DNA from: Christensenellaceae bacterium
GTDB lineage: Bacteria > Bacillota > Clostridia > Christensenellales > CAG-138
Direction of reading: 5' to 3'
Length of the DNA: 56,122 bases
NCBI GenBank assembly: GCA_022510765.1
Contig: JAFLSU010000011.1
Location: forward strand, 1 to 56,122
The notes under the pieces are model-generated. The model saw nothing but the letters and a program-made list of their open reading frames with translations. It searched no databases and was not told the origin of the DNA. Within the stretch, counting starts at the first letter, position 1. Each line of letters starts with the position of its first letter. This document shows positions 1-56,122 of the stretch, piece after piece. A program made the position numbers and the translations under genes.

Positions 1-202
1 ATGCATCTTGCAATTCTTTAGCAATATCGGTACTCCAACGGGCACCTTTGTCAATGTCTGCTGAGGAAAAATATGGTAAAACGCTTTGAATTACACATGG
101 AATCCATTGTTTTAAAATCTTTGCAACCTCCTGGCTTTTGCTGCCAGACCAACTAATGAACACTTTCATTGAGGCCTCACTCCATTCGTCAAAATATGCC
201 AT
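1..202 (-). CDS. TIR-domain protein, N-terminal part (runs off the left edge)
   Basis: The gene starts at 202 and is cut by the window edge after 67 codons. The visible part reads as the start of a TIR-fold domain: the strand KVFISWSG (residues 13-20), a helix with [12 protein letters not shown], then [14 protein letters not shown], which matches the 'S..DI.KGARW' signature of the bacterial TIR-like nucleotide-binding family. Proteins with such domains often cleave or signal through NAD+ and many act in anti-phage defence; that role is inference here because the rest of the protein is missing. GGAG lies 8 nt before the chosen ATG. An internal ATG at 169, directly before KVFISW, is an alternative start. 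It neighbours a decayed stretch and an insertion sequence, typical of an accessory island. Confidence 0.75.
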
Positions 203-744
203 AATTATATCTCCATAATCTGAAAAAGTCTACCATTAATTTTAGTTCAATTAAATAAATCGTATTCTCTAAATCAGAATTATATTCATAAAGCATATTT
301 GTTTTTCTGAAGAAATTTTCCTACAAATGGCAGAAGCATATTTCAAAGCAAATGGGTCCGTTGCCGGGACCAAGGTTACTGATATTTGCTGCCTGCGGAT
401 TGAAAATATTTATCGCAAAGTATCCTTCGCACACCGCTAGCCTAATTGAGCAGACAAATAGAATTACTTTTCTCAAAGATGTTCTCAATCTCCTGGGAGG
501 CGAGTGGGTAAGCTCATTTATCATCGCTCCCACAGCGAAAGGATCAGCGGAGGCATCCAGCTCCGCAAGGGCGGCCATCATATCAGCCGTGATCGCCTCG
601 ATTTTGACAATCAGTTTCTCCATCACGTCCAGGAATGCGGGGACGGTCTCTGTATCTTCGGAGGGGGCTGGAATAAGCGGGATCAGTCTGTTTTCATGGA
701 TATTGATGTAAGTAACGTTTTAAAAACCCGAGTTGTTTCAATCG
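203..744 (-). pseudogene. Gene-poor stretch with a possible decayed ORF (321-719)
   Basis: About 540 bases with no convincing complete gene. On the minus strand an open frame runs from a stop at 720-722 to a stop at 321-323. Its middle (about 480-665) has protein-like composition (for example EKLIVKIEAITADMMAALAEL) but has only a GTG/ATG start at 626/623 with no ribosome binding site. The downstream third reads like non-coding sequence, as if frameshifted. The 10-bp duplicated insertion-sequence target abuts its upstream end. I read it as a remnant of an older accessory gene; the function is not recognisable. It could equally be non-coding DNA. Confidence 0.2.
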
Positions 745-763
745 CACGGCAACAGCATTTACT
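735..763. repeat. Left IS end: 10-bp target duplication plus 19-bp inverted repeat
   Basis: Target copy GTTTCAATCG at 735-744 followed by terminal repeat CACGGCAACAGCATTTACT at 745-763. The transposase stop codon (759-761) lies inside the terminal repeat. Confidence 0.93.
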
Positions 764-1907
764 TTTGAGAAGAAAAGAGGATGTTAAGAAGCACCTCAGG
801 ATTAAGAGCAGCTTTAAACATCATTTTCTTTTTGCTGATTCGCCCATATTTGGCCTGATTGAGGAGCGAAAGGGCGGTTTTCCGCAGCACGTTCATATTA
901 AGTGGGGAATTGTCTTTCCTTGCCCTTGAGGAATCCTCTGAAAATATAACGTCAAGACACCAGTGAAGCTGATTTTCAATCGACCAGTGTTTCCTTACCG
1001 AATAAGCAAATTCATTTATATCGATCAGTGATATAATGAAATAACGTATAAATTCACGCTTTTCGTCATGCTCAATTACGACCGATCTCACCATTCCCAC
1101 AGATTGCAATCCCGCCCATTCATCCTTTTGCTCCAACCATGAAACGTCGGTTAAAAGTCGGTATTCCCTTCTTTCTATCCTGCCATGCCCTTTATCACTT
1201 GTCCGTATTAACGGTACTTCTTCTGAAAATTCCGAAAAATAGTCTGCAACATCATCGTAAAGCATGCGTTGATTGCTTTTCAGTCCAAGTGTGTAATCAG
1301 CATTTTTTGCTATGATTTTTTCGGCGATTTTCTTTTGATAGTTCATTGCATCGGCTGTCACGATTGCCCCTTCGATGTCGATCAGCTCCAATAGCTCAGG
1401 AACAGCTGTTATTTCATTCGTCTTTTCATTAACGGCTATTTCTCCAAGTGTAATCTGATTTTCGGCTACAAATGCGCTGACTACATGATATGCCTTGTGC
1501 TCATTGTTTCCGCTTCCGCAGATTGTTTTTCCGTCAACCGCTATTACCGAACGCTTTTCGCGTTCTACGGAAAGCCAATTCACCAGACATATCGAAAGTT
1601 CTGTCGGATCGATTCTTTCAAATACTCGCCTAAATGTATCACTATCCGGTATTCCGTTTGGAAGTTCAAGAAATTTCCGCAAGTATTCTTCGCGTTCCGT
1701 GCCGAATTCCTCCATATCGGCGTAGTCTTCTCCTCCGCATATTACGGTACAAAGGCCTATAATTATTATGTCTTCAAGCTTGTGCCGTATATTTCCATAC
1801 CTCGTCCTTCGCGGCTCGTTTATATTTTTTATTTCTTTTTTCAGTGTTTCTATCTTCATCCTCCCATTTTATATCTCCTTGCTATATAAGTAAATGCTGT
1901 TGCCGTG
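745..1907 (-). mobile_element. Insertion sequence, ISAs1-type, complete
   Basis: A 1163-bp element bounded by perfect 19-bp inverted repeats (745-763 and 1889-1907) and flanked by a perfect 10-bp direct repeat (735-744 and 1908-1917). It contains one full-length DDE transposase gene on the minus strand. IR length, duplication length, element size and transposase type all fit the ISAs1 family. Intact ends, an intact target duplication and an uninterrupted transposase suggest a fairly recent and possibly still active insertion. Confidence 0.93.
759..1859 (-). CDS. ISAs1-family DDE transposase
   Basis: A 366-residue transposase that cuts and joins the ends of the surrounding insertion sequence. 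The three catalytic acidic residues are visible in family context: the first Asp in VDGKTI, the second in TADAMNY, and the Glu in HWSIENQLHW near the C-terminus. The N-terminal part (RRTRYGNIRHKLEDIIII) matches the conserved start of 'H-repeat-associated' transposases. Length is normal for the family and there is no internal stop, so the protein is probably functional. It fills nearly the whole element. Confidence 0.93.
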   Translation of the reverse strand: MKIETLKKEIKNINEPRRTRYGNIRHKLEDIIIIGLCTVICGGEDYADMEEFGTEREEYLRKFLELPNGIPDSDTFRRVFERIDPTELSICLVNWLSVEREKRSVIAVDGKTICGSGNNEHKAYHVVSAFVAENQITLGEIAVNEKTNEITAVPELLELIDIEGAIVTADAMNYQKKIAEKIIAKNADYTLGLKSNQRMLYDDVADYFSEFSEEVPLIRTSDKGHGRIERREYRLLTDVSWLEQKDEWAGLQSVGMVRSVVIEHDEKREFIRYFIISLIDINEFAYSVRKHWSIENQLHWCLDVIFSEDSSRARKDNSPLNMNVLRKTALSLLNQAKYGRISKKKMMFKAALNPEVLLNILFSSQK

Positions 1908-1917
1908 GTTTCAATCG
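1889..1917. repeat. Right IS end: 19-bp inverted repeat plus 10-bp target duplication
   Basis: AGTAAATGCTGTTGCCGTG at 1889-1907 is the exact reverse complement of the left terminal repeat. It is followed by GTTTCAATCG at 1908-1917, identical to the left target copy. Confidence 0.93.
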
Positions 1918-1930
1918 ATAAAACCCTTGC

Positions 1931-1951
1931 CACAACAGCATTATAATGCTA
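1931..1951. repeat. Palindrome AGCATTATAATGCT with CACAAC flank
   Basis: Just outside the IS, 17 bases (ACAACAGCATTATAATG, 1932-1948) are identical to 51127-51143 upstream of an unrelated lipoprotein gene. Here the core extends to a perfect 14-bp palindrome. CAACAGCATT is also shared with the IS terminal repeat. Its role is unknown. Confidence 0.6.
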
Positions 1952-2052
1952 TTATTTTTATAATGAGCGGGGATTTCAGAGCGGGCTGCATTGCCGCAGC
2001 CTGATTGAGTATTGGCTGATGTCCTGTTCAACTTGGATTTAGAAAGGCAGAA

Positions 2053-2529
2053 ATGAATAAATTAATCATCCGAAAAGTTCTTGAAATAGAACCGAACTCA
2101 TATAACTCCATGGTCGATTGGATGTATCATTGGTGGGGCGCAGATGAAGGCTATTCGCTTGATGAAGTAAAATGCTATATGGCGCATAGTCTGAACGATG
2201 TAAGATTTCCCCAGACATATGGTCTGTTTCTCGATAATGAAATTATAGGAATGTATCAGTTTACCTATAGCGATTTGGACATCAGACCAGATATATACCC
2301 TTGGCTTGCAAATGTGTTCATCAGGGAGGACTATCGCGGAAACGGATATATGAAATTATTGATCGATTCAGCAAAGGAAAATGCCGTCAAAAGCGGTTTA
2401 ACTGAGCTGTATTTATTCACCGAGCATATCGGTTTATACGAAAAATATGGGTTCGTTTTTGCGGAAGAAATAGATACCTTCAAAAAAACGCCCAGGATAC
2501 AAAGATTGTATAGATTAAACCTGTCATAA
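2053..2529 (+). CDS. GNAT family N-acetyltransferase
   Basis: A 158-residue GCN5-related acetyltransferase, expected to move an acetyl group from acetyl-CoA to an amine; the substrate is unknown. The acetyl-CoA-binding motif A is visible as VFIREDYRGNGYMKLLIDSAKENA (about residues 91-114, with R/Q-x-x-G-x-G/A as RGNGY). It is followed by the typical 'LYLFTEHIGLYEKYGFVF' beta-bulge and C-terminal strand. The start is set by AGAAAGG about 7 nt upstream. It is a single gene between the insertion sequence and a convergent terminator, so it is likely monocistronic. Confidence 0.85.
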   Translation: MNKLIIRKVLEIEPNSYNSMVDWMYHWWGADEGYSLDEVKCYMAHSLNDVRFPQTYGLFLDNEIIGMYQFTYSDLDIRPDIYPWLANVFIREDYRGNGYMKLLIDSAKENAVKSGLTELYLFTEHIGLYEKYGFVFAEEIDTFKKTPRIQRLYRLNLS

Positions 2530-2534
2530 CAATT

Positions 2535-2567
2535 AAGCGATGCCAAAATGAGTTTGGCACCGCTTTA
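2535..2567. terminator. Bidirectional terminator between convergent genes
   Basis: Stem AAGCG-A-TGCCAAA with TTTGGCA-C-CGCTT around loop ATGAG. It lies between the acetyltransferase (plus) and the coiled-coil gene (minus). Only short T/A runs flank it. Confidence 0.65.
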
Positions 2568-2597
2568 AAGCTGATTCATACTATAAATTTTACAATA

Positions 2598-3449
2598 TTA
2601 ATCGTTGTCGTTTTCATCCTGCTCGTCCCATTCATCGGAAGAACGTCTTTTGCGCTTGAAAAAGTTGAAAATGGAAACGCTCTCTTCGGCTTCCTCATCT
2701 TCTTGGTACTGCTCTGCCTCGGATTGAGGCCTTGTCGGGCCGCGCTGCGCACGCGACTGCGAATCATATCTCGCTTCAGTCGCAGCGGGCTTCACATCGA
2801 GCGCTTCCCTGTCCGTCTTGATGGCGGCATAGTATTCTTCAAGGTAGTTCATAAGCTCCTCAAGGACCTTGTCGGCGCTGCGCTTTGCGTTCATGTATAC
2901 CTGATTGGAACGCATAACGGTTTTACGACGAAGCTCCTCCGCCTGCTCGGTCGCTGCAAGGGTTATTTCGCTCTCGCTTATCAGATTTGCACGGGTTGCC
3001 TCAGCCTCAGCAATTATTCTGCTTGCCTCGGCTTCCGCATCCGCAATTTTATCCTCGTAATATCTGTCTCCGTCTGCATACCTGTGCTCATAATAGAGAT
3101 CAGCTTCTTCGGTCTTTCTGTCGAAATATTCGTTTGCGTCTCTGATAAGCTTGTCCGCATCCCTTTCTGCCTTAGCAACCATGTCATCCGCTCTTGCTGC
3201 GGCATCATCCACAAGACCCTTTGCATGCTCCTCGGCATCATCGATGATTTTATCCGCTTCAAGGATCACGCCATTGGCTCTGCGAACGTTTTCGGGCAGG
3301 CTGGTCTTCAGTTCAACCAACATATCGAAGATCTCATCGACATCGACAATACGGCGATTCGCACTGCCGACTCTGGGAATAGGACTGCTGTCGATAGCCT
3401 CCTGAATACGGTTGATCATGCCGGTGATGAGCGTGTTATCATTGACCAT
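2598..3449 (-). CDS. Coiled-coil, DivIVA/ATP-synthase-B-like protein
   Basis: Roughly 283 residues, dominated by a long Ala/Asp/Glu/Lys-rich coiled coil (about residues 65-200, with repeated motifs such as AEAEASRIIAEAEA and DADKLIRDANEY). The N-terminal region is short and globular (TLITGMINRIQEAIDSS). The C-terminal tail is charged and disordered, with a basic patch FNFFKRKRR before an acidic end. No membrane segment is visible. Such proteins are often annotated as DivIVA-like or 'F0 subunit B-like' and may scaffold cell-envelope or division proteins; the exact role is unknown. The start at 3449 is chosen for AAAGGAGAG 6-7 nt upstream and overlaps the coaD stop by 11 bp, which suggests translational coupling. 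A start further upstream at 3506 would lie inside coaD. Confidence 0.7.
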   Translation of the reverse strand: MVNDNTLITGMINRIQEAIDSSPIPRVGSANRRIVDVDEIFDMLVELKTSLPENVRRANGVILEADKIIDDAEEHAKGLVDDAAARADDMVAKAERDADKLIRDANEYFDRKTEEADLYYEHRYADGDRYYEDKIADAEAEASRIIAEAEATRANLISESEITLAATEQAEELRRKTVMRSNQVYMNAKRSADKVLEELMNYLEEYYAAIKTDREALDVKPAATEARYDSQSRAQRGPTRPQSEAEQYQEDEEAEESVSIFNFFKRKRRSSDEWDEQDENDND

Positions 3450-3930
3450 AGCTATCTCTCCTTTTAGTAAATATAATATGTTCAGCATCCGGCACCAGTC
3501 CGTCAATGCTTATGTTTATGTCCATCAGCTGCTTAACAAGGCTCGAGCTTATATGAGCAAACTCCGGCTTTGAAAGCAGGAACATGGTTTCGATTTCAGG
3601 CGCAAGCTTTCTGTTTACTGACTCAAGCTGGCGCTCGTAATCGACATCGCTGCCGTTCCGTATTCCACGCACCAGGCAATCGGCACCTATGCTTCTACAA
3701 TAATCAACGACCAGGCCGCTGAACTCCGTTACATAAACGTTTCTTAGGCCTTGTACGGCATCGCCGATCTGCTGCATACGTTCATCAAGCCTAAATCTGT
3801 CATTCTGCTTTCCTGGATTTTTAAATATTGCTATATAAAATTTTTCAAAATGCGGAGCCGCCCTTTGCACAATGTCAAGATGACCCATTGTAAAAGGATC
3901 GAATGAGCCCGCAAAGACCGCAATACTCAT
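3439..3930 (-). CDS. coaD: Pantetheine-phosphate adenylyltransferase
   Basis: Catalyses the fourth step of coenzyme A synthesis, 4'-phosphopantetheine plus ATP to dephospho-CoA. The 163-residue length is normal. The nucleotidyltransferase signature is complete: AGSFDPFTMGH near the N-terminus (the T/HxGH motif), RGIRNGSDVDYE in the middle, and the PEFAHISSSLVKQL motif near the C-terminus. It overlaps rsmD upstream by 4 bp (ATGA) and the coiled-coil gene downstream by 11 bp. The rsmD-coaD pairing is widely conserved in Bacillota, which supports both calls. Confidence 0.97.
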   Translation of the reverse strand: MSIAVFAGSFDPFTMGHLDIVQRAAPHFEKFYIAIFKNPGKQNDRFRLDERMQQIGDAVQGLRNVYVTEFSGLVVDYCRSIGADCLVRGIRNGSDVDYERQLESVNRKLAPEIETMFLLSKPEFAHISSSLVKQLMDINISIDGLVPDAEHIIFTKRRDSYGQ

Positions 3931-4490
3931 ATTTTCTCCGAACGGTAACGAATAAGCGTGACGGCAGCATCGCCGTATCTTCTTGGTTCACGGCAGACCA
4001 TGCCGGGAATATCGAGGCTCAGCGGCAGCTTCCAAGAATGCTCAGCAAGAATGATGCATCCGTCTGTAAGCAGCTTTAGCTTGGCCATATCCTCAAGCAC
4101 CCGCTCGGTCAGCCCGGCTGCATACGGCGGGTCGAGCAGTACAAGTGAAAATCGCATTCCCTCTAAGGAAAGCTGCTTTAAAAGCATAAAGCAATCGCTG
4201 CAAACGATTCTTGCCCTGTCCGAAAACCCGAGAAGCTCGGCATTTCTTCGCACAAGCTCGGAAGCCGCTCTATCATTGTCACAGAATACGACATGCGCAG
4301 CCCCGCGCGATAATGCCTCAAGGCCAAGATTTCCGCTGCCCGCAAACAAATCAAGAACCTGCCGTCCTTCAATATCGAACTGCACCATTCCAAACATGGC
4401 TTCCTTGACTCTGTCAAGCGTTGGCCGCGTCGACCTTCCCTTCGGTGCATCGAAGTTTCTTCCACGGGCGGTGCCGGCAATAATACGCAA
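3927..4490 (-). CDS. rsmD: 16S rRNA (guanine-966-N2)-methyltransferase
   Basis: A SAM-dependent enzyme that methylates G966 of 16S rRNA in the small ribosomal subunit. Family motifs are visible: MRIIAGTARGR at the N-terminus, STRPTLDRVKEAMF, the SAM-binding LDLFAGSGNLGLEALSRGA, and the catalytic DPPY (residues LLDPPYAAG). The length of about 187 residues fits. The start codon is TTG (4488-4490) with GGAGG 7 nt upstream; no in-frame ATG would keep the conserved N-terminus. It is followed directly by coaD with a 4-bp overlap. Confidence 0.96.
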   Translation of the reverse strand: MRIIAGTARGRNFDAPKGRSTRPTLDRVKEAMFGMVQFDIEGRQVLDLFAGSGNLGLEALSRGAAHVVFCDNDRAASELVRRNAELLGFSDRARIVCSDCFMLLKQLSLEGMRFSLVLLDPPYAAGLTERVLEDMAKLKLLTDGCIILAEHSWKLPLSLDIPGMVCREPRRYGDAAVTLIRYRSEKI

Positions 4491-4610
4491 ATTATTTCCT
4501 CCATGACGGACGCAGACAGCGAATTACGCTGATATTTGTCTGCTCTATGTCTAATTCTACACCGAATGCATACTCATATCAAGCCCTAAAGCGTGATTCT
4601 TGCGATCATT

Positions 4611-5222
4611 TTACATGCTCCGATTGGATCGGCTCATGCGCCATATCAATCGCGATGGCAATGCAACGCAATCAAGCAATCTATCATGCGACTCAACAGG
4701 CAAATTTTTTAAAAGCTGAAAATCATATCCGACACCAACGGTAAAAGCGTTTGTGCTTTCAAGCAATCGATCGTAGTACCCTCCGCCCTGCCCGAGCCTT
4801 GAGCAATCCTCGGCAAAGGCGACGGCGGGCACTATGATAAGATCGAGTTGATTTGCAAATACCTCTGTTGAACGTGCCGTATCCGGCTCCGCGATTCCGT
4901 AGGTGCCTATAGAAAATGCGTCGGGAGCGTTCGGTACGAGCAAGCGCAGTCCGCCGTTATCGACGCAGAGCGGAAAAGCAACCCGCTTGCCGTTTTCTCT
5001 TGCGTTCTGTATTATCGGCAATACGTCCAACTCGCCTCTTGCGGGCATATAGGCAAGGATCAGCTCCGCTTTTGCGTACTCATCCATCCCTATGACCCTT
5101 TCAGCAACCGCCAACGCGGCTATACGACGCTCGTCATCACCAAGGCTTCGCCGCTTTGCCCTAAGAATACTTCTAAGCTCGGCTTTCTTGCTCTTTAATT
5201 CATCCTGATTATAGCTCATCAT
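4611..5222 (-). CDS. 5-formyltetrahydrofolate cyclo-ligase
   Basis: Converts 5-formyl-THF to 5,10-methenyl-THF using ATP, salvaging folate for one-carbon metabolism. The 203-residue protein shows the family's basic N-terminus (ELRSILRAKRRSL), the central substrate loop (MPARGELDV) and the C-terminal signature RLGQGGGYYDRLL that binds phosphate and folate. The first ATG (5222) lies inside the end of the upstream amidohydrolase gene; a second ATG follows at 5219. The ribosome binding site is weak, so coupling to the upstream gene is likely. The 120-bp gap to rsmD holds nothing recognisable. Confidence 0.93.
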   Translation of the reverse strand: MMSYNQDELKSKKAELRSILRAKRRSLGDDERRIAALAVAERVIGMDEYAKAELILAYMPARGELDVLPIIQNARENGKRVAFPLCVDNGGLRLLVPNAPDAFSIGTYGIAEPDTARSTEVFANQLDLIIVPAVAFAEDCSRLGQGGGYYDRLLESTNAFTVGVGYDFQLLKNLPVESHDRLLDCVALPSRLIWRMSRSNRSM

Positions 5223-6372
5223 GCGCTATTTTACCGTTTACAACGGTCATGACGCATCTTGCCCTGAAATCGAAGGGATGCCCATAGAACACTGCGATAT
5301 CGGCATCCTTACCGACCTCAAGAGAACCGATGCGATCCGAAAGACCAACAATCTCCGCTGCGTTTATGGTTATTGACTCCAATGCGGCCTTCTCGGGCAG
5401 TCCTTCGCGCACGGCGAGAGCAGCGCACACGGGCAGATACTGAAGCGGGATAACAGGATGATCCGTCATCATAGCAAACTTAACGCCATTGTCATACAGC
5501 ACCTTGGGCGCGGTCATGCTTAAGTTTCTAAGCTCTATCTTGCTTCTGTCGGTAAGCAGAGGTCCTACTATGATTCCCGCACCAAGCTCCTCAATATCCT
5601 TTTTGATTCGATTTATGATCATATAACCCTCGGTAAAATGGTCGAGGGTAATTCGAATATTGAACTCCTTGGCAATCCTGATCGCAGTTAGAATGTCATC
5701 GGCGCGGTGCGCGTGGATCTTGAGCGGAAGCTCTCTGCGGATCACGGGCAGCATCGATTCCTTGGCAAAATCGAATGCGGGTTTTTTGCTCTCGTCATCG
5801 CCCGCATCACGAAGCTTTTTCTCGTACTCTTTAGCCTCGATCAGCGTTTTGCGCAGCGTGGAAGCAACCGTCATACGAGTATAGAAGGTCTTCTGTCCCG
5901 AGTATACCCGCTTGGGGTTTTCACCGAATGCCGCCTTCATCGCAAGCGGCTCTTTAACTATCATGTTTTCAATGCGATCGCCCGCCGTTTTCATCGCAAC
6001 AAACTGTCCGCCGACGACATTTGCGCTGCCCGGGCCCGTTACCGCAGTGGTTATACCACCAGCACAGGCCTCTGAAAAGCACTTGTCGAAGGGGTTGATG
6101 CCGTCAATGGCGCGAAGCTCGGGCGTAACTGGCTTGGAATACTCGTTGCCGTCATCGCCTTCAAAGCCCATGCCGTCCTCAAACATGCCAATATGGCAAT
6201 GTGCATCGATGATTCCGGGTATGAGCGTGCAGCCTGCAACGCTGCGAACTTCCGCATCGGGATAGTCGAGGTTTTCGCCCATTGCGACGATCTTGCCATT
6301 CTCTATGGCGATATCGCCAACGAACTCCTCACCCACCACGGGTATTACCTTACCGTTTTTTAAAATAAGCAT
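5209..6372 (-). CDS. Amidohydrolase (imidazolonepropionase-like)
   Basis: A 387-residue metal-dependent hydrolase of the amidohydrolase superfamily. Metal-ligand motifs are in order: DAHCHIG (about residue 56), KIHAHRADD in the middle, LDHFTEGY, and MMTDHPVIP with the final Asp ligand region. The C-terminal beta-sandwich returns with GSLEVGKDADIAVFYGHPFD. The substrate cannot be read from sequence; close relatives are usually annotated simply as amidohydrolases. The start has GGAGGTAACAAA directly upstream. It lies between the NAD(P)HX-repair gene and the formyl-THF cyclo-ligase in the leftward operon. Confidence 0.85.
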   Translation of the reverse strand: MLILKNGKVIPVVGEEFVGDIAIENGKIVAMGENLDYPDAEVRSVAGCTLIPGIIDAHCHIGMFEDGMGFEGDDGNEYSKPVTPELRAIDGINPFDKCFSEACAGGITTAVTGPGSANVVGGQFVAMKTAGDRIENMIVKEPLAMKAAFGENPKRVYSGQKTFYTRMTVASTLRKTLIEAKEYEKKLRDAGDDESKKPAFDFAKESMLPVIRRELPLKIHAHRADDILTAIRIAKEFNIRITLDHFTEGYMIINRIKKDIEELGAGIIVGPLLTDRSKIELRNLSMTAPKVLYDNGVKFAMMTDHPVIPLQYLPVCAALAVREGLPEKAALESITINAAEIVGLSDRIGSLEVGKDADIAVFYGHPFDFRARCVMTVVNGKIAHDEL

Positions 6373-6427
6373 TTTGTTACCTCCAATGCAATTTTTTATA
6401 AACTTTTGTATTTTTATTCATCAATGT

Positions 6428-7918
6428 TCAGCTTTCTGTAAGTCCGCCTTTCAGCGTACTCTCTATCGCATTGAACACATCGCCTGCTGTAAGCATCCTG
6501 TCTTGCAACAGTTTCATGGCGGTGTCCGAAGAGCTTCCAAGAAGAAAAGCTCCCGCGCTTACCGCATCGAAGGGCTTAAGTCCTTGCGCAAGCAGTGCGG
6601 TAATTATGCCTGTCAGCACATCTCCGCTGCCGCCCTTTGCAAGCCCGGAATTACCTGCGGTGTTGTACCTTAGCCTGCCGTCCGGTGCGGCAATCACCGA
6701 TACTGCGGATTTAAGCAGAACTATGCAGCCATAGCGTTTGGCGAAATCAGAAGCTGTTTCCACCATGTGATCAAGCACATTTGAAACGCTGCTGCCAATC
6801 AATCGCGCCATCTCACCCGGATGAGGAGTGATTATGCAGTTTTCATGCAAAAGCTTTCGACTTTCATCGTCCATCGCGTTCAGCCCGTCCGCATCGATAA
6901 CTGCAGGCTTGCCGGAACATAACACGCACTTTAACTTTTCTTTTACGCTTGAATCATTACCCATTCCGCAGCCAAGCCCTATAGAGGTCGCCCACTCAAC
7001 CGATTTCACGAATCCCTGCGGCTTCGAATTATCAGCCACTGGCATTACCTCGGGCAAACAAACGAATGCAGGCAGAATTTCCTCGGGAACGCATGCTCTT
7101 GTAAGTCCTGCTCCCGTGCGAAGTGCGGCGGCGGATGCCATTACGGCAGCTCCCGGCATACCCTTGCTTCCGGCTGCTATCAACGCTTTTCCGAAACTAC
7201 CTTTATTGGATACGATTCGACGCTTTGGAAGCAGTTTCCGAACGAATTCCTCATCAATGAGCTGCTCATTCTCCGCAATGGCGGTATGCACCCCATCCAT
7301 CAGACCAATCGGCGCAAGTTTCAACTTTCCTACCAGCTCCCTTTCGGGGGTGAGCAGCAGCCCTCTTTTAATGCAGTGGAAGGTTATGGTTTCGTCCGCA
7401 TTAAATGCAATCCCCATCACTTTTCCGCTGTCCCCGTTCATGCCGGATGGTATATCAACTGCGATCCTGTACGCATTGACGGAATTTGCAAGCTCGATCG
7501 CCCTGTACTCCATGCTTTCACGCTCTATAGGCTTAGAAAGCCCCGTTCCGAATATCGCATCAACGATTATCGAGGCGAATTCGATCAATTTTAAATCCGA
7601 TGATAGCTCTAAATTAAGTTTCTTCGCTATTTCATAATTCTTAAGAGCGTCTCCTGAATAACCCTTGGGATCGCACAGCAGCAAACCCTTTGCCGAACGC
7701 CCCATTAATGCAAGAATTCGCAGTATCGCTAAGCCGTCCCCTCCGTTATTGCCACGCCCTATTAGGATAACGCATTCACCGCTATCGTCACGACTTAATA
7801 CTGCCTCCGCCACGGCACGCGCCGCGTTCTCCATCAGCACCAAGCCATCGATGCCGATGTCATGTATCATATGATAGTCGAATGAACGCATCAATTCGGT
7901 CGTAACAACATTTTTCAT
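6428..7918 (-). CDS. nnr: Bifunctional NAD(P)HX epimerase/dehydratase
   Basis: Repairs hydrated NADH and NADPH. At 496 residues it fuses two domains: an N-terminal YjeF_N epimerase (about 1-210, with the MENAARAVAEAV start helix and IGRGNNGGDGLAI loop) and a C-terminal ADP/ATP-dependent dehydratase of the ribokinase-like fold (about 225-490, with NKGSFGKALIAAGSKGMPGAA, TPHPGEMARL and the catalytic loop GNSGLAKGGSGDVLTGII). Both domains look complete. Its start overlaps the birA stop by 4 bp. Confidence 0.95.
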   Translation of the reverse strand: MKNVVTTELMRSFDYHMIHDIGIDGLVLMENAARAVAEAVLSRDDSGECVILIGRGNNGGDGLAILRILALMGRSAKGLLLCDPKGYSGDALKNYEIAKKLNLELSSDLKLIEFASIIVDAIFGTGLSKPIERESMEYRAIELANSVNAYRIAVDIPSGMNGDSGKVMGIAFNADETITFHCIKRGLLLTPERELVGKLKLAPIGLMDGVHTAIAENEQLIDEEFVRKLLPKRRIVSNKGSFGKALIAAGSKGMPGAAVMASAAALRTGAGLTRACVPEEILPAFVCLPEVMPVADNSKPQGFVKSVEWATSIGLGCGMGNDSSVKEKLKCVLCSGKPAVIDADGLNAMDDESRKLLHENCIITPHPGEMARLIGSSVSNVLDHMVETASDFAKRYGCIVLLKSAVSVIAAPDGRLRYNTAGNSGLAKGGSGDVLTGIITALLAQGLKPFDAVSAGAFLLGSSSDTAMKLLQDRMLTAGDVFNAIESTLKGGLTES

Positions 7919-8691
7919 TTGCTATTGTCTCTCCTTACGGACACATCAGCGGCATCGATCATATGCATCACGCCCTGATCATCCCGAACCATCAAACGGC
8001 CGTCATCTGCTATTTCAACCGCGAAGCCCGACCATTCATCTCCCGTGCATGGCACTACCGTGATCTCACGACCGATCGTTGAGCATTCGACGGCGTAGTC
8101 ATTAAGCAGCTCTCGCGCATTACCCTCTTTAAACATTTGAACGCACGAAAACACTCGATTGCCTATGGTTTCAATCAAATAATTCACATCGACCTCATGT
8201 CCAAGCACCAGTTTAAGCGAGACCGCAGGATACATCAGACCGTCCGGCATGGAATCAGCGTTTGCGTTTATCCCAATACCTATTATAGCACATGGGAAAT
8301 TTTTCCTATCAAACACAAGATCGGACAATATCCCGCATACCTTTGCCTCTCCAATCAATATATCATTAGGCCATTTAATGCGTGTATCCGCCCCCAGCTC
8401 TCGCAGCACGCGGGATACCGCAACCGCCGCCGCATGGTTTACGAGCGGGAAACATTCGGGCATAATCCCATCAAGCGGTACGGCAATGCTCATGAGTACT
8501 GCGCCGTTTGAGTTGAGCCATGTCCTCCCCCGCCTTCCTCTGCCTGCCGTCTGCTCCTCCGCAGCGATCACGATGGGGCGTTCAAGATTTATCACAGCTA
8601 TTCGCCGCTTCAGCTCTTCGTTAGTTGAGTCCACTACCTTGAGCCGCTCAACCTTGATTAAAGCAGTCGCAAAGAGACCATCATTACTCAT
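7915..8691 (-). CDS. birA: Biotin-[acetyl-CoA-carboxylase] ligase
   Basis: Attaches biotin to the carrier domain of biotin-dependent carboxylases or decarboxylases through biotinyl-AMP. Visible motifs are VVDSTNEELKRR, AEEQTAGRGRRGRTWLN (the GRGRRGR biotinyl-AMP loop), IKWPNDILIGEAKVCGIL and GIGINAN. The N-terminal repressor helix-turn-helix of E. coli BirA is absent, so this is a single-function (class I) ligase. The start at 8691 is chosen because its ATG overlaps the recX stop by 8 bp. An upstream ATG pair (8721/8718) with GGGGA nearby is an alternative that would add only a short tail. Confidence 0.92.
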   Translation of the reverse strand: MSNDGLFATALIKVERLKVVDSTNEELKRRIAVINLERPIVIAAEEQTAGRGRRGRTWLNSNGAVLMSIAVPLDGIMPECFPLVNHAAAVAVSRVLRELGADTRIKWPNDILIGEAKVCGILSDLVFDRKNFPCAIIGIGINANADSMPDGLMYPAVSLKLVLGHEVDVNYLIETIGNRVFSCVQMFKEGNARELLNDYAVECSTIGREITVVPCTGDEWSGFAVEIADDGRLMVRDDQGVMHMIDAADVSVRRDNSK

Positions 8692-9193
8692 AATCGTTTG
8701 AATCATCCTCGGGTGCATCATCAACTTGATCCCCAAGCTCGCTTAACACCAACTTGATGCAGTCATAGGTGTATCCTCGGGAGGCAAGGCGCAGACCAAC
8801 TCGTCTGAACCTTTCGGACAGTTCCAAGGATGAAAACTGTCTGAAATACTTTTCGGCAACGCTCTTTGCGTTTGCGTTCTCTACATCATCGCTTACGACG
8901 TTAAGCGCATCCTTAATAATATCATCAGGAACGAAATGCCCTTCGAGCTGTTCCCTAAGTTTCCTTCTGCTCACGGGTTTGGTGTTAAGTCTAGTCTCGA
9001 TGAAGGCCTCTGCGTATTTTCTGTCATCAAGCAATCCGCTGCCTATGAGACGATCCACGGTCTGCATGATCTCTATTTCCGAGTAATCACCCTCGTCAAG
9101 ACGCAGCTCCATCTCTCTAACGGTTCGCGCTTTGGATGTCAGATAATCAAGCGCCATATCATATGCTGAACTCTGCGTTTTCGCTTTCCGCAT
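8684..9193 (-). CDS. recX: RecX family regulator of RecA
   Basis: A 169-residue all-helical protein that modulates RecA filaments. The three-helix repeats of the family are visible: ALDYLTSKARTVREMELRL, then RLIGSGLLDDRKYAEAFIETRL (a diagnostic RecX motif), VSRRKLREQLEGHFVPDDII, and a last repeat with RVGLRLASRGYTYDCIKLVL. The tail is acidic. AAGGAGG lies about 7 nt before the ATG. It is the first gene of the leftward run recX-birA-nnr, so its promoter should lie in the 60 bp upstream. Confidence 0.93.
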   Translation of the reverse strand: MRKAKTQSSAYDMALDYLTSKARTVREMELRLDEGDYSEIEIMQTVDRLIGSGLLDDRKYAEAFIETRLNTKPVSRRKLREQLEGHFVPDDIIKDALNVVSDDVENANAKSVAEKYFRQFSSLELSERFRRVGLRLASRGYTYDCIKLVLSELGDQVDDAPEDDSNDYE

Positions 9194-9257
9194 AAACGCC
9201 TCCTTTTACCGATTCTTTCTCAATTATACCATACTTCGCGCGTCATATCCAAGCCTT

Positions 9258-9584
9258 TCACTTTTTCCTTCCGTTTTTTGGCTTAGGCTCGGGTAGATTA
9301 GCGCAGGTTGCAGCAGCGATTGCCGAAAGCGTTGCTTTGTCGTCAAGATTCTCAATAAGAAAATGGTTCTTTGCCCCCTCATACGGCGGTGCCTCGGTCA
9401 GCTCAGGATGTTCCGATTTTACTGCATCAGTGAATTTAATAAAAAGCTGATCGTCGCATATCAGTGCGAAAAACTTACCGTTGCAATATAGCCCGTACTC
9501 TCCGAACATTTTCTTACAGGTGATAATACCCGCCCCACTGAGCTGGTCAGCGACAAACTCCGCAAATTCCACCTTTGATGCCAT
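9258..9584 (-). CDS. TfoX N-terminal-domain protein
   Basis: A 108-residue protein that is a single TfoX_N domain. The family core is visible: ITCKKMFGEYGLYCNGKFFALICDDQLFIKF. A short Lys-rich tail follows (KPKNGRKK). In gamma-proteobacteria full-length TfoX controls competence; stand-alone N-domains like this are widespread in Bacillota with no settled role. The start at 9584 is preferred over 9590 because AGGAG then sits 7 nt upstream rather than 1 nt. Confidence 0.85.
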   Translation of the reverse strand: MASKVEFAEFVADQLSGAGIITCKKMFGEYGLYCNGKFFALICDDQLFIKFTDAVKSEHPELTEAPPYEGAKNHFLIENLDDKATLSAIAAATCANLPEPKPKNGRKK

Positions 9585-9780
9585 ACTCATTCTCCTTTGT
9601 TAAATCAACCGGTCTTTGCAAGGTTTCCTCGGTATCGTTTCATCAGTATAGCATACGGACACGAAAACGACAAATATTATCTTGCGTTATCTTTCAAGCA
9701 AATTAAATAGCTTTATAAGGCTTGACGGTGATTATATGAAGGGTTAAAATGGTAAAAGAGTTCTTAATGGAGGTACCGAT

Positions 9781-10905
9781 ATGGAACGTTTCTTTGGAGA
9801 AAAGACCCCTAAGCTCGGCTTTGGGCTGATGCGCTTGCCAAAGCTTCCCTCCGGGCAGATCGACATCGAACATACAAAGCAGATGGTCGACTTGTTTATG
9901 GATGCGGGGCTTACCTATTTTGATACCGCTTATGTATATGATAAGGGTGATTCCGAACGCGCCGCTAAGGAAGCACTCGTAGATCGTTATCCGCGTGAAA
10001 GATTTACTCTGGCGACCAAGCTATGTGCATGGCTGGAAGGCCAGGATGAAGCGTCAGCAAAGCAGCAGCTTTTCACGAGCTTGGAGCGCACGGGAGCCAG
10101 CTACTTTGATTATTACCTGCTCCACGCTCTGCAAAAAGGCAACTACAAAAAGTACGATGAATATCATCTTTGGGACTTTGTTAAGGAGCAGAAAGCAAAG
10201 GGGCTCATCAAGCACTGGGGCTTCTCGTTCCATGCGACACCCGATCTACTGGACGAGATCTTGACTGCTCACCCCGATGCCGAGTTCGTTCAGCTTCAGC
10301 TCAATTATGCGGATTGGGAGGATCCGAGGATCGTCGCACGTCAGAATTATGAGGTCGCACGAAAACATGGCAAGTCCATCGTGGTGATGGAACCGGTTAA
10401 GGGCGGTGCACTGGCTAACCCACCTCAAGTGGTCAGGCCAATATTGGATGAAGCTAATAAAAACGCATCCTACGCATCATGGGCGATTCGTTATGCGGCA
10501 TCCTTGGACGGCATCATTACGGTTCTGTCAGGAATGTCCAATATTAAGCAAATGAAGGATAACCTTTCATATATGAAGGATTTCAAGCCTCTTGATTTAG
10601 AGGAGCGAACGGTCATTAAAAAAGTGCAGAAGGCAATGAGCGATATTAATTCGATACCATGTACCGCATGTCATTACTGTACGGCAGGCTGCCCTATGAG
10701 CATCCCCATCCCCGAAATCTTTTCCGCAAGAAATCAGCAGTTGATTTGGGAGCAGCAGGAAAGGGGCAATCGGATGTACGAAAAAGCTACCGAAAATGCA
10801 GGAAAAGCTTCCGATTGCATAGCCTGCGGTCAATGCGAAGGAGCCTGCCCGCAGCAGATCGATGTAATTGCTCGGCTGAAGGAATGTGCAGAAAATTTTG
10901 ATTGA
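9781..10905 (+). CDS. Aldo/keto reductase with C-terminal 4Fe-4S domain
   Basis: A 374-residue oxidoreductase. The N-terminal TIM barrel (about 1-280) carries the aldo/keto reductase catalytic residues in context: FDTAYVYD (Asp, Tyr), LATKLCAW (Lys) and YLLHAL (His). The C-terminal part has two iron-sulfur motifs, CTACHYCTAGCP (about 300) and CIACGQCEGACP (about 350), predicted to bind two 4Fe-4S clusters. This fused type is common in anaerobes; the substrate is unknown. The ribosome binding site GGAGG is 7 nt upstream. It stands alone and is followed by a hairpin. Confidence 0.93.
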   Translation: MERFFGEKTPKLGFGLMRLPKLPSGQIDIEHTKQMVDLFMDAGLTYFDTAYVYDKGDSERAAKEALVDRYPRERFTLATKLCAWLEGQDEASAKQQLFTSLERTGASYFDYYLLHALQKGNYKKYDEYHLWDFVKEQKAKGLIKHWGFSFHATPDLLDEILTAHPDAEFVQLQLNYADWEDPRIVARQNYEVARKHGKSIVVMEPVKGGALANPPQVVRPILDEANKNASYASWAIRYAASLDGIITVLSGMSNIKQMKDNLSYMKDFKPLDLEERTVIKKVQKAMSDINSIPCTACHYCTAGCPMSIPIPEIFSARNQQLIWEQQERGNRMYEKATENAGKASDCIACGQCEGACPQQIDVIARLKECAENFD

Positions 10906-11050
10906 CCCTTAGAGGTTTATAGCGCAAGCAAGGCACCTTTACCAATCATGGTTATGCGCCTTCATTCTGCCATGATAACAGTTTATAGTGAGGCTATCCA
11001 CGAAAAGGCGTTCAAGCGATCATCGGGTGTTTTCCAACAAATAATAGCTA

Positions 11051-11072
11051 AGCGGTGGAGTCTTCCACCGCT
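11051..11072 (+). terminator. Hairpin after the aldo/keto reductase
   Basis: Perfect 9-bp stem AGCGGTGGA / TCCACCGCT with loop GTCT. No U-tract follows, so termination is uncertain. It also lies in the leader of the next gene. Confidence 0.45.
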
Positions 11073-11114
11073 CAGCATTGTAATAATGACGGTATTATAA
11101 CGAGGAGTGATAGT

Positions 11115-11486
11115 ATGGACAAAGCATCTAAAAAGAAAACAAAATTCAGTCAATTGAATTGGCTGCCGCCCAAAGGTGCATCTGCATATTTTCTTGCTTC
11201 ATCCGATGATGCCTTTAAGAAAGAGCACCCCATTGGTTATTTCTTTCTCGTGCTGCTCGGAATCTTTGCCTTCATGTTACCAGTTGTCCTCTATATAGCT
11301 CATGCATCCGCCATTGGTGGAAACAGCCAATGGATGACATTGGGTTTTGCAGGCGCATTTATTATTGGTGTTGGTTTATTCAATTTCGTTTCAATTATTA
11401 TTAAGCAATACATGGGGCACCTCGTTTCAATTATTTCTTTTATTCTTGGCGGTCTATTGATAGCAATCAGTCTTTATTTAATTTAG
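11115..11486 (+). CDS. Small membrane protein, function unknown
   Basis: A 123-residue protein not recognised as a named family. The N-terminal 40 residues are soluble and basic (KASKKKTKFSQLNW). Three hydrophobic segments follow, at about 46-66 (YFFLVLLGIFAFMLPVVLYI), 78-97 and 101-122. It is probably an integral membrane protein with the tail in the cytoplasm. The start has GAGGAG 7 nt upstream. It is flanked by a hairpin on each side and so is probably a single-gene unit. Confidence 0.75.
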   Translation: MDKASKKKTKFSQLNWLPPKGASAYFLASSDDAFKKEHPIGYFFLVLLGIFAFMLPVVLYIAHASAIGGNSQWMTLGFAGAFIIGVGLFNFVSIIIKQYMGHLVSIISFILGGLLIAISLYLI

Positions 11487-11550
11487 CGTATTGTAATTCG
11501 CATCTGTTGCAAATACGTTTTTTGCATAAATTATATAAAATTTGAAACAA

Positions 11551-11585
11551 CGGCGATGGGTCTTCCCATCGCCGTCGATTTTTCG
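11551..11585 (+). terminator. Rho-independent terminator
   Basis: Perfect 10-bp stem CGGCGATGGG / CCCATCGCCG, loop TCTT, then TCGATTTTT. It ends the small membrane-protein unit. It also lies downstream of the convergent ABC exporter gene. Confidence 0.85.
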
Positions 11586-11602
11586 TAGATTCTCTTTGGA
11601 TG

Positions 11603-11640
11603 CGCATTGCGTCACTCCGTACGCATTGCGTCACTCTGTA
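11603..11640. repeat. Two tandem 19-bp units at the end of the ABC gene
   Basis: CGCATTGCGTCACTCCGTA (11603-11621) is repeated at 11622-11640 with one change (C to T). The exporter's stop codon (11631-11633) falls inside the second unit. Confidence 0.85.
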
Positions 11641-14600
11641 CGCAACGCAGTTACGGGATCCTTCTTTGCAGCCATCCTCGATGGTATCAATCCTGCGATC
11701 AACGTCAGGAACATGCTTATCAATACCAAAATTATCGCAGCATCAGGGCGGAGAAGTGCATTGATCGTAGTTATACCCGTCAGCGAATGGATAATCAGGT
11801 TCAGCGGGATGCATAGCAGCAGCGACACACCAATTCCAATCGCCCCGGCACAGAAGCCCACGATCAGCGTTTCTGCGATAAATACGGATGAAATATCATT
11901 TTTTGATGCGCCGATGGAGCGCAGAACACCGATTTCCTTGGTTCGTTCAAGAACCGAGATATATGTAATGATGCCGATCATTATTGACGATACTACGAGC
12001 GATATTGCAACGAAAGCAATCAATCCATATGAAACCGCGTTTATCATAGTCGTTACTCCCCACATGAGTAAAGCAACATAATCAGTGTATTCGATCACAT
12101 CCTCCTCGGCGGCATTGCTGTTGTAATCACTGATTATTTCCGCAATCGCTTCCTTGTCCTCAAATGTATTTGCGTATATGTTGATTACGGAAGGTGAACC
12201 AATGTCTATCGCGCCAAGCGTTTCAAGGTTTTCGGCAAGAGTTGATCCCGAAACGGTCGCCGGCATGTATTTATCGTAATAATCGGCAAGCACGGCTTCA
12301 TCGGTTATGGAAGCCACATGCGTATCAAACGCAGCGGCGATGGCGGCGTATCCCTTTACCCCAAACAGATCCGATGGATCATATGCAGAAGCTTTGATCT
12401 GGGCTATCTGAGCCTCCGCCTGCTCCTCGTACTGCAGGCAAACCAGATTGGTTATTTGTTCACGCATCAGGTTTTTAAGCTCCTCGTCCGAATAGGATGC
12501 AAGATACTCCGAAGTGACATCAATATCGAAACCGTATGATTCCGCAGCGAATGCTATCATATCCTCCCTGGTTGGATATTCCGCCAAAAAAGCCGAAACC
12601 ATCCCTTCCAAATATTCCGCGTCCGGTGTCGCAAGGATCTTAGTGTAAACCTCCGCCTTCTGCATTTCGTTCAGACCGGAAAAATACTCCATGATCCTCT
12701 CTGCTTTATAGCTGTCGGTAGGATCGACCTCATCCGTGATCACAAAGGGAAGGCCTGTCAGAAGATCAAGGTTTTCGTTCTCGGGATCAAGCTGTGCCCG
12801 CACGAGTTCGCTTTCATTAGTCTTTTCAATAACATATTTGGTCAACTCGGATGTGTATCCAAAGCTGCCCGACAGCGATGCCGCAGTTGCATCAGGATTC
12901 GGACGAATGATGCCTGAAATACGAAGATCGTATCCGCCGTTGATTATCATGTCCATAGCCGACGAATCATCTCCAATATAGCTCCATGAGCCGTCAACGC
13001 TCTTTTTGTAGTAGTCGGTATTGAGGATCAGTTTAAAAGACGTATTAAGAACGTCATCATATTTTATGGATCGCTCAACCACTTCTACCTGTTCGCCCTT
13101 CAAAACCGAACTGAATATGGATTCTACTTCATCGTATTCCATCAATCCAAGCGCATAAAATGCCACATCGGTGATCTCATTGTTCGAATCGAGAATCAAT
13201 ACGATTTCATTCGCAGAAGCCGGCCATTCGCCGTAAACCAAGTCGTATTGCTCGAGAATTAGGTCGGATATGAGCTGGCCGTCATCCCCCGGCAGCATCT
13301 CGTTCCAGATGCTCATTCCCGTCATTCGCGCACCCATCATCGTAAACATGCTGATACTTCCGGATGTATTATCCGAAGATGTAAACGCATTTGAAAGCTC
13401 CGTTCCATGGTATTGATCATCACTGCCCTTAACGTAGGTGTTGAGCGTGACATCGTATTGATATTGGATCGTTGATACATGCTCAAACAGCTTCGTTTCG
13501 GATATGTTCTCGGTCATTTCCTTTTCAAGAAATTCCTTGAACAACCGTAGATTGTTCACATCTTCGCTCTCCGAGAACATGGCGTTGAACAGATCGTACA
13601 TTCTGGGATTTGAGTAAACGGTGTCAGCCTCGCGAGTCTTGTCTCCCTCAGCGAAATCCCCACGATCACGCCTCGACGCAGCAAGTATACCGAAAAAATT
13701 CGATTGCTCCCTTTCGATAGAGATTGGATACGAAGCGAGCGTATCCCTCTGTATCGCATTAACATAGTTCTGTATCCCGGTTGAAAGAGCGAGGATCAAT
13801 GCTATTCCGATGATACCGATCGACCCCGCGAAGGAAGTGAGCAGTGTCCTGCCCTTCTTGGTGCGCAGATTGTTGGTGCTCAGCGACAGTGCTGTAAAGA
13901 AGGACATTGAGGTCTTCTTAACACCGCGCTTTTCCTTTACAGGTGGCTGAACTTTAGAATTGGGAGTGAATGGATTTGAATCATCAACTATTCTCCCATC
14001 CCTAAGCCGCACGATTCGAGTTGAATATGCCTCAGCAAGCTCCGAATTATGGGTGACCATAATTACAAGCCTGTCATGCGACACCTGCTTGAGCAGTTCC
14101 ATTACCTGCCTGCTCGTTTCGGAATCCAGCGCGCCCGTCGGTTCGTCCGCAAGCAGAATATCTGGATTGTTCACAAGCGCGCGAGCGATCGCAACGCGCT
14201 GCATTTGTCCGCCCGAAATCTGGTTCGGGCGCTTATGCATCTGATCCCCTAAACCAACCTCGGTAAGCGCAGCCTTAGCCCTCTTTCTTCGCTCAGACTT
14301 TGAAACGCCGGATATCGTCAACGCTAGTTCAACGTTTGACAGTATCGATTGGTGAGGGATTAGGTTATAGCTCTGAAATACAAAGCCTATTGTATGATTT
14401 CGATAAGAGTCCCAATCCCCGTCGCGATATTCTTTCGTTGAAACCGAGTTGATTATCAAATCGCCCGAATCGTATCTGTCAAGGCCGCCTACGATGTTTA
14501 ATAAAGTCGTTTTGCCCGAGCCACTTGGTCCCAGTATAGATACGAATTCGCAATCGCGAAAGCACAGACTCACTTTGTCAAGCGCTTTCTGCACGAGCTC

Positions 14601-14642
14601 GCCTGTACGATATTCTTTAGAAATATTATGCATTTGAAGCAT
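11631..14642 (-). CDS. MacB-like ABC exporter, ATPase-permease fusion
   Basis: A 1003-residue single-chain ABC transporter half. The N-terminal ATPase (about 1-225) has Walker [10 protein letters not shown], the Q-loop in FVFQSYNL, signature ISGGQMQR, Walker [13 protein letters not shown] and the H-loop MVTHN. It resembles LolD/MacB enzymes. The first membrane helix is near 268-290 ([17 protein letters not shown]). A very large extracytoplasmic region of about 550 residues follows, then three helices near the C-terminus with the FtsX motif [19 protein letters not shown]. Such mechanotransmission exporters act on peptides, lipoproteins or antibiotics; the substrate is unknown. GGGAGG lies 9 nt before the ATG. 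No partner gene is adjacent, so it may form a homodimer. Confidence 0.92.
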
Positions 14643-14781
14643 TGAGCGTTTACCTCCCGCGCCGCAGCGCTGATTCCCTGTTATGGTAATGTTCTATCTT
14701 AGTATTCTATGAGAATTTTAACAAACTATTAACTAAATTTGACAACCCATCTACAGCCCCGTTACAAATGCTGAAAATCGG

Positions 14782-15654
14782 TCAGTCCATATAAATGGAA
14801 TTTCCAAATATCTTCAGCCTAAGGTGTTCGGTCAATCTCGCAACGAATTCAGAGTTTGTAGGTTTTCCCTTGGCTTCGTCAGTCGTATTGCCAAACAGAA
14901 AATACTGCATGTACAGATCGCCCTTCATCCATGCCTGCTCAATGGCATATCTAACCGCTTTCTCAACAGCCGCGCCCTTGGTTTCGCTGTAGATGGCAAT
15001 GCACTCATACATGTCGGAAAGCGAATGCTCCAAACCACATAGGCGCATTTTAAGCAGGATCTTTATATAGGACATGCCCTTAAGCTCCGAACGAAAACCA
15101 AGCAAAGTCAAAACTTTATCCAGATCATACTCGAGATCGAGCATCTGAGCTTCGATATCTGCAAGTGCTTGGGGATCAGATCTCATTCCAAGAAGCCGTT
15201 CTAATTTGGCCTTAATAATATGTTGACGGTGCTGCTCGTACTTGTCTATTATGTTTGCCGCAGTCATTTCAATGGGCGTTGAGAAAGAATACGCGTCATT
15301 AATGTTGTTTTCAGCGCAAACGGTTTTTACGGACTTTGTCACCTTATTGGTACATAAAAAGAACAGCGTATCCGCATAATAGCTGCTCGAACGAAGCATC
15401 GAAATCAATGACACGGCATCCATGTCGGGCAGCATGTGACTTACTATAACAATATCATGCGTGTTCTCAAGCAATGACTTCCAGACATTCTCCCCAAAAT
15501 TCACGATCGACAAAACCTTACATGCGCCTGAAAGGACATCGCCAAGCTGCTCAGCATAATCTTTATTATTAGATGTCATTCGTTTTTCGCAGATTATAAG
15601 CACGGTCGGCTTCTTGGCAGGAATGCGTGCGTCTTTCTTCTTTTCATTGCCCAT
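14782..15654 (-). CDS. Spo0A-like regulator with degenerate receiver
   Basis: A 290-residue protein in two parts. Residues 16-135 look like a response-regulator receiver but lack the catalytic set: the acidic pair is Cys22-Glu23, the phospho-acceptor position in DIVIVSHMLPDMDA is Ser72 not Asp, and the conserved Lys-Pro is Thr126-Pro127. Residues 175-285 match the Spo0A DNA-binding domain: LKGMSYIKILLKMRL, VEKAVRYAIEQAWMKGD, and GKPTNSEFVARLTEHLRL (compare the canonical AKPTNSEF). It should therefore bind a 0A-box-like site without normal phosphorylation control. It may be a Spo0A paralogue or a diverged sporulation master regulator. GAGGCGG lies upstream of the ATG. Confidence 0.85.
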   Translation of the reverse strand: MGNEKKKDARIPAKKPTVLIICEKRMTSNNKDYAEQLGDVLSGACKVLSIVNFGENVWKSLLENTHDIVIVSHMLPDMDAVSLISMLRSSSYYADTLFFLCTNKVTKSVKTVCAENNINDAYSFSTPIEMTAANIIDKYEQHRQHIIKAKLERLLGMRSDPQALADIEAQMLDLEYDLDKVLTLLGFRSELKGMSYIKILLKMRLCGLEHSLSDMYECIAIYSETKGAAVEKAVRYAIEQAWMKGDLYMQYFLFGNTTDEAKGKPTNSEFVARLTEHLRLKIFGNSIYMD

Positions 15655-15786
15655 ATTAATATCCGCCTCATTTATGTAATACGATTAAATCCAAGCAACC
15701 GCAGGCATATGATACCACAAGCACATTGATCTCTCAACCAATTTATTTATCGTGACAGTGGATTCATATCGTTCAAAGTCGCAGAT

Positions 15787-15817
15787 GCAAAAAAGCATCT
15801 CACAACGAGATGCTTTT
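15787..15817 (-). terminator. Terminator of tRNA-Thr
   Basis: Read on the minus strand, stem AAAAGCATCTC / GAGATGCTTTT, loop GTTGT, followed by TT. It starts 1 nt after the tRNA CCA end. Confidence 0.9.
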
Positions 15818-15818
15818 G

Positions 15819-15894
15819 TGGAGCTGGTGATCAGATTCGAACTGACTACCTCGTCATTACCAATGACGTGCTCTACCTACTGAGCTACACCAGC
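15819..15894 (-). tRNA. tRNA-Thr (anticodon GGT)
   Basis: A 76-nt tRNA including an encoded CCA. The acceptor stem GCTGGTG pairs with CACCAGC, with discriminator T. The D-arm has the GCTCAGTAGGTAGAGC core. The anticodon stem CGTCA/TGACG carries loop TTGGTAA, giving anticodon GGT. The T-arm contains GTTCGAATC. A consensus promoter lies just upstream and a terminator just downstream, so it is a single-gene unit. Confidence 0.97.
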
Positions 15895-15910
15895 GTGCCG
15901 AACGAGACGT

Positions 15911-15939
15911 ATTATAACCAATCCGATTCGATAATGCAA
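15911..15939 (-). promoter_or_regulatory. Promoter of tRNA-Thr
   Basis: On the minus strand, -35 TTGCAT (15934-15939), 17-bp spacer, -10 TATAAT (15911-15916), about 17 nt before the tRNA 5' end. The surrounding 15895-16117 holds nothing else recognisable. Confidence 0.85.
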
Positions 15940-16117
15940 CCCCCTTTTTCAAATTTCTAATATATATTTCGTATTCGACACATATCTCGATATATCGACA
16001 CGCAGTCTGCATCTACGGTATTGGCGAGTAACAGACTAAGCCGGGTATTACAACATGCATCTTGCGTCGATTCTAAGCGTCACTTCGGAACTAAGCTTAT
16101 AGCTTCCAAATCGGAGT

Positions 16118-16615
16118 TTAAGTTTCTCCCCCATGACCGTGTGAATGCTCGCCGCAGCAATGGCAGCTATGAGCAGGAACAGCATCGTTGACTATCTTCA
16201 TCTTAACGAGCGTGCTTCCCTCATTGTCGGTATAGCGCTCATTCGAACCAAAGCCAAGCTTTGAAAAATAGCTTTCATAATTTTCCGGCACATATGCTAT
16301 GATATCCCGTTTTCCCATTCTTGTTGTGCGATCAAGGAGCATTCGAAGCATTAGCTCTCCCGTCCCACGCCCTCTTGCGGATGGTATAACGCACAGGTTG
16401 TCAAAGCGAATCGAATGATTCTCGGATGGATACATGCGCACCGTTCCAATCGGATTCCCCTTTTCATCGAGCCACAATAGATGCGCCGCATAACCATCCA
16501 TCAAATCAAAAACATCGGACGCATTCATCCCTATTTCATCTACAAATACGGCCGTTCTTACAGTTTTAATATCGTCAAAATCACTTCTCCCGAGTTTCCA
16601 AAGCCCATATTCCAT
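16118..16615 (-). CDS. GNAT acetyltransferase with Cys/His-rich tail
   Basis: A 165-residue acetyltransferase; the substrate is unknown. The acetyl-CoA motif is visible as LCVIPSARGRGTGELMLRMLL (about 95-115), followed by AYVPENYESYFSKLGF, the usual C-terminal half of the fold. The last 17 residues form an unusual tail rich in Cys and His (HSCHCCGEHSHGHGG) that looks like a metal-binding extension and is outside the normal domain. GGAGG lies 6-7 nt upstream of the ATG. It diverges from the ornithine operon. Confidence 0.87.
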   Translation of the reverse strand: MEYGLWKLGRSDFDDIKTVRTAVFVDEIGMNASDVFDLMDGYAAHLLWLDEKGNPIGTVRMYPSENHSIRFDNLCVIPSARGRGTGELMLRMLLDRTTRMGKRDIIAYVPENYESYFSKLGFGSNERYTDNEGSTLVKMKIVNDAVPAHSCHCCGEHSHGHGGET

Positions 16616-16776
16616 TCAAGTTCCCTCCGGATTCAAGTTTTTTTCGGATTATAGCACATATGAATGGCAATTTAAACCCCTCATTTGATTTCATCCCGCT
16701 TTTTTAGCACCAATTGATTGCATCTTTGCGCCCATATTGCAATGGATGAACGCGATTGATATACCATAATGTGGCT

Positions 16777-16818
16777 TCACAACAGGATAATCGTATGATA
16801 TAATTACCTCGTAATTAT
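16777..16818 (+). promoter_or_regulatory. Likely promoter and operator of the ornithine operon
   Basis: Candidate -35 TTCACA (16777-16782) and -10 TATAAT (16799-16804), 16 bp apart. A perfect 8-bp inverted repeat ATAATTAC-CTC-GTAATTAT (16800-16818) overlaps the -10 box and start site and is a candidate operator. The ord start codon is about 55 nt downstream. Confidence 0.55.
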
Positions 16819-16871
16819 GTGTCGATTCATCGGCACAAGCGGATAAGCTGCATTTTAACAGGAGGAATTAT

Positions 16872-17918
16872 ATGGAAAATGTAAAGGTTGCTCTTTGGGG
16901 CTTCGGTGCAATGGGCTCCGGTGTTGCGGAAGTTTTGCTGCGCAAAAAAGGCGTTGACATCGTAGGAGTTTGCGATATTCATCCAGACCGTGTAGGCAAG
17001 AGCATTTTCGAGCTGCTTAATATCGAGCGCGGTGACCGTGCCGATGTAGTCGTAAACCCAAAAATCGAGGAGGTCGTGCATGACGGAAACTGCGATATTT
17101 GCGTTATTGCGACCGATTCTTTCACGCGCAAAGCGTTCAGCAAGATCAAGTATGTCGTTGAGCAGAACGTAAATGTGGTATCCACCGCAGAGGAAATGAG
17201 CTATCCCATGGCGCAGGAACCCGAGCTTTCCATGGAGATGGATAAGCTGGCCAAGGAGCATGGCGTTTCCATCCTCGGTACCGGCATCAACCCCGGTCTC
17301 ATGATGGATCTTCTCGCAATTTGCCTGAGCGGCTGCATGACCGATGTCGAAAAGGTCACCTGCCGCAGGGTCAACAGTCTGTCCCCCTTCGGCCCCGCCG
17401 TTATGGAGGAGCAGGGTGTCGGTCTGCCCGTCAATACCTTTAGTAAGGGTGTTGAGGACGGAACGCTTGCGGGGCATGTCGGCTTTGCCGAATCCGTCGG
17501 CATGATCGCACAGGCCCTCGGCTGGAAGGTCGAAAAGTTCGAGCAGCAGATGTCCCCCATCGTAACCAATGTTGACAGAAAGTCACCTTATGGCTTTGCT
17601 AAAGCAGGCGATGTAGCGGGTGTCAATATGACCGGTCAGGGCTATGTCGATGGAGAAGTCAAGATCGATATGTACCATCCCCAGCAGATCGAGCCCGAAA
17701 TGGAAGGTACGCATACTGGTGACTACATAATTCTCAACGGCACGCCCGAAGTAAACATGAGCATCCGCCCGGAGGTTGACGGAGGCATCGGCACCATCGC
17801 CATGGTCGTCAACATGATTCCCCATGTCATCAATGCCCGCCCGGGTCTCAAGACCATGCTGGATCTTCCCGTTCCCCGTGCAATCATGGGTGACTTCAGG
17901 GATTATATTGAAAAATAA
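16872..17918 (+). CDS. ord: 2,4-diaminopentanoate dehydrogenase
   Basis: Oxidatively deaminates (2R,4S)-2,4-diaminopentanoate to 2-amino-4-oxopentanoate with NAD(P)+, the third reaction of oxidative ornithine fermentation. A 348-residue enzyme with an N-terminal Rossmann fold (VKVALWGFGAMGSGVAEVL, then VDIVGVCDIHPDRVGKS) and the dihydrodipicolinate-reductase-like motifs VNVVSTAEEMSYP and LGTGINPGLMMDLL. AGGAGGAATT is close upstream of the ATG. It is first in the operon, ahead of the thiolase and mutase genes, which makes the assignment firm. Confidence 0.95.
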   Translation: MENVKVALWGFGAMGSGVAEVLLRKKGVDIVGVCDIHPDRVGKSIFELLNIERGDRADVVVNPKIEEVVHDGNCDICVIATDSFTRKAFSKIKYVVEQNVNVVSTAEEMSYPMAQEPELSMEMDKLAKEHGVSILGTGINPGLMMDLLAICLSGCMTDVEKVTCRRVNSLSPFGPAVMEEQGVGLPVNTFSKGVEDGTLAGHVGFAESVGMIAQALGWKVEKFEQQMSPIVTNVDRKSPYGFAKAGDVAGVNMTGQGYVDGEVKIDMYHPQQIEPEMEGTHTGDYIILNGTPEVNMSIRPEVDGGIGTIAMVVNMIPHVINARPGLKTMLDLPVPRAIMGDFRDYIEK

Positions 17919-17928
17919 GCCTAATGAC

Positions 17929-17954
17929 TGCAGCATGGTTTGCACCGTGCTGCA
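17929..17954 (+). terminator. Intercistronic hairpin ord-ortA
   Basis: Stem TGCAGCATGG / CCGTGCTGCA (one G-T wobble), loop TTTGCA, then ATTCTGATTTTC. It is more likely a partial terminator or mRNA-processing element than a full stop, since the pathway continues downstream. Confidence 0.65.
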
Positions 17955-17990
17955 ATTCTGATTTTCATATAGATGAACGGAGGAAACTCT

Positions 17991-18290
17991 ATGGCAAAAA
18001 AAGGCGATTGGGTGCAAATACATAATATCGTTTTGAATCCCGAAGAACGCTCGGAGGCCCTGCCTGAGGATACAAGAAAGCATCCTCTCGAAATGTGGGT
18101 AAAGGGTTATTTGCAATCCGATGCTGAAATCGGAGACGAAGTTGAGGTCATCACCCGCACCGGACGTCATGCAGCAGGTAAGCTCGTAAATGAGGCGCCC
18201 TATTTTGAACATGGCTTCGGTTCTCTCGTTCCCGAGATTCTCAAGATCGGAGACATGGTTCGTGAGATAACTTTCGGAGGTGACGAGTGA
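17991..18290 (+). CDS. ortA: 2-amino-4-oxopentanoate thiolase, alpha subunit
   Basis: The small subunit of the thiolase that cleaves 2-amino-4-oxopentanoate with CoA to acetyl-CoA and alanine. At 99 residues it has the family features KGDWVQIHNIVL at the N-terminus, a WVKGYL segment and the beta-strand motif IGDEVEVITRTGR, ending with KIGDMVREITFGGDE. The start at 17991 has GGAGG 8 nt upstream; an in-frame upstream ATG at 17973 has no such site. Its TGA overlaps the ortB ATG, indicating coupled translation of the two subunits. Confidence 0.95.
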   Translation: MAKKGDWVQIHNIVLNPEERSEALPEDTRKHPLEMWVKGYLQSDAEIGDEVEVITRTGRHAAGKLVNEAPYFEHGFGSLVPEILKIGDMVREITFGGDE

Positions 18291-19684
18291 TGGATAACAG
18301 CTATTCCGCAATAATGGCAAGGAAGAATGAGATCATCCGCAATTCCGTAGGCATGGACTATGCAGGATTCGAGCTGCCCGGTATCGGTTTCGACTATGAG
18401 GCGATGATGTCCGCAACCGGCTATACTTTATCTGAATTACAGCGCGTTCAAGCGCTTTTTTCCGTCGGAAACACCCCTATTATCGAGCTGAAAAACCTTA
18501 CTAAACTCGCAAGGAAATGCGCTCCCGAGGGCAAGGGCGCAAGGATTTTCATTAAGGACGAAGCAGCAAACCCCAGCGGAAGCTTTAAGGCCCGAAGATC
18601 ATGCACGAGCATCTATCAGGCAAAGAAACTCGGCTACAAGGGCGTAGTTACCGCAACGAGCGGCAATTACGGCGCAGCGGTCGCCTGTCATGCGGCAATG
18701 GCAGGACTTAAGTGCATCGTCGTTCAGGAATGCTACGACAGCCGCGGCGTAGGTCAGCCCGAGATAATCGAAAAGGCTCGCAAATGTGAAGCCCTCGGTG
18801 CCGAGGTCGTTCAGCTCACCGTGGGACCCGAGCTCTTCTCCACGGTGCTTCGACTGCTTGAAGAGACCGGATATTTCAACGCATCGCTTTATACCCCCTT
18901 CGGCATTGCCGGCGTAGAGACCCTCGGGTACGAGATCGCACAGCAGTTCCGCACGAAGTTTGATAGGGATCCCGATGTTGTCGTCTGCACCAATGCCGGC
19001 GGCGGAAACCTTACGGGAACCGCGCGCGGTCTTAGAAAGGCAAACTGCAATGCGAAGGTTATCGGCGCAAGCGTCAACCTTTCGGGGCTTCATATGGCAA
19101 GTGACGAGAAGTTCAACAAAAAGAGCTTCACAACTGGCCATACGGGATTCGGAGTTCCATTCAGCGTAAATCCCGACAGGTCCGATGTGCCAAGGAGCGC
19201 GGCTCGCCCCCTCCGCTATATGGACAGGTACGTTACCGTATCTCAGGGCAGCGTATTCTTCATCACCGAAACGCTCGCATCCCTCGAAGGACTCGAAAAG
19301 GGGCCTGCTGGCAACACCGCGCTTGCGGCCGCGTTCCGCATCGCTCAGGAGATGGATGAGGATCAATGCATTGTCGTTCAGGAAACCGAGTACACGGGCG
19401 CAGGCAAGCACATCAATCCGCAGCTCTCCTTTGCTCGTCAGAACGGCATTGATATCCACTTTGGCGATCCTATGGACGAGATCCCCGGTCAATCCATCAT
19501 TCTCCCCTCCCATCCTTCCCTGATTCAGGTAACGGATGTCGACCTCGATCATGTACGCAGATCCTACATCAAGAATGCCGTAGGAACTCACAAGAATGAG
19601 CTTACCGATGCTGACATCAGATACCTCGTTGAAGAAACCAACAGCAGCGAAGATTTTGTAAGAAACGCCGTTGCGGCCTTGTAA
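18290..19684 (+). CDS. ortB: 2-amino-4-oxopentanoate thiolase, beta subunit
   Basis: The PLP-dependent catalytic subunit of the OrtAB thiolase, 464 residues, of the threonine-synthase-like fold type II. The PLP lysine is in NPSGSFKARRS (about residue 98), followed by the TATSGNYGAAVA substrate loop and the Gly-rich phosphate loop TNAGGGNLTGTARG. The C-terminal part contains VVQETEYTGAGKHINPQ. The ATG at 18290 overlaps the ortA TGA, with GGAGG 12 nt upstream; a GTG one codon earlier is possible. The product alanine and acetyl-CoA are the energy-yielding outputs of the pathway. Confidence 0.95.
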   Translation: MDNSYSAIMARKNEIIRNSVGMDYAGFELPGIGFDYEAMMSATGYTLSELQRVQALFSVGNTPIIELKNLTKLARKCAPEGKGARIFIKDEAANPSGSFKARRSCTSIYQAKKLGYKGVVTATSGNYGAAVACHAAMAGLKCIVVQECYDSRGVGQPEIIEKARKCEALGAEVVQLTVGPELFSTVLRLLEETGYFNASLYTPFGIAGVETLGYEIAQQFRTKFDRDPDVVVCTNAGGGNLTGTARGLRKANCNAKVIGASVNLSGLHMASDEKFNKKSFTTGHTGFGVPFSVNPDRSDVPRSAARPLRYMDRYVTVSQGSVFFITETLASLEGLEKGPAGNTALAAAFRIAQEMDEDQCIVVQETEYTGAGKHINPQLSFARQNGIDIHFGDPMDEIPGQSIILPSHPSLIQVTDVDLDHVRRSYIKNAVGTHKNELTDADIRYLVEETNSSEDFVRNAVAAL

Positions 19685-19700
19685 AACGCTAAAATTTGAC

Positions 19701-19734
19701 AAAGTGCGGAACGTGCAGCCACCGACCGCACTTT
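19701..19734 (+). terminator. Intercistronic hairpin ortB-oraS
   Basis: Perfect 9-bp stem AAAGTGCGG / CCGCACTTT around a 16-nt loop, followed by ATTCC. It lies between the thiolase and mutase modules of the operon. Confidence 0.6.
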
Positions 19735-19780
19735 ATTCCTAAAAACATAATCAGCTCAATAATATATGATTGGAGTTTTT

Positions 19781-20149
19781 ATGAAAAGAAACGATGATTT
19801 TCAAGAGCGTCGGGCTCACCTCGCCGAGCTAACCGACGAACAGCTTGAAGCAAGGTTCTGGGAGCTCGCAAACAAGCTCGTAGACCCCCTTCTTCAAATG
19901 GGATACGAATACACCTCCCCGGCAGTGGAGCGTTCGGTTCTTCTGCGCATGGGCTTTTCTTCGCTTGAAGCAAAGTCCATTGTTGAGGGCTGCATCGAGC
20001 ATAACCTGATTGCCCACGGCACGGGAAACGTTATCTACAGGCTTTCCAAGGCGCAGAATCTTGGCATCAGAGAAGCGGGTCTTGCACTTTGTGATGGCAA
20101 GCTTTGGAATGAAGCCTGCGAACTTTTTAAGGGAGGCAGCGAACAATGA
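19781..20149 (+). CDS. oraS: D-ornithine 4,5-aminomutase, small subunit
   Basis: The small subunit of the B12/PLP-dependent mutase that moves the terminal amino group of D-ornithine to form 2,4-diaminopentanoate. A 122-residue helical protein; characteristic segments are RRAHLAELTDEQLEARFWEL, RSVLLRMGFSSLEAKSIV and the C-terminal GIREAGLALCDGKLWNEACELF. TTGGAG lies 5 nt before the ATG at 19781; an upstream in-frame ATG at 19766 lacks a site. Its stop overlaps the oraE start by 4 bp (ATGA). Confidence 0.95.
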   Translation: MKRNDDFQERRAHLAELTDEQLEARFWELANKLVDPLLQMGYEYTSPAVERSVLLRMGFSSLEAKSIVEGCIEHNLIAHGTGNVIYRLSKAQNLGIREAGLALCDGKLWNEACELFKGGSEQ

Positions 20150-22377
20150 GCCACTACAAACTGACACCGGATAAGCCGATTGATGTATCCGAGATTCTAA
20201 AGGATTTAGAATCATATCGTCCTCGCCGCCGCGGCTGGACATGGCGTAAGCCCGTGGAGAATCTCCACATGGGTCCGTTCGAATACCATGACTGCACCGA
20301 GCCGCTCAAGTCGAGCGTTCCCCTTCCCCCCGCGCATTATTTTGAGGACATCGATCCCCAGCCCGCCCCGGTCATAACGACCGAAATCGCCTCCGGCAGA
20401 TTCGAAGATGATATTCGCCGTATGCGCATGGCGGCTCACCATGGCGCAGACCACATCATGGTCATCCGTACCGCAGGTCAGAGCCATTTTGACGGACTTA
20501 TCGAGGGCACTCCTCAGGGCATGGGCGGCGTTCCCATCACGAGGAAGCAGGTTCGCGCTCAGCGCAAGGCGCTCGATATGATAGAGGATGAAGTCGGAAG
20601 ACCCATCAATTATCATAGCTATGTTTCCGGCGTTGCAGGTCCCGACATTGCCGTAATGTTCGCCGAGGAGGGCGTAAACGGCGTTCATCAGGATCCTCAG
20701 TACAACGTTATATATCGCAATATCAACATGATCCGTTCCTTTGTCGATGCCTGCGAAAGCAAGAAGCTCATCGCTTGGGCAGGCATGGCTCAAATCGACG
20801 GTGCGCACAACGCGAACGCAACCGCAAGGGAAGCATGGAAGGTCATGCCCGAGCTGATGGTTCAGCACGGCATCAACGCTATTTTCTCCGCAAGGGTCGG
20901 TGTTCCAAAGAAGAATATTTGCCTTTCCACCGTTCCCCCGACGGCTACCCCTGCACCCTGCGTATATATGGATCTGCCGTATGCCGTTGCGCTTCGCGAC
21001 CTTTTCCACGAATACCGCATGCGCGCTCAGATGAACACGAAATACATTGAATCAAGCACCCGCGAGGCGACCGTTACCCATGTGCTTAATATGGTCATTT
21101 CAAAGCTCACGAGTGCGGATATTCAGAGCACCATCACCCCGGATGAGGGGCGCAATGTTCCCTGGCATATCTACAATATCGAAGCTTGCGACACCGCAAA
21201 GCAGACCCTCGTAGGGCTTGACGGTCTTATGGAAATGGTCGAACTTAAGAAGGACGGTTATCTGCGTGAAAAGGCTCGTGAACTCAAGGAACGTGCGATC
21301 CTTTTTATGGAAGAGATGCTTGAGCTTGGTGGCTATTTCAATGCCGTTGAGGAAGGCTTCTTCGTTGACAGCGGCATCTACCCCGAGCGCAACGGAGACG
21401 GTATCGCAAGGAAGATCGACGGCGGTATCGGCGCAGGCACTATCTTTAAGCGCGAAGCCGATTACATGGCACCCGTCACCGCGCATTACGGCTACAACAA
21501 TGTCGCTCAGTACGGTGAAGAATTTGTAGATGATCCTGCTGCGCTCATCGGCGGCTGCACCCTTGAATGCCCCGAGAAGATCGTTTACATTGACGAACTC
21601 GACGATACCGACAATGTCAACGTCCGTATGAGCGAGGTCAAGGACTTCGTTGCGGGAGGAAAGCAGATTCGTCCCGAAATGGAGTGGCTCGCCGACGGTA
21701 CCGTTATGCTTACGATGTTCTTCCCCGCTCCCAAGCCCATCGCTGAGGCTGCGGCGCTCGAGTGCGCCAAGCGCATGAACCTCACTGAATGCGAGGTCAT
21801 AAGCCGTGAGATAATGCACAGTCAGGAAGGTACGCGCATTGAGGTCAAGGGTAAGGTTCCTTTTGCAATCGATGTTGACTCCCTCGTCATTCCCAAGGAA
21901 CCCGATGTGCTTTCGGATGATATTATCAGAAAGGACATAGAGCGTCGTCCGATGAAGATAGTGGCTGCGACCATTGGCGAGGACGAGCATTCAGTTGGTC
22001 TTCGTGAAATCATCGACATAAAACACGGCGGCATTGAAAAGTACGGCATGGAAGTTCATTATCTCGGCACTTCCTGTCCGCCCGAAAAGCTTGTAAATGC
22101 GGCAGTTGAGCTGAATGCTGATGCAATAATGGCATCCACCATCATCAGTCACGATGATATTCACTATAAGAATATCGCAAAGATCGACAGCATCGCCCGC
22201 GAAATGGGTATCAGAGATAAGATCATCTTCATCGCTGGCGGCACACAGGTCACTCCCGAACTTGCACGGAAGGCAGGCGCGGATGAAGGTTTCGGCCGCG
22301 GCAGCCGAGGTGTGCATAACGCGACCTTCCTCATCAAACGCAGATGGGAAATGGAAAAAGCGGAAAAGAAGGACTGA
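20146..22377 (+). CDS. oraE: D-ornithine 4,5-aminomutase, large subunit
   Basis: The catalytic subunit, 743 residues, carrying both cofactors. The N-terminal two thirds form the TIM-barrel substrate domain (motifs HHGADHIMVIRTAGQSHFDG, YHSYVSGVAGPDIAVMFAEEG). The C-terminal Rossmann domain has the cobalamin motif GEDEHSVGLREI, where His615 is the likely cobalt ligand, and Lys626 in DIKHGG is the likely PLP lysine, 11 residues later as in the characterised enzyme. The B12 domain continues with YLGTSCPPEKLV and IFIAGGTQV. It is full length with no odd residues. A hairpin follows before the reactivase-like gene. Confidence 0.97.
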   Translation: MSHYKLTPDKPIDVSEILKDLESYRPRRRGWTWRKPVENLHMGPFEYHDCTEPLKSSVPLPPAHYFEDIDPQPAPVITTEIASGRFEDDIRRMRMAAHHGADHIMVIRTAGQSHFDGLIEGTPQGMGGVPITRKQVRAQRKALDMIEDEVGRPINYHSYVSGVAGPDIAVMFAEEGVNGVHQDPQYNVIYRNINMIRSFVDACESKKLIAWAGMAQIDGAHNANATAREAWKVMPELMVQHGINAIFSARVGVPKKNICLSTVPPTATPAPCVYMDLPYAVALRDLFHEYRMRAQMNTKYIESSTREATVTHVLNMVISKLTSADIQSTITPDEGRNVPWHIYNIEACDTAKQTLVGLDGLMEMVELKKDGYLREKARELKERAILFMEEMLELGGYFNAVEEGFFVDSGIYPERNGDGIARKIDGGIGAGTIFKREADYMAPVTAHYGYNNVAQYGEEFVDDPAALIGGCTLECPEKIVYIDELDDTDNVNVRMSEVKDFVAGGKQIRPEMEWLADGTVMLTMFFPAPKPIAEAAALECAKRMNLTECEVISREIMHSQEGTRIEVKGKVPFAIDVDSLVIPKEPDVLSDDIIRKDIERRPMKIVAATIGEDEHSVGLREIIDIKHGGIEKYGMEVHYLGTSCPPEKLVNAAVELNADAIMASTIISHDDIHYKNIAKIDSIAREMGIRDKIIFIAGGTQVTPELARKAGADEGFGRGSRGVHNATFLIKRRWEMEKAEKKD

Positions 22378-22391
22378 TTTTGAGGTCTTGT

Positions 22392-22421
22392 CGGGGAACG
22401 GCTCTGACCGTTCCCCGTTTT
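22392..22421 (+). terminator. Hairpin plus T-run between oraE and the GlmL-like gene
   Basis: Perfect 10-bp stem CGGGGAACGG / CCGTTCCCCG, loop CTCTGA, then TTTT. It has the form of an intrinsic terminator, yet pathway genes continue 20 nt downstream. Partial termination would lower expression of the distal genes. Confidence 0.75.
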
Positions 22422-22439
22422 AGAAAACTTAAACTAATT

Positions 22440-23816
22440 ATGTTAATTGATATTCTGGTTGCCGAAATCGGCTCCACTACGACATTAATAAATGCTTTTA
22501 ACGGCATAAACACCCCTTCCCCTCGCTTTATCGGGCAGGGGCAAGCGCCTACCTCCGTACTCGAAGGGGATGTTCGCGTTGGTCTCAATGCTGCCATCAA
22601 GGATCTAGCTAAAAACCTCAATGCGGCTTCCGTTGAGTACGGAAAGATGTTCGCGACCTCCAGTGCGGCGGGCGGACTGCGCATGTGTGTCCATGGTTTG
22701 GTTTACGATATGACGGTTAAGGCCGCACAGGCCGCCGCACTCGGCGCGGGTGCGATAATAAAACTCGCGACCGCCGGTAAGATGAGCGAATATGACATGG
22801 ACGATGTGAAAGCCATCAATCCCAACCTTATCCTGCTCGCGGGCGGCACCGATTATGGTGAGAGGGAAACCGCCGTATACAACGCAAGGCTGATAGCGGA
22901 TTCCGGCTTGAAAATTCCCATAATCTACGGCGGCAATATACAGAACCAGAGAATCATTGAGGATATCTTCAAGTCGGCAGGCATCCCGTTTTACATAACC
23001 GAAAACGTCTACCCGAAGCTTGATTTATTAAATATCGAGCCGGCACGGCGCATCATTCATGCCGTTTTTGAGGAGCATATTGTTAAAGCTGCCGGAATGG
23101 AGCATATTCGCGAACTGGTCACGGGAAACATCGTCCCCACCCCCGGTGCGGTGATGGAAGCGGCGCAGCTTCTATACTCGGACATTGGGGATTTGGCGGT
23201 CATCGACATTGGCGGAGCCACTACGGATGTTCATTCCGTTACGGCAGGCTCAGAAGAAATCGCCGTCCTCATGACCACGCCCGAGCCGTTCGCAAAGCGC
23301 ACGGTTGAAGGCGATTTGGGACTGTTCGTGAATGCAAAAAACCTAATTGAAATGCTTGGCAAGGATAAGCTTCAATCCGAGCTTTCAATCGATATGGACG
23401 AGGTAATTGCAAATTATAAGCCCATTCCCGAGACAGATGAGCAGTTTAAACTCACCGAACGGCTATGCCTTGCTGCCGGGCTTACCGCCGTAGAACGTCA
23501 TTCGGGTGCGCTCAGGTATATCTATACGCCCAAGGGCAGGCAGACCATTGCCGAGGGCAAGGATCTGACCAAGCTCAAATACCTTGTAGGTACGGGCGGT
23601 GCGCTGACAAGGCTTCCCCATCGTGAAAAGATAATGCGTCAAATTGCGGACATGAATACGGCATCAATGATGCTCTATCCGAAGCCCGAAAGGCTCAAGC
23701 TTCTCTACGATAACGATTATATCATGGCATCGTTGGGCGTTTTAAGCAAGGTATACCCCGAAGCTGCACTCTCGTTGATGCGGCAGAGTCTCGGCATCGA
23801 ACAAAAAACAATATGA
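22440..23816 (+). CDS. GlmL/MutL-like protein, probable mutase reactivase
   Basis: A 458-residue protein of the GlmL/MutL family, an ASKHA-fold group that accompanies B12-dependent mutases. The ATPase phosphate loops are visible: AEIGSTTTLINAF at the N-terminus and VIDIGGATTDVHSV near residue 257, with GTGGALTRL near the C-terminus as the adenosine motif. Its likely job is to reactivate OraSE by exchanging damaged cobalamin; this is inferred from family and position. The ATG at 22440 has no clear ribosome binding site and follows the hairpin directly, so expression may rely on coupling or read-through. Confidence 0.85.
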   Translation: MLIDILVAEIGSTTTLINAFNGINTPSPRFIGQGQAPTSVLEGDVRVGLNAAIKDLAKNLNAASVEYGKMFATSSAAGGLRMCVHGLVYDMTVKAAQAAALGAGAIIKLATAGKMSEYDMDDVKAINPNLILLAGGTDYGERETAVYNARLIADSGLKIPIIYGGNIQNQRIIEDIFKSAGIPFYITENVYPKLDLLNIEPARRIIHAVFEEHIVKAAGMEHIRELVTGNIVPTPGAVMEAAQLLYSDIGDLAVIDIGGATTDVHSVTAGSEEIAVLMTTPEPFAKRTVEGDLGLFVNAKNLIEMLGKDKLQSELSIDMDEVIANYKPIPETDEQFKLTERLCLAAGLTAVERHSGALRYIYTPKGRQTIAEGKDLTKLKYLVGTGGALTRLPHREKIMRQIADMNTASMMLYPKPERLKLLYDNDYIMASLGVLSKVYPEAALSLMRQSLGIEQKTI

Positions 23817-23826
23817 GGGTAAAAAC

Positions 23827-24906
23827 ATGTATCCTAAACTCATTATCGACATAAATAAGTTAAAAGAGAATCTTGAATGGCTCTTGCAGCAATGTCATTC
23901 ACAAGGTATCGGCGTTGCCGTTGTCACAAAGGTATTTTGTGCGGATGAACGCATTTGCAATATGATAGATGCAAGCGATGCGGACTTCTTTGCGGATTCA
24001 CGAATACAGAACCTCGAAGTAATCTGCACGAAGAAGCCCAAGCAGCTTCTAAGAATCCCGATGCAGAGCGAAATTGAGTTTGTCGTCCGAACGGCCGACA
24101 TAACCATGCAGAGCAGCATTGAAACCATTCGCCTGTCAGCCGAGGCGGCGAAAGCTGCCGGACTGCGTCACAAGATAATACTGATGGTAGATTTGGGCGA
24201 TTTAAGGGAAGGAATTTTCAACAAGGATGAGTGTCAAATTATTAAGGCCGCAGAAGCAATTCTTTCAAGCGAAAACCTTGAATTATATGGGGTTGGCACA
24301 AACCTTACCTGCTACGGCGGAATACTGCCCGATGAAGAAAATCTCGGTAGGCTCCTTGAGATAGCGAATATGCTGCGTGAAAGGTTCAATACCCCCATCC
24401 CCATCGTCTCGGGCGGCAATTCCTCAATGATGACGATGCTCAAGGAAGACCGAATCCCTTGCGGCATCACCCAGCTTCGTCTCGGTGAATCCTTCGTCCT
24501 TGGAAACGATACCTCTACTGGGCTTCCCATGAAAGAGCTTCATACCGACTGCTTTGTACTTGAAGCGGAGCTTATTGAAGTCCAGAAAAAGCCGAGCAAG
24601 CCGATAGGAACGAGCGGTCTTAATGCATTCGGGGAGCGTGTGAGCTTTGAAGATCGCGGGGAAATGATACGCGGAATTCTTGCCATCGGCAGGCAGGATG
24701 TTGACCCCGATGGTCTCACCTGCATTGAGAGCGGCGTAGAGATGCTTGGTGCAAGCAGCGACCATCTAATTGTCAATCTTTCAAATGCGATGAAGCATCA
24801 GGTTGGGGATACCCTAAGATTCATACCGAGCTATGGTGCACTGCTAAGGCTCACAACGAGCCGGTATGTTGCAAGGGAATACATCGATTTTGCCGAGGAG
24901 ATTTGA
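23827..24906 (+). CDS. orr: Ornithine racemase
   Basis: A PLP-dependent racemase that supplies D-ornithine to the mutase, the first step of the pathway. At 359 residues it is an alanine-racemase-fold protein: the PLP lysine is in VAVVTKVFCAD (about residue 37), with LMVDLGDLREGI, VGTNLTCYGG, VSGGNSSMM and LRLGESFVLGND as barrel motifs typical of ornithine racemase and its relatives. The start is set by GAGGGTAAAAAC upstream. Its position after oraSE and the reactivase makes ornithine, not alanine, the likely substrate. Confidence 0.93.
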   Translation: MYPKLIIDINKLKENLEWLLQQCHSQGIGVAVVTKVFCADERICNMIDASDADFFADSRIQNLEVICTKKPKQLLRIPMQSEIEFVVRTADITMQSSIETIRLSAEAAKAAGLRHKIILMVDLGDLREGIFNKDECQIIKAAEAILSSENLELYGVGTNLTCYGGILPDEENLGRLLEIANMLRERFNTPIPIVSGGNSSMMTMLKEDRIPCGITQLRLGESFVLGNDTSTGLPMKELHTDCFVLEAELIEVQKKPSKPIGTSGLNAFGERVSFEDRGEMIRGILAIGRQDVDPDGLTCIESGVEMLGASSDHLIVNLSNAMKHQVGDTLRFIPSYGALLRLTTSRYVAREYIDFAEEI

Positions 24907-24907
24907 T

Positions 24908-25240
24908 ATGTCCTTTATAAAGATCAACGATAGACTGAAAAAACGCAATAAGCGGGAGGTGCGGCTCGTACCTTCTGCTTTAGGCGGTGCCCGCATAAAG
25001 GTGCTTGTTGGCTCCTGCGGGCATTGTGCAAAGCTTCGGGATAATGTAATCGAAGCAATGCGCAATTTGGGCTTGGCTGAAAGCTCGCTTGAGACGATAA
25101 CGGACATTGCATCAATAGCAAAAATGGGCATACTCGCAACGCCCGCGCTCATAGTGGACGGAAAGCTCGTTTCCTGTGGAAAGGTGCTTACCGTTCCCGA
25201 AATAACCAAATTGATAGCTGAGGATCAAAAAAGTGAATGA
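24908..25240 (+). CDS. Thioredoxin-like protein with CGHC motif
   Basis: A 110-residue protein. After a basic N-terminal stretch (KKRNKREVRLVPS) comes one thioredoxin-like domain with the active site SCGHCAKL, a cis-Pro loop LATPALIVDG and KLVSCGKVLTVPEI. It resembles the 'redox-active disulfide protein' group of small thioredoxins. It begins 1 nt after the racemase stop with GAGGAG upstream, so it belongs to the ornithine operon. It may keep a pathway enzyme's cysteines reduced; this is inference. Confidence 0.82.
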   Translation: MSFIKINDRLKKRNKREVRLVPSALGGARIKVLVGSCGHCAKLRDNVIEAMRNLGLAESSLETITDIASIAKMGILATPALIVDGKLVSCGKVLTVPEITKLIAEDQKSE

Positions 25241-25580
25241 ATACAATAGTACCGAAACGGTTGAACAAGCAAGGTTAAAAGCACAGATAGAACGTCAAAA
25301 GGTTCTTGATGCTTTCTTTGTTGATGGTAGACTACTAAAGAGCCCCGCAAAAATGAGCAAACGGAACATTGCCTATGGTGAAATACTGAAGCGTTTTGAG
25401 CCTGGTCGCACCTACACCGAAAAAGAGGTAAATGCGATCATTTTTGAAGTATACGATGATTACTGCAAGGTTCGCCGCCACTTTGTGGATTACGGTTGGA
25501 TGCAGCGTGATAACAATGGAAGTTGCTATCAATTAAATGAAGAGATATTCAAAACCATAGCCACAGAATTCAAAATGTAG
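25233..25580 (+). CDS. DUF2087 domain protein
   Basis: A 115-residue protein that is mostly one DUF2087 domain: GEILKRFEPGRTYTEKEVNAIIFEVYDDYCKVRRHFVDYGWMQRDNNGSCYQL. The domain is often found at the C-terminus of DNA-binding regulators; here it stands alone behind a charged helix (EQARLKAQIERQKVLDAFF). The start codon is GTG (25233), overlapping the thioredoxin stop by 8 bp, with GAGG upstream. It is last in the ornithine operon. A regulatory role is possible but nothing in the sequence proves it. Confidence 0.8.
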   Translation: MNEYNSTETVEQARLKAQIERQKVLDAFFVDGRLLKSPAKMSKRNIAYGEILKRFEPGRTYTEKEVNAIIFEVYDDYCKVRRHFVDYGWMQRDNNGSCYQLNEEIFKTIATEFKM

Positions 25581-25671
25581 TGTTTTTTAAGTTTATCCAT
25601 TTACGATACGTCCATTGTATTATTTGATGTCCCATGGTTCAAAATATATCCTAGTTGTTTGCTTGGAATTG

Positions 25672-25700
25672 TTGACAATATCCCAGTAAAGTGCTATGAT
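25672..25700 (+). promoter_or_regulatory. Promoter of the isc operon
   Basis: Perfect -35 TTGACA (25672-25677), 17-bp spacer, -10 TATGAT (25695-25700). It is the strongest promoter match in the window. Confidence 0.9.
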
Positions 25701-25707
25701 TTAAATA

Positions 25708-25724
25708 CCGAGTCAAACGCTCGG
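25708..25724 (+). promoter_or_regulatory. Candidate operator upstream of iscR
   Basis: Inverted repeat CCGAG-N7-CTCGG directly after the expected transcription start and just before the ribosome binding site AAGAGG. It is well placed for autorepression by the Rrf2-type regulator encoded next; this is inference. Confidence 0.5.
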
Positions 25725-25744
25725 ATTTAAAAGAGGTATTTTGA

Positions 25745-26188
25745 ATGAAGCTGTCCACAAAGGGTCGCTACGGCATAAAAGCCATGGTTGACTTGGCAAT
25801 CGAATACGGTAAAGGAGATCTCCTGTCAACATCCCAACTTGCGGAAAAGCAGGGCATCAGCGCAGCATACCTTGAGCAGCTCATTGCTTCATTAAAAAAA
25901 GCTGATTTGGTTGTTGCTGTAAGGGGTGTTCAGGGCGGATATGCGCTTGCACGACCTCCCGAAACAATCAGCGTCGGCGAAGTGCTTACGGCTCTTGAAG
26001 GAAACACTGCCCTTATCGATTGCGTCGGAACAAAGGGTACGGATTGCAGCAATGTTTGCTCCTGTTCGGCCCGCCCCCTCTGGCTCAAGCTTCAAAAGCG
26101 GATCGATGATGTTCTTGACACCACCTCCATCCGCGATATGGCGGACGACTATATTACACAAATGGAAAGGAATGCGGATCAACAATGA
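25745..26188 (+). CDS. iscR: Rrf2 family regulator, IscR-like
   Basis: A 147-residue winged-helix regulator that senses iron-sulfur status and controls cluster assembly genes. The N-terminus ([18 protein letters not shown]) and recognition region ([38 protein letters not shown]) are textbook Rrf2. Cys93, Cys101, Cys105 and Cys107 in the C-terminal half ([15 protein letters not shown]) are candidate 2Fe-2S ligands, so cluster sensing is likely. It is first in the operon, with a perfect promoter and an inverted repeat upstream, and its stop overlaps iscS by 4 bp. Confidence 0.93.
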
Positions 26189-27351
26189 AACGTGTATACA
26201 TGGACAATGCGGCAACTACGTCGCTTAATAAAGAGGTTTTTGATGAAATGATGCCATATCTTACCGAGATATATGGCAATCCATCGAGTCTACATACCTT
26301 CGGACAGGAAGCGCATAAGGCTGTTTCCAACGCAAGGCAGCAGGTTGCAAAAGCGATCAATGCCGCCGATTACGAGCGTGAAATCATCTTTACGGGCTGC
26401 GGCACGGAATCGGATAATATGGTCATCAAGGGAATTGCGGAACGCTATGCCAAAAAGGGTAAGCATATCATTACCTCCGCTGTCGAGCACCATGCGGTTT
26501 TATATACCTGCCAGTATCTCGAAAAGACCGGCTACGAGGTGACATATCTTCCGGTTGATGAATTTGGCCAAGTAACCGCTGAACAGGTGCGTGAAGCAAT
26601 TCGACCGGATACCATCCTCGTTACGATAATGTTCGGAAATAACGAAGTAGGTACCATCATGCCGATCAAGGAAATCGGAGCTGTTTGCCGCGAAAAGGGA
26701 GTGTTCTTCCACACCGATGCCGTGCAGGCCATTGGGCATGTGAAAGTCGATGTTCAGGATATGAATATCGACATGCTCTCCATCTCCGCTCACAAATTCC
26801 ATGGACCCAAGGGCGTTGGTGCGCTGTATGTTCGCAAGGGCATTGTTATCCCCTCGCTCCTCGTCGGCGGCGCACAGGAGCGCAATAAACGCGCAGGCAC
26901 CGAAAACGTGGCAGGCATCGTAGGGCTTGGCAAAGCTATCGAGCTTGCGTGTGCCGATATTGAAAAGACTTCCGAAAGAATGATCGCCATGCGCGACAGG
27001 CTCATAGCTGGCATCGAATCTACGATCCCCGAAATCAAACTCAACGGACATCGCACCGAAAGGCTGCCAGGCAACGTAAACTTCTCCATCAAGTACATCG
27101 AGGGTGAATCCATCCTGCTTATGCTCGACCTCAACGGCATCGCCGCCTCAAGCGGTTCTGCATGTACGAGCGGAGCACTTGACCCTTCACATGTGCTTCT
27201 TGAGATGGGACTGCCCCACGAAATCGCACACGGCTCGGTTCGTCTCACCCTTGGCGATGATACGACGGATGCCGATGTTGATTACGTACTTGAAGTGCTG
27301 CCCCGCATAGTTGAAAAGCTCCGCAGGATGTCGCCGCTTTGGCACGGTTAA
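26185..27351 (+). CDS. iscS: Cysteine desulfurase (NifS/IscS type)
   Basis: Takes sulfur from L-cysteine as an enzyme persulfide for iron-sulfur cluster assembly. A 388-residue class V aminotransferase fold: [12 protein letters not shown] at the N-terminus, [10 protein letters not shown], the PLP lysine in [12 protein letters not shown], and the active-site cysteine in SSGSACTSG (short-loop, group I NifS/IscS type). Its ATG overlaps the iscR stop. The next gene is the matching scaffold, so desulfurase and scaffold are co-produced. Confidence 0.96.
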
Positions 27352-27414
27352 TTGATAAAAAGCATAAAAATATTTAGAATTAAAATAAAATCTGCTTTTT
27401 GGAGGCTAAATAGC

Positions 27415-27873
27415 ATGTATACCGAAAAAGTTATGGATCATTTTTCCAATCCCCGCAATATGGGTGAGATCGAAGGCGCAAACGGCGTTGGCATGGTCGG
27501 CAATGCAAAATGCGGAGACATCATGCAGATGTTTTTGAAAATCAACGATGACGGCATCATTGAGGATGTCGGCTTCAAGACCTTTGGCTGCGGTGCCGCA
27601 GTTGCAACCAGCAGCATGGCAACGGAGCTCATCAAGGGTAAGAGCGTTGACGAAGCGCTTAAGCTCACCAATTCCGCCGTTGTGGAAGCCCTCGAAGGAC
27701 TTCCCCCCGCAAAGCTGCATTGCTCAGTGCTTGCTGAGGAGGCAGTCAAAGCAGCAATCGATAACTATAACGCACGCAAAGAAGGCAGAACCGATGAAGA
27801 GTGCAACTGCATTTCATGCGGTCATGACCACGAGCATGAACACCACGAAGATGATACAGAGGAAGAAGCGTAA
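27415..27873 (+). CDS. iscU: Iron-sulfur scaffold protein with metal-binding-like tail
   Basis: The scaffold on which 2Fe-2S and 4Fe-4S clusters are built from IscS sulfur. A 152-residue protein: MYTEKVMDHFSNPRNMGEI, then the three ligand cysteines in NAKCGD, TFGCGAA and LHCSVLAEEA. Up to about residue 127 it is a normal IscU/NifU-N domain. The last 25 residues are an extra tail, CNCISCGHDHEHEHHEDD, rich in Cys, His and acidic residues, which looks able to bind metal. GGAGG lies upstream of the ATG at 27415. A terminator follows. Confidence 0.93.
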   Translation: MYTEKVMDHFSNPRNMGEIEGANGVGMVGNAKCGDIMQMFLKINDDGIIEDVGFKTFGCGAAVATSSMATELIKGKSVDEALKLTNSAVVEALEGLPPAKLHCSVLAEEAVKAAIDNYNARKEGRTDEECNCISCGHDHEHEHHEDDTEEEA

Positions 27874-27893
27874 TCTTTATTGAATCGTTTATT

Positions 27894-27924
27894 GGCGGAC
27901 AATTTGCTTGTCCGCCCGATTTTT
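27894..27924 (+). terminator. Terminator of the isc operon
   Basis: Perfect 9-bp stem GGCGGACAA / TTGTCCGCC, loop TTTGC, then CGATTTTT. Confidence 0.88.
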
Positions 27925-27956
27925 CCGTAATCCTTACTGACAGCAAACCCATTTTT

Positions 27957-28844
27957 ATGTTGAAATTTGAATCCATTACTCCGGAAATACTTGCCGAATT
28001 CAAACCTCATCTTTTGAATAGCAGCGTCCGTCTCTGCGATTATACGCCAGGCTGTTTATATCTTTGGCGCAGCTTTTTTAATATGAGCTGCACACTCGTT
28101 TCAAATATGATCGTATGCACATCGGAATCCCAAGAACATGGAATTTGCTATACTTACCCAGTCGGTGACGGCAAATTGATCGATGCATTGAATGCGATTG
28201 CTGACGATGCCCGTCAAAGGGAGATTCCCTTGCAATTTTGCTGCGTTCCCGAAGATTGCATCCAAAGTTTAATTTCAATGTTTGGTCAACCGTCAAAATC
28301 ATATTTTGAGCCAGTTTGGTCGGACTATCTCTATCCTTATGAGAATTTCTGTGGCTATCCTGGAAAAGCCCTCCATTCCCAGCGCAACCATGTCAATAGA
28401 TTCCTGCGAGAGTACCCAAATCATTCATTCGTGCAGATGACGAATGATAATATCGAATCAGCTCGTCTGTTTATGCGACAAAACCACGCCGAATTTGAAA
28501 AGGATGCCGACATAGCGAATGAGGAGCTAATGCGTCTTGAGGAGCTTTTTTCGTGCTTTAAAAAGCTAAGGTTATCTGGAGGATTTCTCTATGTTAATGA
28601 TAATTTGATCGGTCTGACAATTGGTGAAGCAATCGGCGATACGCTCCATGTTCACGTAGAAAAAGCTCTGACAGAATTTCACGGTTCCTATCAAATGCTC
28701 GCAATGCGTTTTGCTGAAATGATGAAAAACGATGGATTGTTATATATAAATCGTCAGGATGACGCTAACGATGAAGGTCTGAGAAAATCCAAACTTGCAT
28801 ATAAGCCATGCAGGATGCTTGATAAATATTATTTGGAATTTTAG
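27957..28844 (+). CDS. DUF2156 (GNAT-fold aminoacyltransferase-like) protein
   Basis: A 295-residue protein of the DUF2156 family, related to the C-terminal acyltransferase domain of phosphatidylglycerol lysyltransferases and to FemX-type folds. Recognisable stretches are CDYTPGCLYLWRSFFN near residue 27, YPGKALHSQRNHVNRFLREYP near 135-155, and a GNAT-like core LSGGFLYVNDNLIGLTIGEAIGDTLHVHVEKAL followed by INRQDDANDEGLRKSKLAYKPCRML. No membrane domain is present, so it is a soluble form. The acceptor is unknown. The start lies just after the isc terminator with no clear ribosome binding site. Confidence 0.82.
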   Translation: MLKFESITPEILAEFKPHLLNSSVRLCDYTPGCLYLWRSFFNMSCTLVSNMIVCTSESQEHGICYTYPVGDGKLIDALNAIADDARQREIPLQFCCVPEDCIQSLISMFGQPSKSYFEPVWSDYLYPYENFCGYPGKALHSQRNHVNRFLREYPNHSFVQMTNDNIESARLFMRQNHAEFEKDADIANEELMRLEELFSCFKKLRLSGGFLYVNDNLIGLTIGEAIGDTLHVHVEKALTEFHGSYQMLAMRFAEMMKNDGLLYINRQDDANDEGLRKSKLAYKPCRMLDKYYLEF

Positions 28845-28872
28845 CCTGTAACTACTATTCGATTTGAAATTC

Positions 28873-28906
28873 AAAACGCCTTGAGGTACTACCGACAGGG
28901 CGTTTT
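28873..28906. terminator. Terminator between convergent genes
   Basis: AAAACGCC pairs with GGCGTTTT around an 18-nt loop. A-run on the left and T-run on the right allow it to work for both the DUF2156 gene and the convergent secreted-protein gene. Confidence 0.75.
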
Positions 28907-28938
28907 CAGTGTGGTTTGACAGCCATTTATTTTTCGTC

Positions 28939-29742
28939 TCAGCGTCCGGCAGCAGAGTATACATTAGAGTTGTGTTCCACATCCGGCAATGAGCCGACAT
29001 GGGATAAGCTGTCTTCAAAAAACACGCAGACATGTCCTTCCATTCCGTTATCTGAAAGAGTGTCAGCACCATGCGGATAGCATTGAATCGAAGCCGCAAC
29101 AAGTTCACCGTTAATTTCTACAACAATAGGACGCTTAAGAAAATTGTATTCCGAACCGCAGATATAGTCAAAACTTTCGAGCTGTTCCTCGGACGCAAGC
29201 TCCATCTCCGCGTGGTTTTCACCGCCAAAAAATACGAGTTCAAATTCAGTACCGGTATTGCAATCGATAATACGGTATTTGCGACCTGAAGTGAGCTGAG
29301 TTTTTACGGTATTCCAGCTCACAAGCTCCCCCTTTACCTGCCGCTCATTCGATGTGGGGCCTTTTGGCATATGTACCGAAGTTGGAATCGCGGACTGCGG
29401 TGCTGTAAACTCAAATAGACGTCCGATCGACTGCGCGCCCATCCTACCGTCAACGCCGATACTTTCTCCGAATTGCCCGCAGCGCTCCTGAAACGCCTTG
29501 ACCGCTTCAACCGTCATGGAACGATACGCTCCCGTAGGTTTAAAGGTAATATATCCCAGTTCACGCAGCCTGATCTGAATACGAACGACCATCTCTCCCG
29601 TTGAATTATCCGAGTAAATCGTTGAACCTTGACCGCTGTCAGGAAGCATACCGTGCGCAGCAAGGGTCGGATTGGCCGCAAAAACCAACATAAATATGGC
29701 AATCAATACCGAGATAGTTTTCTTCAATTTCGCTGCCTCCAT
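28939..29742 (-). CDS. Secreted peptidoglycan-binding protein
   Basis: A 267-residue exported protein. It has a signal peptide (basic KLKK, hydrophobic TISVLIAIFMLVFAA, cleavage near NPTLAAHG, about residue 30). Then comes a PG_binding_1 domain (about 50-110: VVRIQIRLRELGYITFKPTGAYRSMTVEAVKAFQERCG). The C-terminal domain of about 130 residues (SWNTVKTQLTSGRKYRIIDCNTGTEFELVFFGG to CYPHGAD) recurs in clostridial cell-wall proteins and may be catalytic or binding; I cannot assign it further. It is likely located in the cell wall. It is transcribed divergently from the symporter gene. Confidence 0.82.
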   Translation of the reverse strand: MEAAKLKKTISVLIAIFMLVFAANPTLAAHGMLPDSGQGSTIYSDNSTGEMVVRIQIRLRELGYITFKPTGAYRSMTVEAVKAFQERCGQFGESIGVDGRMGAQSIGRLFEFTAPQSAIPTSVHMPKGPTSNERQVKGELVSWNTVKTQLTSGRKYRIIDCNTGTEFELVFFGGENHAEMELASEEQLESFDYICGSEYNFLKRPIVVEINGELVAASIQCYPHGADTLSDNGMEGHVCVFFEDSLSHVGSLPDVEHNSNVYSAAGR

Positions 29743-29859
29743 TTTTAACTTACCTTAGTATAGCACAGGCAGCATTGTTCTCGCAATCCATAACGGTATA
29801 GATTTGTTATCCATTTTATTAACTTAATATGTTGATACAATTCTTGCGCAACCGAAGCA

Positions 29860-29865
29860 TAGAAT
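29860..29865 (+). promoter_or_regulatory. -10 box 6 nt before the symporter start codon
   Basis: TAGAAT at 29860-29865 ends 6 nt before ATG (29872), so transcription would begin at or next to the start codon. No clear -35 box at standard spacing and no ribosome binding site. Confidence 0.45.
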
Positions 29866-29871
29866 TTCCGT

Positions 29872-31269
29872 ATGAATATGTTTTCTTCATTTTTTGCTGT
29901 CATTATGCTTGCGGCCGGCTGTTTCCTTTCAGGAAAAACAGGTTTCTTTCAGCTATCGCATATCGGTGCATCGATAAAAACCGCATTGGGATTTGATGCA
30001 CAGAAAGGTCAAAAAGCAAAAAAAGATGGTTCGGGAGTTTCCTCGTTTCAGGCGCTCTCCACCGCCCTTGGGGGCTCGATTGGTACTGCAAACATAGCGG
30101 GTGTCGCAGGTGCAATCGCAATCGGTGGGCCGGGCGCGGTGTTCTGGATGTGGATAGCCGCTTTTTTCGGCATGGGGGCAAAGTATGCAGAAATCGTTCT
30201 CGCGATTAAATACCGTGAAAGACGCAATGGCTCATGGAACGGCGGCCCTATGCTTTATATTGAAAATGGTCTTAGTAAGCGCGGCGGTTTGCTTCGAAGC
30301 ATGTCACGACCGCTCGCAATTGGATTCGCGCTTTTTGGAACGGCATCGGCGCTCATAGGCACAACGCTCGTGCAGTCAAATACCATTGCGATGAGCATAC
30401 TTGATGCCGTTCACATTTATTACCCCGATACCAATTCGGTTACGATTCGCGTAATATCGGGTTTGCTTGTAGCTCTACTTGTCGGCATCGTGATAATAGG
30501 AGGTGTTTCTCGAATCAGCAGAGCCTCAGAACTCGTAGTGCCGTTTATGGCGGTTGCGTATCTTGTCGTTTGCTGCATAGTTCTATTCAATTTTCGAGCA
30601 AACATAGGTCGTGCATTTATTTCCATCATTCAAGGTGCCTTCGGAGCCAGGCAGATGCTTGGAGGTACTGTAGGTTTTGGTTTCACACAAGCCTTCCGAA
30701 CCGGCATAGCGCGCGGAGTATACTCAAACGAGGCTGGAATAGGCTCGGCTCCCATGGCATATGCACAGGCTTCCACGAGTGATCCCGTGAAGCAGGGCAT
30801 GTATGGCATATTTGAAGTGTTTGCAGATACTGTCGTTATGTGTACGATGACGGCACTTGTGGTGCTTGCAAGCGGAATTTCTGTGCCATACGGAAATTTC
30901 GGCGTTTCGGGCACGCAAATTGCCCTCAATGCCTTTTCAACCGTAATGCCTGCTAAAGTAGCAGGCTTGTTCCTCGCCATTTCAATGCTGCTTTTTGCAT
31001 TCACATCGATACTCGGATGGTCGGTCTATGGGATTCAATGTATTAAATACCTTTTCGGGGAAAAATCAATAAAGCCGTTCTGCATAGTCTACAGCGCGTT
31101 CATTTTTGTCGGCGCGCTGTTAAGAGTCGATATCGTATGGAAAGCCGGAGAAACGCTCAATTATCTTATGGCGATTCCCAATTTGTTTGCAGTCATGCTG
31201 CTTTCAAGCGAAGTGCGCAGGATGACACAAGAATTTACCAAATTTGAATTGAAAAAAAGAAGAAGATAG
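29872..31269 (+). CDS. Sodium:alanine symporter (AGCS family)
   Basis: A 465-residue inner-membrane transporter coupling alanine or glycine movement to sodium. The family signature is clear: GSGVSSFQALSTALGGSIGTANIAGVAGAIAIGGPGAVFWMW (about 53-95), GTVGFGFTQAFRTGIARGVYSNEAGIGSAPMA (about 263-295), and about ten hydrophobic segments. Alanine is the end product of the nearby ornithine pathway, so export or re-uptake of alanine is a plausible link; this is inference. No ribosome binding site precedes the ATG, and a -10-like box lies 6 nt upstream. The promoter of hflX lies inside its 3' end. Confidence 0.93.
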   Translation: MNMFSSFFAVIMLAAGCFLSGKTGFFQLSHIGASIKTALGFDAQKGQKAKKDGSGVSSFQALSTALGGSIGTANIAGVAGAIAIGGPGAVFWMWIAAFFGMGAKYAEIVLAIKYRERRNGSWNGGPMLYIENGLSKRGGLLRSMSRPLAIGFALFGTASALIGTTLVQSNTIAMSILDAVHIYYPDTNSVTIRVISGLLVALLVGIVIIGGVSRISRASELVVPFMAVAYLVVCCIVLFNFRANIGRAFISIIQGAFGARQMLGGTVGFGFTQAFRTGIARGVYSNEAGIGSAPMAYAQASTSDPVKQGMYGIFEVFADTVVMCTMTALVVLASGISVPYGNFGVSGTQIALNAFSTVMPAKVAGLFLAISMLLFAFTSILGWSVYGIQCIKYLFGEKSIKPFCIVYSAFIFVGALLRVDIVWKAGETLNYLMAIPNLFAVMLLSSEVRRMTQEFTKFELKKRRR

Positions 31270-31277
31270 GTTATAAT
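31249..31277 (+). promoter_or_regulatory. Promoter of hflX
   Basis: -35 TTGAAA (31249-31254), 17-bp spacer, -10 TATAAT (31272-31277). The -35 lies inside the end of the symporter gene. It predicts a leader of about 135 nt before hflX. Confidence 0.8.
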
Positions 31278-31324
31278 GCAAAATGAATCCGCAGCGCGGA
31301 GTTACATAAAGGAGATTCGGAGCC

Positions 31325-31339
31325 ATGATCATTCATTAA
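31325..31339 (+). promoter_or_regulatory. Tiny leader ORF upstream of hflX (MIIH-stop)
   Basis: ATG ATC ATT CAT TAA preceded by a strong AAAGGAG (31308-31314) with 10-nt spacing. A four-codon ORF with its own ribosome binding site in a leader is typical of ribosome-sensing attenuators. Not proven to be translated. Confidence 0.5.
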
Positions 31340-31356
31340 TTTTTGCTTGTTTGCGA

Positions 31357-31378
31357 CGCTTCGGCATATTCCGAAGCG
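31357..31378 (+). promoter_or_regulatory. Leader hairpin upstream of hflX
   Basis: Perfect 8-bp stem CGCTTCGG / CCGAAGCG with loop CATATT, 17 nt after the leader ORF stop. No U-run follows, so if regulatory it acts on translation or as an anti-terminator partner. Confidence 0.6.
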
Positions 31379-31420
31379 CATAGGAAAACCTAATAATATG
31401 TATTGAAGAAAGGTACGATC

Positions 31421-33199
31421 ATGGCTAACAAACTTAATGGAAATCTTACGGGCATAAAAAATACTATGCTCGATCAAATCAGGTCGATCTATGACCTTAG
31501 TATGGGTCAGGATGAGTTTGCTTCAATCGAGCTAATCGAATTAATGTGCCACTGTTCGCACGAGATAAACAGAGAAATCTCCGTATATATTGCAAGGGAC
31601 GGCAAAATAGTTGATGTTTCCGTTGGTGACAGTACGAAGGTCAATATGCCCACAATGCGCCTTGTGCGCAATGAGGACAGGCTATGCGGCGTCCGCTGTA
31701 TCCACACGCATCCGAGCGGTGACGGAAGGCTGTCCGGTGTCGATATCGGAACGCTGCGCTCCGCAAAGCTTGATGCTATGGCGGCCGTTGGCGTATTGGA
31801 AGGTAAACCCACGCAGCTTTATGCTGCTTTCCTTGGTGAATTCAATGAGGATGCTGGTGGACGTGAAGCGCTTGTATATGGCCCCCTGCGTCCTAAGAAG
31901 CTGCCGCAGCGAGCGCTGATAGCCGAAATATTCAATTCTGATGACCGTTTTCGCAGCACCACAAAAGCGGTTGAAGCATCGGAAACGGAGCGAGCGATCC
32001 TCGTCGGCATGGACAACGATGACGGCTATGATACATTGGAAGAGCTTGCAGAGCTTGCAAAGACCGCAGGCGCACTCGTTATCGGAAAAGTTCGTGTACG
32101 CAAGCGCGCAATCGACAACGCAACCTATGTCGGAAGCGGCAAAGCCAACGAGCTTAATCTTATGGGAAGTGAGTTGGAAGCTGATCTATTCATATTTGAT
32201 GATGAATTATCTGCGATCCAGCTCCGTTCGCTCGAAGAGATCCTCGGTGCAAGGGTCATCGACCGCACGACGCTTATTCTGGATATTTTTGCCGGCAGGG
32301 CAACGAGCCGTGAAGGTAAATTGCAGGTGGAGCTTGCGCAGATGCGCTACCGTCTGCCGAGGCTATTGGGTCAAGGTCAGGTATTGTCCCGTTTGGGCGG
32401 AGGTATCGGCACAAGAGGCCCCGGGGAAAAGCAGCTTGAAATCGACAGAAGGCGCATTCGCAGGCGCATCTATGAACTTGAAACCGAGCTTTCAGATATA
32501 GAAAAGCAGCGCGGTCTGCGCCGTGAAAGCCGAAAGGCAAACAGAATACCCCTCGTTGCTCTCGTAGGCTATACCAATGCCGGCAAATCCACCATGCTCA
32601 ATTCATTGACGGATTCCAACGTGCTTGCCGAGAATATGCTCTTTGCAACGCTCGACCCCGTAGTACGGCAGATAACGCTTCCCGGCGGAACCGAAGCACT
32701 GCTGTCGGATACGGTCGGATTTATCAATAAGCTCCCCCATGATCTCGTCCGTGCATTCAAGTCTACGCTTGAGGAGGTGTCAAACTCGGATCTTATATTA
32801 CACATCATCGACCTTTCAAGCCCCTACCATGAAAAACAAATGATGGTTGTTGATGAAGTCCTTGCCTCACTGAATGCAACCGATATACCCTGCATAAAGG
32901 TGTTTAATAAACTGGATGCTGTGTCGGGTGATCGACCGACCGATTCGTCCGATCAGCTGACAGTGAGCGCACTCAATGGTGACGGAATAGCTAAATTGCT
33001 TTCATTGATTGAGAAAACGTTGAATTCTACACGCAGTGAGATCGAAGTGATTGTACCCTATTCAAAGTATGAGGCTATCCCCTTCATACGGGAACACGGA
33101 ATGCTTCTTGAGGAGGAACATCTTGAGGAAGGCACTCGAGTTAAAGCTTTGCTTGACGATGTCAACGCGGGACATCTAAAGAAACTGCTTGATTTATGA
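31421..33199 (+). CDS. hflX: GTPase HflX with N-terminal JAMM-like domain
   Basis: A ribosome-associated GTPase that splits stalled or idle ribosomes. At 592 residues it is longer than E. coli HflX. Residues about 185-390 are the HflX N-domain (KVRVRKRAIDNATYVGSGKANEL, GIGTRGPGEKQLEIDRRRIRRRI). Residues about 375-540 are the G-domain (GYTNAGKST, the DTVGFI switch and FNKLD). The first 180 residues carry a JAMM-type motif: His95-x-His97, seven residues, Ser105, two residues, Asp108 in HTHPSGDGRLSGVD, with Glu52 as a candidate catalytic Glu. GAAAGG lies upstream of the ATG at 31421. It has its own promoter, leader ORF and hairpin. Confidence 0.94.
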   Translation: MANKLNGNLTGIKNTMLDQIRSIYDLSMGQDEFASIELIELMCHCSHEINREISVYIARDGKIVDVSVGDSTKVNMPTMRLVRNEDRLCGVRCIHTHPSGDGRLSGVDIGTLRSAKLDAMAAVGVLEGKPTQLYAAFLGEFNEDAGGREALVYGPLRPKKLPQRALIAEIFNSDDRFRSTTKAVEASETERAILVGMDNDDGYDTLEELAELAKTAGALVIGKVRVRKRAIDNATYVGSGKANELNLMGSELEADLFIFDDELSAIQLRSLEEILGARVIDRTTLILDIFAGRATSREGKLQVELAQMRYRLPRLLGQGQVLSRLGGGIGTRGPGEKQLEIDRRRIRRRIYELETELSDIEKQRGLRRESRKANRIPLVALVGYTNAGKSTMLNSLTDSNVLAENMLFATLDPVVRQITLPGGTEALLSDTVGFINKLPHDLVRAFKSTLEEVSNSDLILHIIDLSSPYHEKQMMVVDEVLASLNATDIPCIKVFNKLDAVSGDRPTDSSDQLTVSALNGDGIAKLLSLIEKTLNSTRSEIEVIVPYSKYEAIPFIREHGMLLEEEHLEEGTRVKALLDDVNAGHLKKLLDL

Positions 33200-33302
33200 T
33201 GACTTAACCAATATAATCAACCGAAGTTGCTTGTATAAAGATACGGCGGAGATATGAACTGCCGAACCATGTGTTTGCTTGGGCGTACTGCGGAGGGAAA
33301 AG

Positions 33303-33974
33303 ATGCAAACAAAGATAATTACTATAGAGGGCATAGATGGCAGCGGAAAGACTGTTCAATACAACCTGCTTGCTGAAAGACTTGAAAAAATGGGATTTTC
33401 GGTTTCAAGGCGCGCTTACCCTGTCTACGAATCATATTTTGGCGGACAAGTAGGTCGTTACCTGACTGCTGCTGACGGAGTAAAAGCAACCGATGTGGAC
33501 CAAAGAAGCATGGCACTTTGGTTTGCGATGGATAGGTACTTTGATTTAAGGGATTTTCGCGATGGTGAAACGGATTTTCTGCTCATCAACCGTTATGTCC
33601 TCAGCAATGCGGTATACCAAAGCATAAGGGATTGCGACCTTGGAAAACCGGACATAGTTGATTGGGTTTTCGACCTTGAATACAATAAGCTGGGTCTTCC
33701 CCGCCCCGCTGTCAATATCTTCTTTGATGTCGAAACAGAACGAGCGGGTAAGAATGTAGAAAAGAAAGGTTTTCGTGATTATGTCGGCAGCGGTAAGGAT
33801 GTTTACGAATCGAACATATCCATACAGGAGCGCGCAAGGCATAAATACGCTGAGATCGCAGAAAAATATGACGACACCTGCATAGTTTGCTGCACGTCGG
33901 ACGGCGAAATGCTCCCGCCCGAAGCGATATGTGATACGGTCGTGGAGCTGCTTCGCTCACGCCGCTTGCTGTGA
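33303..33974 (+). CDS. tmk: Thymidylate kinase
   Basis: Phosphorylates dTMP to dTDP for DNA synthesis. A 223-residue P-loop kinase: TIEGIDGSGKTVQYNLL at the N-terminus (the usual residue after VQ varies), RRAYPVYESYFGGQVGRYL for the dTMP site, INRYVLSNAVYQS as the DRY-like motif (here N-R-Y), and FFDVETERAGKN. The start at 33303 has CGGAGG 6-7 nt upstream. NRY in place of the usual DRY/DRF motif is a variation seen in some clostridial homologues and may affect catalysis. A deoxynucleoside kinase is the alternative reading. Confidence 0.85.
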   Translation: MQTKIITIEGIDGSGKTVQYNLLAERLEKMGFSVSRRAYPVYESYFGGQVGRYLTAADGVKATDVDQRSMALWFAMDRYFDLRDFRDGETDFLLINRYVLSNAVYQSIRDCDLGKPDIVDWVFDLEYNKLGLPRPAVNIFFDVETERAGKNVEKKGFRDYVGSGKDVYESNISIQERARHKYAEIAEKYDDTCIVCCTSDGEMLPPEAICDTVVELLRSRRLL

Positions 33975-34028
33975 ACCTTGTGCCGTTTTATTTAAGGAAT
34001 AATACTATTACAAATAGGAGATAAAAAG

Positions 34029-35090
34029 ATGAGAAAAATCGGTATCCTGACCGGCGGCGGAGATTGCCCCGGACTGAACGCTGTCATTAGAGGCGTTGTT
34101 GAAAAATGCGCCACAGCCGGCATAGAAGTCTTCGGTTTCCACGATGGCTGGCGCGGCGTTCTGAACGCTAATGGGCATTGGCTCACTTTGAACGAAGTTG
34201 AGGGCATTCAGACCATCGGCGGCACCATCATCGGAAGTTCAAGAACGAATGTTCTTGCCGACCCGAACGGTCCCGACAAAGTGGCGAACACCATGAAGAC
34301 CCTTGAGCTTGAAGGTTTGGTCGCTATCGGCGGCGACGATACGCTCGGCGTTGCAAACAAGCTGAGCAAGCTTGGTATCAACGTTATCGGCGTTCCCAAG
34401 ACCATCGACAATGACCTTAGCTGCACGGATTATACCTTCGGTTTCGAGACCGCATCCAACATTGCGATGGATGCTATCGACCGCCTGCATACCACGGCCA
34501 AGTCGCATTCTCGCTGTATCGTTGTCGAATGCATGGGCAGGCATACCGGCTGGATCGCCCTTCAGGCGGGACTTGCGGCGAACGCACATCTTGTACTCAT
34601 TCCCGAGTTCCCGAAGACCTTCGATGAGATAGTTTCTTTGGTCAAGCGCAGATACCTTCGCAGCGACAGGTACACCATCATCGCTGTAGCGGAAGGCTTC
34701 GAGCTTGCAGACGGGGATCAGATAGACCTTGGTCTCGATGCGTTCGGCAATAAGCTGCTTATCCAAAAGAACCTTGCAAAAAATCTTTCGGATATGATAG
34801 AAAAAGCAATGCGCAACGATCCCGAGCTTGGAAGCGATGCGAAGTATTTTGAGTGCCGTCCTGTCGTGCTCGGTCACGTGCAGCGCGGCGGCGCTCCCTG
34901 CGCTTTTGACCGCGTGCTTGGTACGCGCCTTGGTGTCAAAGCCGGCGAGCTCGTTGTTAACCACGATTACGGCAAGATGGTCGCTCAGTCCGGAAACAGC
35001 ATCATCGGCGCAGACTTGGAAACCGCAGTTACCGTCCGCAAGGAAGTTGACAAAGAATTTTATGATGCGGCATCCCTGTACTTTAAGTAA
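34029..35090 (+). CDS. 6-phosphofructokinase, probably pyrophosphate-dependent
   Basis: Phosphorylates fructose 6-phosphate at C1 in glycolysis. A 353-residue protein of the PFK-A fold: ILTGGGDCPGLNAVIRG at the N-terminus, the proton-transfer motif PKTIDND (Asp127), MGRHTGWIA and GHVQRGGAPCAFDR. Two positions decide the phosphoryl donor: residue 104 is Asp (GGDDT, where ATP enzymes have Gly) and residue 124 is Lys (PKT, where ATP enzymes have Gly). This Asp/Lys pair is the established signature of PPi-dependent enzymes. Some members with related sequences still use ATP, so the donor needs testing. GGAG is close upstream and a strong terminator follows. Confidence 0.88.
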   Translation: MRKIGILTGGGDCPGLNAVIRGVVEKCATAGIEVFGFHDGWRGVLNANGHWLTLNEVEGIQTIGGTIIGSSRTNVLADPNGPDKVANTMKTLELEGLVAIGGDDTLGVANKLSKLGINVIGVPKTIDNDLSCTDYTFGFETASNIAMDAIDRLHTTAKSHSRCIVVECMGRHTGWIALQAGLAANAHLVLIPEFPKTFDEIVSLVKRRYLRSDRYTIIAVAEGFELADGDQIDLGLDAFGNKLLIQKNLAKNLSDMIEKAMRNDPELGSDAKYFECRPVVLGHVQRGGAPCAFDRVLGTRLGVKAGELVVNHDYGKMVAQSGNSIIGADLETAVTVRKEVDKEFYDAASLYFK

Positions 35091-35125
35091 TAAATAAAAG
35101 CAGCGTTTAGCTGTATTCCTTTATG

Positions 35126-35168
35126 AACATGCATCCTGCTGATGATCCAGGGTGCATGTTTGTTTGTT
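35126..35168 (+). terminator. Terminator of the phosphofructokinase gene
   Basis: A 13-bp stem AACATGCATCCTG / CAGGGTGCATGTT (one wobble) with a 9-nt loop, then TGTTTGTT. Confidence 0.85.
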
Positions 35169-35305
35169 ATACACCAACGAACGCATTTGATTGATCTTTG
35201 GTTGTCCACGGCAATCGCTTACGAAATAGCGAATACTTTAAGAAAATAATCATGAGAAAGGGAGCACTTTTTACGTTTGAGATTAATGCAACCTTTATTT
35301 ATAAC
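35169..35305. other. Non-coding stretch before the hairpin array
   Basis: No gene, promoter pair or repeat that I can support. AAAGGGAG at 35267-35274 looks like a ribosome binding site but no ORF follows. Confidence 0.4.
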
Positions 35306-35421
35306 AGTGATGTTTGCTGCTTCGCAGCAAGTGAAGTTGCGTCGATGCCGCAGTGAGTCTTGTGCTTACGCACAAAGTGAAGCAAGGTGTTCCGCTTCAC
35401 GTCCAAATGACATTTCGTTTT
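35306..35421 (+). ncRNA. Array of four short hairpins with GTGAAG-type linkers
   Basis: Four small hairpins in a row: 35314-35330 (TTGCTG/CAGCAA, loop CTTCG), 35338-35352 (TGCG/CGCA, weak), 35360-35375 (TTGTGC/GCACAA, loop TTAC) and 35377-35400 (GTGAAGC/GCTTCAC). They are joined by near-identical linkers GTGAAG, GTGAGT and GTGAAG. A terminator follows directly at 35422, so the unit looks like a short transcribed structured RNA or the end of a mobile repeat element. No ORF is inside. The direction (+) is inferred only from the terminator, which is nearly symmetrical. Confidence 0.45.
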
Positions 35422-35460
35422 AAAAAGCCCAATTTGTCTTTCGGATAAATTGGGCTTTTT
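35422..35460 (+). terminator. Strong terminator after the hairpin array
   Basis: Perfect 14-bp stem AAAAAGCCCAATTT / AAATTGGGCTTTTT with an 11-nt loop. The A- and T-runs make it usable in both directions. Confidence 0.88.
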
Positions 35461-35502
35461 CGTGCGTGAGAGCGATCAAAAGGTGTATATGCAGGGGTAA
35501 AA

Positions 35503-35566
35503 ATGACCAAAAGTAGTGCGTACCGTCTTTGGTCAAAATCATTTGCGGCTTTTTCGCACTACTTTT
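35503..35566. repeat. Two interleaved inverted repeats
   Basis: TGACCAAA (35503-35510) pairs with TTTGGTCA (35528-35535), while AAAAGTAGTGCG (35509-35520) pairs with CGCACTACTTTT (35555-35566). The order is interleaved, so the RNA could form either of two hairpins or a pseudoknot. It lies 55 bp downstream of the minus-strand acyltransferase gene and could end its mRNA. Confidence 0.7.
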
Positions 35567-35620
35567 ATTTCCAACTGTCACCTATTCGACAAACCGGAAT
35601 TTATATTTATTTATCGCGAG

Positions 35621-36466
35621 TTATATTGGAATAATGCCGCAAGCAAAGCCAAATAGTTCTATGTGTTCAAATGCTAATTCTTGAAGAGATGTCGCATTTG
35701 CAGGAAGCACTTTTCCTGTTTCATGTCCGAAAAGGTATTCTGTTGCCTGTTTTGAATCATTGCAAGATCCGATAACAGAGAAGTTGGCAGCAAACTGTTT
35801 TATGTTTGACCTTTGGGAAAGGTTCTTTACCATGGGAGGATATAGTAGCCAACTATAGCAGAGAAACGCTTTGTACTGTACTGCTGGAAAATGCGCTGAA
35901 AAGAAGCGTTTTGCACTTTGAAAGGATGCTTTAACTGATTGGGGACTCAAATCTGCATTCTCCTGGATGTGACAGTTTATCACGGGCGCACCGGCTGGTA
36001 ATGCCACCTTTTGCTCTTTCGTAAATGTTATGTACGGCTCACCGATCGTTTCTTCGTCCAGATATATCATTTCAAAGGGTTGAAACTGTAATGCGCCGAT
36101 TTTAAATATAACGACGTTCATTATGTGCCGAAACCATATAACGTCTCCCTTTGTGATACCAACCCTGCCGGTTTTCTTGTAGTACAGTTTTGCCCGTAAG
36201 GAAACATCTCTAAAGGTGTCAAAAATAATGCTGTCAGGAATTCCTTTAGCTTTGTATTCGTCATACTTACGTAGCAAAAGATAAGTAACGATGGTCAATC
36301 GTGTTAATGGCATACGCTTGCATAAAGCAAAGTCAAAATCTTCCCCATGATATGCGGTTTCCGCAATTTCATTAATTAACTTTTCATCCTTACGAATTTT
36401 TTGCAGAACTGCCTGCTCAATATCGCGTATGTAATGCAACTCCGACATCAGTGTTTCTAAAATCAT
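35621..36466 (-). CDS. Acyltransferase-domain protein (GNAT-like C-terminal domain)
   Basis: A 281-residue protein resembling the two-domain 'GNAT-like' acyltransferases of Bacillota. The N-terminal helical part (about 1-120) is followed by the recognisable C-terminal domain: IFKIGALQFQPFEMIYL, then VINCHIQENADLSPQSVKASFQSAKRFFSAHFP, then AFLCYSWLLYPPM and SNIKQFAANFSVIG. The substrate is unknown. The start at 36466 is chosen for AGGAG 9-10 nt upstream; the frame stays open to 36607, but that part runs through inverted repeats and looks untranslated. It is a single gene between structured non-coding regions, suggesting an accessory origin. Confidence 0.78.
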   Translation of the reverse strand: MILETLMSELHYIRDIEQAVLQKIRKDEKLINEIAETAYHGEDFDFALCKRMPLTRLTIVTYLLLRKYDEYKAKGIPDSIIFDTFRDVSLRAKLYYKKTGRVGITKGDVIWFRHIMNVVIFKIGALQFQPFEMIYLDEETIGEPYITFTKEQKVALPAGAPVINCHIQENADLSPQSVKASFQSAKRFFSAHFPAVQYKAFLCYSWLLYPPMVKNLSQRSNIKQFAANFSVIGSCNDSKQATEYLFGHETGKVLPANATSLQELAFEHIELFGFACGIIPI

Positions 36467-36492
36467 ATATGCACTCCTAAAATTGTTAATTA

Positions 36493-36645
36493 GTACCTTT
36501 TTTCTTTCCTGTTCACATAGTTTTACAGCAAAAATCGCCCCTGATAAAATCAGAGGCGACAGTAATATCCGTGCGAAAAGGTACTCAATCGGCGGACAAA
36601 ATGGCACTTGATTTTATCAGTATAATAGAAATCATTTTGTCCACC
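36493..36645. repeat. Nested inverted repeats upstream of the acyltransferase gene
   Basis: Three sets: GTACCTTTT (36493-36501) with AAAAGGTAC (36576-36584), enclosing a hairpin TCGCCCCTGAT-AAA-ATCAGAGGCGA (36535-36559); CTGATAAAATCA (36541-36552) with TGATTTTATCAG (36609-36620); and GGCGGACAAAATG (about 36590-36602) with CATTTTGTCCACC (about 36633-36645). The remaining gap up to 36832 shows nothing further. Confidence 0.6.
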
Positions 36646-36832
36646 TCGCTTTCCTTGTTTTTATCATTATAGCACGCAAAAAACAATCTTGTCAATATTC
36701 AGTTACACTGTGGCCGCGAAAAATCTTCACCCTTCCCTTGACAGCCCTCCGGCTCCGAGTCTCTGACCGGGTGCAGTGTTACCAATCATTGACGCTTTAA
36801 CACAAACACGTATTGAAAATTCACATTATATC

Positions 36833-36862
36833 TTGTACAATCATTTGCTTTCATGGTATAAT
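36833..36862 (+). promoter_or_regulatory. Promoter of pepF
   Basis: -35 TTGTAC (36833-36838), 18-bp spacer, -10 TATAAT (36857-36862), about 40 nt before the start codon. Confidence 0.8.
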
Positions 36863-36903
36863 TGTGTAAATATAGTAGCAGTTTTTGCTGCATGGAGGTT
36901 ATT

Positions 36904-38706
36904 ATGGCAAAGCAAAAGAGCATTCCCAAGAGGAATGAAGTGGAAAAGCAATACACTTGGGCGCTTGAGGATATCTTTGCATCTGACGAACTTTGGGAAG
37001 ATGCGCTCAACGAATGCAGAACCTATCCCGAAAAGATAGCTGACTTCTGTGGACACCTTGGCGACAGCGCCGAAACGTTGTATAGCTACCTTCAATTCTG
37101 CGATGAACTCGATGTCAAGGTCACTCGCGTAGCAGAATACGCTATGCGCAAGGCGGATGAGGACACCGGAAACAGCTTCTATCAGGGCATGAAGGGTCGT
37201 TTTATGAGTGTTTATGTACAGATCGCAAGCGCAAGCAGCTTCGATACTCCGGAACTGCTCGCTATTCCTGATGATAAGCTTGAAGCTTTCATGAACGAGA
37301 AGCCCGAACTTAAGCTTTATGAGCGTAAGCTTAATAAGATCCGCAGCTTAAAGGCGCATATCCTTTCCGACGCAGAGGAAAAGCTCCTTGCCGCAGCAGG
37401 CGAGATTGCAAACGCGCCCGAGGAGATCGCCTCTTCCTTCCGCAACGCAGATCTCAAGTTCCCCTCCGTCAAGGATGCTGAGGGCAATGAATTGCAGGTT
37501 ACTCAGGGTTCCTATGTTCCGCTTCTTGAAAACCCCGATCCCAATGTGCGCAAAGCGGCTTTTGAATCGCTCCACGGCACCTTCGACAGCTTTAAGAACA
37601 CCTCGGCAGCATTTCTTGACTCCCAGGTAAAGCAGCTCATGTTCTACGCAAGAGCGCGCAAGTACGGCAGCACACTTGAAGCATCCCTTTCGCACACCGA
37701 GGTTCCCGTATCCGTTTACCACAATCTTATCAATGCCGTAAACGATAATCTCGAATACCTGCATAAGTACGTTGCCCTCCGCAAGAAGCTTATGGGTGTC
37801 GATGAGCTTCATATGTACGACCTGTACACGCCCATCATCGGCGATGCGGACTCGGAGATCCCCTATGAGGAAGCAAAGAAGATCATCGTCGAAGCGCTCC
37901 AGCCCCTTGGCGAGGATTATATCAATGTGCTTTGCGAAGGCTTCAACAATCGTTGGATCGACGTATACGAGAATGAGGGCAAGCGTAGCGGCGCATATTC
38001 TGCGGGCGGTGATCCCCATCCCTATGTTCTGCTCAACCAGAAGGATACGCTCGACAGCATGTTCACCATTGCTCACGAGATGGGTCATTCCCTCCACACC
38101 TACTATTCAATCAAGAATCAGCCCACCGCATACGCAAACTATGTCATCTTCGTAGCCGAGGTCGCTTCGACCTGCAACGAAGTTCTGCTTGTAAAGCATC
38201 TGCTTGCAAACACGACTGACAAGAAGGAAAGGGCATACCTTATCAACCACTTCCTCGAGCAGTTCCGCGGCACCGTCTATCGTCAGACCATGTTTGCCGA
38301 ATTCGAGCTTTGGATGAACGAATTTGCAGAAAAGGGCGAGACCCTTACCGCAGAAGCTCTTTGCGAAGCTTACTATGCGCTCAACAAGAAGTACTTTGGC
38401 GACGGAATCACCGTTGACAAGCTCATCTCGGTCGAGTGGGCAAGAATTCCGCACTTCTTCTATAATTTCTATGTATTCCAGTACGCAACCGGCTTCTCTG
38501 CGGCAGTAGCTATTGCAAATAGAATCCTTGCCGAAGGCAAACCCGCCGTCGATGATTATCTTAAGTTCCTCAGCTCCGGCAGCAGCATGGATCCCATCTC
38601 CCTGCTCAAGATCGCTGGCGTGGACATGACCACCGCAAAGCCCGTCAACGATGCGCTCAAGCTCTTTAACGAACTCATCGATGAGATGGATGAGCTGACC
38701 AAATAA
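36904..38706 (+). CDS. pepF: Oligoendopeptidase F
   Basis: A cytoplasmic zinc peptidase of family M3 that cuts short peptides. 600 residues, normal length. The zinc motif HEMGH is in MFTIAHEMGHSLHTYYS (about residue 387), with the third ligand Glu in the AEVASTCNEVLL stretch 25-30 residues later. The N-terminal helical domain begins with the typical IPKRNEVEKQYTWALEDIF, and the C-terminal part holds IPHFFYNFYVFQYATGFSAA. The start at 36904 has GGAGG 7 nt upstream. It is a single gene with its own promoter and a terminator that lies inside the convergent flippase gene. Confidence 0.96.
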   Translation: MAKQKSIPKRNEVEKQYTWALEDIFASDELWEDALNECRTYPEKIADFCGHLGDSAETLYSYLQFCDELDVKVTRVAEYAMRKADEDTGNSFYQGMKGRFMSVYVQIASASSFDTPELLAIPDDKLEAFMNEKPELKLYERKLNKIRSLKAHILSDAEEKLLAAAGEIANAPEEIASSFRNADLKFPSVKDAEGNELQVTQGSYVPLLENPDPNVRKAAFESLHGTFDSFKNTSAAFLDSQVKQLMFYARARKYGSTLEASLSHTEVPVSVYHNLINAVNDNLEYLHKYVALRKKLMGVDELHMYDLYTPIIGDADSEIPYEEAKKIIVEALQPLGEDYINVLCEGFNNRWIDVYENEGKRSGAYSAGGDPHPYVLLNQKDTLDSMFTIAHEMGHSLHTYYSIKNQPTAYANYVIFVAEVASTCNEVLLVKHLLANTTDKKERAYLINHFLEQFRGTVYRQTMFAEFELWMNEFAEKGETLTAEALCEAYYALNKKYFGDGITVDKLISVEWARIPHFFYNFYVFQYATGFSAAVAIANRILAEGKPAVDDYLKFLSSGSSMDPISLLKIAGVDMTTAKPVNDALKLFNELIDEMDELTK

Positions 38707-38725
38707 AACTTGACAGTTTGATTGT

Positions 38726-40258
38726 TTAAAGCTTTGAGCTGTACCGACATCGGTGCAGCTCGGTTTTTATCGTGCGCATGAGGAACGCGCATACCATACC
38801 GAGCAGACAAATTGCCGCAACATGCGCCGCAGTTAAAAGTGGTTGTGCATCGATCAACTTGGACGAGCCGACCGCATACTTCGAATAAAGGTATAGTATC
38901 GCGCCGATTGCGGTCGGCAACATGCTATCCGAAGCGGACAGCGGCCATATCCTCAGCACTCGTTTGATTTCAGAAAAACTTAGCATCAGTCTTATGAATT
39001 CACCGATTGACATTGAAATAAGATAACCGTAAATATGTAAGCTCGAAATCGCGCTCAGCACATAGATCAATATAAGCTGAGTTACCTCTCCTATTACGGC
39101 ATAAATAAGTACAAGCCTCTGCCGTTTCAAGCCGTTCAATACCGCTGTAGAAACTATTTGAAAGTAAATGATTGCTGCTTTGATCGATAAAAGAATGAAT
39201 ATCTCCATCCTTGGAACCATTCCGAACAGCAAATATGATAGCTGCTGCAAAAAAGGCAGAAAAGCAAAGTTTATGCAGCACGCAGCCGAGAGCGCAGCGT
39301 ACATGCTCTTTCCTATCAGTATCCTCAATCTATCCCTATTGCCTTCAAACGCGGCAGCCGAAACCGCAGGAAGCGATACGGTACCGACAGCCCCTACAAA
39401 TGCCATGGGCAGCATCACGAGCGGCACTGCGACGGAATTAAGCATTCCGAGCATTGAGAGCGCCATGCCCCTTGTGTAACCCGCAAGCATCAATCTGTTT
39501 GGCAGCAGCAATGAAGCTGCCGAAGCAAAAATCGTACTTGCAAGCCCTGTGAAAGCGGCAGGAACAAGAATTCCTGTCAAATCATGTGTGAGCGACGGTA
39601 TCACGGCAGGCTTTTCCCTGCCAAATTTTCGCATGTAGGAAGCGAACAGCAAACCAACGCTCACGAATTCACTGAACACCATTCCGAGGATTATCAAGAA
39701 TACAGTTTCGGAATTTGCGCCCCCGCCACGCTTTGACAGCAACAGAAATACCAGAATAAAGCGGGCGGACTGCTCCATCAGCTCCGAAACCGCCGTGGGA
39801 CGAACTCTGCCAACGCCATGGTGTATGGATTTTAATAAGTTTTCTATGCCCGTCATGAAGATACAAACGAGTATCAATATAAGGCTTCTTGCGGACGAAG
39901 CATCCCCTATCATCCTTGCCGCAATAGCGTTTCGAAACGAGAATATTGGAATTGCCATAAGGAAAAAAAGACCAAGATATATGCGGAAGGAATTGATGGC
40001 GAGCCGTCTTATGCTGCCTGGTTCTCTATTTGCTAACCCCGCAGCCATCGTGGTGACTGCCACATTCATGCCCGAAATGCAGATGGATACCGCAATCGAA
40101 TAGACCTGCATGACGAGCGATTGTAGGCCCAGTGCTTCCGTCCCCGCTAGATCCGTGAGCATCATGCGATAAACAAACCCAAGTATCTGCAAAAGCAGGT
40201 TGGATGACGCAAGGATGCACACCTTGTAGGTGTTTGAATTCTTCTTCGGCATGGACAT
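38726..40258 (-). CDS. SpoVB/MurJ-like polysaccharide flippase
   Basis: A 510-residue integral membrane protein of the MVF/SpoVB branch of the MOP exporter superfamily, predicted to flip lipid-linked cell-wall or cortex precursors. It has about 13-14 hydrophobic segments. The N-terminus LASSNLLLQILGFVYRMMLTDLAGTEALGLQSLVMQVY is the diagnostic SpoVB start, and GAVGTVSLPAVSAAAFEGNRDRLR follows mid-protein. Given SpoVT in the window, a spore-cortex role is possible. No ribosome binding site is seen; a TATAAA box lies 7 nt before the first ATG. Its last codons overlap the pepF terminator. Confidence 0.87.
   Translation of the reverse strand: MSMPKKNSNTYKVCILASSNLLLQILGFVYRMMLTDLAGTEALGLQSLVMQVYSIAVSICISGMNVAVTTMAAGLANREPGSIRRLAINSFRIYLGLFFLMAIPIFSFRNAIAARMIGDASSARSLILILVCIFMTGIENLLKSIHHGVGRVRPTAVSELMEQSARFILVFLLLSKRGGGANSETVFLIILGMVFSEFVSVGLLFASYMRKFGREKPAVIPSLTHDLTGILVPAAFTGLASTIFASAASLLLPNRLMLAGYTRGMALSMLGMLNSVAVPLVMLPMAFVGAVGTVSLPAVSAAAFEGNRDRLRILIGKSMYAALSAACCINFAFLPFLQQLSYLLFGMVPRMEIFILLSIKAAIIYFQIVSTAVLNGLKRQRLVLIYAVIGEVTQLILIYVLSAISSLHIYGYLISMSIGEFIRLMLSFSEIKRVLRIWPLSASDSMLPTAIGAILYLYSKYAVGSSKLIDAQPLLTAAHVAAICLLGMVCAFLMRTIKTELHRCRYSSKL
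38736..38769 (+). terminator. pepF terminator inside the convergent flippase gene
   Basis: A 12-bp stem GAGCTGTACCGA / TCGGTGCAGCTC (one wobble) with loop CA, then GGTTTTTA. It lies within the 3' coding end of the minus-strand flippase gene. Confidence 0.85.
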
Positions 40259-40364
40259 GATACATTTTATAGCAATGGTATCAGAAAAATGCCTTGTCTT
40301 ATCTATTTCATGTCAATTGTTTGGTTAAATTTTGTTGTCTTCAATAGTATTTGTCTGCTTTGGT

Positions 40365-40400
40365 ATCAAGCCTCAATCTCGTACAGGATCGAGGCTTGAT
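40365..40400. terminator. Hairpin between the orphan gene and the flippase gene
   Basis: Perfect 10-bp inverted repeat ATCAAGCCTC / GAGGCTTGAT with a 16-nt loop. No T-run, so termination is uncertain. Confidence 0.45.
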
Positions 40401-40507
40401 TACGAAACCATGATAAAAAAATGAGCAACACACCCTGAATTTATCGACATGGATCGACCCGTCCATCGGTAATTTACTTAAAAGCATTTATTGAGCCTTC
40501 CTCAATC

Positions 40508-40957
40508 TTAATTCCACTTGTACTGCATGCAGAGGTTCCCTTCGGTTATATTGCATTCAATAATAAGCTCATCAGAAAATCTTCTCCATTGCCTCTTCGG
40601 AATTACGCAAAACCGCCAAAACAGGTGATTAATTGTATAGAACTCGTCAATAAGCTCTATTTTTATCCCCTTTGACAGCATTTTGGATACCTTTGCTAAA
40701 GCAATCTTGTGTCCATAAAAATTAGGTCTTCTGCCCCAAGCATTATGATGAACCAACGCACAGCTAAAATCATAGATATCATCCATGCTAATCTCGATCG
40801 CAGCGTTCTTCGAAAACCCCTCAAGTTCTTGAATCCAAAAACCGTCAGGGAACGTAAAGGTCACATTATCCTTTATCTCAATTCTGTCAACAATGCAATC
40901 ATGTAAAATGACTGTAGGGTATGCGTTGCTCAATTCAAAACGAAATTCGGAATCCAT
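40508..40957 (-). CDS. Hypothetical protein, no recognised family
   Basis: A 149-residue soluble protein that I do not recognise. It alternates beta-like segments (YPTVILHDCIVDRIEIKDNVTFTFPDGFWI) with a middle region GRRPNFYGHKIALAKVSKMLSKG and a C-terminal aromatic part FYTINHLFWRFCVIPKRQWRRF. No signal peptide or membrane helix is visible. The pattern of 'ligand/immunity-like' small proteins is possible, but no motif supports it. It is probably co-directional with, but separate from, the Ntn-hydrolase gene 77 bp upstream. Confidence 0.6.
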   Translation of the reverse strand: MDSEFRFELSNAYPTVILHDCIVDRIEIKDNVTFTFPDGFWIQELEGFSKNAAIEISMDDIYDFSCALVHHNAWGRRPNFYGHKIALAKVSKMLSKGIKIELIDEFYTINHLFWRFCVIPKRQWRRFSDELIIECNITEGNLCMQYKWN

Positions 40958-41033
40958 TACCCGCTCTTTCTGTCTCCTTAATAATAATAGATTATTATGT
41001 TTTCAAAGCATTCCGCTCGCAGTTTCCGACCAC

Positions 41034-41768
41034 TCACCTTGCGGGCTTGAACACCTTATGCCTGTACCAGAAAGATTCGTCCTTTGTGAGCACCAATATA
41101 TCGATATCTCCGCCGCAGGTAGCCATCTTCATCTCGAATCGCTGTGATTTGATCGTAAGATCGACGAGGAAATCCGCAAAATCTATAGCATCCTTGAGGG
41201 GCATTAGCACATGGTTTACAAGCATCGGCGGCTGACCGTTCAAAAGCTTCGTGATAGCTGCTTGCTCCCCTGACCAGATCGAAGCGTAGCGCATCTTGCC
41301 GTTTTCCATATTGCTTCGCTTGATCTCCTTATTTACGGTGTAAACAAAGGGTTCGTCCTCATCGTATCCGCAGACGAAGAAGTTTACCTGAGGGAAGAAC
41401 TTAAACGCGTATGCTTGAAGCTTCTTTGCAACGCTGCTGACTGTATCCTTCGCGGAAAGCTCCTCAATTTCAAATGTGCGGATATAGTCGGAAACATTTT
41501 TTCCGTCCAAAATGCCCATGCCGCAAGCGGAAATACCCACCTTTACCTTGCTGAGGAGCATTATCTTCTGAGCATTGTCCGATTGGCTGAATATCGGAAC
41601 CGTGGGCGGCTGACCCGGCTGATTCAGACGGTTGATTATGCGCGGCTCGGTTGGCTGCATGATAGGCTGCCCGCCCGCAGGTTTCACGCTCGTTATCCCT
41701 ACGGTCTGACGGCTATCCGCCGCCATGACTATTCCATCAGGAACAAAAACTGAACACATTATCGACAT
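41034..41768 (-). CDS. Proteasome-like Ntn-hydrolase with N-terminal Ser
   Basis: About 244 residues with proteasome-beta/HslV features. The motif VPDGIVMAADSRQT matches the beta-subunit 'DGVVLAADSRAT' core. The second half of the site, AQKIMLLSKVKVGISACGMG, matches the 'KK(I/V)..L ... GfAGgtaD' region. If translation starts at 41768 (GGGTGG 5 nt upstream), removal of Met exposes Ser as residue 1; counting from it the motif Asp is exactly residue 17, as in proteasome subunits, and the candidate Lys33 is displaced to about 67 by a Pro/Gln-rich insert. A GTG at 41777 is an alternative start that would add three residues. Protease activity is inferred, not shown. Substrate and partner are unknown. 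Confidence 0.68.
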   Translation of the reverse strand: MSIMCSVFVPDGIVMAADSRQTVGITSVKPAGGQPIMQPTEPRIINRLNQPGQPPTVPIFSQSDNAQKIMLLSKVKVGISACGMGILDGKNVSDYIRTFEIEELSAKDTVSSVAKKLQAYAFKFFPQVNFFVCGYDEDEPFVYTVNKEIKRSNMENGKMRYASIWSGEQAAITKLLNGQPPMLVNHVLMPLKDAIDFADFLVDLTIKSQRFEMKMATCGGDIDILVLTKDESFWYRHKVFKPAR

Positions 41769-41834
41769 TTCTACCACCCTGCCTTTTATTTACAAAGGCT
41801 TCCTTTCTCAAATAATTGTTAATTCTATTAAATT

Positions 41835-42779
41835 TTATTCGCTTGCCTCATCCATGACCGCTCCCAATAGACCCGCATCGTTGCCGAGCTTTGCTTTCAC
41901 TATCCGTGCCGCATCGTCAAAGAAGCAGCGTTCAACAGCCATGCGCGAAAGCGGCTCTATCAAGAATTCGCCCGCATTGCTTAGCCCTCCGCCAATCGCA
42001 ATGACCTCGGGATCGATGATGTTGATTATCGAGGCTAAAGCGTCCGAAAGGTTGATTAAATACGTATTCCAAACTTTCATACATTCGGCATCGCCGAGCT
42101 TTGCGCATTCTATCAACGCTCTTGCATCAATACAATTTGAAAAGCCTTGCAGCGCAGTGTTGCCCCTATCTAACAATTCCCTTGCTTGATTGGTCAGCCA
42201 AGTGGCAGAACAAAGCGTCTCAACGCAGCCTCTCTGCCCGCAGGTGCATTCTTCGCCATTGTTATCAAGGCGCATATGACCCAGCTCGATGCCATTTCCC
42301 ATACCGCCATGAAACAGCCTATCATTGATTATGATTCCTCCGCCTACGCCCGTGCCGAGGGTAACAAGAGCTCCGCATGAAGCACCTTTCAGCGCCCCCA
42401 TGCGATGCTCCGCAATGGCAGCAGAGTCAGCATCGTTCTTTAGAAGGACTCGTTTTCCGAACGCTTGTTCTACTAGTTGCTTAAACTTAACATTATGAAA
42501 GCCAAGGTTGTGAGCGTTTATCACAGTTTGCCCGGTTTTATCGATGCTGCCCGGTATGCATATTCCAATTAGCTCTATGCGCTCGTAGGGCACGGAATAT
42601 GCGGCGCATAATTCGTCCGAAAGCTGCCTTAAATAGGAAGCAACGTACTTCGCAGCCTTGGGTTCTCCAAATGGATCGCGCGGAAACGGTGAACTGCCCT
42701 TAAAAAGGATATTAAAGCTTTCATCCAGAATGCCATATGCAATGTTTGTTCCGCCGATGTCGAAACCAAGCTTGTACAT
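41835..42779 (-). CDS. ROK family sugar kinase (glucokinase-like)
   Basis: A 314-residue kinase that phosphorylates a hexose, probably glucose, with ATP. ROK features are clear: GFDIGGTNIAYGI phosphate loop at the N-terminus, LLKNDADSAAIAEHRMGAL with the catalytic Asp, LGTGVGGGIIINDRLFHG, the substrate motif GIELGHMRL, and the zinc motif CTCGQRGCVE. A repressor helix-turn-helix is absent, so it is an enzyme. The downstream HAD phosphatase begins within the next few bases and both are likely in one leftward unit with uvrC. Confidence 0.92.
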   Translation of the reverse strand: MYKLGFDIGGTNIAYGILDESFNILFKGSSPFPRDPFGEPKAAKYVASYLRQLSDELCAAYSVPYERIELIGICIPGSIDKTGQTVINAHNLGFHNVKFKQLVEQAFGKRVLLKNDADSAAIAEHRMGALKGASCGALVTLGTGVGGGIIINDRLFHGGMGNGIELGHMRLDNNGEECTCGQRGCVETLCSATWLTNQARELLDRGNTALQGFSNCIDARALIECAKLGDAECMKVWNTYLINLSDALASIINIIDPEVIAIGGGLSNAGEFLIEPLSRMAVERCFFDDAARIVKAKLGNDAGLLGAVMDEASE

Positions 42780-42784
42780 ATGCT

Positions 42785-43588
42785 TTAATTCTCCCCGAGG
42801 ATGTAGTTATCTATCAACCACGAGACGCCGTTTTCTTGACAGGACGGAGTGATCACGTCTGCGATACTTTTGAGCTTCTCGTTCCCGTTTGCGACAACTG
42901 CGCCAAGCCCTGCCCATTTTATCATTTCAAAATCGAGCGTGTTATCGCCTATAGTCACCGTTTCCTCGCGCTTGATGCCGAGCTTGTCCGCAAGCATTTT
43001 AACCGCTGTTCCCTTGTTTGCACCAAGCTGATTGAACTCGATGAAACCCGGAGAGGATGCGGATACATATACCCTGTCCGCAAAATGCTTTTCAAACATA
43101 GGCAATAATTCTGCCACTCGCTCCTGCTCGGTAATTATCAATACCTTTGGAACATCCGTCCACTGCTTGCTTCTTATATCGGGGTCGATCCTGTATGGGA
43201 GGTTTAGCGCACTCGTGTATGCAGTCGCATATTCATGCGCTTTTTCATAGATGATGCAGTCCCCCTGATAGATATGAGCATGGAGTCTTAGCTCGTCCGC
43301 CATTTTCAGTATCTCCTGCACAAATCTGTTTTCAAGCTCGGTTACAAAGAACGGCTCGTCCGTACCCGAGTCCATTATGAGCGCTCCGCCGTAATTGATT
43401 ATGTAAGTAGAAAATCCAAGCTGCTTCCATACATGGGATGAGGCAAAATACCCGCGTCCCGTTGCAAAGGTAACATATACTCCTGCCTTTCGCGCCCTAT
43501 CTATTGCATCCATATTCTCCTTGGATACCCCGCCTCCATTGTGAACGAGCGTATCGTCAATATCCATGACCAACAGTTTATATTTCAT
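42785..43588 (-). CDS. HAD superfamily, Cof-type phosphatase
   Basis: A 267-residue haloacid-dehalogenase-type hydrolase that dephosphorylates a small metabolite. The four motifs are visible: VMDIDDTLVHNGG (catalytic Asp pair), FATGRG, a Lys in the ANKGTAVKML stretch, and TIGDNTLDFEMIKWAG. The Cof-type cap sits between motifs II and III. The substrate is unknown. The start at 43588 overlaps the uvrC stop by 11 bp; an ORF start at 43633 lies inside uvrC and is unlikely. Confidence 0.9.
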   Translation of the reverse strand: MKYKLLVMDIDDTLVHNGGGVSKENMDAIDRARKAGVYVTFATGRGYFASSHVWKQLGFSTYIINYGGALIMDSGTDEPFFVTELENRFVQEILKMADELRLHAHIYQGDCIIYEKAHEYATAYTSALNLPYRIDPDIRSKQWTDVPKVLIITEQERVAELLPMFEKHFADRVYVSASSPGFIEFNQLGANKGTAVKMLADKLGIKREETVTIGDNTLDFEMIKWAGLGAVVANGNEKLKSIADVITPSCQENGVSWLIDNYILGEN

Positions 43589-45431
43589 CTTGAGTATTAT
43601 CCTTCTGTGCGTTGAAATGGTTGAAAACCGCATTCGCAGCCGTAATATTCATGCCTTCAACCGCCCGCAGCTCATCAATGCTTGCGTTAGCGATCGCTTC
43701 GGCAGTAAGAAACTTTTCGTAGAGCGCACGCTTGCGCTTGTCTCCAATTCCTTCGATTTCATCAAGCACCGAATACAGTGAATTCTTCGCTCGGATGTTT
43801 CGATGATAGGTAATCGCAAATCGGTGCGCCTCGTCCCTAATGCGCTGTATAAGCTGCAAGACCGGACTGCTCTTTGCCAGTATGACCGATTCCGCCATGT
43901 CCGGCAAGATTATCTCCTCATTCCGCTCCGCGAGGCCTATGGCGTTTATGTGAGAAAGGCCGTATTTATCCAATACCTCGAGCGCGACATTGAGCTGTCC
44001 CCTTCCACCGTCAACGATTAGAAGATCTGGAAGCTCCGCAAATTTCACATCGCCCGATAATGTGCGTTCAAAACGCCTTGAAAGATGCTCCCGCATTGCA
44101 AGATAGTCATCTCCGCCCGTATTCTGCTTCGTTCTAAACCTTCTGTATAGGCTCTTATCTGGCTTTCCGTCGATGAACACGACCATCGATCCAACGGTAT
44201 CACGCCCCTGAAAATGTGAGTTATCGAAGCATTCCATGCGATGCGGCACTATATCCATACCAACGATTTGCGAAAGCTCGATCAATGCACCCTCGCTGCG
44301 TTCCCATTCGCGATGGGTCAGCATACGGCTCCTTTCAAGCGTCTGCTCCGCGTTCATCCGTGCGAGTTCACCCTGCTTAAGCTTTTCGCCCCGTTGAGGC
44401 ACATGTATCCGCACGCTATGTCCGCATTGCTCCGCAAGACATTTTTCGATGGGTTCTATCCCATCCGCCTTATCCATAATGACAATTTCCTTCGGTATCT
44501 GCCCCGCGCCTATATAGAATTGCAGCAAAAACTGCTCGATTATTTCCGAAAAAGGTTCGTCAGCGGCATTGATTTCAAAGCTCTCCGCCCCGATCACGCT
44601 GCCGCCACGCACGAACAGGCCATAGGCAAGGGTTCCTAATTCATTCCTTGCTAGCGCGAAAACATCATAGCTGCTGTCCGAAGCGGAGGACGCTATCTGC
44701 TTTTCTGCTATGCTCTCCATCGCTTTTATCCTGTCCCGAAGCTGTGCCGCCTTCTCAAAGTTCATTTTTTCGGACTCCTCAAGCATTTGCTTCTTGAGTC
44801 GTTCGACATAGGGCTTACAGCTTCCCTGAAACAATGCCGTCACCTCATCAAGCATCGCATGGTATGTTTCCTTTGATACTTTTCCAGTGCATGGAGCACA
44901 GCATTTCCCAATATGATATAGCAAACACGGCCGCTCGTTCCTTGCGATCATTCTTGAAATATCATGCTTGCACTGTCTTATCGGGAAATGATCCCGCACG
45001 GCTGTTATCGATTCACGAAGCGCAAACGCACTCAGGTAAGGGCCAAAATACTTAGCTCCATCCTTGCGATACCTGCGAACGATCTCAACACGGGGGTAAT
45101 CCTGCTTGTAATCAACTCGTATGTACGGAAAATGTTTGTCGTCCTTCAATAGGATATTATAATAAGGCTTATTCTGCTTGATAAGATTGCTTTCAAGATT
45201 CAGAGCTTCGGTTTCGTTGCCAACGATAACGAAATCAAAATCAGCTATATTTGAAACCATCGCAACCACCTTTGCAGGGTGATTGCGGGACGACTGAAAG
45301 TACTGACGAACCCTGTTCTTAAGGTTGATAGCCTTTCCGACATAGATGAGTTCGCCGCGCGAGTTGTACATTTTATACACGCCTGGCTTATCGGGCAGGA
45401 GTTTAAGCTTTGCTTCAATTCTATCGTTCAT
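43578..45431 (-). CDS. uvrC: Excinuclease ABC subunit C
   Basis: Makes the two incisions in nucleotide excision repair with UvrB. 617 residues. An N-terminal GIY-YIG domain (LLPDKPGVYKMYNSRGELIYVGKAINLKNRVRQYF), a Cys-containing segment GKCCAPCTGKVSKETY, the UVR motif, the RNase H-like endonuclease domain (MECFDNSHFQGRDTVGSMVVFIDGKP, LLIVDGGRGQL, DEAHRFAITYHR) and a C-terminal helix-hairpin-helix (EIEGIGDKRKRALYEKF) are all present. No ribosome binding site precedes the ATG at 45431; a -10 box lies 6 nt upstream, so the mRNA may be leaderless. Confidence 0.96.
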   Translation of the reverse strand: MNDRIEAKLKLLPDKPGVYKMYNSRGELIYVGKAINLKNRVRQYFQSSRNHPAKVVAMVSNIADFDFVIVGNETEALNLESNLIKQNKPYYNILLKDDKHFPYIRVDYKQDYPRVEIVRRYRKDGAKYFGPYLSAFALRESITAVRDHFPIRQCKHDISRMIARNERPCLLYHIGKCCAPCTGKVSKETYHAMLDEVTALFQGSCKPYVERLKKQMLEESEKMNFEKAAQLRDRIKAMESIAEKQIASSASDSSYDVFALARNELGTLAYGLFVRGGSVIGAESFEINAADEPFSEIIEQFLLQFYIGAGQIPKEIVIMDKADGIEPIEKCLAEQCGHSVRIHVPQRGEKLKQGELARMNAEQTLERSRMLTHREWERSEGALIELSQIVGMDIVPHRMECFDNSHFQGRDTVGSMVVFIDGKPDKSLYRRFRTKQNTGGDDYLAMREHLSRRFERTLSGDVKFAELPDLLIVDGGRGQLNVALEVLDKYGLSHINAIGLAERNEEIILPDMAESVILAKSSPVLQLIQRIRDEAHRFAITYHRNIRAKNSLYSVLDEIEGIGDKRKRALYEKFLTAEAIANASIDELRAVEGMNITAANAVFNHFNAQKDNTQDEI

Positions 45432-45437
45432 ATTTAT

Positions 45438-45467
45438 ATTATAATCCAGTACCCCTTCCCGACGCAA
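45438..45467 (-). promoter_or_regulatory. Promoter of uvrC, 6 nt from the start codon
   Basis: On the minus strand, -35 TTGCGT (45462-45467), 18-bp spacer, -10 TATAAT (45438-45443). The expected transcription start coincides with the uvrC ATG. Confidence 0.72.
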
Positions 45468-45586
45468 GCAAACATTTTTAAGGAAAAGCAAACCATATGT
45501 CCAGTTCGTTCGTTTAATGATTTAGAAAGGATACCCATCCGGCATCTATGTCGGTGGTATCAAGTAATTAGCAAGGAGGAGTTATT

Positions 45587-46915
45587 ATGAAGAGAATCAC
45601 AAAGAGGATAGCATTTCTGCTGGCGTCCGTTTTTGCATTTTCCGTCCTTATGACCGGATGCGCAGACCCCAATCACAGCAGCGTTGATAATCCCGACAAC
45701 AACAATACCGCTGCGCCTGTTGATGATACATTGCCTCCGAACGACTGCAGAACAGGTATTTACATGCCCACAGGCACTGACGCAGCAATACCCGAAGGCG
45801 CAGCGGACGCAGCCTATATCAAAGGTATCGATGACTTTGCGGCAGCGGTCTTAAACGCGATGGAACAGGGCTGGACGGGCGTACTTTCCCCGCTTTCATT
45901 GCAGCTTTCCCTTGAGCTGCTTGCAAATTCTGCCGATGCTGAGACCGCTTCAGGTATACTTAGCTCGCTCTTTCACGAGCCGAGCATCGAAACAGTGAAT
46001 TTGAACGCAGCTAAGCTTCTTCGTTCACTCAAGCCCACATCATCGGCAACGACCAAAAACGGCGGAATAAAGTTTAATATAGCGAACTGCATCATTTCCG
46101 GCAGCAACGACAGCTTTAAGGAAGCGTTTGAAAACATAGCTGCCGATTACTACGGTGCTTCGGTTGGCAATTTGGACTTCACCGATGCCGAGTCGGCACG
46201 CAATGCAATAAACGGCTGGATAAGCGAGCAAACGAACGGACATGTTAATGATCTTTTCGACAGCATCGATCCAAGCACCGCAATGGCGATTCTGAACACT
46301 GTATATTTCAATGCAAATTGGAAGAATGCATTTACCGCATACAAGACCCCAACCACCTTCCATGGGCTTTCGGGCGACACGCAGGTTACAATGCTTAATA
46401 ATGTGAATGAATACAGCTATGGGAACTTCGATTGCGGCGAAATGGTACTCGTCCCCTATTCCGGCGGCGAATACTATATGGCGGTCGTGCTTCCGACGGA
46501 AGGTACTGCGGCGCGTGACGCGATGGTGCAGCTCCTCGGCAGGTGGGATGAATGCCAAAACACCGTTTGCGACCTGACCATCCCGTCGGTAAGCCTTGAC
46601 AGCAATATCAATGCATTGAAGCTTATCTCCGAAATCGGTCTTGACGACATTGCAAGCGGTGATTCCGTATTTCCCAATCTGCTCAACGGTTCGAGCGTCA
46701 GCCTCAGCCAAATAAGGCATGGTGCGCATCTCAACGTTACCGAAGCGGGTACGGAAGCGTCGGCAGCATCGGGTATTCTCGGAGAAAAGCATCCTCCCGT
46801 TCAAATGGATGCAAAGGTCAATCTGGTTTGTGATCGACCCTATGCAATGGCGATAGTTCATGCGAAAACGGGTGCAGTCGTATTCGTATCGGTCGTCAAC
46901 GATATTGACTTGTAA
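45587..46915 (+). CDS. Serpin family lipoprotein
   Basis: A 442-residue exported serine-protease-inhibitor-like protein. N-terminal signal with lipobox (FSVLMTGC, Cys about residue 25) predicts lipid anchoring outside the membrane, followed by a low-complexity linker. The serpin fold is recognisable through GVLSPLSLQLSLELLANSA, AILNTVYFNANWKNAF, MLVPY-type strand VLVPYSGGEYYMAVVLPTEG and the C-terminal PYAMAIVHAKTGAVVFVSVVND. The reactive-centre hinge VTEAGTEASAAS (about 384-395) has the small residues expected of an inhibitory serpin. The target protease is unknown. GGAGG is upstream of the ATG. Confidence 0.92.
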   Translation: MKRITKRIAFLLASVFAFSVLMTGCADPNHSSVDNPDNNNTAAPVDDTLPPNDCRTGIYMPTGTDAAIPEGAADAAYIKGIDDFAAAVLNAMEQGWTGVLSPLSLQLSLELLANSADAETASGILSSLFHEPSIETVNLNAAKLLRSLKPTSSATTKNGGIKFNIANCIISGSNDSFKEAFENIAADYYGASVGNLDFTDAESARNAINGWISEQTNGHVNDLFDSIDPSTAMAILNTVYFNANWKNAFTAYKTPTTFHGLSGDTQVTMLNNVNEYSYGNFDCGEMVLVPYSGGEYYMAVVLPTEGTAARDAMVQLLGRWDECQNTVCDLTIPSVSLDSNINALKLISEIGLDDIASGDSVFPNLLNGSSVSLSQIRHGAHLNVTEAGTEASAASGILGEKHPPVQMDAKVNLVCDRPYAMAIVHAKTGAVVFVSVVNDIDL

Positions 46916-46949
46916 TTAATAAGCCCTGTATTTCCTAACTGTTTCGAAT

Positions 46950-46993
46950 TATATGCGCGGATTCAACATGCCGATTCCGCGCATATACGCATT
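46950..46993 (+). terminator. Terminator of the serpin gene
   Basis: Perfect 12-bp stem TATATGCGCGGA / TCCGCGCATATA with a 14-nt loop, then CGCATTTT. Confidence 0.72.
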
Positions 46994-47071
46994 TTGGGGC
47001 CTGATTGGCGTACAAGGCAGTCCGCTCCGGCATACTTTCAGCAAATATTTTTAAATTTCTACAGTACGTGA

Positions 47072-47100
47072 ATGACACGTTCAAAATACTGTGTTATAAT
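47072..47100 (+). promoter_or_regulatory. Promoter 6 nt from the start codon of the beta-propeller gene
   Basis: -35 ATGACA (47072-47077), 17-bp spacer, -10 TATAAT (47095-47100), followed by only 6 nt before ATG 47107. Confidence 0.75.
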
Positions 47101-47106
47101 GATTCC

Positions 47107-48363
47107 ATGAAAAACCGTTATCGCAAAAGAAGATATTATCCAAAGCGCCGCCGCTCGTCACTTAGCTCAAGCAAATGGAGTCCAGTGTTTAAACTCTTTG
47201 GTTCCCTGCTTGCGATACTTATTTCCTGTGCTGTGGTCGCTTTTTTGGCCATGTTCACGCTTGAGGCCGTATTCAAGATAGATACCCCCCTTTCTCCCGA
47301 TGGATTCATCGGGAGATTGGCTGATGCCCTCAACATCGAGCAGCCCCTTATAGTTACTCCTACGCCATATGTTTCACCAGAACCCACTCCGACGCCCCAT
47401 GCGATGGATTTGTTTACGGGCGAAACCGAAGAAAAGGAAATGGTATTTCCCGTCGATATGTCCTATAATTGGCTTGGAGATCCGTATTGCCATAACGGGA
47501 AGATCATTTGCTCCGCAGGAGAGCTTGTCGATGGCAAGGCGATAATGACCACTTTGGTGGAATATGATATAGCAAGCGGCTCCGTTCGCAAGCTATCAAT
47601 CGAAGCGCAGAACGATCACCTTATTTTCCCTGTGTTCAACGATAAATGGCTGGTTTATTTTGACGCTAACGCCGAATTCGGCGGAGGGAGTATTTGTATG
47701 CTTGATCTCACAAGAAGTGGCTCCGCACCGACCATCGTAAAAACCGTTTACGCCGGACAACCCGAGATCAAGCTTGACGGCGACTATATCGCGTGGATGG
47801 AGCGCACCGGAAGCGATAGGGATAAGGTTTTTGTCTGTGATTTGAATACGCTTGAGACCACAGTTGTACAGTACTTTTCCAGATCCGGCTACGGAACGAG
47901 TATGCCGTATCTTCACGACGGTATTCTCATATGGGCGGCTGAGGACGGAACCTATTATGAGGACGGCAGAACAACGTCTTCAATTAAGTACATTGATTTG
48001 CAGGAATCATCCATAAACGAATACCTCCCCGGGACCTATGTGCATGATCCGGAGTTCAACGGAACCTATTACGCATGGCTTGACGCGCACCACAGCGAAT
48101 CGACCGATCTGTATTATTCTGGCGGTACCCAAGCGATACTTATCGATACGGGCGTCGTTGAATTTGGCATTTCGGATAATTATATCGCGTACAGCAAGGG
48201 CGAGGCCGTGTGGATCTTCGTTTTTGAGAATCAAAAGACCTATCGGCTTACCCCTGAGCGTGAAAGCGCACAGTTCCTTGGTGTTTCAGGTGGATATGTA
48301 ATGTGGATGGATGTTACGTCGAGGGAACGCGATATAATCCGCTATGTAAGGCTTCCGATTTAG
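47107..48363 (+). CDS. Membrane-anchored beta-propeller-like protein
   Basis: A 418-residue protein. The first 27 residues are strongly basic (KNRYRKRRYYPKRRR); one membrane helix follows (about 33-52, LFGSLLAILISCAVVAFLAMF). A Pro/Thr linker (VTPTPYVSPEPTPTPH, about 83-98) leads to an extracellular region made of repeated strands of the type 'IAWMERTGSDRDKVFVCDL', 'YVMWMDVTSRERDIIRYV', which look like blades of a TolB/WD40-type propeller. Function unknown; a surface sensor or scaffold is plausible. No ribosome binding site is present and the -10 box is 6 nt away, so the mRNA may be leaderless. Confidence 0.75.
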   Translation: MKNRYRKRRYYPKRRRSSLSSSKWSPVFKLFGSLLAILISCAVVAFLAMFTLEAVFKIDTPLSPDGFIGRLADALNIEQPLIVTPTPYVSPEPTPTPHAMDLFTGETEEKEMVFPVDMSYNWLGDPYCHNGKIICSAGELVDGKAIMTTLVEYDIASGSVRKLSIEAQNDHLIFPVFNDKWLVYFDANAEFGGGSICMLDLTRSGSAPTIVKTVYAGQPEIKLDGDYIAWMERTGSDRDKVFVCDLNTLETTVVQYFSRSGYGTSMPYLHDGILIWAAEDGTYYEDGRTTSSIKYIDLQESSINEYLPGTYVHDPEFNGTYYAWLDAHHSESTDLYYSGGTQAILIDTGVVEFGISDNYIAYSKGEAVWIFVFENQKTYRLTPERESAQFLGVSGGYVMWMDVTSRERDIIRYVRLPI

Positions 48364-48425
48364 CATCTTCTTAGTATTTGCGCCCTGATCTTGATCCAAA
48401 ACAAATAAATACAAGGAAATACAGC

Positions 48426-49763
48426 ATGAAGGAAAAGACCAAATACGTTTGCGGCGAGTGCGGCTATGAGACCGTAAAATGGATGGGCTGCTGCCCGATG
48501 TGCAACAGTTGGAACACGCTTACCGAGGTTAAGACCACGCCGCAAGGCAGAAGTCGTGTCGCATCCCAATCGGGTTCCCACGCCGTAAGCCTTGGTTCGG
48601 TCGATGAAGCAGCTACACTTCGCATTCCAACGGGCATCGGTGAGCTGGATCGAGTCCTTGGAGGCGGAGTTGTTTCGGGTTCCACGATTCTGATTGGCGG
48701 CGATCCGGGTATCGGAAAGAGTACGCTTCTGCTTCAGGCTGCAGGTCTTCTTATGGCGCATGGAACGGTGCTGTATGTTTCAGGCGAAGAATCCAAGGCT
48801 CAGCTGAAACTGCGCGCCAAAAGGTGCAATGTTCCCCCCGAACTCCTTATAATGACCGAAACAAGCATCGAATCCATCGAATCCGAAGTGGACAAGCTTA
48901 AACCCCGTTTTTTAGTCATTGACTCCATACAAACAATCGTTAATCGTGAGCTTCCAAACGCTACAGGAAGTGTAACGCAAATAAAGGAAGTCACCACGAC
49001 GCTTACCCGAATCGCAAAGCAAAATGCCTGTGCCGTTTTTATCGTCGGTCATGTCACAAAGGAAGGTTCGCTCGCTGGGCCGCGCATGCTTGAGCATATG
49101 GTCGATACCGTACTTTATTTTGAGGGCGACCGTCATGACGCTCTCCGACTTCTGCGCGCGGTCAAGAATAGATTCGGTTCAACCAATGAAATTGGCATCT
49201 TTGAAATGTGCCGCGATGGCATGAAGGAGGTCGAGAACACGGCCGGACTGTTCGTTTCGGGCGGAAACGATATAGGCTGTGCCGTTACCTGCGCCATGGA
49301 GGGCAATCGCCCGATTCCGGTCGAGCTTCAATCACTGCTCAACACTTCGGTTTTTGCTAATTCAAGGCGCATGGCCACCGGCATGGATACGGGACGTCTC
49401 ATTCTTTTGCTTGCCGTATTGGAACGGCGCGCCGGAGTGCGCGTAAGCGATAAGGACGTGTATGCCAATGCCGTCGGTGGAATACGCGTTGACGATCGTG
49501 GGGCGGATCTTGCGCTTGCACTCGCGATCGCGGGTTCCGTATTCGACAAGGCACTCCCCGAGAATTGCGTTGTCATCGGAGAAATCAGCCTTACCGGGGA
49601 AATACGTCCCGTGGACAGGCTTCATAATCGGGTTCAGGAATGCGCCCGTCTCGGTTATACGGAGGCGATCGTACCGTATACGACGTCACTCAAGGGCGGA
49701 ATGAGCGGAATGAATATTCATTTTGTCCGTTATCTCCGTGATGCGCTGCTGCTTCTTAATTGA
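48426..49763 (+). CDS. radA: DNA repair protein RadA/Sms
   Basis: A RecA-like ATPase helping branch migration in recombination repair. 445 residues. An N-terminal zinc finger (YVCGECGYETVKWMGCCPMCNSW), Walker A GGDPGIGKSTLLLQA, Walker B region FLVIDSIQ, the RadA-specific KNRFGSTNEIG motif and a C-terminal Lon-like domain (DRGADLALALAIAGS, GEISLTGEIRPV) are all present. AAGGAA lies 8-9 nt before the ATG at 48426. It is followed 23 nt later by a WYL regulator in the same direction. Confidence 0.96.
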   Translation: MKEKTKYVCGECGYETVKWMGCCPMCNSWNTLTEVKTTPQGRSRVASQSGSHAVSLGSVDEAATLRIPTGIGELDRVLGGGVVSGSTILIGGDPGIGKSTLLLQAAGLLMAHGTVLYVSGEESKAQLKLRAKRCNVPPELLIMTETSIESIESEVDKLKPRFLVIDSIQTIVNRELPNATGSVTQIKEVTTTLTRIAKQNACAVFIVGHVTKEGSLAGPRMLEHMVDTVLYFEGDRHDALRLLRAVKNRFGSTNEIGIFEMCRDGMKEVENTAGLFVSGGNDIGCAVTCAMEGNRPIPVELQSLLNTSVFANSRRMATGMDTGRLILLLAVLERRAGVRVSDKDVYANAVGGIRVDDRGADLALALAIAGSVFDKALPENCVVIGEISLTGEIRPVDRLHNRVQECARLGYTEAIVPYTTSLKGGMSGMNIHFVRYLRDALLLLN

Positions 49764-49786
49764 TCCACAAAACATGGAGAACGAAT

Positions 49787-50791
49787 ATGCATAATGAACA
49801 GGGCATTCAAGCCGAACAAGTTCGGCTTACGGGCAGAGCCAACATAATCTGCATTCTTAAGATCCTTGAACACTATTCCGATGAGGATCATATCCTCGGA
49901 ATGCATGAAATCATCGATCATATGCGGGATGATTTTGGACTTAAGGTCGACAGGCGAACCGTGTACAGCGCAATCGCCGCTCTGAATACCGATAAACTTG
50001 GGTATGATATTTCCTGCTATGATGAAAACGGAAAAGGCTACTACCTTCGATCCCGTTTATTTGAGCCTTCCGAGGTAAGGCTGCTTACCGATGCTGTCTA
50101 CTCCCTTCACTACATAACCAATAAGCAGACCTCCGATATGGTCGACAAGATTCAATCAACACTAAGCATCAACTATCGCAGTTCATACAAGCATCTGTTT
50201 TCGGTAAACACTGAACGCAAGACCGAGAATCGAACCGTATTTTATAATATCGATGTCCTTGAGGAGGCTATCTCCGAAGGTAAGAAGGTCATGTTTGCAT
50301 ATATGAGGTATGGCCTTGACAAGCGGCTTCATCCGAGACGTGAGGAAGAATATGTGGTCAATCCATACAGCATGGTATGCGATAATCAGAATTATTATCT
50401 TATTTGCATTAAAGAGGGGAAAAGCAACATCAGTTATTATCGAATCGATTTGATGAAGGATATAAAGATAACCGATGACCAAATCGATGTCAAGCCGTCG
50501 GAAGCCGATCTCATGTCAACAAAGAAGATAGTTTATGCCTATGCAGGCAAGCAGGAGGACATAGTTCTTCGCTGTGATAACAGCGTCATAGGCGGCGTGA
50601 TCGATAAATTTGGAACGGACATCCGAATTACTGCTTGCGATGAGAACCGATTTGATGTAAGGCTTCGCGCCGTACCTACGGGCGTACTCTATTGGACGAT
50701 GCAATATTTGTCCAAGGTTGAGATAATCTCTCCAAAATCCATGCGTGAGGAAGCAATAAAGCTAATTAAAACCAATAAATATGAAGTTTAA
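49787..50791 (+). CDS. WYL-domain transcriptional regulator
   Basis: A 334-residue regulator. The N-terminal winged helix-turn-helix is at about 15-90 (NIICILKILEHYSDEDHILGMHEIIDHMRDDFGLKVDRRTVYSAIAALNTD). The WYL domain follows (about 145-235: AISEGKKVMFAYMRYGLDKRLHPRREEEYVVNPYSMVCDNQNYYLICIKEG, with the Y-R-I-D end). The C-terminal extension contains VLYWTMQYLSKVEII. WYL domains bind nucleic acid or nucleotides and often regulate DNA-damage or defence genes. It follows radA closely. GGAG is 8 nt upstream of the ATG at 49787. Confidence 0.9.
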   Translation: MHNEQGIQAEQVRLTGRANIICILKILEHYSDEDHILGMHEIIDHMRDDFGLKVDRRTVYSAIAALNTDKLGYDISCYDENGKGYYLRSRLFEPSEVRLLTDAVYSLHYITNKQTSDMVDKIQSTLSINYRSSYKHLFSVNTERKTENRTVFYNIDVLEEAISEGKKVMFAYMRYGLDKRLHPRREEEYVVNPYSMVCDNQNYYLICIKEGKSNISYYRIDLMKDIKITDDQIDVKPSEADLMSTKKIVYAYAGKQEDIVLRCDNSVIGGVIDKFGTDIRITACDENRFDVRLRAVPTGVLYWTMQYLSKVEIISPKSMREEAIKLIKTNKYEV

Positions 50792-50835
50792 CTGCATTTT
50801 TAGCTTTTGATTCGTTTTCTGACCTGCTCATAATG

Positions 50836-51051
50836 CTATTCATCATCCTCCTCGTTCTCACAAAACCGTTCTATTATACGCGCAGCAAGCACCGGATCAT
50901 CCTTTAATGAAAGAATGCTCTCTTTATTCATCACACAATCGGTACCAAGGCATGCCGTACACCTGTTCCCGCATTCCGGGCAAACGCAGCCCAGATGCGA
51001 ACCTTCCGATTGAATCATATACACTCCACATTGAATACAACTGCACCTCAT
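50836..51051 (-). CDS. Small Cys-rich zinc-ribbon protein
   Basis: About 71 residues with nine cysteines: a pair in RCSCIQCG, another in CVCPECGNRC, then CTACLGTDC, followed by a helical acidic tail (DPVLAARIIERFCENEEDDE). The spacing fits one or two zinc sites. I do not recognise a named family. The start is uncertain: 51051 has GGA 7 nt upstream, and 51063 or 51084 would add residues without a better site. It is divergent from the lipoprotein gene. Confidence 0.55.
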   Translation of the reverse strand: MRCSCIQCGVYMIQSEGSHLGCVCPECGNRCTACLGTDCVMNKESILSLKDDPVLAARIIERFCENEEDDE

Positions 51052-51126
51052 AATAATATCCATGGGGATGTTGCAAAAGCGCACGATTCGCGGTCAACAG
51101 CCCATGCCTCCGATGAATAATTCATT

Positions 51127-51143
51127 ACAACAGCATTATAATG
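51127..51143. repeat. 17-bp copy of the element at 1932-1948
   Basis: ACAACAGCATTATAATG, identical to 1932-1948. It lies about 40 bp upstream of the next gene; TATAAT inside it could serve as a -10 box, but no -35 box is at the right distance. Confidence 0.6.
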
Positions 51144-51182
51144 TATCAATAATATAATTCAAGCGAAATTTTCGGAGGCTCT

Positions 51183-51914
51183 ATGAAAAAACGAATTTTG
51201 CTCGGGTTTTCCACTCTTGCAATGATCGCGCTCGTACTGATCGGCTGCATAATAGGGACGCTTATCAATACGCCGTCCATCCAAACTTCTGCGGCTAACG
51301 GTAAAAAAACCGTCTACGCTATCTCGTATAATGATTTTTCAAAGCCCGACTCGTTAACGAGCATGGAGCATGATATTTCATACATTCGATCTATGGGGCT
51401 GCGCTTTATCCTGCCGTCAGAACTGAACACGAGTGCAGCGGGCGGAATGATCATTATCATCGAGCTTCGCGGCGGAGAAAATGTCAAAGATATTCTTGCT
51501 TTAATTGAAAAAAATAAAGCCTGTGCGGTATTCGCAATTGATAAGAACTGTCCGGATAGTGATTTAAAGGTTATTAAAAATGCAATTAGTACAGAAAAAG
51601 CCGAACTTGCGTATGTTTTCGAAACCTGCTCTTCCGAACCGGTGGATATGGTCGCCGCTTTCGCGGAAGCAAGGCTTGAATTCTTCAGTCTTTACGGCAC
51701 TGAAAGTACGATATATATGCACAGGTGCAGCGAACCGTTATGCACCAGAGCTACGCTTAATGTGGATCGCTATCCTTCAAATGCTTTCATCTTTGGCTAT
51801 GGCAACGGAAAGAACATGCTGTCACTCCCCTGCAAAGGGATAGTGGGATTGAATCGTATATTGCGCCTTCCCGATTGGACGATCGAGGAGTATTTTTCAT
51901 CGATCTCGGAATGA
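51183..51914 (+). CDS. Lipoprotein with degenerate polysaccharide-deacetylase-like fold
   Basis: A 243-residue exported protein. Signal peptide with lipobox ALVLIGC (Cys about 22). The mature part resembles a NodB-type polysaccharide deacetylase in layout: VYAISYNDFSKPDSLTSMEHDISYIRSMGLRFILPSEL matches the usual lead-in strand and helix, and MIIIIELRGGENVKDILALIEKNKACAVFAIDKN sits where 'vvlTFDDGy...ATFFV' is expected. The catalytic Asp pair is replaced (ELRG), so it is probably inactive as a deacetylase. Fold assignment is tentative. GGAGG lies upstream of the ATG. Confidence 0.6.
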   Translation: MKKRILLGFSTLAMIALVLIGCIIGTLINTPSIQTSAANGKKTVYAISYNDFSKPDSLTSMEHDISYIRSMGLRFILPSELNTSAAGGMIIIIELRGGENVKDILALIEKNKACAVFAIDKNCPDSDLKVIKNAISTEKAELAYVFETCSSEPVDMVAAFAEARLEFFSLYGTESTIYMHRCSEPLCTRATLNVDRYPSNAFIFGYGNGKNMLSLPCKGIVGLNRILRLPDWTIEEYFSSISE

Positions 51915-51918
51915 CAAA

Positions 51919-51949
51919 AAAGCCGAGCCGCTGTTCGCAGGCTCGGCCT
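51919..51949. terminator. Terminator between the lipoprotein gene and spoVT
   Basis: Perfect 8-bp stem GCCGAGCC / GGCTCGGC with a 10-nt loop. Read leftwards it ends in a T-run, so it mainly serves spoVT; rightwards the run is weak. Confidence 0.75.
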
Positions 51950-51975
51950 TCATTCACCCATCAGGGCTATGGCAG

Positions 51976-52554
51976 TCAATTCTCCATTTGCTTGCCCATG
52001 AAGCTCGCCGCAGTCTCCGCCACCTTAATGTCGGTCTGCCCAAGCTCCGCTCCATCTTCCTTTGACAGCAGCATTACTGCTCCTATGGAATCGCCCGATG
52101 CAAGTATGGGAATGATAAGCTGCGCGGTGTAGCTGCTGCTTTCATCGTCGCCCGCAGTGATTGCAAGCATGGTGTCCCCATGTGCCGTGCTTCTTACTAT
52201 GCGTTCACGGTTCTGCATTGCCTTTTCTACGTCTTCGTGTATGGGTTTATCGATGCTCAGCATCGCTCCGCCCGCTTGATCGCGCCTGCTTATGCCCGAA
52301 ACGGCAACTATAGTATCCTTATCACAAATCACTGCAATATGACCTACAGCCTGATGCAGGGATTCGGCATATTCTTTCGCAAAATCCCCTAACTCACCTA
52401 TCGGCGAGTATTTCTTTAGAATTACTCCTCCCTCGCGGTCGGTGAAGATCTCCAAGGCATCGCCCTCGCGTATTCTGAGTGTACGTCTGATCTCCTTTGG
52501 GATTACGACGCGACCGAGTTCGTCAATTCTTCTGACTATTCCTGTTGCTTTCAT
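51976..52554 (-). CDS. spoVT: Stage V sporulation protein T
   Basis: A transcription factor acting in the forespore and on germination genes in Bacillus. 192 residues: an N-terminal AbrB/SpoVT swapped-hairpin DNA-binding domain (MKATGIVRRIDELGRVVIPKEIRRTLRIREGDALEIF) and a C-terminal GAF-like domain (about 60-190: HQAVGHIAVICDKDTIVAVSG, PIHEDVEKAM, SSYTAQLIIPILASGDSIGAVMLL). Length and both domains are canonical. Its presence suggests a sporulating lineage. It is transcribed divergently from lepA. Confidence 0.95.
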   Translation of the reverse strand: MKATGIVRRIDELGRVVIPKEIRRTLRIREGDALEIFTDREGGVILKKYSPIGELGDFAKEYAESLHQAVGHIAVICDKDTIVAVSGISRRDQAGGAMLSIDKPIHEDVEKAMQNRERIVRSTAHGDTMLAITAGDDESSSYTAQLIIPILASGDSIGAVMLLSKEDGAELGQTDIKVAETAASFMGKQMEN

Positions 52555-52729
52555 GCAAATACAACCTCCGTTGAAGAAACTTGCTTATTTGAGAATAGTA
52601 TTTGCTCCAAGCAAGGATATATGCGTCAAAATAATTTCCGAATTGTTCCATGAACGCTATTTTGATTTAACCGCTGTTCGCACGAATTAAATTCATTTCA
52701 TTTCATTTTGCAATTAGTTAATTTTTACC

Positions 52730-52758
52730 TTGCAAAGCATGAAAAATTAAAGTATAAT
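52730..52758 (+). promoter_or_regulatory. Promoter of lepA-hemW
   Basis: -35 TTGCAA (52730-52735), 17-bp spacer, -10 TATAAT (52753-52758), in an AT-rich divergent intergenic region. Confidence 0.82.
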
Positions 52759-52805
52759 ATTATTTTAGTAAACTTGGGCGGTTCTCTGCCCTTTATGGAG
52801 GATAT

Positions 52806-54608
52806 ATGGCATACCCCCGAGAGTTGATTCGGAATTTTTGCATAATCGCGCATATCGACCACGGCAAATCCACCCTTGCCGACAGGCTTATGGAGCTCAC
52901 CGATACGGTTTCAAGCAGGGACATGGAGGAGCAGCTTCTTGACTCCATGGATATTGAGCGCGAACGCGGCATTACTATAAAATCTGCTGCCGTGCGCATG
53001 TTTTATACTCATACCGACGGTAAACGTTACATGCTTAACCTTATAGATACTCCGGGGCATGTTGACTTTACCTATGAGGTAAGCCGTGCTCTTGCCGCAT
53101 GCGAAGGCGCAGTGCTCATAGTCGACGCAACGCAGGGAATCGAAGCGCAGACGCTCGCCAATGTATACCTTGCTGTTGACAATGGGCTTGAGATCATTCC
53201 CGTCATCAATAAAATAGATCTTCCGTCCGCCGATCCCGAGAACGCCATCCACGAGATCGAAGACATTATCGGCATTCCCGCCGAAGATGCCCCTCGTGTT
53301 TCCGCAAAAACCGGGCTTAACGTGGAGCAGGTTCTTGCAAGGATCGTGACCGACATTCCTGCACCCTCCGGAGAGATGGATACTCCGCTTCGTGCGCTGA
53401 TCTTTGACAGCTACTACGATAACTATAAGGGCGCATTGAGCTATGTGCGCATAGTTGAGGGTGTTGTTCGCGCGGGAGATCGGATCCGATTCATGCACAC
53501 CGGTAACGAATTCGATGTGACCGAGGTCGGCGTCTTTACTCCGAGTTGGAAGACAACCGATGAGTTGTCCGCCGGAGAAGTCGGATACATATCCGCTTCT
53601 ATCAAATCCGTCGCTGAGACTAAGGTTGGCGACACCATAACCCTTGCCTTAAACCCCGCAAAGGAGCCCCTGCATGGCTATAAGCAGGCAAACCCAATGG
53701 TATTCTGCGGCATTTATCCCGCTGACGGCGCGGAATATGAGAACCTTCGCGATGCGCTCCAAAAGCTCGTTCTGAACGATGCTTCCATAAGCTTTGAACC
53801 GGAGACCTCGCAAGCGTTGGGTTACGGATTCCGCTGCGGATTCCTTGGTCTGCTTCATATGGAAATCGCGCAGGAGCGCCTTGAGCGTGAATTTGATCTT
53901 GACCTCGTCACCACCGCGCCGAGCGTTGTATACCGGGTTATCGGTACCGACGGTCGCGAGATTTGGATAGATAATCCCAGCAACCTCCCCTCGCCTACCG
54001 AGATCGAGCGCATGGAGGAACCGATGTGCACTGCGCATATCATGACTCCGCCGGAGTATGTGGGAACCATTATGGAGCTTTGCCAGGAAAAACGAGGAGT
54101 CTTCAAGGATATGAACTACCTTGAGGAAACTCGCGTTAAGCTTTCTTATTCCATTCCGCTTAACGAAATTATCTTTGACTTCTTTGATAGTCTTAAAAGC
54201 CGCAGTAGGGGCTATGCCTCGTTCGACTATGAAATAAGTGAGTATGTAGCTTCTGATTTGGTTAAGCTTGATTTTCTGCTCAATGGCGATATGTGCGATG
54301 CGCTTTCAACCATCGTACACCGCGATAAGGCATACGCCAAGGGACGCGCGGTCGCCGAGAAACTTCAGGAAGTCATCCCAAGGCAGCAGTTTGAAATTCC
54401 GATTCAAGCTGCAATTGGCGGAAAGATCATAGCAAGGGAGACCGTCCGCGCGTTGCGCAAGGACGTGCTTGCCAAGTGCTACGGTGGCGATATAACCCGA
54501 AAGAAAAAGCTGCTTGAAAAGCAGAAGGAAGGCAAGAAGCGCATGAGGCAGATTGGTTCCGTGGAACTGCCGAGCGAAGCGTTCATGAGCGTTCTCAGGA
54601 TAAACTGA
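52806..54608 (+). CDS. lepA: Elongation factor 4
   Basis: A ribosome-associated GTPase that remodels elongating or initiating ribosomes. 600 residues, normal length. G1 [14 protein letters not shown]2 ERGITIK, G3 DTPGHVDF, G4 NKIDLP and G5 SAKTG are all visible. The LepA-specific C-terminal domain is present ([57 protein letters not shown]). GGAGG lies 5 nt before the ATG. Its stop codon shares one base with the hemW start, so the two are co-translated. Confidence 0.98.
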
Positions 54609-55744
54609 TGGCAGGGCTGTACATCCATATTCCGTTCTGCAAAAGGAAGTGTCGTTACTGTGACTTCATCAGCTTCAGCGGAGTTTCGGATTTTACGCCT
54701 TATCTTGATGCATTGATGAGCGAAATCCGTATGCTTGCACCGATGATGAATGAGAGAAGCTTCGATTCGGTTTTCATCGGAGGCGGTACGCCCTCGTATC
54801 TTCCCGAAGGCGCAATCGGAAGGCTCCTTACTGAGGTGCAAAACTGCTTTTGCATCGTCCCCGATGCCGAAATAACCATTGAGTCCAATCCAGACTCAAT
54901 AACCGAGTGCAAGCTCTCGGAGTATCTGAATGCAGGTATTAATCGGCTTTCAATTGGACTACAGAGCACAGATGACGATGTTCTTTCTTTGATCGGACGT
55001 GTGCATGATCTAAAGCAATTTTTATCGGCAGTCGATTTAGCCCGTCACGCGGGCTTTTCCAACATAAATGCGGACATAATGCATGGTCTGCCCGGTCAAA
55101 GCATTCGATCCTATCTTGATACCATAGCCTTGCTTGCGAAACTGGGCATCGAACATATTTCCTCGTATGCGCTCATACTGGAGGAAGGTACTCCGTTGTA
55201 TTCTGATGTTTCAGATGGCTGTATCGAACTCCCTAACGCCGATGACGTTGCCGACATGGAGGACGCAGGCTTCGAACTAATTAATGAACTTGGTTATCGT
55301 AGGTATGAAATAAGTAATTTTGCGATTCCCGGCTTTGAATGCCGCCACAATCTCAACTATTGGAACAACGGCGAATACCTTGGACTTGGCTTAAACGCAC
55401 ATTCGGCTATGAGCTTAAGAGGCAAATGGATGCGTTGGGCAAATAAGGATACGTTATCGGACTATATCCGCGATTGCTCGGAATCCAAGCTGCCCGTTGC
55501 GTTTTCGGATGAGATTGCACTCTGCGAGGAAATGTTTGAAACCATAATGGTCGGCCTTCGAAAGATCGATGGGATAGACAGAAGCTCATTTAAAAACCGA
55601 TTCGGCATAGACCCTGTTGAGCACTATGCCTCCGCCATAAGCGAAGCCGTTCTTGAAGGCAATATGCTGGTCTCCGATGATACTATAAGGCTTACTAAGC
55701 GAGGTCTCGACTTTCAAAACGAGGTCTTGTTGAAATTTATGTAA
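54608..55744 (+). CDS. hemW: Radical SAM haem chaperone / coproporphyrinogen oxidase-like protein
   Basis: A 378-residue radical-SAM protein. The cluster motif is CKRKCRYC in GLYIHIPFCKRKCRYCDFISF, followed by SVFIGGGTPSYL, the SAM-binding NPDS region and RLSIGLQS, then the HemN-like C-terminal domain (NLNYWNNGEYLGLGLNAHSA). It lacks the extra N-terminal residues of true oxygen-independent coproporphyrinogen oxidase (HemN), so the HemW haem-trafficking role is more likely. lepA-hemW adjacency is common in Bacillota. Confidence 0.93.
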   Translation: MAGLYIHIPFCKRKCRYCDFISFSGVSDFTPYLDALMSEIRMLAPMMNERSFDSVFIGGGTPSYLPEGAIGRLLTEVQNCFCIVPDAEITIESNPDSITECKLSEYLNAGINRLSIGLQSTDDDVLSLIGRVHDLKQFLSAVDLARHAGFSNINADIMHGLPGQSIRSYLDTIALLAKLGIEHISSYALILEEGTPLYSDVSDGCIELPNADDVADMEDAGFELINELGYRRYEISNFAIPGFECRHNLNYWNNGEYLGLGLNAHSAMSLRGKWMRWANKDTLSDYIRDCSESKLPVAFSDEIALCEEMFETIMVGLRKIDGIDRSSFKNRFGIDPVEHYASAISEAVLEGNMLVSDDTIRLTKRGLDFQNEVLLKFM

Positions 55745-55974
55745 AATATCCTTTATCGCTAAATGAATTCATATTCGCTTGATATTTGTATAATAGCATC
55801 AAACAAAATCTCGGAGGTCTTCTCGTCTCCGCAACCAATAGTTGCGGTCTTGAAATCCAAAATAGGTGGTGTGTAAGCATAGTTTAGCGTATAATCGGCA
55901 TCAATCGGATGATGAAGGCTCCATTAAGGAATTAATCATCGCCATAGAATAATTAAAGAAGGGAATACCGAAAT
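55745..55974. other. Intergenic region before the XRE-family gene
   Basis: No gene in these 230 bp. TATAAT boxes occur at 55789-55794 and 55890-55895, but neither has a -35 box at standard distance. A weak hairpin CGGAG-N10-CTCCG lies near 55814-55833. Confidence 0.35.
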
Positions 55975-56122
55975 ATGACACTTGAAATCGCAAACAGGCT
56001 CATCCAAATGCGAAAAGCTCGCGGACTGTCGCAGGAATCACTCGCAGAGACGATCGGAGTAAGCAGGCAGGCGGTCAGCAAATGGGAGCGTGCGGAAGCC
56101 TCCCCCGATACCGACAACCTCA
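55975..56122 (+). CDS. XRE-family helix-turn-helix regulator (5' part)
   Basis: The first 49 codons before the window ends. They form a complete XRE-type helix-turn-helix: LEIANRLIQMRKARGLSQESLAETIGVSRQAVSKWERAEASPDTDNL, with the recognition helix in SRQAVSKWE. The start has AAGGG about 11 nt upstream. What follows the DNA-binding domain is outside the window. In Clostridia such genes often precede transporter or membrane-domain extensions, but that cannot be judged here. Confidence 0.88.
   Translation, partial: MTLEIANRLIQMRKARGLSQESLAETIGVSRQAVSKWERAEASPDTDNL

Follow-up and report, generated by a model that had tools for sequence, protein, structure and literature searches.

The stretch of DNA analysed here (the window) covers 56,122 nucleotides of a contig from a Christensenellaceae bacterium, and the feature of interest lies in a gap of about 530 bp between the stop of a phosphofructokinase gene (35090) and the end of a convergent GNAT-like gene (35621). 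No credible ORF is found between these two genes, as the first-pass annotation of this DNA had stated. The convergent gene (35621-36607) carries NAT_N and GNAT_C domains (PF18082, PF18164), and in the genus relatives that were read, other genes come after phosphofructokinase. The interval 35307-35460 is occupied by a string of hairpins on constant linkers with a terminator at its end (Table 1). The small stem-loops described earlier on GTGAAG/GTGAGT/GTGAAG linkers are present, with an extra linker, GTGATG, and with one of the four hairpins weak. The segment 35377-35400 folds as a hairpin of its own (GTGAAGC..GCTTCAC), in which the last linker pairs with CTTCAC. The closing structure, first reported as a 14-bp terminator, is a terminator-like inverted repeat of 17 bp (arms 35422-35438 and 35444-35460, 94% complementary). 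It has the GC-containing stem followed by a T run of an intrinsic terminator, the stem ending in GGGCTTTTT; it is plausible on both strands because of its A run, and it is unlisted by a strict terminator scan, which takes the T run as part of the stem. The whole had been called unlike terminator structure, which is right for the array but not for the element, of which a real terminator is part. Rfam models at the gathering threshold gave no match to the array, the sole match in the window being a tRNA (15822-15894), and no rRNA match is present at the array. Between the terminator and the GNAT-like gene, the interval 35509-35566 contains a 12-bp perfect inverted repeat (AAAAGTAGTGCG..CGCACTACTTTT), overlapped by an alternative pairing (TGACCAAA..TTTGGTCA).

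Table 1. Parts of the hairpin array and its surroundings in the window.
Feature	Position	Strand	Basis
Possible promoter into the array, TTGAGA-17 nt-TATAAC	35277-35305	+	By eye; weak, chance-expected at such density
Linker 1, GTGATG	35307-35312	+	Sequence, pattern match
Hairpin H0, TTTGCTGC-TTC-GCAGCAA	35313-35330	+	Sequence, alignment, fold
Linker 2, GTGAAG	35331-35336	+	Sequence
Hairpin H1, TTGCGTCGATGCCGCA, weaker, 4 pairs	35337-35352	+	Sequence, alignment
Linker 3, GTGAGT (decayed GTGAAG)	35353-35358	+	Sequence, alignment
Hairpin H2, CTTGTGCTTACGCACAAA (CTTGTGC-TTAC-GCACAAA)	35359-35376	+	Sequence, alignment
Linker 4, GTGAAG (35377-35382), CAAGGTGTTCC turn and first reverse linker CTTCAC	35377-35400	+	Alignment
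Reverse (CTTCAC-linked) half, remnant GTCCAAATGACATTTCGTT	35401-35419	+	Assigned by reading; compare L040, GTCCGAAGGACA...ACTTCGTT
Closing terminator, AAAAAGCCCAATTTGTC-loop-GATAAATTGGGCTTTTT	35422-35460	.	Inverted-repeat search, alignment with L321

Folded as single-stranded DNA, the minimum free energy structure of the array is exactly the hairpin string with its linkers unpaired (z -6.6), and folding as RNA gives a z of -5.6 and a long-range structure that competes with the string. The window has one chain of four identical 4-mers separated by three stems, and none of 150 dinucleotide shuffles has any, in a test that required stems of at least 4 bp and the shared GTGA as linker, a linker length picked after the array had been seen. 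A criterion based on 5-mer linkers misses the window array because its linkers differ.

Further copies, whose search had been recommended from the start, were found in the same genome and in many related ones. On other contigs of the window's genome lie a second array (C49:4820) and a decayed copy of H2 with the linker that follows it (C56:28984-29021). Of 151 genomes from the family and order, 33 contain the pattern GTGAWGTT-N6-18-AAGTGAWG, in more than 100 units against about 6 for a reversed control pattern; in a 398-genome sample of the phylum, matches outside the order stayed at the control level and were not palindromic. Of 66 distinct units, 60 have inserts between linkers that form stems of 4 bp or more, versus 7.2 when the inserts are shuffled, and all four Watson-Crick pair types occur at stem pairs 4 and 5, so that the units of related genomes display the covariation that had also been proposed as a check. 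In one genome (G075), 380 kb contain 14 clusters of GTGAAGT units, all of them intergenic and in mixed orientation to the neighbouring genes, divergent and antisense included; most of these clusters represent an element with four hairpins, some 95 bp long, whose flanks are unrelated. The sequence upstream of the arrays shows no conservation among copies. Regions downstream of phosphofructokinase in genus relatives carry no array (about half of them were read directly, and the unit search returned the window locus only), and a conserved RNA locus linked to phosphofructokinase was rejected, the array being present in the window locus only among the genus loci searched. Carriage of the window array by a phage or plasmid was rejected as well, the H1 module having neither a viral nor a plasmid match. 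With a looser pattern, at least 120 viral stretches match.

The loci L318-L325 were retrieved by searching for the conserved 3' end. The plan of the complete element is seen in full in L321, L322, L324, L325 and L040 (a named MAG contig, Oscillospiraceae bacterium HAN078); L350 also shows the whole element. The first half consists of three GTGAAG-linked hairpins followed by a turn containing AAGTGTTCCGC, and the second half of roughly three hairpins linked by CTTCAC; GCGGAACACTT-AGTT and a terminator come next, and the core of the latter, TTTGTC..GACAAA, is common to the window and the full elements. Aligned with L002, L040, L321, L325 and L350, the window copy has in common with them the turn (CAAGGTGTTCC, matching AAGTGTTCCGC), the 3' end and the terminator, and a compensated pair change (T-A to C-G) distinguishes its terminator from that of L321. 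On its left it carries an additional hairpin (H0, found in the window copy only among the aligned full elements), and it is without the third hairpin and the greater part of the reverse half. H1 is decayed by one base, its counterpart in L040 (TTGCGGCGATGCCGCA) having a full 6-bp stem. The window array combines hairpins on a constant 7-nt linker of an S23-clade type, the turn of the family and the terminator, with one linker (GTGAGT) decayed.

In L350, L322 and L027, a gene for a four-helix-bundle protein lies next to the array, and its product was identified by PF05635 (23S_rRNA_IVP) and TIGR02436 as a member of the S23 family. A homopentamer has been described for S23 (PMC4990558), and 2rld, the one solved relative found, has five chains. 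The first-pass annotation had mentioned similar GTGAAG hairpin strings of gut Clostridia near small accessory genes and suggested looking at what flanks other copies; the genes beside the complete copies are these S23/PF05635 genes. A scan for PF05635 was positive in 23 of 59 genomes, including most of the array-bearing ones, and among genomes of families without the GTGAWG pattern in 1 of 21 (G098), which has arrays with other linkers. Eight array-bearing genomes gave no PF05635 match (G003, G022, G054, G102, G107, G110, G113 and G127, some of these assemblies being incomplete). The window's genome has no PF05635 gene, and near the window array there is neither an S23 gene nor a detectable remnant of one; the window array is therefore an orphan, gene-less copy and not a complete element.

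Each of the 42 S23 loci first read, by eye and unblinded, has beside the gene either hairpins arrayed on 7-nt linkers or bare heptamers in tandem, for the most part in inverted orientation. They comprise 30 order-level loci, which are not independent of each other, two gut phage contigs and ten plasmid loci from Bacteroidota, Spirochaetota, Bacillota, Cyanobacteriota and Chloroflexota, phyla on whose plasmids S23/IVP matches were obtained by tblastn, the protein family thus being widespread. The linkers are locus-specific (GTGAAGT, GTGATGT, ATGATGT, GTTATAT, GCTAAAT, ACGATGT, GTGAAAT, ATGAAAT, ATGATAT, GAGAAAT). When the repeats were called de novo, 12 of 21 parsed S23 loci had at least two identical 6-mers between hairpins, and among 59 control loci one reached two and none three; repeats at a lag of 7 were found in 17 of 42 S23 loci versus 1 of 60 controls, other lags giving 0-1. 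In a later sample of 50 previously unread loci across the phylum, repeats passing the heptamer criterion lay near the gene in 25 and far from it in 6, with three near for period 11 and one for period 6; half of these S23 loci fall below the fixed heptamer criterion, many showing shorter or imperfect repeats by eye. Within this sample, four loci (L407, L412, L427 and L431) are intervening sequences of the classical type, located in 23S rRNA, and short repeated heptamers, for example GCTAGAA and TCCGACT, were seen by eye at their ends. On plasmids, S23 genes with heptamer arrays were also noticed between genes of restriction or defence operons (L359, L361, L362 and L367), splitting the pairs DISARM drmD / BREX pglX, helicase / N-6 methylase and DUF1156 / Swt1-HEPN, and in L358 such a gene with its array lies between hsdS and hsdR. 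At least two more families of arrays, on different linkers, were noticed in the genome G075 (loci L298-L317), one made of GTGAATTG arrays and one seen as an intergenic surplus of CGGATTTC, which matches the GAGAAATC linkers beside its own S23 gene.

Linker and protein vary together. On a tree of 41 S23 proteins, the hairpin or heptamer type of the array requires 2 changes against 13.5 when shuffled, and for the hairpin loci the linker core requires 4 changes against 12.8 (minimum 8), the linker labels having been assigned by reading. Linkers and proteins might travel together by simple linkage, so this co-variation could also arise without recognition.

Comparisons of related sites bear on movement. 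At the junction of plsC and a HAD gene in one genus, two genomes (G042 and G059) have an array-gene-array arrangement, and in nine genomes the flanking genes abut or overlap. On Nostoc plasmids, about 195 bp found in four relatives are replaced by an S23 gene with TAATTCG arrays, with the junctions at the arrays; that this is a replacement rather than a clean insertion counts against the mobile-element reading given below. For two further operons, plasmid relatives align over shorter spans that omit the S23 stretch, as judged from match lengths only. Among clostridial S23 loci, 13 of 32 have tRNA genes, compared with 4 of 46 control loci, and many arrays are bordered by terminators; this suggests a target preference. 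At L337, L339, L340 and L348, the 3' site of tRNA-Gln(ctg) is apparently occupied by S23 elements in several genera (the tRNA was called in three of these loci and recognised by eye in L348).

From these sequence comparisons, mobility of the S23 array elements is supported, and we regard it as likely that the window array is an orphan, partly deleted copy of such an S23-protein mobile element, with the arrays as its ends and probably as binding sites. The ends of a complete element consist of short hairpins on a constant 7-nt linker (here GTGAAGT), with forward linkers in one half and reverse linkers in the other; a terminator lies outermost, and the gene of the S23/IVP four-helix-bundle protein adjoins the ends. 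The protein, a pentamer in solved relatives, is predicted to recognise the repeated linker, which would be displayed single-stranded between hairpins or, in other lineages, as bare tandem heptamers; recognition would mark the ends of the element for copying or insertion. We infer that the S23 protein binds the linker and that the arrays are ends in the mechanistic sense. Arrays that lack a gene, like the one in the window, would have spread in trans or been left behind after gene loss. To our knowledge, S23 proteins have no recognised catalytic site, so that a partner enzyme would be needed. The lack of an S23 gene or remnant at the window copy, and of PF05635 in several array-bearing genomes, weakens this reading.

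Among the alternatives, the one that survives best holds that the array is transcribed from a promoter of its own, up to its terminator, into a small RNA acting in trans, the hairpins being selected as RNA. What speaks for it positively is structure: the strong terminator at the end, the RNA fold and the covarying stems. A promoter-like sequence stands directly upstream, but this match is non-significant (no site passed the stricter rule of the promoter scan, and 1.1 are expected by chance) and the upstream sequence is unconserved among copies. The mixed orientation to genes, the unrelated sites of the G075 copies and the missing array downstream of phosphofructokinase in the genus relatives read also argue against it, and covariation may come as well from hairpin-templated DNA repair. 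We consider an RNA role unlikely. In a second, somewhat less probable alternative, the arrays are inert neutral repeats of no present function whose stems are kept paired only by template-switch repair at replication. The visible decay of the window copy (the H1 mismatch, the GTGAGT linker and the lost reverse half) fits it, and this copy itself may be inert, but the association with S23 genes, the co-variation of linker and protein and the filled and empty sites would be left unexplained. It is more improbable still, and already disfavoured, that the arrays are 3'-end or terminator structures of the host merely targeted by S23 elements: arrays do often abut terminators and the tRNA excess agrees with it, but at the plsC-HAD junction arrays and gene come together and none of the nine empty sites has the arrays, and a linker type that tracks the protein clade is not expected from target choice. 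Very improbable, finally, is a REP-like origin, in which a Y1/HUH transposase (RAYT) would spread the palindromes and GTGAAG would correspond to the GTAG foot: the likeness described below notwithstanding, this mobiliser was rejected, Y1_Tnp (PF01797) being absent from the array-carrying genomes G000 (that of the window), G075, G071 and G149, and no array unit lying beside the Y1 genes that were found.

Against these alternatives, the S23-element reading agrees with the half of the first-pass interpretation that saw the non-coding end of a mobile repeat family, which is well supported by copies, covarying stems, filled and empty sites and S23 genes; taken as a whole (a structured non-coding RNA or such an end), that interpretation is partly supported. 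The orphan array points to a job for the S23 protein and to a source for puzzling short repeats in many bacteria. A broader proposal, which we put forward tentatively and hold at slightly below even chances, is that S23/IVP proteins are the specificity factors of an unrecognised, multi-phylum class of transposase-less elements with ends made of 7-nt arrays, the motif being bound by a pentameric ring, and that 23S rRNA intervening sequences, heptamers of cyanobacteria and others and clostridial hairpin arrays are all forms of it. If the link is true, S23 function and the unexplained bacterial heptamers both become directly testable, the linker beside each S23 protein would predict its binding target, with many natural linker-protein pairs existing, and annotators would gain a name for a common intergenic repeat class of gut Clostridia.

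The closest known system is that of the intervening sequences (IVS) of 23S rRNA, which share with the present elements the protein family (S23/IVP; PF05635, TIGR02436) and inverted repeats at the ends. They are regarded as selfish elements, their S23 proteins have no known function and the mobility of rRNA insertions is a hypothesis (PMC4990558). Unlike them, the elements described here are intergenic, have ends made of hairpin-linker or tandem-heptamer arrays and leave gene-less copies scattered; the window array, between phosphofructokinase and the GNAT-like gene, is not an insertion inside a 23S or 16S rRNA gene. REP palindromes mobilised by RAYT, of which GTAG-tagged families have been described, are likewise short, dispersed and intergenic, with a constant short foot and frequent inverted pairing (PMC3733652). 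Here, in contrast, the foot is a 7-nt linker that varies with the S23 clade (GTGAAG/GTGATG in the window, not GTAG or CGTC) and stems differ in almost every unit. MITEs (Bcr1, RUP, NEMIS) resemble the arrays in being small and non-coding and in their presumed reliance on a protein supplied from elsewhere; unlike in MITEs, no terminal inverted repeat of a known transposase was recognised, the ends of the arrays being hairpins. The STRR-like heptamers of cyanobacteria and Xanthomonas, finally, form 7-nt intergenic arrays in inverted pairs as seen here, with about four units preferred in Xanthomonas and Nostoc (PMC4692102). That paper reports no general link of heptamers to mobile elements and does not mention S23 or helix bundles, and in the open-access literature searched, no paper was found that ties genes of the S23 or four-helix-bundle kind to arrays of heptamers or hairpins. 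Unlike those heptamers as described, similar arrays here flank S23 genes in several phyla.
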